Below are positions 1 to 38,501 of a stretch of 38,501 nucleotides of DNA, piece after piece. The notes beneath the pieces are model-generated. The model saw only the letters and a list, made by a program, of their open reading frames with translations. It had not been told where the DNA came from and searched no databases. Position numbers and translations under genes: made by a program. Every line of letters begins with the position of its first letter. The stretch's first letter is position 1. Source of the stretch: Klebsiella pneumoniae (lineage in GTDB: Bacteria; Pseudomonadota; Gammaproteobacteria; Eutrophobiales; Eutrophobiaceae); assembly GCA_945870865.1 (NCBI GenBank), contig CAMBTO010000011.1, forward strand, positions 1 to 38,501. Direction: 5' to 3'.

Positions 1-1724
1 GGTGCTGTTATACCCGGGATTTCCGGTATCCAGTCACGCCGCAGTATCTCGTCCGGATTGCCATAACGTGATGCGATTGCGCGTACTTCAGGGTCATTAC
101 TCGCCATAATCTGGCCATGTTCAATAACTGTCTGCCATTTCCCGCTGTCACGCAGGCGGATCTGATATGTTGGCATCAGGGTATGATTATGCATGGCATG
201 ACCAATGGGGACCTGGTTCGCTTTCCCGAACTCTATCGCCGTAGGTGAACGCGCGGATTTCTCCTTGTCAGCTTCCGGCCCATTTTTGACTTCAGCACCG
301 AACGACCAGTGTATAACGCCTCCCGCATTTCGTTCTGATAAGTTGTCACCAACGAGCATTTCACCGGGATGCTTGAAATATTTTGGATTGGTCCCGGTGC
401 CCGCTTCGAACAGCCACCAGAAACCCGGGTTTTTCTGGTCCGGCCAGGTCAGTTCGTTGATCTTTGGATATGAAAGCCATAAGCGGAAGCCATCTCCATA
501 AAGTCCACCCCCCTTGATGTCCTGCACATAACCATTCTTGATATGGATTTCCATGCGTGGATGATTGGAGGCATGGCTGTTGGTCGATGCGAGCACACCA
601 TTGGCTGTGGTCATTTGTACTGTCGGTAACCACTGGTTTCCCTGTGCAGGATACTCGATAAAAGAAAAGGGATAGATACCGGATGACTGTGACGGGATCA
701 TGAAGATATGGCCCTGCAAATAGGAGCCCTGACTCCATATTCTTGCCTGCTCTGGGCTGATATCGAAATAAAAGGCACTGCCTTCCGGATCCGTGATTTC
801 CGCCCGATCGGTATACGCCATCGGTTCGATCATCTTGCCTTCGATCATGCGCCACACATCAGACGGATACGCCGGCACCTTGCTCATGATGTCGAAGTTG
901 TTCAGATAGGTATAGTTACCTATCAGTTTGGTAGCGTGGTGTTTCAGGGCGTGCATGGCAAAAGGTCTGCCACCTGTACGCCAGAAGACCTTGTTCACTT
1001 CCGGATGCTCATCAAGATACTTAATGACAGCAGCGTCAATACGTTTCTGGTAATTTTTGGCCAGCTCCTCAATTTTTTCATCCGGATACTTGAGTGCGGG
1101 CCAGGAGGCATCTGCGAGCACCGGGTCCTTCTCACGTGTCCAGCTGACGGCTTCATCCCAGTTGTCAAATGCACCGGTGACCCGTAGATAATTCAGTTCC
1201 TGTTGACCATCGCCTGCCTTGAATACATTTTCAATTCGGGTGATGGTATCCAGGTCGGCCTTGGAAATACCGGCAAGTTCGTATTCATATATCAACCTGA
1301 CTTCGACTCGCCTTGCCTCAAAGGCCTTCTTCATGGCCTCCTGTACAAGCGGATCGGCCGTATGTGGTAAAGGTATCAATACGATATCGCCCGGATCCGC
1401 CAGACCCAGCGGCGAACGGCCACCCTTTTGCTGGACGGCATACTGCGCCTGCGGCATAAGCTCTTCCACCGATTCCGGTGTTTTAAGATAGCCGGGGAAC
1501 CTTGCCTCGGGATACGGTGTTGTGGTGCCCGGTCCTATCAGACCCACCTGTTTGCGCAACTCCGATAATCTGGCCGGGTCCCACGGGGCATTTACCAGAT
1601 TACGTTGTTGCGCGTTCATCTTCTGTTGTTCGGGAGAGAGGTGGCTATCGGCCTGTGCTGTCAGGTGCACACCGGACAAGGTACTCATACAAAGGGCAAT
1701 CAGCGTAAGGCGGAAATTCGACAT
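1..1724 (-). CDS. Secreted M29-aminopeptidase/NicX-like protein, paralog 2 (C-terminus cut by window edge)
   Basis: The frame is open from an ATG at 1724 to the window edge, 574 codons, and lacks only roughly the last 30-35 residues when compared with its paralog at 5805-7607. It begins with a Sec signal peptide (hydrophobic stretch, then an Ala-rich cleavage region near residue 25). The two proteins align along their whole length: QRNLV-APW near the N-terminus, GLIGPG, EARFPGYLK, KGGR-PLG, then SERNAGGVIHWSFG and MHNHTLMPTYQ in the C-terminal half. That half resembles M29 aminopeptidases and the related NicX dioxygenase fold, whose metal ligands sit in equivalent Glu/His motifs. A ribosome-binding site (CTGGAG) lies 8 bases before the ATG. 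It follows the ABC ATPase by 61 bases and could be the last gene of that operon. The fold assignment is by motif comparison, the substrate is unknown, and periplasmic location is inferred. Confidence 0.7.
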   Translation of the reverse strand, partial: MSNFRLTLIALCMSTLSGVHLTAQADSHLSPEQQKMNAQQRNLVNAPWDPARLSELRKQVGLIGPGTTTPYPEARFPGYLKTPESVEELMPQAQYAVQQKGGRSPLGLADPGDIVLIPLPHTADPLVQEAMKKAFEARRVEVRLIYEYELAGISKADLDTITRIENVFKAGDGQQELNYLRVTGAFDNWDEAVSWTREKDPVLADASWPALKYPDEKIEELAKNYQKRIDAAVIKYLDEHPEVNKVFWRTGGRPFAMHALKHHATKLIGNYTYLNNFDIMSKVPAYPSDVWRMIEGKMIEPMAYTDRAEITDPEGSAFYFDISPEQARIWSQGSYLQGHIFMIPSQSSGIYPFSFIEYPAQGNQWLPTVQMTTANGVLASTNSHASNHPRMEIHIKNGYVQDIKGGGLYGDGFRLWLSYPKINELTWPDQKNPGFWWLFEAGTGTNPKYFKHPGEMLVGDNLSERNAGGVIHWSFGAEVKNGPEADKEKSARSPTAIEFGKANQVPIGHAMHNHTLMPTYQIRLRDSGKWQTVIEHGQIMASNDPEVRAIASRYGNPDEILRRDWIPEIPGITA

Positions 1725-1785
1725 AATAGCTACTCCAGGTTTACAACGAGAAGATGGACTGAAAATCGTATACATACATTCGATC

Positions 1786-2484
1786 CTAGTTTGAAACGAT
1801 ATGTGATTCAAACGTTCCATCACGCATGCGGTAGATATTCGGGAACGTATCGGCCATTTTCTGATCGTGCGTTGCAACAATCACGGTTTTACCCTGTTCC
1901 TTCGCCAGCGAGATCAACAAACGGGTGATGATCTCCATATTGGCTACGTCCAGATTACCGGTGGGTTCATCGGCCAGAATGACGTCAGGGTCATTGACCA
2001 GCGCGAGGCAGATCGCGACGCGCTGCTGTTCCCCGCCGCTCAGTTCCTCGGGCCGTTTATGGCCTTTTTCGCCGAGGCCAACCATGTTGAGTAATTTCTG
2101 GGCCTTGTCCAGACGTTGTTGTTTCGGCACCTCAGCCAGGATCATCGGTAGTTCCAGATTCTCGATGGCAGACAGTGATGGGACAAGATTAAAGAACTGG
2201 AAGATAAACCCGACCTTTTTCAGCCGATACTGTTCGGCCTGGCGTTCGGACATCCGCGTCACGTCCTGACCATCGACAACAATACTGCCATCGGAGACAC
2301 GATCCATTGAGCCTATCAAATTCAGCAGCGTGGTCTTGCCGCAACCGCTCGGCCCCATCAACGCAATCGCCTCACCACGCCCAACCTGCCAGCTGATCTG
2401 TTTCAAGGCATGCACTTCCCCCGCCGCCGTCATGTATTTTTTGACAACATTGTTGACGCTGATCATCGTTTGCTTTTCACTCAT
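1786..2484 (-). CDS. ABC transporter ATP-binding protein, MacB/LolD type
   Basis: About 232 residues, the usual size of a single LolD/MacB-type ATPase domain. Visible motifs in order are Walker A (GPSGCGKTT), the Q-loop region (FIFQFFNLVPSLSAIENL), the ABC signature (LSGGEQQRV), Walker B with the family-typical extension (VILADEPTGNLD) and the switch His (VATHD). This subfamily energises FtsX/MacB-type permeases that move substrates within or out of the envelope rather than importing them. I chose the ATG at 2484 (MSEKQ) because a GGAAC ribosome site precedes it; the upstream in-frame start would be a TTG. The partner permease is the gene just upstream in transcription, 203 bases away across a palindromic element. 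Confidence 0.93.
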   Translation of the reverse strand: MSEKQTMISVNNVVKKYMTAAGEVHALKQISWQVGRGEAIALMGPSGCGKTTLLNLIGSMDRVSDGSIVVDGQDVTRMSERQAEQYRLKKVGFIFQFFNLVPSLSAIENLELPMILAEVPKQQRLDKAQKLLNMVGLGEKGHKRPEELSGGEQQRVAICLALVNDPDVILADEPTGNLDVANMEIITRLLISLAKEQGKTVIVATHDQKMADTFPNIYRMRDGTFESHIVSN

Positions 2485-2549
2485 ATGCACTTGTTCCTTA
2501 ATTAAACTATTCAAAATTCTATCTCAGGACTCAACGCCTGTAAAATCCG

Positions 2550-2649
2550 TATCCCAGTATGGTCGTGCAAGACCGTGTGCCGCAGGGATGCGGCACCCGA
2601 GCCTACATGGACCTATTTACGGCGTGTCTGAAACGACCATATCGGGATA
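2550..2649. repeat. 100-bp MITE-like palindromic intergenic element
   Basis: The ends form a 16-bp inverted repeat with 14 matches (2551-2566 against 2633-2648). Inside lie a small hairpin GGTC/GACC (2561-2574) and a perfect 8-bp hairpin GTGCCGCA-GGGA-TGCGGCAC (2577-2596). The inner sequence GCCTACATGGA at 2601-2611 recurs in the element at 19861-19945. It fills about half of the gap between the permease and ATPase genes. It has no coding capacity and no T-tract, so it is not a standard terminator. It is probably a dispersed non-autonomous repeat; an RNA-processing or stability role within the operon is possible. Confidence 0.6.
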
Positions 2650-2687
2650 TGGATCCCACAGCTTGGAGTATCCACAAAACGAAGAAC

Positions 2688-5681
2688 TCAACCCTCACTC
2701 AACCCTTCACGCACCGATTTACGAAAAGCCCATCGACTGAAGATCAATCCAACCAGGGTAATCACAGTAAACAGCACCACCATGATCACAACCGTCATGC
2801 CCGAGATGGCCAGATGCGTCACCAGATACAACAGTATGTTTTTCACCTGACGCAACTGCCAGACCAGATTGGTAATGCCATAACCGACAATCAACGATAC
2901 CGCGATTCCGATCAGCAAGCCGATATAGGACGGCGCAAAGATTCCGGAGCCGAAGAAGCGCAACATATGACCCGGCCCGGCGCCGCGTATGCGCAGCAGG
3001 CCGAGCGTGCGACGGTCTTCCATGTAGTTGGTATAAGCAACTGAGAGGATGCCGATAATGGCGAGTAACAGGCCACCTATCAGATAGATCTGCACATTCT
3101 GTCGCGCCAGAAAGATATACATATCACTGCCGATCTTATTGATCTCCTGGTCATATGTACGGATATTTGACGGTTCCATCGGCAAGGCCTCGATCAAACC
3201 GGCACTGACTGTTTCCGCATCAAACCCGGGTTGCAGTTGGACGGCGAACTGGACACCGGAGATCAGTACATCCAGGTCCTGGATGGCGGCCGGGTTCGGA
3301 TCCAGCGCGATATAGGCGTTATTGGAAAACAGGTGGTTTACATAATCAACCCGCGCGGTGTCGAATGACTCACGGTCAGTCACTGAGACCAGCGGACTGC
3401 CTGGCAGATACCAGGTAGTCCCGGCGACAGTCGCCTGGACCATGTTTTCGCCGTCTGTCTTGCGACCGAGCTGAGTGGTTTCACCCGGGGCCTTGTCGAC
3501 AAACGCATCGACGGCAGGGGACAGGATGACACCGGCGTTTTTGAGGCCCGAGATCAGACCGGAAAAGGTCCCTTGCTCGGCCAGCGACTCTTCCGAATAG
3601 ACCTTTTCCATATACAGGTCAGGGTCGGGCAGGAAATACAGCGGCAGGCCATTAAAGCCATAACCCGGTATATATACACCATCAGAGACGCCTTCAAACA
3701 GCGTCCAGCTGACATTGCGCACGCCCTCGACCTTCTGCATGGCGTCTATCAGTGCCGGGACCTTTTCCTTGATGGCGCGGTATTGCACACCCACACCGCC
3801 GCTGGCCAGCAGATCATTACTGACGATATCAGAGGCGTTGATCGTCAGCTGGATGTCAGAGCCGACCTGAATACGGGTACCACGCTCAATCTTGTTATCG
3901 AACACCGCCGTCATCACCGTCGGATATAAACCAATCGTGCTCATCATCGCCACGATCAACAGGAAGCCGGCAATACGTTGCGGACGGGTAGAGATGTGTT
4001 TCAGCGTCAGCTGGTGCATCGGTCCGCCTATCATGCCCACTATCAGTTGCAACACGCGATTCATCAGCTGTTTGCGCGATACCAGGAAGGTAACCAGTCC
4101 ATACACGAACAGCGGAAAGCCTGCAAAGTCGAGTGCCTGATCGGCCGTCCTCAACCAGGCCAACTCGCTGACCGAGGCAACGGAGAAATTCAGCATCCAG
4201 GCAATGATCTTGTAACCGCCCAGTGTCAACGCCACCAGACCCGCCACGCCAAAGCGCACGTTGGCCTGGTCGGCCTCCGACTGGACGACACGCCCGGAGG
4301 CCTCCAGCGGCGAGATGGTCGAGGCGTATTTGACCAGCTTGCGGCTGACTGCCAGTGCGACAATCACACCAATCAGGATGAAGGTGAGCAGGATATAGGG
4401 TTGCTGCACAATGAGGATTGTTTTCAACGGCAACATCCCGCCATCATAGAGATACAGCGGTAACAACGTACCGGCTACCGCACCCAGCATGCCACCGACC
4501 AGCGCACCGGCACCGATCGAGATCTGCAAGGCACGACCCATCGTCTTGCCGGAGACACCGCGCAGGCGCATCAGGCCGAATTTACGGCGTTCATTCAGCA
4601 ATAACATGCCGGACAGATTACCCATGAGGATCCAGCCTACCCAGATCAATGGCAGCGCGATCAGCAGGCTGATCAGGCCGACCTTTTGTGCAGTGTCATT
4701 CATGCGCTCCAGCAACACGCGGGTGGAATTGTCGAGAAACACCCGTGGCCCGATCCCGAAGATGCGCTCGTCGAGAAATGCCTGCAGGTTGGTCAGGTTT
4801 TCCAGCGAACCACGTATGTCCCAGCCAGAGATCAGTTTGTCCGTGTCTATCTTCAGCAGATGGATGATGTCAGGAAAATAATTGCCGGCCTCCTCATGCA
4901 CGTCGCCATCAACGTGGGCCGTGGAGATACCGCGTGCGACGGCATCGAAGTTATTTAGCAGTGTCTCGTTATACGGTGTAACCAGGATCGCACCGATCTC
5001 GGGGATCAGTGAGGGCGAACTGGTCTGTTCCATGAACCAGCGGTTCAGGTCGTTGCGCTCTATGCGGATGGTGCGTTCCAGTTCTATATCCAGCACCTGA
5101 ATACTGACCATCTCCTGCGGGGTATCGACATGCTCTTCCGTCGTTGCTGCGGGGTTAACCACCAAAGGCTCATCAAACATATGATGGTTTTCAATCTTCA
5201 GCTCGAAGCGCTTGCGGTTTTGTAACTCTGCATAGGCATTGCCCATCTGCGACTTGGTCCCCACCAGCACCAGTACCGCCTTGCCCTGCATCGGCCGGAT
5301 GTTCAGTGGCAATGTAGACGTGTCAGATACGGTCAGCAGCGACAGCCAGGGCATACGCATCGGTTGCCCGTCGATGTACGCAATGTCTTCAGTGGTCAGC
5401 GAGTTTTTCAGGAACACCAGACTGTTATGGTTGATGATACCGTCTGTGCTGCGCATCGTCCGCGCCATTTCGGGTATTGCGTGTACATCACCGGACTGGT
5501 AGCCGGAGATGTCCCAGTTAATCCTGCCAAGCTGGTCCTCGACATATTTTTTCAGCGCATAACGCGAGGCGATATTGACCGAGGCGAGGATCGAGACAAC
5601 CAGAAATGTGACCAGAGTGAATACCAGAAACGACCGCTTGCCGAGTATGTGGGCGAGATAGATTAAGGTGCTCAGAAACAT
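2688..5681 (-). CDS. Large FtsX/MacB-type ABC transporter permease with two FtsX domains
   Basis: About 997 residues. A membrane segment near the N-terminus (SFLVFTLVTFLVVSILASV) is followed by a long periplasmic domain. A first three-helix FtsX block then starts around residue 340 (VGLISLLIALPLIWVGWILMG, with ERRKFGLMRLRGVSG). More helices, a second large periplasmic domain and a C-terminal FtsX block follow (EDRRTLGLLRIRGAGPGHMLRFF). The paired 'LxxLRxRGA' coupling motifs are typical of duplicated FtsX-like permeases. With the ATPase downstream it should form an envelope ABC system; substrate unknown. The start is uncertain: the ATG at 5681 has a GGGGG stretch close upstream, while a GTG at 5741 would add 20 residues. 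The M29-like gene upstream is separated from it by a terminator-like hairpin. Confidence 0.88.
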   Translation of the reverse strand: MFLSTLIYLAHILGKRSFLVFTLVTFLVVSILASVNIASRYALKKYVEDQLGRINWDISGYQSGDVHAIPEMARTMRSTDGIINHNSLVFLKNSLTTEDIAYIDGQPMRMPWLSLLTVSDTSTLPLNIRPMQGKAVLVLVGTKSQMGNAYAELQNRKRFELKIENHHMFDEPLVVNPAATTEEHVDTPQEMVSIQVLDIELERTIRIERNDLNRWFMEQTSSPSLIPEIGAILVTPYNETLLNNFDAVARGISTAHVDGDVHEEAGNYFPDIIHLLKIDTDKLISGWDIRGSLENLTNLQAFLDERIFGIGPRVFLDNSTRVLLERMNDTAQKVGLISLLIALPLIWVGWILMGNLSGMLLLNERRKFGLMRLRGVSGKTMGRALQISIGAGALVGGMLGAVAGTLLPLYLYDGGMLPLKTILIVQQPYILLTFILIGVIVALAVSRKLVKYASTISPLEASGRVVQSEADQANVRFGVAGLVALTLGGYKIIAWMLNFSVASVSELAWLRTADQALDFAGFPLFVYGLVTFLVSRKQLMNRVLQLIVGMIGGPMHQLTLKHISTRPQRIAGFLLIVAMMSTIGLYPTVMTAVFDNKIERGTRIQVGSDIQLTINASDIVSNDLLASGGVGVQYRAIKEKVPALIDAMQKVEGVRNVSWTLFEGVSDGVYIPGYGFNGLPLYFLPDPDLYMEKVYSEESLAEQGTFSGLISGLKNAGVILSPAVDAFVDKAPGETTQLGRKTDGENMVQATVAGTTWYLPGSPLVSVTDRESFDTARVDYVNHLFSNNAYIALDPNPAAIQDLDVLISGVQFAVQLQPGFDAETVSAGLIEALPMEPSNIRTYDQEINKIGSDMYIFLARQNVQIYLIGGLLLAIIGILSVAYTNYMEDRRTLGLLRIRGAGPGHMLRFFGSGIFAPSYIGLLIGIAVSLIVGYGITNLVWQLRQVKNILLYLVTHLAISGMTVVIMVVLFTVITLVGLIFSRWAFRKSVREGLSEG

Positions 5682-5751
5682 TACCCCCAATGCTGATGGC
5701 CAGCTATCGCGGGGCGCCAAAACGGCCACCTCCGGAGACACCCGCCATATT

Positions 5752-5786
5752 CAATAATAAAACAGGGCGGCACTACTGCCGCCCCA
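5752..5786 (-). terminator. Rho-independent terminator after the M29-like gene
   Basis: A perfect 7-bp GC stem (GGGCGGC / GCCGCCC, 5765-5771 and 5778-5784) with a 6-base loop is followed on the minus strand by a T-rich tract (TGTTTTATTATT). It lies just past the stop codon of the gene at 5805-7607 and before the ABC permease, so the permease is probably at least partly expressed from its own promoter. Confidence 0.7.
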
Positions 5787-5804
5787 TCGTTGCCTGCTTA
5801 GTTC

Positions 5805-7607
5805 TTATTTACCGAGATACTTGTTCGTGCCATCCTGAATACTGTGTGCCCACTTGATCCAGTAGCTACCCGGGTCCGACGCATAATCACGATCATAATC
5901 GCCCGCAACCGTGATGCCCGGCAATTCCGGTATCCAGTCGCGTCGCAATAACACGTCCGGGTCACCGTAACGTGAGGCCAGCGCGCGTACTTCCGGATCC
6001 GTATAGGTCTGGATCTGGCCGTGTTCGATCAGTGTTATCCAGTTGCCCCCGTCACGAATGCGGACCTGATAAGTTGGCAACAGGTTGTGATGATGCATTC
6101 CATGACCAACCGGCAGGTTATTGTCCTTGGCGAATTGTAATGTCTTGGGTGAGATCATCGTGCTGTAACCCGGTTCCGGTCCATTCTGCACCTCGACACC
6201 AAACGACCAGTGGATAACACCACCGGCATTGCGCTCGGACATATTGCCACCCTCAAGGATCTCTCCCGGGTGCTTGAAATATTTTGGATTAGTCGCCGTA
6301 CCGGCCTCATACAAATACCAGAATCCCGGGCGCTTCTGGAACGGCCAGATCATGTCGTTGATCTTTGGATACTGTATCGACAGACGCATACCGTCGCCGT
6401 ACAGGCCACCACCGGTGATCTTCTGAATATAACCTTCCTTGAAGTGAATCTCGATGCGGGCATGATTGGTGGCATGACTGTTGGTCGAGGCGACTATACC
6501 GTTCGTACGTAACTGAGTCGGTTCGATCCAGTTTGTGCCCGTCGCCGGGTAATTGATCCGGGAATATGGATAACGTCCGCTGGACTGGCTGGGCAGCATA
6601 TACAGATGTCCCTGCTGGTAGGAACCCTCGGCCCAGTTTTTACCTTCTTCCGGGGTGACATCGCCCCATAAAGCGGTACCTTCCGGATCAGTGGCCTCAT
6701 AGCGATCCACAAAGCCCAGCGGGTCGATTACCTTGCCTTCGAGCATACGCCACACGTCGGCAGGCACATTCGGTACCTGGCTCATCAGGTCATACTGATT
6801 CATATAGGTATAGTTGCCGACCAGTTTTTTGCCCTGGTGTTTGAGTGAGGACCGGGCCAACGTCCTGCCACCGGTGCGGAAATACACCCGGTCGATCTCT
6901 TCGTGTTCGTCCAGGTATTTGATCACGGCCTCGGAAACGGCCAGATTATAGTTCTTGTCCAGTTCAGCCAGCTTTTCACTGGGATAGTTGATCTCAGGCC
7001 AAGTCGCGTTGTAATAGACGGGGTCGTGTTCCTTTATCCAGTCCTTATACACATTAAAATCACCCCAGGCGCCGAGTTGCTGGAACATGTCACCCGATTC
7101 CTGCTGCCCGTCACCGGCCTTGAATAACTGTTTGGCCTGCCGGAGCGCAGCCATCTCATCTTTCGACACGCCGACGAGGTCATTTTCATACACGATACGT
7201 GCCTCTATCTTACGCTTCTCGAAGGCGAGCGTTATTGCCTCCTGTACCATCGGTTCCGCATCGTAGGGGACGACAATCAGCACGATCTCGCCCGGCTCCA
7301 CAATACCGAGCGGGGTCCTGCCACCTTTCTGCGAAACCGCCGCCATCGCCTGCGGCATCATCAATTCAACCGTTTCCGGTGACTTCAGATAACCGGGGAA
7401 TCTCGCCTCCGGTATGGCCGTCTGTGGGCCGGGCCCTATCAGTCCGACTTCCTTGCGACGTTTATCCATGTCCTCTGGATTCCACGGGGCGTGTACCAGA
7501 TTGCGTTGCTCCGCCGTGCCTTCTGAAACCTGTACCTGTTGAGCCTGTACGACTGACCCCGATAATACTGATACTGTCAGTATCGTAACCAGTGGAAACC
7601 GAATCAT
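5805..7607 (-). CDS. Secreted M29-aminopeptidase/NicX-like protein, paralog 1
   Basis: 600 residues starting with a clear Sec signal peptide (cleavage likely after VQA at about residue 22). The first ~350 residues match no family I recognise, except that they are shared with the paralog at the left window edge. The C-terminal ~240 residues resemble M29 metallo-aminopeptidases and the related NicX ring-cleaving dioxygenase: a Glu in LYEAGTATNP (E434), a SERNAGGVIHWSFG block (E458, H466) comparable to the family's ENAxxHxALG motif, and MHHHNLL (H505, H507) where M29 has HxD. The first M29 ligand Glu seems replaced (NGIVAS instead of GEVFT). Known M29 enzymes are cytoplasmic, so a secreted form with altered ligands is unusual. 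It is divergent from a TonB receptor, which suggests processing of an imported compound. Activity unknown. Confidence 0.75.
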   Translation of the reverse strand: MIRFPLVTILTVSVLSGSVVQAQQVQVSEGTAEQRNLVHAPWNPEDMDKRRKEVGLIGPGPQTAIPEARFPGYLKSPETVELMMPQAMAAVSQKGGRTPLGIVEPGEIVLIVVPYDAEPMVQEAITLAFEKRKIEARIVYENDLVGVSKDEMAALRQAKQLFKAGDGQQESGDMFQQLGAWGDFNVYKDWIKEHDPVYYNATWPEINYPSEKLAELDKNYNLAVSEAVIKYLDEHEEIDRVYFRTGGRTLARSSLKHQGKKLVGNYTYMNQYDLMSQVPNVPADVWRMLEGKVIDPLGFVDRYEATDPEGTALWGDVTPEEGKNWAEGSYQQGHLYMLPSQSSGRYPYSRINYPATGTNWIEPTQLRTNGIVASTNSHATNHARIEIHFKEGYIQKITGGGLYGDGMRLSIQYPKINDMIWPFQKRPGFWYLYEAGTATNPKYFKHPGEILEGGNMSERNAGGVIHWSFGVEVQNGPEPGYSTMISPKTLQFAKDNNLPVGHGMHHHNLLPTYQVRIRDGGNWITLIEHGQIQTYTDPEVRALASRYGDPDVLLRRDWIPELPGITVAGDYDRDYASDPGSYWIKWAHSIQDGTNKYLGK

Positions 7608-7923
7608 CTGCTACCCCCTCCTGTTATTCGAAATGCCCCCTGTTTCCAGCTCGTTGGGAAACAGCATTATTGCCACTATTGTAATACCAGATGCCCTCAA
7701 GTTATACAGGATAAACAGGCCGGAAAACCTGTTTGGTCGCTACCTTGACCCAATTGTGAAATCATTGTTGAAAATACCGGGTGGCTACTTGTAATCCGGG
7801 AGCTGAATCGTTAATGTCGGCCATCCGTGCACTGGAGGGAAGTCAGGGTCCCCGCTACGATCCGTCCCTGCCGTGTCTTGGTTAAAAAATCGAATAAATA
7901 CCTCAGGCTGGAGAACAAGCCAC
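7608..7923. promoter_or_regulatory. Divergent control region with two inverted repeats
   Basis: This 316-base gap separates the secreted M29-like gene from the divergent TonB receptor. It contains two inverted repeats with a common core: CTGTTTCC/GGAAACAG (7640-7664, 9-base spacer) and AAACAGG/CCTGTTT (7713-7734, 8-base spacer). The half-site CCTGTTT occurs in both. Such paired palindromes between divergent genes are compatible with operators for a shared regulator, but no regulator gene is nearby. I see no open frame of note and no clear sigma-70 promoter that I would place with confidence. Confidence 0.4.
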
Positions 7924-10068
7924 GTGTCATTGACCAAACTGAACCTGTATATCCTTGGGCTGGCCTTGACTCTGGGGGCCGCCTCAACTGCAGGCGCACA
8001 GACCCCCGCCACCCCCGAACAGCAAACTACCGACCCGGCGGCTCAACCGGTCCTTCTGGAGAAGGACGTATTCGGCTATCCCGCCGCATTTTTTGACCGG
8101 TTTCGCCCCGATTCCGCACTCGATATGTTGAGACAATTGCCCGGTTTTCGCCTGAACTTCGGCGGTGAGCTACGCGGTTACGGTTCTGATACCGGTAACG
8201 TGTTGATCGACGGGCGTCGGCCCAGCAGCAAACGCGTGACCGTGCCCTCAATACTCGACCGTATCCCGGCCAGCCAGGTTGAGCGGATCGAACTGATACG
8301 TGGCCCGGTTCGGGACATTGAGCTGATGGGTGAGCCACAGGTGGCAAACGTGGTGTTACGTACCGACACCCCGGCGGCCGTACGCTGGTCTGTTGTGGGC
8401 TATCGCAACGCCGATATGCCGCCACTGCCCTGGTTCACGAATATCTCTATGTCGGACCGCTGGCGGGGCATAGACTTTAACGGAGGTCTGGATATATTCC
8501 GCAAGGCATTTAGCGAACGTAACGATGAAGACATCCTGGACGGGAACGGTAACCTGACCGAGGAGCGTTTTGAGCATGGCTACCAGAAGGAATTCGAGGC
8601 CAATTTCGACCTGACCGCCTCGAAATGGGTAGGTGAAACCTTGCTGACCTGGAACTCGCAGATCGGTATTCAGGATGGTGGCGAGAAGTTTGTGTCTGAC
8701 CGCACCCCGGTCGGGCAGGGCACACGTAATGAGCTGACAGAAGGTATCAGTGACGAATTACAGTTTGAGGCCGGGATAACCCTGGAACGCAATCTAACGG
8801 ACAGTCTCTTGGGTAATCTGCTGCTGTTTGCAACACGCGAGGCCGAGGACGCCGCCACAACCCAGCTCAGCATCAATGCCGCCGGGATACAGACTTCCGA
8901 AACGATCAAGGACACCTACCAGATTGAAAAGGAAATGATTGCGCGGACTGAATTTGAATGGTCGGGCTGGGACAGCCACACCGTCAGGCTGAATCTGGAA
9001 GGCAGCTATAACCTGGTCGACAATGAGGAGTTGCAGACACTGGATACCGGGACAGGGCCAGTATCGGTTATTGTTCCCGGTGCAACGACAGCAATCGCGG
9101 AAGACCGTGGTGAATTCCTGTTAAAGGATACCTGGTCGATGGGACAGTATGAACTGGATTACGGCATGGGTGCCGAGGCCTCGAAGCTCAGCCAGACCGG
9201 TGATCCTGAAGTTGAACGTAAACTGTTTTTCCTGAAACCACATGCCGAATTGAGCTATACGCCGTCTGAGGAACGCAAGCTGCGCGTTCGCCTTGCACGT
9301 GAGGTGGCACAGTTATTATTTGATGACTTCTTCAGCGCCAGTCTGTTGCTTGATGATGATGTCTCCCTGGGCAACCCGAACCTGAAGCCGGAAACAACCT
9401 GGGAATCCGAGGTCGGTTATGAACAACGGTTTGGTAGCCAGAGTGTGGTCAAATTGACGTTGTTTCACCACTGGATAACCGATGTACAGGATCTGATCCC
9501 GGTCTCGCTGGATGACGAGTCGCCCGGTAATATCGGGGAAGGCAAGCGCTGGGGTGTTCAGCTCGAAGGTACGCTCCAACTGGGCTGGGCCGGACTCGAT
9601 AACGCGCGATTGAACATCAACTCGCGCTGGCAGGATTCCAGTGTGGTTGACCCGGTCACCGGTCAAGATCGGGTATTAACTACCACAATCCTTTCAGACA
9701 GCAATAACACCCGCAGCATCTTTGATAATGATAACGCCTACGTGGTGGTGCTGGATTTTCGGCAGGATTTTGAAGAGGAACGTGTCGCTTGGGGTTCGGA
9801 TGTCACGTTTGAGGCTGACCTGAAGCAGTTCAAGGTTAACGAGTACGACCTGCGCAAACGCGAACCGGACCTGAACCTGTTTGTCGAGACCACTCGATGG
9901 TTTGGTATGAAGGTACGGGTTGAGTTCAATAACATACTGGACATGAACAAGGAACGTATCCGCACCTTCTACACCGGACAACGCGGCCTGTCACCTGTAC
10001 TGCGCAGACAATTGCAGGACCGCACCGACGGCCGTGAGGTCGGTTTGTCACTGAGCGGCTCTTTCTAG
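7924..10068 (+). CDS. TonB-dependent outer-membrane receptor (subfamily copy 1)
   Basis: About 714 residues. A signal peptide (LYILGLALTLGAASTAGAQ) is followed by a plug domain containing ALDMLRQLPGFRL, GNVLIDGRRPSSK and RIPASQVERIELIRGPV, then a beta-barrel ending in Phe, as outer-membrane barrels do. I chose GTG at 7924 (MSLTKLN) because CTGGAGA lies 10 bases upstream and the signal peptide then starts correctly; a GTG at 7873 would add 17 unsupported residues. It is clearly paralogous to the receptor at 20443-22569 (same plug motifs, same VVDPVTG and HHWITDV motifs in the barrel). Its divergent neighbour is the secreted M29-like protein. The ligand cannot be read from the sequence. Confidence 0.92.
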   Translation: MSLTKLNLYILGLALTLGAASTAGAQTPATPEQQTTDPAAQPVLLEKDVFGYPAAFFDRFRPDSALDMLRQLPGFRLNFGGELRGYGSDTGNVLIDGRRPSSKRVTVPSILDRIPASQVERIELIRGPVRDIELMGEPQVANVVLRTDTPAAVRWSVVGYRNADMPPLPWFTNISMSDRWRGIDFNGGLDIFRKAFSERNDEDILDGNGNLTEERFEHGYQKEFEANFDLTASKWVGETLLTWNSQIGIQDGGEKFVSDRTPVGQGTRNELTEGISDELQFEAGITLERNLTDSLLGNLLLFATREAEDAATTQLSINAAGIQTSETIKDTYQIEKEMIARTEFEWSGWDSHTVRLNLEGSYNLVDNEELQTLDTGTGPVSVIVPGATTAIAEDRGEFLLKDTWSMGQYELDYGMGAEASKLSQTGDPEVERKLFFLKPHAELSYTPSEERKLRVRLAREVAQLLFDDFFSASLLLDDDVSLGNPNLKPETTWESEVGYEQRFGSQSVVKLTLFHHWITDVQDLIPVSLDDESPGNIGEGKRWGVQLEGTLQLGWAGLDNARLNINSRWQDSSVVDPVTGQDRVLTTTILSDSNNTRSIFDNDNAYVVVLDFRQDFEEERVAWGSDVTFEADLKQFKVNEYDLRKREPDLNLFVETTRWFGMKVRVEFNNILDMNKERIRTFYTGQRGLSPVLRRQLQDRTDGREVGLSLSGSF

Positions 10069-10074
10069 TCCAAA

Positions 10075-10107
10075 AGTCCGGTCATGATCTGTTATCATGA
10101 TCGGACT
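10075..10107 (+). terminator. Strong hairpin between TonB receptor and tRNA-Arg
   Basis: AGTCCG-G-TCATGAT / ATCATGA-T-CGGACT forms a 14-pair stem including one G-U pair, with a 5-base loop, six bases after the receptor's stop codon. No T-tract follows, so it may act as a Rho-dependent or 3'-end-stabilising structure. It sits 9 bases before the tRNA. Confidence 0.5.
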
Positions 10108-10116
10108 ACCATCCAC

Positions 10117-10193
10117 GCGCCTGTAGCTCAATTGGATAGAGTATCGGGCTTCGAACCCGAGGGTTACAGGTTCAAGTCCTGTCAGGCGCGCCA
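10117..10193 (+). tRNA. tRNA-Arg (anticodon TCG)
   Basis: 77 bases with a full cloverleaf: acceptor GCGCCTG / CAGGCGC, anticodon stem TCGGG / CCCGA around the loop CTTCGAA (anticodon TCG, reading CGA), T-arm ACAGG-TTCAAGT-CCTGT, discriminator G and an encoded CCA. No integrase or duplicated 3' end is seen nearby. Confidence 0.97.
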
Positions 10194-10224
10194 TTTCTAA
10201 AAATTAATTGCAGAAGATCCAAAA

Positions 10225-10815
10225 TTATAAGGATCTGATTTCCACCTTGCGGAATTTAACGGTGCCTCTACCCCATTGCAGTCCAAACACTCCACTGGCA
10301 TGAGATGAATCCTGAACGTCAGCAGTCTTTACCCCATTCAGAATAACGATAAGGTGGTCGCCCCGTGCGGTGATCTCTAAGGTATTCCACTTGCCGCCAG
10401 CCTTTGGCATGGGATCAGATACCTTGGCGAAATTAACTATCGCACCGGTGCCATAACTTGGGTCTTCACGCTGGTCATAAATGTTTACCTCGTAACAGGT
10501 GCTGGACGAAGGATCATTCGGATCCTCACAACGCATGTGTACACCACTATTGCCATCATCAGAGATCCAGAATTCAATCCGAAGTATAAAGTCTTTATAC
10601 GCATTCTTTGAAACCAGATGGGACGAACCATCAGGGCTTAGTGTTGCCTCTATTACACCGTTTGTTGCAGTCCAATTGGCGCCCCCGGCCCGATTAAAAT
10701 TTTCGAGCCCCTTGCTGCCATCAATAAGTGTCGTCCAAACTGCCTCTGAGCCGCCGGTTGCACATCCAGTCAACAAAGTAGTTATCATGAGAAGTGCTAT
10801 TGCAAATCTATCCAT
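10225..10815 (-). CDS. DUF1080 (3-keto-disaccharide hydrolase-like) lipoprotein
   Basis: 196 residues from the ATG at 10815, which has a strong AAAGGAG ribosome site; the open frame continues 29 codons further upstream without support. The N-terminus is a lipoprotein signal with a lipobox (LLTGC, Cys at about residue 18). The rest matches the DUF1080 jelly-roll fold: DGSKGLENFNRAGGANW, YKDFILRIEFWISDDGNSGVHMRCEDP, YEVNIYDQREDPSYGTGAI and GKWNTLEITARGDHLIVILNGV, ending in VKFRKVEIRSL. Family members bind or cleave (keto)sugars; this is a short single-domain form. It stands alone, convergent with the tRNA. A membrane-anchored periplasmic location is inferred. Confidence 0.85.
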   Translation of the reverse strand: MDRFAIALLMITTLLTGCATGGSEAVWTTLIDGSKGLENFNRAGGANWTATNGVIEATLSPDGSSHLVSKNAYKDFILRIEFWISDDGNSGVHMRCEDPNDPSSSTCYEVNIYDQREDPSYGTGAIVNFAKVSDPMPKAGGKWNTLEITARGDHLIVILNGVKTADVQDSSHASGVFGLQWGRGTVKFRKVEIRSL

Positions 10816-11104
10816 TAGATGTGCTCCTTTATGTTTTGAATGGATGATATTTATTAATAATGTGACAGGCCGCTGCACAGTTATCTGGCAAATATCTGGC
10901 AAAGCGTGCAGAAATATTAAGGCCTTCCCTGGCCATTTTGTAACTTAATCGTACTAGTCTAGATTATATTGTAACAACATTCAGAATTTGCAAGCGTCGC
11001 GAGGTGTTGATTTATAATGCGCCTTTGTTCCCGGGTAAAATCTTTGAACCATACTTGGCACAGACGCTTTTATAATCTTCTCCTGTTAGATGTTAAATAA
11101 ATTC

Positions 11105-11563
11105 TTATTTCCGATATACATCATGACATATACCACAATCAAATTGTCTTACCCGATCGATAGTGGCCTCGGCACCGCGGATCTCACCCATTGCGGCCAG
11201 TTCTTCTGCCAGCTTCTGGAACTCGGCCGCCCTGGCGACAAAGTCGTCCCAGTTCTGCCAGATCTCCGGTCTGGCACGCGAGATCTCCACGGTCAGGTTC
11301 GGCTCAAACGTGCTGGGGATCATTGAAAACAGCGCAGCCAGTGATTTTGCGGCACGGACAAATTCGGCTTGATCAATCTCGCGTTTCCCAACCAGCATCT
11401 CCTGCAGAATATATTGCTGACCACGGATCAGATGCATCAGGCCGTCACGTTTGACATAGGCCAGCATGTTTGCGGGCAGATCACCCGGATGGGCGACACT
11501 GGCCTGCATCGTCAGCATGGACAGGACCGTCGTCACCAGAATCACAAGCTTCAGGTATTTCAT
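11105..11563 (-). CDS. Periplasmic c-type cytochrome, cytochrome c'/c556 family
   Basis: 152 residues: a signal peptide (cleavage after ASVA), a mainly helical body and a single haem-binding motif CGICH five residues from the C-terminal DVYRK. A C-terminal CxxCH on a four-helix bundle is the hallmark of cytochrome c' and c556. The Met in DGLMHLIRG near the start of helix 1 is a candidate sixth ligand, which would favour the c556 (electron-transfer) type. It lies 24 bases downstream of the amidohydrolase gene on the same strand with a GGAG ribosome site, so the two are probably co-transcribed. Confidence 0.85.
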   Translation of the reverse strand: MKYLKLVILVTTVLSMLTMQASVAHPGDLPANMLAYVKRDGLMHLIRGQQYILQEMLVGKREIDQAEFVRAAKSLAALFSMIPSTFEPNLTVEISRARPEIWQNWDDFVARAAEFQKLAEELAAMGEIRGAEATIDRVRQFDCGICHDVYRK

Positions 11564-11587
11564 AAATGCTCCAGGTTTTAGGAGATA

Positions 11588-13498
11588 CTAGCCCGGGACC
11601 CGGCCAGGGAATCCATCCGGTTTGAATGCTGGACAGGCCTTTGGTGGGCCCTTGAACACAAAACGGTTTTCCAGTGGATTGGATGGCCAGGTGACTGCGC
11701 CCGCCGGTTCCAGACCGATCTCGCTGGCCAGCGTGGGCATCAGGTGTACGACCTTGCCTCCCAGCAATGTCATCAGCACCTTCGTCTTTGAAATATCATT
11801 GGTCGGGATACTGAACAGGTCCTGATCAAGCACGACAAAGTCGGCCAGTTTGCCAGTCTCCAGCGAACCCAGCCGGTTTTCGCGCAGCAGATAATACGCG
11901 CCCCAGATGGTCAGTGCCTTTAACTGGGTGACCAGATCGGTGCCTTCTTCCTCGCCAAAGGCACGACCACAGGCCTCGTTAAACCGGGTCATACCTACCC
12001 ACACATTGTAAAATACAAACTGTGGCAAGGGGCGATCGATCTCCTGAGAGTTCATCACCCCCGCCTTGGTCAGGCTGTTACGCGGGACAATCCAGCCGGC
12101 GTATTCCTCACCGTAGTTTTTGACACGATAGGAGGCATCATAGCTGCGGTTGTTTTCCCAGAGCATGGTGTTCAGCATGCTGACGATCATGCCGAGCCGT
12201 TTGATACGCGGGATCTGATCCGGGCGCGGTGCCCCGGAAGAGTGGTCAAAGCTGTGACGGCGCTCGCGGATGTCCTCAATACTCATGCCAGCGGCCTTGC
12301 TTTGCTCTTCAATAATGTCGAGCAGATTATCAATGTCCTTGTCGCCGCCCGAGTGCATCGCGGCGATACGCCCGCCGCTGCGGACGATATATTCCTTCTC
12401 CAGTCGTCCCTCGTGTCCTGCCTCCAGCGTACACTCCTCGTGTTTCTTGATGTTATCCGGTGCCGGGATGGTGGTGCAGTCGCCCGCAGACCACTCGCCC
12501 TGTGCGCCGATGTTCCACAGATAGTCCGAGCCACTGCCGAGCAAGGCCGAGGACAGGTGTACGCTGGTGTAATCCATGTTCGGTCCGGTATAACTCCAGC
12601 CATAACGGATATTCAGTCGGCCTTCACGATCCAGCAGGGAGAGTGCCTGCAGGTTGCTCAGTGTATAAGGCGCAGAGCCGAAGCCGGTGATGCCGTGTGC
12701 GGTCCATAACTGCATCTCTGCCTCCAACAGGTCGGCATTGATATTGACCTTGTTATGCAGGATGACTTCCGGCTCCAGCATACGACCGGTGGGTCCACGG
12801 TTACCGCGTGCCGTGTATTCCGGGAATATCTTCTTTACTTCTTCCTGACCACGGGAATTTAACAGTCCATCTATCGTGCTGTTCTTCACCCGTACCGGAT
12901 TGTTCGGTGCCAGTTCGTCCAGCCGTTCAACCTTGATATGGCGCCAGAATTCGGTGATCAGGCGCGACATATGTTCGTAGTTTGCGCCCCAGTCAGAGCC
13001 GATGATGATCCACTGGCCCGGTTTGGCGACGGAGACGGCTTCTTTTAATACAGTTTCAAAACTGGCGACCTGCTCTTCGGGATTGCCTTTCAGCAGTCGC
13101 ACCACCATATGTTCATTACCGTCGGGCATGACATGCTGTAACGAGGTGAATCCAGACTCCCAAGCACGGTCGGTCGGATGACCGTGTGTCAGGATGAAGC
13201 TTGGCATGATCATGCGGCCTTTCAGGTCAATCTGTCTGGTTTGCGGACCAGCCAGCGCCCGGATCTGCTCATTACTGCCGAGCGCCAGGATCTCGTCATC
13301 GCGTACCGCAATGGCCTGTGCCAGCGTACCGGGCGAGGAGGTAAAACCCGCATCATCCATGCTGACTACCTTGCTGTTATAGAAGATCATATCCGGTGCA
13401 CCCGGGTTTGCAGCGGTAGCGGGCGCCTGGGCCTGTAGCATGTGTGGCCAGCTAAAGATGGCCAGTGAGATAAGAGTAAGCTGGATATAGGTGCGCAT
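11588..13498 (-). CDS. Secreted amidohydrolase family 3 (YtcJ-like) protein
   Basis: 636 residues with an N-terminal signal peptide (SLAIFSWPHMLQAQA). After a small N-terminal beta domain (FYNSKVVSMDD, IAVRDDEILALGS, IDLKGRMIMPSFI) comes the HxH metal motif in ILTHGHPTD. Further on are GRIAAMHSGGDKDIDNLLDIIEE and RRHSFDHSSG, then the C-terminal ENRLGSLETGKLADFVVLDQDLFSIP that is diagnostic of the family. These enzymes hydrolyse amide or related bonds with one or two metals; the substrate is unknown. A periplasmic form is less common than cytoplasmic YtcJ types. It forms an operon with the cytochrome and is divergent from the CMD-like gene, suggesting a joint oxidative/hydrolytic pathway. Confidence 0.9.
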   Translation of the reverse strand: MRTYIQLTLISLAIFSWPHMLQAQAPATAANPGAPDMIFYNSKVVSMDDAGFTSSPGTLAQAIAVRDDEILALGSNEQIRALAGPQTRQIDLKGRMIMPSFILTHGHPTDRAWESGFTSLQHVMPDGNEHMVVRLLKGNPEEQVASFETVLKEAVSVAKPGQWIIIGSDWGANYEHMSRLITEFWRHIKVERLDELAPNNPVRVKNSTIDGLLNSRGQEEVKKIFPEYTARGNRGPTGRMLEPEVILHNKVNINADLLEAEMQLWTAHGITGFGSAPYTLSNLQALSLLDREGRLNIRYGWSYTGPNMDYTSVHLSSALLGSGSDYLWNIGAQGEWSAGDCTTIPAPDNIKKHEECTLEAGHEGRLEKEYIVRSGGRIAAMHSGGDKDIDNLLDIIEEQSKAAGMSIEDIRERRHSFDHSSGAPRPDQIPRIKRLGMIVSMLNTMLWENNRSYDASYRVKNYGEEYAGWIVPRNSLTKAGVMNSQEIDRPLPQFVFYNVWVGMTRFNEACGRAFGEEEGTDLVTQLKALTIWGAYYLLRENRLGSLETGKLADFVVLDQDLFSIPTNDISKTKVLMTLLGGKVVHLMPTLASEIGLEPAGAVTWPSNPLENRFVFKGPPKACPAFKPDGFPGRVPG

Positions 13499-13739
13499 GG
13501 CAAGACCCCCCGTCAGGATGCTGGAATAATATTGTCATACTAGCAGAAAATCCGCGGATCAGCAGGCATGCACGTCTGTTGGTCGTGTCTGTAGGAGAGG
13601 AGCCCCGCCGCCAATACCCGGGCCTCCAGTCGGGCCTCAACCTGGTCTATGACGTCTGGTCAGCTGATAACGGGGCTTTGCGAAATGCGCAAAAACGTCT
13701 AGCATCGTCAGCATATATCCAATTTTCAGGGGAGGGACC
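13499..13739. promoter_or_regulatory. Divergent intergenic region, amidohydrolase / CMD-like gene
   Basis: 241 bases between two divergent start codons must contain both promoters. I see the ribosome site of the CMD-like gene (GGGGAGGG just before its ATG) but no promoter hexamers or palindromes I would defend. Confidence 0.35.
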
Positions 13740-14360
13740 ATGATGAAATCACTGATTACCACGCTGATGCTCACACTGGGCGTCAACACGGCGCTACAGG
13801 CCCAGGGGCGGCTACCGACGATTCCACCGGACCAGTACGACACGGAGCAGAAACAGGCGGCGGATGAGTTTATGACCGCCCGCAAGACCCCGGTATTTGG
13901 CCCGTTTGAACCGTTGATGCACAGCCCGCAATTAATGAGCCAGGCGCGTGGTATGGGTGACTACCTGCGTTACAAGTCCGCAATCGGAACAACACTGAGT
14001 GAACTGGTAATCCTGATCACGGCGCGTGAATGGACACAGGATTACGAATGGCATGTGCATTACCCGATTGCGCTGAAGGCGGGTATCAGACAGGAAGTTG
14101 CCGATGCGATTGCAGACGGTCGCCGACCGCAGGGTATGAGCGAGGACGAGCAGATAGTGTATGACTTTTCGATCGAACTGCACCGCAACAAACGTGTCAG
14201 TGATACCACTTATGAACGTGCCCAGAGAAAATTTGGTAACAAGGGGGTAGTCGATCTGACCGGTATCAATGCGTATTACACCCTGCTGGCAATGCAGATG
14301 AATATGGCCGAATACCCCTTGCCGAAAGATGCCAGGAAGTTACCGCGGTTTCCGGATTGA
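13740..14360 (+). CDS. Secreted carboxymuconolactone decarboxylase (CMD/AhpD)-like protein
   Basis: 206 residues: signal peptide (TLMLTLGVNTALQAQ), then a CMD-like helical domain with LSELVILITAREWTQDYEWHVHYPIALKAGI, the counterpart of the family's active-site helix. The protein has no cysteine at all, so the CxxC of AhpD-type peroxidase partners is absent and a redox role of that kind is unlikely. A decarboxylase/lactonase-like or purely structural role remains open. The start has a strong GGGGAGGG site; the next codon is also ATG. It is divergent from the secreted amidohydrolase. Export of a CMD-fold protein is itself uncommon. Confidence 0.82.
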   Translation: MMKSLITTLMLTLGVNTALQAQGRLPTIPPDQYDTEQKQAADEFMTARKTPVFGPFEPLMHSPQLMSQARGMGDYLRYKSAIGTTLSELVILITAREWTQDYEWHVHYPIALKAGIRQEVADAIADGRRPQGMSEDEQIVYDFSIELHRNKRVSDTTYERAQRKFGNKGVVDLTGINAYYTLLAMQMNMAEYPLPKDARKLPRFPD

Positions 14361-14370
14361 TGAAGTATCT

Positions 14371-14417
14371 GATGCACCGGCAGGCGTCATGAGCGCGTTG
14401 ACGCCAGCCAGTGCATC
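14371..14417. terminator. Bidirectional terminator-like hairpin between convergent genes
   Basis: A long stem with two small mismatches: GATGCAC, GGC and GGCGTCA pair with TGACGCC, GCC and GTGCATC. It lies between the convergent CMD-like and phytase genes. T-tracts are absent on both strands, so termination strength is uncertain. Confidence 0.5.
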
Positions 14418-14424
14418 CATGCGC

Positions 14425-15519
14425 CTACGGGGTCAGACCGGCGGCGCGTAACATCGCTTCCACCGGATAGAATTGAAAGGTCTTGTCGGTAGACATGGCG
14501 ACGAACAATCCACCCGCATAACCCGGTAGTGCAATCGACGTTATGTCACTGCCATCACTCTCGACGGTGTCTGCCCTGATCCGTGCGAGCAGTGTGTGCT
14601 GGTTCGGGTTGTCGCGTGTCCCTTCGCGGGCATATACATTGAACAGATTGGCCTGCTGATCCGATACAAGCAGATAGCCCGTTCCATTGTCGCGCTTGTA
14701 TAGGGATATTCCTTCATGGTCTTCCGTGAAATCGTTCTTGCCAAACTCTGCAAGCATTTTGTCGGCATCCTCGGCGAGTGGGTCTGCATGATATTTGCGG
14801 ATACCATAAGTTTCGTCACTGTAATAGACATAACCAAGTTCATTATCGACCGCGACGGCTTCAATTTCCTTCACACCGCTCCAGGCACCAAATGCACGCG
14901 TGTATAAACCCTTGATTTGTCCGGTGCCATCATCAACGAGACGATACTGATGCAGATAGCCATTTGCGGGAGCAAAAGCATCTGAACGACTGACAATCGC
15001 GAACAAGGCGCCATCGCTTTGGCGTGTGTAGAGCGCAATACCCATAACATCGCGTCCCCGCTCGCCTTCGAATACCGGAATGCCACCACCATCGATCGGT
15101 GCCATATCGGGCAAGCGATAGACACGCAGACGATGTGCATAGCGTTCGGAAACAACGGCGATGTCGACAGGTTTGCCGCCAACGATGACGCCGTAGGCGA
15201 TATCGACATTATTGGGGCGCAACAGGCCACGAATGACCTTGTCATGTTGTATCTTGCCCTGCAGATCATATACATAGAGAGCGCCGTCAGCATCCTTGTC
15301 GGTGCCTATGACGAGACTCGCAGCAGGGTCGGTCGAGTTGATCCAGATGGCAGGATCATCAGTGTCGTAGCGTACGGCTTCGGTCACCGTTTGCGGTGCC
15401 AGCACTGTTTCGTCAGCAAGGCTGTCAAAGGAAAATAAAGCGAGCGTCGAGACTGATATTATCAGTCTCGCGCCCGCTTTTACGACTACATCTGGTATTG
15501 TGTGTCGTGAAGTGTTCAT
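14425..15519 (-). CDS. Beta-propeller phytase (myo-inositol-hexaphosphate 3-phosphohydrolase)
   Basis: 364 residues with an N-terminal signal peptide. The beta-propeller phytase signatures are all present: DTDDPAIWIN, SLVIGTDKDADGALYVYDLQGK, RPNNVDIAYG, KEIEAVAVDNELGYVYYSDETYGIRKY, TEDHEGISLY and DITSIALPGYAGGLFVAMSTDKTFQFY. These carry the acidic calcium- and phosphate-binding residues of the six-bladed enzyme that releases phosphate from phytate at near-neutral pH. It lies 13 bases after the stop codon of a TonB receptor on the same strand. Pairing of this phytase type with TonB receptors is known from aquatic bacteria, and together they would form a phytate-scavenging operon. Regulation by phosphate is likely but unproven. 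Confidence 0.93.
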   Translation of the reverse strand: MNTSRHTIPDVVVKAGARLIISVSTLALFSFDSLADETVLAPQTVTEAVRYDTDDPAIWINSTDPAASLVIGTDKDADGALYVYDLQGKIQHDKVIRGLLRPNNVDIAYGVIVGGKPVDIAVVSERYAHRLRVYRLPDMAPIDGGGIPVFEGERGRDVMGIALYTRQSDGALFAIVSRSDAFAPANGYLHQYRLVDDGTGQIKGLYTRAFGAWSGVKEIEAVAVDNELGYVYYSDETYGIRKYHADPLAEDADKMLAEFGKNDFTEDHEGISLYKRDNGTGYLLVSDQQANLFNVYAREGTRDNPNQHTLLARIRADTVESDGSDITSIALPGYAGGLFVAMSTDKTFQFYPVEAMLRAAGLTP

Positions 15520-15532
15520 TGATTTTCAGGTA

Positions 15533-18241
15533 TTACAGGTTAAAACGTAGCCCGCCTATATAACGTGGTCCAAATTTTTCGAACTCGATCGGATAACGTG
15601 AATCATCACCGTAACGACGTGCACCCATATTGGTCAGGTTGACCGCATCGAAATACACCTCGACCCTGGGGTTGATCTGATAACGCACAGACAAATCCAT
15701 TTCCTCGTCAGAGTCCCAGTAGATATCGCCATTATCAACCGGATAGACATTGCCATTGATTACCCGGTAGTTGCCAATTGACTGACCCCACGGCGTACGG
15801 TACTGATAGGCAAGTCTGACGGTCAGACCATATTTTTCATAGGTTCCCTGCAGGTTATACACGCGATCGGAAGTACCCAGCACACTGATGGTACGTTCGG
15901 GGACAACGCCAACGGAGGGGAGATTCACTTCTGAATCAGTCCAGGTGCCGGAGAATCTGAGGCCAAATCCCTGCATCCATTCAGGTAGGTTCATGCGTTG
16001 TGCAAGGCGCTCGGCACTTGCGACGTGCGCCAGTTCAAAACCACGCAGATAGCCATCGCCGGCATTACCGATGCTGGTCTGCTGATATCCTGAACGATCT
16101 ATGCCTGCCACATCGAGTGTATCCAGACCGAAGGTGCTTGCCCGCTGTACAAGGACATCTTGGATATCCTTGTAGAAGACGCCTGCAGAAAAGAAATCAC
16201 CTGATGGCATGTACCATTCGAGATAGGCGTCGACACCCTTCTGCTTTTCAGGTTTTGCATCGGGATTACCACCGGAAACCGTTTGCGCCGCATCATTTAT
16301 CGTAAAGTTAGGACGCAGGTCATCAAAGTCAGCGCGGGAAGCTGACGTCGTCAGACTGTAACGGACCTTGACGTTTTCGCTGTAATTCCAGTTCAGGTGC
16401 ACACTCGGATAGACCAGCGTATCCTCACTTTTGGTTTCGACCAGTCGCGTTTCAGCCGGTGTACTATCGACAGCGGGAAAAGTCACGAACGCTTCGCCAG
16501 TGTTTTCAATCTGCTCAATACGTGCACCATACACAACATTACCCCAGCTGAAGTCCGAAGTGGCCATACCATAAAGTGCACTAATCGCTTCAGTCACTTC
16601 CCAGTAATTTGCACGTGTATCCTGCAGTGTGGCACTACCATTGCGAATCTGTTCGTTCATGAAATCAGTGGTCAGTGTGTCGTCGGTATAGCGGAAGGAG
16701 TAATTCAAATCCTGACCCCCAAGATAACCGATGTCGGTGGCAAAATCAGACCACGTTGGAATGGTGCCTGTCGTAAAGCTGCGCAGATAGTTTGTTTCCT
16801 CGGAGGTTTTGGTGCGATCTGTATAGAGACCACCAAACTGGATTTTGGTCGACCGCTCAAACAGTTTTGTCATGTGGCCGAGGTCAAGCTTGACTGTGCC
16901 TGCCTTTGTTTTATCAGCGCCCATAATCTGCGAAATACTCTGCATGGGAAATTCGAACGCTTCTATGTTGGTGATCTGTTCACCTTTGATGCGCTCAGCG
17001 GTAACGCCGGTGGTACGGAATAAACGTATCGTGTTTACATCACCATTGCGTAAATCATATTCCACAGTCGGTCGTGCGAGAAAACTCGACGGGCTTTGTA
17101 ATGCGGCTGTCACGGGAGTGTCGCGTCCGTCCTGCGTAAATGTGTGGTTGAGGCGCCACGACATGTCCCAATCCGACCAGACGTGCTCACCGCCCAGAGT
17201 ATTGGTCTTGGTGTATTCCTTGCTATTGCGATAATCGATACGGGCATTGAGACGTGCACCGTAGGATGTACCGAAAGTCGGGTCGTTACTGTTGATGAAA
17301 CCCGCGCTGGTGTAGCCCGCGCCGGACGCATCCGTGCCCTGATCCAGACGTAAGATGAAGTTGTCGCGCAGTTCATCGTCATGATATAGGGTGTTGATCG
17401 TGCTCGCAAAAACCGTATTCTCTTCATCGATTTTATAGTCGACGCGCATTGTTGCGGAAAGATTTTCGCGTGTCAGACGGTAATGCTTGTTTTCGTGCTC
17501 GCGTGCGAAGTGTTTTGTGGGGTTGGTGGTGTTGCTAAGGTACGGATCAGTTTCCCAATTGTCTGTTGCCATTTCGCGTCTATAGTACGAACCCTGAGCC
17601 ACCAGACCCAGTTTGCCTTCCAGAAAAATATTCGAATAGACGAGTGAACTGTCAACTTCATCACCGCCACCGAGGTCGACCCTGCCGGCACCGATTTTGC
17701 CCGTGATCTTCTGGCCGGGATTGTCAAACCCGCGACGGGTGCGGATATCGACGTTACCCGCTACGGTGTTGCCGGCCATGGACGGCACAATCGCTTTTTC
17801 GACAGTAATCTGGCTCGCAATTGCAGACGGAATATTATCAAAGCGTGAAGCACGACCTTCCGGACTGACAACGCTGAGACCATCGAAAGACAAGGTGGTC
17901 CAGTACACCGGGGCACCGCGCAAGTTTACATAACGTGCCTGACCCTGGTCACGCTCTACGGCAACGCCGGGCAATCGACCGACTGCAAATGCCACGTTCT
18001 GGTCTGGCAAGTCGCCGATCAAGTCCGCGGCGATAACACTGACGAGTGAATCGGAAGAGCGTTGCGCCGCAAGTGCTGCCGCCGTGCTTTCGGCGAGGGG
18101 GCGACGTCCCGTCACGATGACTTCTTCTACATTGCCACCTGTCTGGGCTTCTGCAGTCAGTATGCCGGTAGCACCGGCAACACCCAGCGCGAGCAGGGTA
18201 AGGTACAATGGCCGCGTGGTCACGGTATTGAATTTCGACAT
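15533..18241 (-). CDS. TonB-dependent receptor in operon with phytase (putative phytate receptor)
   Basis: About 902 residues. A signal peptide (LTLLALGVAGATGILTAEAQ) is followed by a TonB-box-like EEVIVTGRRP, then the plug (DLIGDLPDQNVAFAVGRLPGVAVERDQGQARYVNLRGAP, ending ITVEKAIVPSMAGNTVAGNVDIRTRRG) and a large barrel ending in RYIGGLRFNL. The MSKFN start at 18241 has an ACGGAG ribosome site; eight further upstream codons are unsupported. It belongs to a different, longer subfamily than the two ~710-residue receptors in this window. Coupling to the phytase gene suggests uptake of phytate or its breakdown products. Confidence 0.93.
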   Translation of the reverse strand: MSKFNTVTTRPLYLTLLALGVAGATGILTAEAQTGGNVEEVIVTGRRPLAESTAAALAAQRSSDSLVSVIAADLIGDLPDQNVAFAVGRLPGVAVERDQGQARYVNLRGAPVYWTTLSFDGLSVVSPEGRASRFDNIPSAIASQITVEKAIVPSMAGNTVAGNVDIRTRRGFDNPGQKITGKIGAGRVDLGGGDEVDSSLVYSNIFLEGKLGLVAQGSYYRREMATDNWETDPYLSNTTNPTKHFAREHENKHYRLTRENLSATMRVDYKIDEENTVFASTINTLYHDDELRDNFILRLDQGTDASGAGYTSAGFINSNDPTFGTSYGARLNARIDYRNSKEYTKTNTLGGEHVWSDWDMSWRLNHTFTQDGRDTPVTAALQSPSSFLARPTVEYDLRNGDVNTIRLFRTTGVTAERIKGEQITNIEAFEFPMQSISQIMGADKTKAGTVKLDLGHMTKLFERSTKIQFGGLYTDRTKTSEETNYLRSFTTGTIPTWSDFATDIGYLGGQDLNYSFRYTDDTLTTDFMNEQIRNGSATLQDTRANYWEVTEAISALYGMATSDFSWGNVVYGARIEQIENTGEAFVTFPAVDSTPAETRLVETKSEDTLVYPSVHLNWNYSENVKVRYSLTTSASRADFDDLRPNFTINDAAQTVSGGNPDAKPEKQKGVDAYLEWYMPSGDFFSAGVFYKDIQDVLVQRASTFGLDTLDVAGIDRSGYQQTSIGNAGDGYLRGFELAHVASAERLAQRMNLPEWMQGFGLRFSGTWTDSEVNLPSVGVVPERTISVLGTSDRVYNLQGTYEKYGLTVRLAYQYRTPWGQSIGNYRVINGNVYPVDNGDIYWDSDEEMDLSVRYQINPRVEVYFDAVNLTNMGARRYGDDSRYPIEFEKFGPRYIGGLRFNL

Positions 18242-18418
18242 GGTAAATCTCCGTTGGCATAACATGGTAGTGACAACAATGATGTGTTGTCGGATTAAAA
18301 TGACAGGGGCACTTTGACCAACAAGGATTACAGCGTGATTAAATAATATGACAATCTGGTGAAATTATGTGACACGGATGTTAAGGCAGCTTTACAAGAC
18401 CGGGGTCTTGGTAATTAT
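18242..18418 (-). promoter_or_regulatory. Upstream region of the TonB-phytase operon with TGTCA-type half-sites
   Basis: On the minus strand, three TGTCA(T/C) half-sites occur: CTGTCAT (18300-18306), TGTCAT (18348-18353) and TGTCAC (18369-18374). PhoB boxes are tandem CTGTCAT-type repeats spaced 11 bases apart. The two distal sites here are 21 bases apart with a poor middle copy, so the match is only suggestive. Confidence 0.3.
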
Positions 18419-19189
18419 TCAGCGTATTCGTCGATAGCTATTTGCCGAGCGTTGACGCCAACCATGGTTAGGATGGCGTTTGACCATCGCGGGGACACGA
18501 AACAACAGGATCAACAGAGCACCTGTGACAAAGCCACCGATATGTGCCCAGAAGGCGACCCCGCCATCGGTGGCCCCGAGGGAGCTGAAACCACCCAATA
18601 GCTGTACCATAAACCAGTAGCCCAGCATCCAGAACGCCGGTATGCCAAACGTCGTAATATAAAACCCGAAGATGAACAACATGTGTACGGTCACGCGTGG
18701 ATATAACATGATATACGCACCCATGACACCGCCGATGGCCCCCGATGCGCCCACCATCGGAATGAGTGAGGAGGGATCTGTGACAACCTGCAGGCCGGCG
18801 GCGGCCAGACCACATAACAGATAGAAGACCAGGAAGCGCAGGTGCCCCATCGAGTCCTCGACGTTATTACCAAAGATCCACAGAAACCACATATTGCCGA
18901 TGATGTGCATCCAGCTGCCATGCATGAACATATGGCTGATGACCGACAGCCAGGATGTAGAATCGGTGACCGTACAATACAGTTCCGGGCTCATCTGGAA
19001 ACCGCTGCCAGTCGGCACCGATTGCAATAATTCACCGGGTAACAGTCCGAGCAGGCACACCGACCGTGACAAGGCCGGTTCTGCCCCGAGTCCTTGCAGC
19101 AACACCCAGGCCAGTACATTCAGGCCGACCAGCAACCAGGTCGCCCAGGGTGTCAGAAAATGCGGGTTGTCATCGCGTAGCGGGAACAT
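18419..19189 (-). CDS. Rhomboid-family intramembrane serine protease
   Basis: 256 residues with at least six membrane segments. The catalytic Ser lies in GASGAIGG (Ser149) and the catalytic His in AHIGGF (His216). The helix-2 motif HGSWMHIIGNMWFLWIFG with conserved His/Asn is also present. Rhomboids cut transmembrane segments of substrate proteins within the inner membrane; the substrate is unknown here. A Cys/Gly-rich luminal loop precedes the first catalytic helix. It is divergent from efpL, with about 100 bases between start codons, and stands apart from the phytase operon. Confidence 0.93.
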   Translation of the reverse strand: MFPLRDDNPHFLTPWATWLLVGLNVLAWVLLQGLGAEPALSRSVCLLGLLPGELLQSVPTGSGFQMSPELYCTVTDSTSWLSVISHMFMHGSWMHIIGNMWFLWIFGNNVEDSMGHLRFLVFYLLCGLAAAGLQVVTDPSSLIPMVGASGAIGGVMGAYIMLYPRVTVHMLFIFGFYITTFGIPAFWMLGYWFMVQLLGGFSSLGATDGGVAFWAHIGGFVTGALLILLFRVPAMVKRHPNHGWRQRSANSYRRIR

Positions 19190-19293
19190 AAGGCCATGCT
19201 ATAACCGCGTGCCGGGGTATGGCAATCACATATATTGCAAGCGGATGTCCGAAGCCGTAACATTTCACACCTTTAAAGCAATCAGGATGACAA

Positions 19294-19860
19294 ATGCCCA
19301 AGGCCAGTGAACTGAAGCGCGGAATGGTGATAGATTTTGATGGTGTGCCTCATGCAGTAAAATCGCTGGAGGCGAAAAGCCCGTCGTCACGAGGGGCATC
19401 AACACTTTACAAGATCCGCTTCACCAATCTGAAGACCGGACAGAAGCGGGATGAGTCGCTAAAAAGTGATGATTACCTGAAAGAGGCCGACTATGTACGC
19501 GAGCCGATCCAGTTTTCTTACCAGGACGGTGACAAATATATCTTCATGAACATGGAAAACTTCAACCAGTATGAAGTGACTGGTGAAGTGATTGATGAGC
19601 TGATTGGCTATGTCACCGAAGGGCTGCAAGGCATGACTGCCTTGATCATGGACGATGTGTTGTTAAGTATCGAGTTGCCGCAGTCGGTGGATATGGAGAT
19701 TGTCGATACCGTGCCCGGTATCAAGGGATCGTCTGCCACCGGCCGTACCAAACCGGCGAAGCTCGTGACCGGTTTGGAGGTGCAGGTGCCGGAATATCTG
19801 GAGGTGGGCGAGATCATCCGTATCAATACCAGCACTGGCAAGTTCATGTCGAGAGCCTAG
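19294..19860 (+). CDS. efpL: Elongation factor P-like protein EfpL (YeiP)
   Basis: 188 residues with the three-domain EF-P architecture. The loop SPSSRGASTLYKIRF carries an Arg where EF-P proper has its modified Lys, as in YeiP/EfpL. The C-terminal signature is IVDTVPGIKGSSATGRTKPAKLVTGLEVQVPEYLEVGEIIRINT. The protein relieves ribosome stalling at difficult proline-containing motifs without needing post-translational modification. It is a single gene, with a repeat element starting directly after the stop codon. Length and sequence match the family closely. Confidence 0.95.
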   Translation: MPKASELKRGMVIDFDGVPHAVKSLEAKSPSSRGASTLYKIRFTNLKTGQKRDESLKSDDYLKEADYVREPIQFSYQDGDKYIFMNMENFNQYEVTGEVIDELIGYVTEGLQGMTALIMDDVLLSIELPQSVDMEIVDTVPGIKGSSATGRTKPAKLVTGLEVQVPEYLEVGEIIRINTSTGKFMSRA

Positions 19861-19945
19861 ACCGTCATTCGCGAACGCCTACATGGATGTAGGCGGTAGA
19901 GCGACGCAGGAGCCAAAGCCGAGGCGGGAATCCAGTGAAATGACG
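19861..19945. repeat. REP/MITE-like element after efpL
   Basis: Short inverted ends (CCGTCATT at 19862-19869 and AATGACGG at 19938-19945) enclose a perfect 9-bp hairpin CGCCTACAT-GG-ATGTAGGCG (19876-19895). A GGCGGGAATCCAG tract like that in common dispersed palindromic repeats follows. It shares GCCTACATGGA with the element at 2550-2649. It starts directly at the efpL stop codon and could serve as its transcript end. No coding capacity. Confidence 0.55.
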
Positions 19946-19948
19946 GAG

Positions 19949-20384
19949 TTACATCAGCGGTTTTTCCTCGTATCGCTTTCGTGGTGTCGCCGACGTCATC
20001 GTACGTTCCATATAGTCACCCAGATAACCGCTGACCTCCGGGCGGAAGGTCTGTTTCATGCTGTCCGGTACGACTGGGGCGCCCATCTGGGAATGATCAA
20101 CCAGATGAATGTAGGTGACACCAATACTTTTAAGTTGTTCAGCCAGCCAGGAGTAGTCCGCCTCAATCGCATCGTACAAGGGCATGTCATTTGCGGCAGT
20201 AATAGCGGAAGGTGCAAGCATTCTGGCACCAACTGCATGAATATTTTACACCCTAGACATAATATTCCTTCATCAGCGCGTTCGGTAAATTGTCTATTGC
20301 GCGGTTACGTGTCAGCGGGCACATGACCAGATGGTTTTACAGGGATAGATGATCCGGAGCGGTCTTCGAATATAGAAGAGACAT
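19949..20384 (-). pseudogene. Old Yellow Enzyme (alkene reductase, NemA-like) pseudogene, internally deleted
   Basis: An intact start (ATG at 20384 with AGGAG) opens MSLLYSKTAPDHLSL, hits TAA at 20337-20339, then continues in the same frame as NHLVMCPLTRNRAI, NLPNALMKEYYV and a TAG at 20253-20255. The motif VMxPLTRNRA-xxPNxLMxEYY is the N-terminus of OYE-family flavoenzymes. In another frame follows VGARMLAPSAITAANDMPLYD, AEQLKSIGVTYIHLVDHS, a mid-to-late OYE segment. About 170-180 central residues and the C-terminal FMN-binding region are missing, so the gene is dead. It lies 58 bases downstream of a TonB receptor on the same strand and was probably its operon partner. The last ~30 codons do not match the family. 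Confidence 0.82.
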
Positions 20385-20442
20385 GAAATACTCCTGATAA
20401 GGTGAAACTGAAGGCAAAAAGCGGTCTTTCCTGAGTCTAGGC

Positions 20443-22569
20443 CTAAAATCCGCCGCTGAAGGTGAAAAATACGCGCGGTCCGCCTTTCTGGTCGCGCAAC
20501 TCACGTGTACGGACGGCAGACAGTCCTCGTTCACCCGTGTAAACCGTACGTTCACGCAGTTCGTTGAAATCGAGGATATTTTCAAGGTCGATACGCATCT
20601 TGATGTCGAACCAGCGGGTGGTCTCGATGAAGGTGTTCAGTTCTGCTGTATCGTCGCTGGTTTCCAGTTCGTTTACCTTGTAGCGGTACTCGTCTGCACG
20701 ATCCTGAAAGATACCACCCCAGGCGATACGGCTTTTCCGGAAGTCCTGTCTGAAGTCGATGTTGTAGACATAATGGTTTTCCACGACAAAAAAATCGGTT
20801 GTACTGTGGGTACTACCGATGGAGGAAAGCATACGGTTTTCACCGGTTACCGGGTCGACCACGGTCGAATCCTGCAGACGCGCCTTCAGTTTCAGGCGTG
20901 CACCGTCGAGGCCAGTCCACTGTAATGGTAATGTAGATTCAATCTCGACACCCCAGCGGCGACCGTCACCGATATTGCCCGGTGCTTCGAAGCTGGCGGA
21001 CAGCGGCAGCAGATCCAGCACATCGGTAATCCAGTGATGGAACAGCGTTACCTTGACCACGCTGTCCTTATTAAAGTGATGCTCATGGCCAAGCTCGGTC
21101 ATCCAGGTACTGGGGGGGCGTATATCCGGGTTACCCAGCGCCAGGTCATCGTCTTCAAATATGGTAGCGCTGATAAAATCGACCAGATTCAGCTGAGATA
21201 CCTCGCGCGCAATCCGGAGTCTCGTTTGCCGGCCCGTTTCTGGTGTATAGCTCAGGATGGCCTGTGGTTTTATAAAGAAAAATTCACGTTCCTGGTCTAC
21301 ATCACCGCTTTGCGTTAGCGTGGAGGTTTCCGCACCGAGGCCATAATCCAGTTCAAACAGGCCCAGCGACCAGATATCTTTCAACATGAAGTCGCCACGT
21401 GACTCCTCAACGCGGGAATTGGCCCCGGGTACATCGATATAAACCGGGCCGGTACCGGTGTCATCCTGCTGATTGAATTTCCCATCCAGCAGGTTGTAGG
21501 CCCATTCGCCGTTAAGCTGGATTGTGTGATCGGCCAGCACGGCCCAGTCGAATTCAGCACGACTGATCGCCTCGGTATTGACATTGTAGGTATCGGCCAC
21601 GCGGTACAGTATTTGTCTGCCGCTTGAGTCGACCACGCGCTGACTTTCAATGGTATCGTTGTATTCACGCGCAAGCAGAAAAATCAGCTTGGCTGTCAGA
21701 TTTGCTGACAGTGCGCGTTCAAAATCGATCCCTGTTTCAAAGACAGGTTGTTTCGAATCCTTATCAATGGTCTGGATGCGAGACAATACTCCGCTAGTCA
21801 GGGGTTCACGTTGTGTGGTCTGGTGCCAGAGGTGTTCTACCAGATCAATACTGGTATTCAGACGGACGAAGGTCTGTCCGAACCAGCGGGCGGCGTTCAG
21901 GTTACCATCGAGGAAGTTGTTACGGTTTTCGCGCTGGACGTTGCGAACTTCAATCAGTTCACTGGCGCCGTTATAAATATCTTCGGTGCCGATATTACCG
22001 ACACGTGATCGTCTGTAACCGACTCCGGTATTGTAGTCGATGCCTTTCCAGTTATGTGAAAGTGAAATACTGGCCTTAGGTGTTAGGCCACCGTGTTCAA
22101 ACGTCTTGCGGATATAAGTGTCCCAATGCACAGAGGCAGGGACGTCACCATGCAGTATGATATTGATCAGGCTGGACTGGCCCTGCATGTCAATCTCGCG
22201 AACTGGCCCGCGAATCAGTTCGATCCGATCAACCAGAGCCGCTGGAATACGTGCGAGGATATCAAGTGGTTGGTCCTGTTTGGCAGCGGGACGGCGGTCA
22301 TTGATCAGCAGGTTGCCGAGAGCGTTACTGTAACCCCGTGTGCCGGCATTGTTTTCCAGTCGAAATCCAGGTACTTGGCGTACCATATCCAGTGCAGTCT
22401 GAGGCTGAAACTGGTCAAACCAGGAGTTCGGATAATTGACGACATTATTGCTGTCAATGGTGGATGCAGGGGACTCCGGGATTTGATCAGCAGTATCTGC
22501 TGCCCGCGCCGGGAGTGTCGCTGCCATACCCAGCAGGGCTGCCAGGATTAAATGTAATACTGCCCGCAT
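20443..22569 (-). CDS. TonB-dependent outer-membrane receptor (subfamily copy 2)
   Basis: 708 residues: signal peptide (LILAALLGMAATLPARA), plug domain (ALDMVRQVPGFRL, GNLLINDRRPAAK, RIPAALVDRIELIRGPVREI) and a barrel ending FSGGF with the terminal Phe. It parallels the receptor at 7924-10068 along its whole length, including FELDYGLGAE, HHWITDVLDLLPLS, VVDPVTG and the RTVYTGERGLSAV tail, so the two arose by duplication or joint acquisition. Its downstream partner, an OYE reductase, has decayed. The receptor itself shows no frameshift or stop. Confidence 0.92.
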   Translation of the reverse strand: MRAVLHLILAALLGMAATLPARAADTADQIPESPASTIDSNNVVNYPNSWFDQFQPQTALDMVRQVPGFRLENNAGTRGYSNALGNLLINDRRPAAKQDQPLDILARIPAALVDRIELIRGPVREIDMQGQSSLINIILHGDVPASVHWDTYIRKTFEHGGLTPKASISLSHNWKGIDYNTGVGYRRSRVGNIGTEDIYNGASELIEVRNVQRENRNNFLDGNLNAARWFGQTFVRLNTSIDLVEHLWHQTTQREPLTSGVLSRIQTIDKDSKQPVFETGIDFERALSANLTAKLIFLLAREYNDTIESQRVVDSSGRQILYRVADTYNVNTEAISRAEFDWAVLADHTIQLNGEWAYNLLDGKFNQQDDTGTGPVYIDVPGANSRVEESRGDFMLKDIWSLGLFELDYGLGAETSTLTQSGDVDQEREFFFIKPQAILSYTPETGRQTRLRIAREVSQLNLVDFISATIFEDDDLALGNPDIRPPSTWMTELGHEHHFNKDSVVKVTLFHHWITDVLDLLPLSASFEAPGNIGDGRRWGVEIESTLPLQWTGLDGARLKLKARLQDSTVVDPVTGENRMLSSIGSTHSTTDFFVVENHYVYNIDFRQDFRKSRIAWGGIFQDRADEYRYKVNELETSDDTAELNTFIETTRWFDIKMRIDLENILDFNELRERTVYTGERGLSAVRTRELRDQKGGPRVFFTFSGGF

Positions 22570-22717
22570 GAATATGTTCTGTTCCCTTCAGTCGTAGTGT
22601 TGAAAGGGCCGGCTTTATCGAGATGATTGTATTACCTCCCTTTAACAGGGTTCCAGTATATTGAATTTTCCGGAGTGAGGTCTACCGCTTCTTTGCCCGG
22701 ACCAACAGGTCTTTTGC

Positions 22718-23703
22718 ATGACAGATAAAAATACAACAGACCGTTTTGCCGTCTTCACCGAGGGTGATGCGCTCTATAATGATATGTTGCGAGCGATCGA
22801 TGCCTCCCATGACAGTATCGTCATGGAGAGTTATATCTTTGAAGCGGATGCTATTGCTATGCATTTTATAGACGCACTGGTGCGTCGTGCCCGTGCCGGC
22901 GTCAGGGTGAGAATGCATCTGGACTCGTTTGGTTCGATGACGCTCGCATACAGCCCGGAGGTCACACGTATCCGTGATGCCGGTATTGAACTGATATGGT
23001 ATAACCCGTTGCGCTGGTACACCCCCCCTGCGGTTTAACCGGCGTAATCATCGTAAATTGCTCGTTATTGATGACAAGAGCGTCTGGCTCGGTGGTTTCA
23101 ATATACACAAGGAAAATTCGGTGGCTGTGACAGGACCGGATCGTTGGCATGATACCCATGTCCGGATAGACGGGCCACTGGCGACGCAGGCGCGCAATTA
23201 TTTTGATCGTTTGTGCCAGGACAATCGTGACTGGTCACCTGCATTTATCCGGCATGCTTGTTTCAAACCATAACTGGCTGCAGCGCCATCAGTTACGGCG
23301 GATGCTGGCCATGCGATTTCACCAGGCCCACTCCCGTATCTGGATGTGCACTCCTTATTTCATGCCCGATCACTTTCTGCAGAGGCAAATAACACGGGCC
23401 GCAAGGCGCGGGATAGATGTGTTGTTGTTGTCTTATGAGTCGGACCGACCGTTGACGCAACTTGTGGCGCGCGCGGCCTATGCCTCGTTGATGGACTCGG
23501 GCATAAAGATCTTTGAATTCGAGCCACGGTTCCTGCACGCAAAAATTATTGTTATTGATGATGACTGGAGCACCATAGGCTCCAGCAATCTTGATTACCG
23601 CAGCTTCTTTTTGAATGATGAAATTAATCTGGTGTCGTCCAGGCCTGACCTTGCCCTCCAGTTGGGAGAAAATCTTGCGGCTGATATGGAACGATCGATA
23701 TAG
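22718..23703 (+). pseudogene. Cardiolipin synthase / phospholipase D-family gene broken by two frameshifts
   Basis: Three consecutive frames encode one protein. Frame 1 is MTDKN to RWYTPPAV (stop near 23038); frame 2 carries RFNRRNHRKLLVIDDKSVWLGGFNIH to about 23270; frame 3 carries SNHNWLQRHQLRRMLAMRF to the stop at 23703. Both HKD motifs survive (HRKLLVID and HAKIIVIDD). The first shift coincides with a run of seven C (23012-23018); six C would restore WYTPLRFNRRNHRK. The second shift also behaves like one extra base, around 23250-23275. The protein joins phosphatidyl groups to make cardiolipin in ClsB-type relatives. True decay, a slippery or phase-variable tract at the first site, and assembly error are all possible; two shifts favour decay or error. 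Confidence 0.8.
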
Positions 23704-23783
23704 ATTACCCCGCAGGATATTGCAAGATAAGGCTGGAAGTTGTGGCTGTTAGGACAGACAGGATCATTTTACCGGGACAGTAT

Positions 23784-23795
23784 CGTCGTACGACG
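23784..23795. repeat. Perfect 12-bp palindrome in convergent gap
   Basis: CGTCGTACGACG lies between the broken cardiolipin synthase and the convergent TRAP permease. It has no loop for a good terminator hairpin and no T-tract. The rest of this ~120-base gap shows nothing else. Confidence 0.35.
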
Positions 23796-23822
23796 TATCG
23801 GCTCGACTCTGGTCACCAATAA

Positions 23823-25628
23823 CTAAATCAGGAGTCCGCCAAACATGGCCAGCGACAATGCTGTAAGTGCGTAGCGTTGTTGCGGGTTGAGCGGTTTGTG
23901 CAGGTAGCCTTCGACCGCAGCAGCGAGTAGCGTGAATCCGGCAGTGACCAGTCCCACCTGTAACCAGTAACGCGGATTACCGAGATCGAGTGATAGCAGG
24001 TCCGGGCACAAGGCAAACAGGAATGGCACAAAAAATCCGGTGAAGGCCAGTTTCATGGACGCATTACCGGTTTGCATAAAATCACTGCCCGCAATCGATG
24101 CCGCTGCCATCGCCGCCAGACATACTGGCGGCGTAATCATTGATAACACGCCAAAATAAAATACAAAAAGATGCGCTGCCATGTCGGGCACACCTGCCGT
24201 GGTCAGTGCCGGTGCAACCAGACCTGCCATAACAATATAAACGGCTGTGGTGGGCAAACCGAGTCCCAGAACCAGTGCGGCAAGTGCAGTCAGAATCAGC
24301 AGTAGATATAGATTGCCGCCGGCCGCGTCAACCACACCCAGGCCAAATGTGAAACCGAGTCCGGTGATCGAGAGGATAGCTATAATAATGCCCGCGATTG
24401 CAACCGCCGGGATGATAGTGAGCATTCCTGATCCGGTGGTATTAACAATCTCCAGCAGACTATTCCATGTCGGGCGTGATGGAGTGAACAGGGCTGCAAC
24501 CACACAGATGGCCGTTGCAATCAAGGCAATCTTGTGTGGTGCAATTGCCGTGCTGAATAACATATACACCAACACAGCGACCGGTATTATGAATGGCCAG
24601 TACAGCCGCAAGGTTGATGCTGCCTGTGGCAGTTCGGTTTCGTCCATCGGGAGTATGTTTAGTCTGGCCGCACGGAAATGGACTTGCAGGAACAGGGTCA
24701 GATAATACAGCAGGGCCGGTAATAATGCGGCTTTGGCCACATCGGCATAGGGCACAGACAACGTATCAGCCATGATAAATGCGGCTGATCCCATGATCGG
24801 CGGCATGATTTGCCCGCCGGTAGAGGCAACCGCTTCAATCGCTGCTGCATCCTTTTTGCTGAATCCGGAACGGTTCATAAGCGGGATGGTGACGATACCA
24901 ATAGTCACAACATTACTGACTGCGCTGCCGGAGATGGTGCCAAACAGCGTGGATGCAACAATTGCCCCTTTGCCCGCACCACCGCGTATACCACGCATAC
25001 CGGACAACGCTAGATCGAGAAACAGTTTGCCTCCGCCCAGACCAAACAATGTCGCACCGAATATAACAAACGCAAGCACCGTGGTGGTCACGACGGATAA
25101 TGAGGAACCCAGCAGTCCGCTCGGATCCAGCACTGAATAGGTGAACAGCTCATACAGGCTGACCTCCCGTCCCTGTAGAAGACCACTGAACAGGTTGGCA
25201 GTCAGGCCGTACAACATGAACCCTAACATTACCCACACCAATGCCCAGCCACAGGTACGCCGCGTGGTCTCACAAACGAGCAAGGTAGCGGCGACCGAGA
25301 TAAACAGTCCTTCCGGATTATCAAGATACCCTCTCGCGACCAGCTCTTCGAAGTGGTAAGCGGTATAGGCAAACAGTATCAGTGAAGCAACAGCAAGTAT
25401 TCGGTCTGGCCAGTCCAGCGACTGTACTGTCTCGTTACGGTTTTTTCCCTGCCGGTTATAGAGTACAAAGATGTCCGCGCTGACCAGGCCTAACATGACC
25501 AGACCAATCTGTTCCTGCCAGAGTGCCAGACCAAAAAACGCCGACGGTACATCAAGTATAAACCCGGCACCGATCAGCAACAGCAGGGCGCGCAGTAACA
25601 GGGACATAAACCGGACAGACATGGTCAA
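23823..25628 (-). CDS. TRAP transporter fused permease (4TM/12TM, DctQM-type fusion)
   Basis: 601 residues, strongly hydrophobic throughout. The N-terminal ~170 residues form the small (Q-type) subunit. The large M-type subunit follows with GGGKLFLDLALSGMRGIRGGAGKGAIVASTLFGTISGSAVSNVVTIG, IEAVASTGGQIMPPIMGSAAFIMAD and LGLGLPTTAVYIVMAGLVAPAL, all diagnostic of TRAP fusions that pair with TAXI binding proteins. It works as a sodium-driven symporter for carboxylates or amino acids. The binding protein's stop codon lies one base upstream of this ATG, so translation is likely coupled. Substrate not readable. Confidence 0.94.
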   Translation of the reverse strand: MTMSVRFMSLLLRALLLLIGAGFILDVPSAFFGLALWQEQIGLVMLGLVSADIFVLYNRQGKNRNETVQSLDWPDRILAVASLILFAYTAYHFEELVARGYLDNPEGLFISVAATLLVCETTRRTCGWALVWVMLGFMLYGLTANLFSGLLQGREVSLYELFTYSVLDPSGLLGSSLSVVTTTVLAFVIFGATLFGLGGGKLFLDLALSGMRGIRGGAGKGAIVASTLFGTISGSAVSNVVTIGIVTIPLMNRSGFSKKDAAAIEAVASTGGQIMPPIMGSAAFIMADTLSVPYADVAKAALLPALLYYLTLFLQVHFRAARLNILPMDETELPQAASTLRLYWPFIIPVAVLVYMLFSTAIAPHKIALIATAICVVAALFTPSRPTWNSLLEIVNTTGSGMLTIIPAVAIAGIIIAILSITGLGFTFGLGVVDAAGGNLYLLLILTALAALVLGLGLPTTAVYIVMAGLVAPALTTAGVPDMAAHLFVFYFGVLSMITPPVCLAAMAAASIAGSDFMQTGNASMKLAFTGFFVPFLFALCPDLLSLDLGNPRYWLQVGLVTAGFTLLAAAVEGYLHKPLNPQQRYALTALSLAMFGGLLI

Positions 25629-25629
25629 T

Positions 25630-26616
25630 TTACTGGGGCAGACTGATACCCTTCGCCTTGAAGAAGGCCAGGGCGGCCGGGTGATACGGGAGCGTGCTGG
25701 CCGGTATGGCCATTCTGTCTGTTGACCAGGTTATAAATTCCTGGTTTTCCTTGACCAAGTCATCGTGGTTGTCCCAGAGGATGGTTAACACCTTGCTGAC
25801 AGCTTCATTGCTCATATGGGTGCTGCCGACCAGATAATAGTCGTATTGCAGAAAATGGGTGTCCTGATCCAGATCCGGAATTGAGCCTTTTGCTTCCAGA
25901 CTGATGGACCCTGCATCAAAGATCTTTTTCATACGTGCAACAGCCGGCGCGGAGGGATCCAGTCCGAGATAACGGATGCCGACTTTTGTTCCGGCCTCAA
26001 GTATGGCCGGCATGCCGGGTGTGGCACACAGGGCGACATCGGCACGGCCTTCCGAGAGTGCCTCAACCGAGGCGACCGGGCTGCTGACCGGGACCAGCTT
26101 AATGTCCTCCCGGGTCAGGCCCATATTTGCCATCTGTGCCTCGGCGAGCTGTTCACATGATTTATGCGACGAGAAGGCCCCGGTAACACGTTTACCCTTG
26201 ATGTCGGCAATCGTCTTGATATCCGAGTCGCGCAGGACGATGACACCTACAGTATTTGCATAGGCATTCGATATTAGTCGCAGATTTGGACTCGCCTTGC
26301 GAAACGGCGCCTCTCCGCGGAAACCCTGTGCTGCATCGTTTGCATTGATCAGCGCCAGTTCGGCACGTCCGCTGTCGAGCATTGGTACGATGACCTGTGC
26401 CCCGCCATAGCCCGCGACGATAGTCTTGTAGTGTGTAGTGCGGGTGATAGTTGCCGCCAGGGTTACGCCAACACGGTAGGCCATCGAACCGGCGGGCAGT
26501 GTCAGTAATTGCAGTGTGTCCTCTGCGGCAGCGAGATGGCGGTTTAGCGTCAGCGTGGACAGCAGCACAAAAACACATGACAGGGCAGTACGGCGTTTGC
26601 ACAATGGGTACATCAT
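25630..26616 (-). CDS. TAXI-family TRAP transporter solute-binding protein
   Basis: 328 residues with a signal peptide (LSCVFVLLSTLTLNRHLAAAE). TAXI features: TLPAGSMAYRVGVTLAATI, GGAQVIVPMLDSGRAELALINANDA, LRLISNAYANTVGVIVLRDSDIKTIADIKGKRV and LSEGRADVALCATPGMPAILEAG. It captures the substrate in the periplasm and hands it to the fused permease downstream. Two adjacent ATGs (26616 and 26613) share a GGGGGA ribosome site. No catabolic gene sits beside it to suggest the substrate. Confidence 0.93.
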   Translation of the reverse strand: MMYPLCKRRTALSCVFVLLSTLTLNRHLAAAEDTLQLLTLPAGSMAYRVGVTLAATITRTTHYKTIVAGYGGAQVIVPMLDSGRAELALINANDAAQGFRGEAPFRKASPNLRLISNAYANTVGVIVLRDSDIKTIADIKGKRVTGAFSSHKSCEQLAEAQMANMGLTREDIKLVPVSSPVASVEALSEGRADVALCATPGMPAILEAGTKVGIRYLGLDPSAPAVARMKKIFDAGSISLEAKGSIPDLDQDTHFLQYDYYLVGSTHMSNEAVSKVLTILWDNHDDLVKENQEFITWSTDRMAIPASTLPYHPAALAFFKAKGISLPQ

Positions 26617-26752
26617 ATTCCCCCGGATTCGATCCAGTTTACTGTTGGTATGACGGGGCAGCGTATTGACTGGGTTTTACTGTGTCAACCGTTTTGCATT
26701 AAAGCGGGAACAGTTGATCGTCGGGTGTGGACGAAAATGCTTTAGGCTGAAG

Positions 26753-26780
26753 TTCCGGGGCTGTCTGTACAGCCCCGGAA
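26753..26780 (-). terminator. Perfect 12-bp hairpin after bipA
   Basis: TTCCGGGGCTGT-CTGT-ACAGCCCCGGAA, a perfect GC-rich 12-bp stem with a 4-base loop, 23 bases past the bipA stop. There is no T-tract on the minus strand. It most likely terminates bipA or protects its 3' end. Confidence 0.6.
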
Positions 26781-26803
26781 TAACCGGACTGATTAGTGAA
26801 CGA

Positions 26804-28627
26804 TCAGGCGAGTTCAGCCTGGCGGCCGGTACGCTTGCGCTCGTGTTCTTTCAGCTTTTTCTTGCGGATACGGATATTCTTCGGTGTGATCTCGACCAGT
26901 TCATCATCATTGATGAACTCCAGCGCACGTTCGAGTGACAGGCGCATAGGTGGGGTCAGAATGACATTATCATCCTTGCCGGCGGCCCGCATATTGGTCA
27001 GCTGCTTGCCCTTTAACGGGTTCACAACCAGATCATTGTCGCGTGAATGCAGGCCTATGACCATGCCTTCATACACCTCGGTGCCATGACCGATCATCAG
27101 TTGGCCACGTTCCTGCAGGTTGAACAATGCATAGGCCAGTGCCTTGCCTTCGCCATTCGATATCAGGACGCCATTGGCACGCTGGTTACGGATCGATTTC
27201 TTGTAGGGGCCGTAGTGATCAAATACGTGGTAGATAAGACCGGTGCCGGCTGTAGCCGTCAGGTAGTCAGTACGGAAACCGATGATGCCACGGGCCGGGA
27301 TCACATAATCGAGACGGACGCGACCGCGACCATCGGGGATCATATTGGCCAGTTCACCACCGCGGTTGCCCAGCATTTCCATCGCCGCGCCCTGATAGGT
27401 GTCTTCCATATCCACAGTCAGCTGCTCATAAGGCTCGCATCGCTCACCATCGATATCTTTCAGGATGGCCTCGGGTCTGGATACGCTGAATTCGTAACCT
27501 TCGCGGCGCATGTTTTCAATCAGGATACCCAGATGCAGTTCACCGCGTCCGGAGACCCTGAACTTGTCCGGATCATCTGTTTCTTCCACGCGCAATGAAA
27601 CGTTATGTTTCAGTTCGTGGAACAGACGTTCACGTATCTGCCGTGAGGTGACATATTTGCCATCGTTACCGTTAAACGGGGAGTCATTGATCTGGAATGT
27701 CATCGTCAATGTGGGTTCGTCCACAATCAATGCCGGCAATTTTTCCGGGGTGTCCGGGTGGCTCAGTGTGTCGGAGATATTCAGTTCCTCAATGCCGCTG
27801 ATCGCAATAATATCACCGGCGGAGGCCTTTTCGATTTCCGTTCGTTCAATACCGAGCAGACGGTATATTGCCGTGATCTTGCCGCGTTTGATGGTTCCAT
27901 CCGCCTTGACGTTCGCAATATTCGTGTTTGGCTTGATCTCACCACGGGTGATACGACCGATACCGATCATGCCGACATAGTTGTTATAGTCGAGCGCACT
28001 GATCTGTAATTGGAACGGTCCGTTCAAATCTACGGCGGGTGGTGGTACATGTTCAATAACAGCCCGAAATAATGGCTCCATATTCTGTTCGATATGTTCC
28101 ATGTCAGTACCGCTGTAGCCCTGTTTTGCCGAGGCGTAAATGATCGGAAAATCGAGCTGTTTTTCATTCGCGCCGAGTCGATCAAACAGGTCAAAGGTCT
28201 GATCCACACACCATCCCGGTCGGGCGCCATCACGGTCTATCTTGTTTATGACAACTATCGGATTCAGACCGCGGGCCAGTGCTTTCTGGGTGACAAACCG
28301 GGTCTGTGGCATCGGGCCATCAACCGCATCTATCAGCAATAAGACGGAATCGGCCATCGACAATACGCGCTCAACCTCGCCACCAAAGTCGGCGTGTCCA
28401 GGTGTATCAATGATATTGATACGGTAGCCATTCCAGTCGAGTGCAGTGTTTTTTGCCAGAATGGTGATACCGCGTTCCTTTTCCAGGTCATTGGAATCCA
28501 TAACGCGTTCGGGCATGACCGCACGGCTGCTAAATGTACCGGACTGGGTCAATAACTGGTCTACCAGGGTGGTTTTACCATGATCAACGTGGGCGATAAT
28601 GGCGATATTTCGGATTTTGTCTGTCAT
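26804..28627 (-). CDS. bipA: Ribosome-dependent GTPase BipA/TypA
   Basis: 607 residues, the standard length. G1 is [16 protein letters not shown]2/switch I is [11 protein letters not shown]3 is [16 protein letters not shown] and G4 is [12 protein letters not shown]. These are followed by the EF-G-like domains and the BipA-specific C-terminal domain ([56 protein letters not shown] in the family's form HSRDNDLVV). The factor assists 50S assembly, especially in the cold and under stress. Here it is divergent from a cold-shock gene. No strong ribosome site is visible before the ATG. Confidence 0.97.
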
Positions 28628-28720
28628 ACGGGCTATCTGTGAAAAGGGCGCGAATTATACATTATTCTCCCTTTATATATATCGCGGCAGTGGCCTTTCT
28701 TAAAATATATCCGTGCGGAT

Positions 28721-28750
28721 TTGCCAAAACCTTAAAAACTGGTTTATTCT
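28721..28750 (+). promoter_or_regulatory. Probable sigma-70 promoter of the cold-shock gene
   Basis: TTGCCA and TATTCT with an 18-base spacer lie about 120 bases before the start codon. That leaves a long 5' leader of the kind cold-shock genes use for thermal control. It is a weak match at the -10, chosen by position. Confidence 0.4.
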
Positions 28751-28871
28751 GGATTTTGGACATGTAGTAAACAGGGGAAATGGTAGTGTCTGGAGTGGTG
28801 CACGATGTGTTCCTGCCAGGTGTGATTACCAGCTGCAAGTTCGCAATTTTTCCATTAGAGGGGGGGGGTAG

Positions 28872-29084
28872 ATGGGTAATGGTATTGTGAAGTGGTTTAA
28901 TAATGCAAAGGGGTTTGGGTTTATCGAGCCGAAAGAGGGTGGTGATGATATTTTTGTCCACTACTCTGCTATCAAGTCTGACGGTTATAAGACCTTGAGT
29001 GAAGGTCAAACAGTGTCCTATCAGGCAGAGCAGGGCCCGAAAGGATTTCATGCAGTAGAGGTTATGGTGCAACTGGAAGCCTAG
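28872..29084 (+). CDS. Cold-shock protein, CspA family
   Basis: 70 residues forming one OB-fold cold-shock domain. RNP1 (KGFGFIEP) and RNP2 (DIFVHYSAI) are both intact, with [11 protein letters not shown] at the N-terminus. It binds single-stranded RNA or DNA and melts secondary structure. The ribosome site is a run of G directly upstream of the ATG. The family copy (CspA, CspD or other) cannot be decided from the sequence. A Rho-independent terminator follows. Confidence 0.95.
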
Positions 29085-29110
29085 ACAGTGACCCGAAACC
29101 ATCAATTAAA

Positions 29111-29136
29111 CCCCGCTATATGCGGGGTTTTTTGTT
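29111..29136 (+). terminator. Rho-independent terminator of the cold-shock gene
   Basis: Stem ACCCCGC / GCGGGGT around a short loop, followed by a run of six T, 27 bases after the stop codon. Confidence 0.9.
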
Positions 29137-29203
29137 AGAGTGCAATAACAGCGTAGCAAAGGCTGTTGTCCTTTTTTTAAAATACAGGGGAACTATCCGG
29201 TTT

Positions 29204-29392
29204 ATGGCAGTCTGGGAACAGGTAATGCTGGGAGCGGCAGCGTTAATCATGCTGTTTTTGTTCTGGCCAGGGGTGAAGTCGGCAATCGCAAGAGGCCGTG
29301 CGGTTGAAAATCCTGACTGGAAATCAGCACTGATCCCGCTGGGGCTAGTGGTTTTGTTTGTCGTGCTGCTGATAGCCGTATCCCGAAGCTGA
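29204..29392 (+). CDS. Small two-helix membrane protein, unknown function
   Basis: 62 residues from the ATG at 29204 (MAVWEQ). Two hydrophobic helices (VMLGAAALIMLFLFWPGV and ALIPLGLVVLFVVLLIAV) are joined by a polar loop GRAVENPDWKS. The open frame runs 28 codons further upstream, but that part overlaps the cold-shock terminator and lacks a ribosome site, so I reject it. The gene sits between csp and ttcA on the same strand. I do not recognise a named family. Confidence 0.7.
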   Translation: MAVWEQVMLGAAALIMLFLFWPGVKSAIARGRAVENPDWKSALIPLGLVVLFVVLLIAVSRS

Positions 29393-29478
29393 CTGTCCAA
29401 CCCTGCATCACTACATTTTCAGTCAAAGGCCGGTCTGCGTATAATCCGGCTGAAATCATAATTACAGGCAAATAGCAG

Positions 29479-30363
29479 ATGGAAGCGGTATCCCGAAAAG
29501 AAGAATACGATTTCAACAAGCTGCAGAAGCGCCTGCGTCGCAACGTAGGCTCAGCTATCGAAGACTTTAACATGATAGAGCAGGGTGACCGTGTTATGGT
29601 TTGCCTGTCCGGCGGTGCTGATTCGTATACTATGCTGGATATCCTGCTCAGTCTGCAGCGGAGTGCTCCTGTCCAGTTTGAACTGACAGCGGTCAATTTG
29701 GACCAGAAGCAACCTGATTTTCCCGAGCATGTGTTACCCGAATATTTGCAAAAAATCGGCGTGCCCTATCATATCCTGGAGCAGGATACCTACAGTGTGG
29801 TCAAGCGGGTGCTCGAACCAGGCAAGACCATGTGTGGCCTGTGTTCGCGTCTGCGCCGGGGCATACTTTACCGGTTTGCCAAGGAGCAGGGTTATACCAG
29901 GATTGCACTGGGTCATCATCGTGATGACATCATCGAGACACTGTTTCTGAACATGTTTTATGGCGGCAAGTTAAAGGCGATGCCACCGAAGTTGCTCAGT
30001 GATGATCAGGCGCATGTGGTCATCCGGCCGCTGGCGTATTGCAAGGAGAGTGATCTGAAGCAGTACGCCCAGATTAAGGAATTCCCTATTATTCCGTGTA
30101 ACCTGTGCGGTTCGCAGGAACATCTGCAACGCAAGGCAATGAAGCAGTTGCTGAATGAATGGAACCACAAGTATCCGGGTCGCGTCGAGACGATCTTTGC
30201 AGCGATACAAAATGTTGTGCCTTCGCATCTGGCCGACTTTAATTCATTTGATTTCAAAAACCTGGGACGTACGCAAACCGAAGGTGAGACGGGTGCCAAC
30301 AAGGGTTGGTCGGAACCCCCAGGGTTGAGCACGATATCCACAGGGACGGGAAACCATGGCTGA
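29479..30363 (+). CDS. ttcA: tRNA 2-thiocytidine(32) synthetase TtcA
   Basis: 294 residues. The ATP-pyrophosphatase PP-loop is [16 protein letters not shown], and two cysteine pairs ([13 protein letters not shown] and CNLCGSQ) hold the iron-sulphur cluster. [30 protein letters not shown] is a strong TtcA signature. The enzyme thiolates C32 of certain tRNAs. The last 8 bases overlap the start of the next gene, a membrane protease-like protein, so the two are translationally coupled. Confidence 0.96.
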
Positions 30364-31006
30364 ATTTAACCTGATACAGAAGATTATTATCTATTCTATA
30401 CCGGTCATATTCGCGATCACCGCGCATGAAGTGGCGCATGGATGGATGGCCAGCAGGTTGGGTGACCAGACCGCGAGAATGATGGGCAGACTGACGCTGA
30501 ATCCTGTCAAGCACATCGATCCGGTCGGGACGATCATGGTACCGATCATCATGCTGATGTTTACCCCTTTCATGCTGGGCTGGGCCAAGCCGGTACCGGT
30601 CAACTGGCGCAACCTGCGACACCCCCGCCGTGATATGGCCTGGGTCGCGGTGGCAGGTCCGGCCGCGAATCTGCTTATGCTGGTTATCTGGGCACTGCTG
30701 GCAAAATTCATCCTGTTGTCCGGCACTGGCAATAGTGAATATGGACTCCCGTTCATGGCAATGGCAATGGGAGGCATACTGATCAATATCGTGCTGATCG
30801 TCCTTAACCTGTTGCCGGTACCTCCACTCGATGGCAGCCGGATAGTCAGCTCCTTGTTACCTTCCCGTTCTGCCGTCTTCTATAATCGTTTGGAGCCTTA
30901 CGGACTTATAATAGTGCTGGTATTGATGGCTACCGGAATACTTGGGGATATCATGAGGCCGGCCATTTCGGTGCTGCAATCTGTCGTACAAAGACTTATA
31001 TTCTGA
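30356..31006 (+). CDS. Site-2 protease family (M50) membrane metalloprotease
   Basis: 216 residues with several membrane helices. The zinc motif HEVAH lies in helix 1-2 ([18 protein letters not shown]), and the third-ligand region [16 protein letters not shown] is near the C-terminus. [18 protein letters not shown] is typical of the small, PDZ-less branch. It cleaves membrane-bound substrates; the target is unknown. It starts inside the end of ttcA. Confidence 0.93.
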
Positions 31007-31027
31007 ACATCGGAGCTGGGTCCGGTT

Positions 31028-31105
31028 ATGCCACAGTTCAGGCGGCGCAAAAATGCCTCCCGTAACCTGCTGTTCGATGTCGCCTCTCAGCTTGGCGATA
31101 AGTAA
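31028..31105 (+). CDS. Possible 25-residue basic small ORF
   Basis: An ATG at 31028 preceded by GGAG opens 25 codons (MPQFRRRKNASRNLLF...) ending in TAA at 31103. It fills the gap between the M50 protease and tadA. The Arg/Lys-rich start is the only notable feature. It could well be chance. Confidence 0.2.
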   Translation: MPQFRRRKNASRNLLFDVASQLGDK

Positions 31106-31149
31106 CCCAGGCTACCCTGTTGGCGCGTAGGGTCAGGAATTCCTAGTAA

Positions 31150-31626
<477 letters not shown>

Positions 31627-31636
31627 CACTTCAGTA

Positions 31637-32137
31637 ATGACAGAGACTAAACATGATCAGAAAGCTGCCCGGCTGGTCAGGCAACTGGCCGGTATCCTGC
31701 AGAAACGTTCGCTGATGCTGGTCATTGCAGAATCCTGCACAGGCGGTGGCATTGCCTGTCAGATCACCACAGAGCCGGGAAGTTCCTTGTGGTTTGAACG
31801 TGGTTTTGTCGTCTATTCAAACAGGTCTAAACAGGAATTGCTGGGTGTAAGGGCGGAGACACTCGAACATTTTGGTGCAGTCAGTCTACAGACCGCACAG
31901 GAAATGGCGGTTGGTGCATTGCAGAACTCACATGCAGATATCAGTGTGGCAGTGACCGGTATAGCCGGGCCCGACGGGGGCACAGTCGACAAGCCCGTGG
32001 GTACTGTTTGCCTCGCATGGCAACATCGTTCAGGGGCGGGCAAGTGTGTCCGAGTTTCTTTTGAGGGTGATCGTACCCAGGTCCGCGAATCTGCGATTAA
32101 TCTGGCATTACAGGGTTTGATCGAAATATCCGGGTAG
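31637..32137 (+). CDS. pncC: Nicotinamide-nucleotide amidohydrolase PncC (CinA C-terminal domain)
   Basis: 166 residues, the stand-alone CinA C-terminal domain. Signature motifs are VIAESCTGGGIACQIT, VVYSNRSKQELLGV and AVTGIAGPDGGTVDKPVGTV. It deamidates NMN in NAD recycling. Its place directly before recA is the classic gammaproteobacterial arrangement. Confidence 0.94.
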   Translation: MTETKHDQKAARLVRQLAGILQKRSLMLVIAESCTGGGIACQITTEPGSSLWFERGFVVYSNRSKQELLGVRAETLEHFGAVSLQTAQEMAVGALQNSHADISVAVTGIAGPDGGTVDKPVGTVCLAWQHRSGAGKCVRVSFEGDRTQVRESAINLALQGLIEISG

Positions 32138-32395
32138 TGATGTACTGATTATGGTTGCGGTCATTGCCGGATCGGCTGCGGATTGTGGGATAACAATAGA
32201 AAAAGCGGTATCTGCCCCGTTTTACGTTCAAATTTGCGCCCGACAGAGTCGAATGCCAGCGATTTTTGCCTGGTCGAGTCTGTCACCCGCATGGGGTATG
32301 TTGAATATCAAATCATTCAACGCTGGACACTTACCTCGGCGGGATTTTGTGGGATAATCCGGATACAGTAAACCAATTCAGTGGAGATGAAATCA
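32138..32395 (+). promoter_or_regulatory. recA upstream region
   Basis: 258 bases without a gene. A possible -10 (GATAAT, 32353-32358) has CTTACC 17 bases upstream as a weak -35. I find no canonical LexA box (CTGT-N8-ACAG); a lone ATACAGTA half-site lies at 32363-32370. The recA ribosome site GGAG is at 32383-32386. Confidence 0.4.
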
Positions 32396-33430
32396 ATGGA
32401 TGAGAAAAAGAAGCAAGCCTTGAACATAGCCCTCGGCCAAATCGAAAAACAGTTTGGCAAGGGTTCAATCATGCGTCTCGGGGAAGACAGTGTAATGCAT
32501 GATGTCGAAGCGGTGTCGACAGGTTCACTGGGTCTGGATATTGCCCTGGGAATTGGTGGTTTTCCGCGTGGACGTGTGGTGGAGATCTATGGACCGGAAT
32601 CGTCCGGCAAGACCACACTTGCGTTGCAGGTGGCCGCAGAGATCCAGAAGGCAGGTGGCACAGCCGCATTTGTGGACGCCGAACATGCGATGGACCCGAA
32701 ATATGCGGAAAAACTGGGTGTAAAGATCGCAGACCTGCTGGTGTCACAGCCGGATACCGGCGAACAGGCACTGGAAATCACCGATATGCTGGTCCGTTCC
32801 AGTGCGGTTGATCTGGTCATCATCGACTCCGTGGCCGCTTTGACTCCGAAGGCAGAAATTGAGGGTGACATGGGCGACAGCCACATGGGCCTGCAGGCGC
32901 GGTTGATGTCACAGGCCTTGCGCAAGCTGACCGGTAATATCAAGCGCTCGAACACTCTGGTTATCTTTATCAACCAGATCCGTATGAAGATCGGTGTGAT
33001 GTTTGGAAGCCCGGAGACGACAACCGGTGGTAATGCCCTGAAGTTTTACGCCTCGGTGCGTATCGATATTCGCCGTATTGGCGCCATCAAGAAGGGTGAT
33101 GAAGTCGTCGGTAACGAGACCCGGGTCAAGGTTGTGAAAAACAAGGTTGCACCGCCGTTCAAGGAAGTCGTGTTCGACATCCTATATGGTGAGGGGATCT
33201 CCCGTGAAGGCGAGATCATCAATCTCGGCTCCCAGCTGGAAATTATTGAAAAATCAGGTGCCTGGTACAATTATAATGGCGAACGCATAGGCCAGGGCAA
33301 GGACAATGTCCGGATGTTCCTGAAGGACAACCCGCAGATGGCACAGGAAATCGAGGCCAAGATTCGCGCCAAGTTGTTGCCGGATGTAAAGGCGGCGGTA
33401 GCCCATAATGAAGAAGAGGCGGATGCCTGA
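32396..33430 (+). CDS. recA: Recombinase RecA
   Basis: 344 residues from the ATG at 32396 ([26 protein letters not shown]), which has a correctly placed GGAG; the frame is open five codons further. Walker A is GPESSGKTT, the Walker B region [10 protein letters not shown], and loop L2 includes [22 protein letters not shown]. It drives strand exchange and LexA cleavage. The C-terminal tail is acidic (NEEEADA). recX follows within 20 bases. Confidence 0.98.
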
Positions 33431-33447
33431 GCGGGGACGCTAAACAG

Positions 33448-33888
33448 GTGCGTGAGCTCGCGCTCGGTCTGCTGGCCCGGCGCGAGCACAGCCGCAAGGA
33501 ACTCTGCGCGAAGCTGAAGTTGCGAGGGATTGAAGGCGAGCTGGCTGACGCTGTGCTGGAGCAATTGTCCGCTGAAAGACTCCAGAGTGATCAGCGTTTT
33601 GCCGAAACCTACTTGCACAGCCGGGTCCAGAAAGGATATGGACCAGTCAGGCTGGAACAGGAGTTGTATGAGCGCGGGATTGGGGCACAACTGATACAAT
33701 CCAGTCTGGAGGGTCTTGATACAAACTGGATGGATATTTTACAGTCCGTCAGGCAAAAGAAATTTGGTCGGACCCTGCCGGCCGGATTCAACGAGCAGGC
33801 GAAGGAATCACGTTTTTTACAATACCGTGGATTTACCACTGATCAGATCAGACACCTATACAAGAATAAAAAAACCGATGACGAGTAA
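33448..33888 (+). CDS. recX: RecA regulator RecX
   Basis: 146 residues from a GTG start with GGGGA 10 bases upstream; no ATG is available before the preceding in-frame stop. Helical repeats typical of Rec[55 protein letters not shown] and [17 protein letters not shown]. It modulates RecA filaments. Its last 11 bases overlap the start of alaS. Confidence 0.93.
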
Positions 33889-36487
33889 CGAAATCAGAAC
33901 TGCGTATCTTGAGTTTTTCCGCAGCAAGGGGCATGAGATTGTCCCTGGCAGCCCGCTCATACCCGCGAACGACCCCACCCTGCTGTTTACCAACTCCGGC
34001 ATGGTCCAGTTCAAGGAGCTGTTTCTCGGCAATGAGCAACGTGCCTATACACGCGCAGCGACGGCCCAGCGTTGTATCCGTGCCGGCGGCAAGCATAATG
34101 ATCTCGATAATGTCGGTTATACCGCACGCCACCATACATTCTTCGAGATGCTGGGCAACTTCAGTTTTGGTGACTATTTCAAACGAGAGGCAATCCAGTA
34201 CGCGTGGGAATTCCTGACTGTGGTGATGAAGATCCCGCAGGAGCGTCTGTGGATTACTGTATTTGAAGATGATAATGAAGCGGCAGATATCTGGTTGAAG
34301 GAGGTCGGTGTCAGTGACAAGCGTCTCAGTCGTTGCGGTGAGAAGGACAATTTCTGGGCGATGGGCGATACCGGCCCGTGTGGTCCGTGCAGCGAAATCT
34401 TTTATGATCATGGGCCGGAGATCGCCGGTGGCCCGCCCGGCAGTCCGGATGCGGACGGTGATCGTTATGTCGAGATCTGGAACCTGGTGTTTACCCAGTA
34501 TGATCGCAGCAAGGATGGCACGCTGAAGGCAATCCCGAAGCCCTCGGTTGATACCGGCATGGGACTTGAGCGCATTGCTGCGCTGCTACAGGGTGTGCAC
34601 AATAACTATGATATAGATACCTTCAGCCGGATCATTGCGGCGATACGCAGTTTGCCCGGCTTTGATGGCAACAAACATGCGGTGTCCCAACGTGTTATTG
34701 CCGATCACATCCGTTCGTGTGCGTTCCTGGTCGCTGATGGTGTGGTTCCGTCCAACGAAGGCCGCGGCTATGTATTGCGACGAATCATTCGTCGTGCGAT
34801 CCGTCATGGCAACAAGATTGGTTTCACCGGGCCGTTTTTCCATAAACTGGTGCCCGCATTGATTGAAGTGATGGGTGATACCGCGGCCGTGTTGCGCGAG
34901 CGTTCCGATTTTGTACAGCGGACGCTGAAACAGGAAGAGGACCGTTTTGCCGAGACACTGGAACACGGTCTGAAACACATGGAAGATGCACTGGCAAAGA
35001 TGTCCGGCGATACCTTGTCTGGCGATGTAATCTTCAAGTTATATGATACCTATGGTTTCCCGGTCGATTTGACCGCCGATATCGCCCGTGAGCGCAACTT
35101 TCATCTGGACATGGCCGGTTTTGAGCAGGCGATGGAACAGCAACGTACCCGTGCCCGTGCTGCCAGCAAGTTCGGCGTCGAGATGTCAGTCAATGACGGC
35201 TCGGTCAACTATCAGACCACCTTTACCGGCTACGACTCGCTGACCGGAAGCGCGGTGGTGACGGCCCTGTATCGTGACGGCGCCGTCGTGAATGAAATCC
35301 ATGCTGGCGACCAGGCCGGGATCATACTGGAATCCACACCGTTTTATGCCGAGTCTGGCGGACAGGTTGGTGATGTCGGTCAGTTGTTGGGTTCGGGTAT
35401 TGTCTTTACCGTGATCGATACGCAGAAACAGGGCAAGGCATTTGTCCACCTCGGTAAATTGGAACAGGGTACGATCAAGGTGGGTGTCAGTCTGCAGACC
35501 GCCGTCGACAGCGCCCGTCGACTCGATATTATTCGCAACCACTCCGCCACACATTTGTTGCACGCGACCTTGCGCCACGTGCTGGGCAATCATGTGGCCC
35601 AGAAGGGTTCACTCGTCGCGCCAGACAGACTAAGATTTGACTTCTCCCAGCCGGAGGCTCTGACCGACGCGCAAATAAACACGATCGAAACAATGGTTAA
35701 TCGCAAGATCCTGGAAAACCGTGCCACACAGATCCAGGTGATGGGCCTTGAGCAGGCAAAGAAGTCCGGTGCGATGTCACTGTTCGGTGAGAAATACGAG
35801 GCCGAGGTACGTGTACTGACGATTGCGGACGGATTCTCGGTCGAACTGTGTGGAGGTACCCACGTTGGTCATACCGGTGATATCGGCCTGTTCAAACTGG
35901 TCTCCGAGACCGGTGTCGCGGCTGGTGTGCGTCGTATCGAGGCCGTGACCGGTCTGGCGGCGTTGCAATGGGTACATGACAGCGAATCGCGTATAACCCG
36001 TCTGGCCAGGTTACTGAAGGCCGATCAGGGCAGTGTCGAGGCGCGACTGGAACAGTTACTGGATCGCGCCCGCAAGCAGGAAAAGGAGATCGAAAAACTC
36101 AAATCGACGCTGGCCAGCAACAGCGGTGGTGATATGGTCAGTGAGGCCGTCGAGATAGGTGGTATCCGCGTGCTGGCAAAATCACTACTAGGTACCGATG
36201 CCAAGTCGCTACGGGAAACGGTCGATCAGTTAAAGAACAAGCTGGGATCGGCGGCAATTGTGCTGGCCACGGTCGAAGGCGACAAGGTCAGTCTGATTGC
36301 CGGGGTTACTAAAGATGCTACGGGCCGTATCCAGGCAGGTGATCTGGTCAATTTTGTCGCACTTCAGGTTGGTGGACGCGGTGGTGGCCGGGCCGATATG
36401 GCCCAGGCCGGCGGTACCGACCCGTCCGGTCTCGAAGCGGCGTTGCGACAGGTGCCGGACTGGGTAAAACAGAAATTATCTGCCTGA
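33878..36487 (+). CDS. alaS: Alanyl-tRNA synthetase
   Basis: 869 residues from the ATG at 33878 ([27 protein letters not shown]); the longer open frame upstream is recX in another frame. The class II catalytic core ([52 protein letters not shown]) is followed by the editing-domain zinc motifs HSATHLLH and CGGTH. The C-terminal DHHA1 domain has [14 protein letters not shown]. Full family length. It overlaps recX, so translation is coupled. Confidence 0.98.
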
Positions 36488-36492
36488 TGCAG

Positions 36493-36520
36493 TTGTGATC
36501 CGGCCAGAATACGTTAGAAT
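36493..36520 (+). promoter_or_regulatory. Probable lysC promoter
   Basis: TTGTGA and TAGAAT with a 16-base spacer lie in the 66-base gap between alaS and lysC. The predicted leader is under 30 bases and lacks any purine-rich ribosome site before the lysC ATG. Confidence 0.45.
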
Positions 36521-36553
36521 TCTCCGCTTTTTTACACTATACATAAATTAATT

Positions 36554-37786
36554 ATGGCACTAATCGTCCAGAAATACGGTGGCACCTCGGTCGGTACAGT
36601 AGAACGTATCCAGGCGGTTGCCGACAAAATCATTGAAACCCGCAAACAGGGCAATCAGGTTGTAGTTGTTGTCTCCGCGATGAGCGGTGAGACTGACCGT
36701 CTGTTGAAGCTGGCCCGGGACCTCGCACCGAAACCGGATGGTCGTGAGGTGGATGTATTACTGTCAACCGGTGAACAGGTGACGATTGCCTTGCTCAGTA
36801 TCGCCTTGCAAGGCAAGGGTTACCCCTCGGTGTCGTTCACTGGTGCACAGGTACACATCCTGACTGATAGCGCCTTTAACAAGGCACGCATCATTGACAT
36901 TGATGCTGCACGTGTGCAGAAGGCATTACATGAAGGCAAGGTCGTCGTGATTGCCGGTTTTCAGGGTATCGACAGCGATGGCAACATCACCACGCTCGGT
37001 CGTGGCGGCTCTGACACAACGGCGGTGGCAATGGCCGCGGCACTGAAGGCGAGCGAATGTGCGATCTATACCGATGTGGACGGTGTGTATACCGCTGATC
37101 CGCGCATCGTGCCGGATGCGCGTCGACTCGACAGATTAAGTTATGAAGAGATGCTGGAAATGGCCAGCCTCGGTTCGAAGATATTGCAAATCCGGTCTGT
37201 CGAATTTGCGAACAAGTACAAGGTGCCAGTACGCGTACTTTCCAGTTTCAAGGAAGGCGCAGGTACATTAATTACAGATGAGGATGAACAGATGGAACAG
37301 GTGTTGATCTCCGGTATCGCCCATAACCGCGATGAGGCAAAGTTGACCATAGTGCGTGTGCCGGACCGTCCGGGTGTGGCCTACAGCATACTCGGCCCGA
37401 TTGCCGATGCGAATATTGAAGTGGACATGATAGTGCAGAATGTCAGTGCCGAAGGCCTGACCGATTTCACCTTCACAGTGCATCGTAATGATTATGAGAC
37501 GGCCTTGGAAATCCTGGAGAAGACCTCTGCCAGCATCGGAGCAGGTGGCGTCACTGGCGATCGGAAAATTGCCAAGCTGTCGATTGTGGGTGTCGGTATG
37601 CGATCCCATGCCGGTATTGCCAGCAGGATGTTCAAGGCGCTGGCAGATGAAGGTATCAATATCAAGATGATCTCCACCTCCGAGATCAAGGTCTCGGTGG
37701 TGGTTGATGAGAAATATCTGGAACTCGGTGTGCGTACCCTGCATTCGGCCTTTGGTCTCGACAAGGACGGTAAGGCGGGTAGCTGA
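36554..37786 (+). CDS. lysC: Aspartokinase (LysC type, alpha/beta)
   Basis: 410 residues. The kinase domain has VQKYGGTSVGTVERI, VVSAMSGETDRLL, GRGGSDTTAVAMAAAL and DVDGVYTADPRIV. Two C-terminal ACT domains (TIVRVPDRPGVAYSILGPIADANIEVDMIVQ and LSIVGVGMRSHAGIASRMFKALADEGINIKMISTSEIKVSVVVDE) are for feedback control by lysine/threonine. It catalyses the first step of lysine, threonine and methionine synthesis. An internal ATG at 37292 with a well-spaced GAGG could start a separate beta subunit of about 164 residues, as in several aspartokinases of this class. Confidence 0.97.
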   Translation: MALIVQKYGGTSVGTVERIQAVADKIIETRKQGNQVVVVVSAMSGETDRLLKLARDLAPKPDGREVDVLLSTGEQVTIALLSIALQGKGYPSVSFTGAQVHILTDSAFNKARIIDIDAARVQKALHEGKVVVIAGFQGIDSDGNITTLGRGGSDTTAVAMAAALKASECAIYTDVDGVYTADPRIVPDARRLDRLSYEEMLEMASLGSKILQIRSVEFANKYKVPVRVLSSFKEGAGTLITDEDEQMEQVLISGIAHNRDEAKLTIVRVPDRPGVAYSILGPIADANIEVDMIVQNVSAEGLTDFTFTVHRNDYETALEILEKTSASIGAGGVTGDRKIAKLSIVGVGMRSHAGIASRMFKALADEGINIKMISTSEIKVSVVVDEKYLELGVRTLHSAFGLDKDGKAGS

Positions 37787-37945
37787 TACGCTCACGGGAC
37801 ATTTTCGCCGGTATTTCATGCTGAAAATACTGGCAAATGTAGTTGAGGCATCGCATTGTCCCCTGATGTGTACAATTAATGATATAAAATATTGGTCACA
37901 TTGGTTAAAATTGGAAGTTCAGGGATACTTGAGGAGTAATCGGCA

Positions 37946-38170
37946 ATGTTGATATTGACCCGCAGGATAGGCGAATCACTGATCATAGGTGACAACATCA
38001 ATGTCACGGTCTTGGGGATCAGAGGGAACCAGGTACGCATAGGCGTGAACGCACCGAAGGATGTTGCAGTACACCGCGAAGAGATCTACGAGAAGATCCG
38101 TGGCGAAGGTGGCAGTGAAACCAAGAAGTCTGCCGCGGACGATGATTATGAAGTTGGTTGTCCTGAATAA
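37946..38170 (+). CDS. csrA: Carbon storage regulator CsrA
   Basis: 74 residues. [51 protein letters not shown] is near-identical to well-studied CsrA, including Leu4 and Arg44, the RNA contacts. An acidic tail of about 20 residues extends beyond the usual ~61. It binds GGA motifs in mRNA leaders. Its own leader has AGGGA and GAGGAG close to the start codon, consistent with autoregulation. It stands just before tRNA-Ser. Confidence 0.97.
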
Positions 38171-38218
38171 GCAGTAACCAAATATAGCAAGTTTCACATT
38201 CTGGAATCTGAAGATTTC

Positions 38219-38309
38219 GGAGAGATGGCCGAGTGGACGAAGGCGCTCCCCTGCTAAGGGAGTATGGGTCAAAAGCCCATCGAGGGTTCGAATCCCTCTC
38301 TCTCCGCCA
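38219..38309 (+). tRNA. tRNA-Ser (anticodon GCT)
   Basis: 91 bases with the long variable arm of class II tRNAs: acceptor GGAGAGA / TCTCTCC, anticodon stem CTCCC / GGGAG around CTGCTAA (anticodon GCT), T-arm with GGTTCGAATCC, discriminator G and encoded CCA. Its 3' end is a likely integration site for the element that begins beyond it. Confidence 0.98.
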
Positions 38310-38316
38310 TTTCATC

Positions 38317-38420
38317 ATCCAGTAACGTCCAGTAACATCCATTAGACACAGTCAAGTGTCTGTATTATAAGAAAATATATTCTTATAGTCTCCAGTGAGC
38401 TACAATAACGTCCAGAACAT
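38317..38420 (+). repeat. Short direct repeats next to tRNA-Ser
   Basis: AGTAACGTCC and AGTAACATCC stand in tandem (38321-38340), and a related AATAACGTCC occurs at 38404-38413. Such decamers downstream of an occupied tRNA are typical arm-type sites for tyrosine integrases. No gene is seen here. Confidence 0.45.
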
Positions 38421-38501
38421 TTGAGGGTAATTTTGAGGGTAAAAATTATTTTACCCTCAGTGAAAAATGTGATTCTTACCCTCACATCTGGAGAAGCCCA
38501 T
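38421..38501 (+). promoter_or_regulatory. TGAGGGTA repeat cluster and start region of a probable integrase
   Basis: Four copies of TGAGGGTA occur: direct at 38422-38429 and 38434-38441, inverted at 38452-38459 and 38477-38484. Copies two and three form a perfect hairpin, TGAGGGTAAAA-ATTA-TTTTACCCTCA (38434-38459). A GGAG at 38490-38493 followed six bases later by AT at the window end looks like the start of a gene. Arrays like this precede tRNA-island integrase genes, but no coding sequence is visible, so the integrase is inferred. Confidence 0.5.

Follow-up and report, generated by a model that had tools for sequence, protein, structure and literature searches.

Positions 38310-38501 of the window, the whole 38,501-nucleotide stretch analysed here, are very probably the int-proximal end (attL) of a P4/HPI-type integrative element that sits at the 3' end of a tRNA-Ser(GCU) gene and whose integrase gene starts at position 38500 and runs off the contig. 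The four copies of the octamer TGAGGGTA would then be bound by the arm domain of the integrase (Int) and the RTCC decamers by an excisionase, and Int would probably repress its own gene. The island boundary itself is ordinary, as P4-like elements are found in tRNA genes everywhere. However, the repeats that were left unexplained in an earlier note on this DNA can now be read as the parts of a complete attL, each with a likely role, and a comparison over about 60 relatives yielded a simple rule that relates arm-domain residues to DNA bases in a very large integrase family.

Anatomy of the contig end

The window is the entire contig C11 of its genome (G000), and position 38501 is the physical contig end. 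The tRNA-Ser gene at 38219-38309 (+ strand, anticodon GCU) was called by ARAGORN and matched the Rfam tRNA family RF00005 with 59.5 bits; its 3' end would provide the attachment core and the chromosomal half of attL. Upstream is csrA (74 aa, 37946-38170, + strand), a conserved neighbour which according to tblastn adjoins tRNA-Ser(GCU) in 27 of 28 relatives. The earlier note had based its case for an insertion on tRNA-Arg genes following csrA-tRNA-Ser in many gammaproteobacteria. As this order occurs in only 11 of the 28 relatives and in no genome of the same genus, the absent tRNA-Arg is no evidence of insertion here. The conclusion of a tRNA-Ser-integrated island boundary is nevertheless supported, by the continuation into an integrase gene in a relative and by the same block occurring behind a tRNA-Ser(CGA) gene.

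The region beyond the tRNA gene (38310-38501, + strand) has a G+C content of 35.9% compared to 52.7% for the window, a value reached by only 0.13% of equal-sized stretches. Its first 11 nt (TTTCATCATCC, 38310-38320, + strand) are identical behind tRNA-Ser(GCU) and tRNA-Ser(CGA). In the alignment, the element starts immediately after CGCCA behind both genes and, thus, exactly at the tRNA 3' end. The contig end falls two bases into a start codon, 190 bp beyond tRNA-Ser(GCU).

The repeats and signals that had been pointed out in this region, namely tandem AGTAAC(G/A)TCC repeats, four octamers, two of them in a perfect 11-bp hairpin, and a ribosome site with two start-codon bases, were all recovered. 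The window contains exactly two copies of AGTAACRTCC (38321-38330 and 38331-38340; 0.08 copies expected), and the RTCC core at 38317, 38327 and 38337 follows a strict 10-bp period (38317-38340, + strand; AGTAACGTCC AGTAACATCC). TGAGGGTA is present exactly four times in the 38.5 kb, always after the tRNA gene (0.57 copies expected; 0 of 100 shuffles reached four). Candidate Int arm-type sites 1 (38422-38429) and 2 (38434-38441, 12 bp past site 1) lie on the + strand, and candidate sites 3 (38452-38459) and 4 (38477-38484) are inverted copies on the - strand. The perfect 11-bp inverted repeat at 38434-38459 (TGAGGGTAAAA-ATTA-TTTTACCCTCA) consists of two inverted arm sites, sites 2 and 3. The window ends with the integrase ribosome-binding site GGAG (38490-38493, + strand) and, following CCC, the first two bases of the integrase start codon (AT, 38500-38501, + strand). 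A promoter scan of 38310-38501 revealed no clear sigma-70 promoter. Perfect hairpins of exactly this 11-bp size occur once more in the window, at 26754-26779, where a GC-rich sequence (TCCGGGGCTGTCTGTACAGCCCCGGA) lies between two - strand genes and is possibly a terminator.

Integrase, second copy and far end of the element

As the contig ends at 38501, the next 2 kb, where an integrase was to be looked for, cannot be read in the window's own genome, and this check was made in a relative. In the same-genus genome G004, contig C21 carries the last 220 bp of the window at 98% identity, but behind tRNA-Ser(CGA). It has the same GGAG, continues the terminal AT with a G (ATG CTT AAT GAT ...; MLNDLQVKSAKP) and leads without a gap into the start codon of a tyrosine integrase of the P4/HPI type (IntSXT/P4 cluster; frame MLNDLQVKSAKPKTKPYKLADQLG...). 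The N-terminus of this integrase is an Arm-DNA-bind_3 domain (DUF4102; Pfam 86.9 bits, E 9.9e-25). A model of the domain (pLDDT 88.6) displays the same fold as the arm domains of the Yersinia HPI and HAI7 integrases (PDB 3JTZ, 3JU0 and 3RMP; 44-47% identity), with Z scores of 15.1 and 14.8 for HPI and HAI7 and a third of 14.4. The G004 gene is cut after about 115 codons by what reads as an insertion-sequence transposase, and the two ends of the element are located at different tRNA-Ser genes in this genome. Elsewhere in G000, no close copy of the G004-type integrase was found and no contig continues the int of the window; the integrases on contigs C23, C56, C32, C36, C71 and C76 were rejected as continuations, being at most 40% identical or Xer-like.

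Within G000, the same block also follows tRNA-Ser(CGA) on contig C89, which stops inside the block. Across the 140-odd shared bases beyond the tRNA, the C11 and C89 copies differ at only 2 positions; such near-identity at two tRNA-Ser genes suggests recent movement or ongoing exchange. Contig C11 breaks where the two near-identical copies begin.

The earlier note had also anticipated a duplicated tRNA end. A repeat of the tRNA-Ser 3' end was indeed detected in the same assembly, on contig C81 (locus L010, 640-670), but this contig is not physically joined to C11. The 370 bp preceding this repeat are 98% identical to a region of G004 contig C2, 3.6 kb downstream of tRNA-Ser(GGA), and the two far ends diverge right past the tRNA-like end. 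The far end on C81 carries the arm motif pair TGCGGGTA-AGAA-TGAGGGTA with 12-bp spacing (L010, 565-584); behind it come the first 11 nt of the element itself and a degenerate second tRNA end. This junction has the appearance of a tandem insertion that later suffered a deletion, which is not a full explanation, and the far end may belong to the other copy of the element or represent a scar. Placing C81 as the chromosomal flank of tRNA-Ser(GCU), due to its likeness to the G001 DNA behind tRNA-Ser, was rejected: the stretch also recurs before icd in G001, so that likeness alone cannot place the contig. The element is absent from tRNA-Ser(CGA) in G001, and the flanks in G000 cannot be joined as the sequence beyond the island is unassembled. 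Judged from these alignments, one integrase type occupies two, perhaps three, tRNA-Ser genes within the genus, which is why draft assemblies break exactly here.

Could the repeats instead be a regulatory or terminator region native to tRNA-Ser, with the hairpin as terminator and no insertion at all? A perfect 11-bp hairpin does follow the tRNA gene, and in many relatives a terminator hairpin is located right behind tRNA-Ser. However, the hairpin in the window lacks a T run, is 125 bp distant from the tRNA gene and in G004 stands immediately before int, and the flanks of the four other same-genus tRNA-Ser(GCU) genes each differ. This explanation is very improbable and is refuted by the identical block behind tRNA-Ser(CGA) together with the integrase continuation. 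An assembly artefact, in which a single element of a metagenome bin was wrongly connected to two tRNA genes, would account for the C89 copy and the contig breaks, since C11 and C89 both end inside the shared block as is seen in repeat-broken assemblies. Yet, C89 has a C at AGCAAC, as does G004 behind tRNA-Ser(CGA), where C11 has a T; the two copies are therefore separate alleles, and we regard a misjoin as improbable.

A decayed element, of which only the attL arm and possibly a damaged integrase are left and whose boundary is a fossil, is a more serious alternative, though still an unlikely one. The interrupted integrase of G004 and the resemblance of the C81 junction to a deletion scar would fit such decay. 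Against it, no damage is seen in the four arm sites, the two decamers, the ribosome-binding site, the start or the far-end arm pair, and the two tRNA-Ser copies have hardly diverged. We favour the attL of an integrative element that may be mobile to the present day.

Arm-site layout and probable regulation

To compare the arrangement of arm sites, the loci of about 50 related integrases were collected, and 45 independent loci were analysed upstream of int. An exact 7-mer direct repeat at spacing 12 occurred in 47% of these loci, compared to 0.4% in shuffles, and inverted copies were present in 33 of 45 (null 9.7). A blind search for the layout (GGGTA...TTGNGGGTA...TACCCNCA) in 369 genomes gave 10 matches and none for the reversed control. 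Among the nine matches outside the window's genome, eight had an integrase within 40 bp downstream and seven a tRNA or tmRNA gene 110-250 bp upstream. In contrast, the direct pair of TGAGGGTA alone matched viral contigs 24 times, never with an integrase. Thus, the pair alone is not predictive of an integrase whereas the pair with an inverted copy is, and the layout provides a sequence-only means of finding island ends in draft genomes. Viral contigs did not carry the element's left end, and the integrase relatives found among them were only 36-37% identical. At G151:C4:62524-62571 (L198), two direct and one inverted arm site occur without a recognisable integrase behind, which may be an orphan or decayed end.

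The layout in the window is, by sequence comparison, that of satellite phage P4. In the P4 attP-int record X51522, two arm sequence repeats spaced by 12 bp (3942-3953 and 3954-3965; TTGGGGGCAT etc.) are annotated before int, an inverted one at the int start (3915-3926), and another 12-bp pair on the opposite side of the core. The corresponding parts of the element are the direct pair at 38422/38434, the inverted copies at 38452 and 38477, and the far-end pair on C81. P4 and the element further share an Arm-DNA-bind_3 integrase and a core at a tRNA 3' end. They differ in the arms, which read TGGGGGCA in P4 (Int K40 E47 R49) and TGAGGGTA in the element (R40 E47 T49), and in the target, which is a tRNA-Ser gene for the element and a tRNA-Leu gene, leuX, for P4.

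Other tRNA-associated elements are similar in part. In KplE1/CPS-53 of E. coli K-12, with intS at argW, arm sites and GTCCG-type sites for the excisionase TorI also lie between the tRNA gene and int, although its arm sites are GTGGGTAAAA-like and differ from TGAGGGTA; there, attL overlaps the int promoter, and Int and TorI repress int (PMC2951348). The island VPI-2 of Vibrio cholerae, which is excised from tRNA-Ser by the tyrosine integrase IntV2 with a recombination directionality factor (RDF) (PMC3014918), resembles the element by description in that both reside in tRNA-Ser, the element doing so at more than one gene.

RTCC-RTCC pairs at exactly 10 bp were observed 35 times in the 45 related loci (0.5 expected). 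The operators recognised by RDFs consist of direct repeats spaced by one helix turn (PMC7498355), and the GTCCG-type sites in the attL of KplE1 are bound by TorI (PMC2951348). Based on the family-wide 10-bp pairs and these precedents, the RTCC decamers are probably excisionase sites. Int represses its own promoter inside attL in P4, KplE1 and PAI I536 (PMC2951348, PMC7286903). By analogy, and as the arm sites and the hairpin lie between the presumed promoter and the start codon, autorepression is also likely here.

We propose that the core and catalytic domains of Int would bind the tRNA 3' end and its N-terminal Arm-DNA-bind_3 domain the four TGAGGGTA sites, and that an intasome would form with the matching far-end pair TGCGGGTA-N4-TGAGGGTA of contig C81. 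Int bound at the arm sites in front of its start codon would repress int, while the excisionase of the element would occupy the RTCC decamers, one helical turn apart.

A residue-to-base correlation and further islands

Across the training loci, the octamer was variable at positions 3, 4, 5 and 7 and covaried with the arm domain (Mantel r 0.32, p 0.003), compared to a correlation of 0.09 with the catalytic domain. R49 occurred with C7 in 9 of 9 cases and any other residue 49 with T7 in 20 of 20, K40 occurred with G3 in 21 of 21, and E47 went with G4 and Q47 with T4. Validation was carried out on 32 further loci, none more than 85% identical to the training set. Here, R49 was paired with C7 (7/7) and other residues with T7 (25/25), K40 with G3 (16/16) and non-K40 with non-G3 (13/16), E47 with G4 (21/21), Q47 with T4 (5/6) and R47 with C4 (3/4). 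For all loci together, R49 went with C7 in 16 of 16 and non-R49 with T7 in 45 of 45. These counts apply to what the motif finder accepts, i.e., only octamers of the form NGNN[GA]G[TC]A, and its direct-pair filter let through only 33 of the 96 validation loci.

The rule also held for known integrases. For P4 Int (K, E, R) it predicts TGGGGGCA, which the annotated P4 arms contain, and for K-12 intB (Q, Q, M) it predicts TGTTGGTA, which is present. For E. coli K-12 intA, the most distant case, the arm motif is differently shaped and falls outside the octamer register. For HPI (K40 E47 R49) and HAI7 (S40 Q47 L49), the predicted arm sites differ from those of the element. The G004 integrase has R40, E47 and T49, for which the rule gives non-G3, G4 and T7, and TGAGGGTA fits.

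A tree built from 50 catalytic domains shows nine changes each for R49 and for C7, with agreement in 50 of 50 rows. The best tree contains nine independent pairs, and the five on well-supported branches all agree (p 0.06), so that phylogenetic control of the rule is suggestive but not conclusive. In the model, strands E35-43 and E46-55 place residues 40, 47 and 49 on one hairpin. We consider it somewhat probable, judging from these comparisons, that a general code exists in which the octamer TG-N3-N4-GG-N7-A of P4-like integrases is read by the Arm-DNA-bind_3 beta hairpin. At base 3, G would be specified by K40; at base 4, G, T and C by E47, Q47 and R47, respectively; and at base 7, C by R49 and T by any other residue 49, with TGAGGGTA as the R40/E47/T49 state. 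Specificity would switch repeatedly and independently of the catalytic domain, and the intasomes of co-resident elements would thereby stay separate. The rule itself is correlative. No paper describing it was found in a literature search conducted mostly without subscription journals, and the base-reading rule may be new and the part that a specialist might find so. Part of it may already be visible in PDB entry 3RMP, the title of which refers to recognition of attP substrates by P4-like integrases. If confirmed, arm-site specificity would be predictable from the protein sequence and could be checked against this HPI structure.

Further islands and island remnants were noted in the genus. Another island of G000 is located on contig C23, where a second, complete P4-like integrase (about 401 aa; L012, 220-1370) with TGGGGGTA-type arms lies just after the tmRNA gene. 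Contig C56 (L014, - strand, 1-890) carries an Arm-DNA-bind_3 integrase cut by the contig end with TGCGGGTA arms, and contig C32 (L018, 1325-1750) one truncated to about 140 aa with TTGGGTA arms, in both cases with no detected tRNA adjoining. In G001, tRNA-Ser(GCU) on contig C38 (L050, 5543-5745) is followed by a stretch of about 190 bp that has a repeat of the tRNA end (CCCTCTCTCCGCCA) as its boundary and resembles a minimal remnant of an integrated element; on contig C21, icd is preceded by a similar stretch. On contig C23 of G004 (L049, - strand, 9700-9910), TGAGGGTTT and a pair of inverted CCCTCATC-type copies lie behind tRNA-Ser(GCU) and appear to be the arms of a different, now int-less element. 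In addition, copies of a roughly 120-bp repeat (GTACCCGTTAACAACGCACATTACAGAGTATACGTCAGCTAGGTACCATCAAACC...GGGGGTGCCACCCCGGTGGG) have accumulated close to island ends in the genus; members of this family lie on G000 contigs C81 (L010, 288-460) and C80 (796-970) and on G004 contigs C2 (several copies; L054, 8000-9400) and C23.
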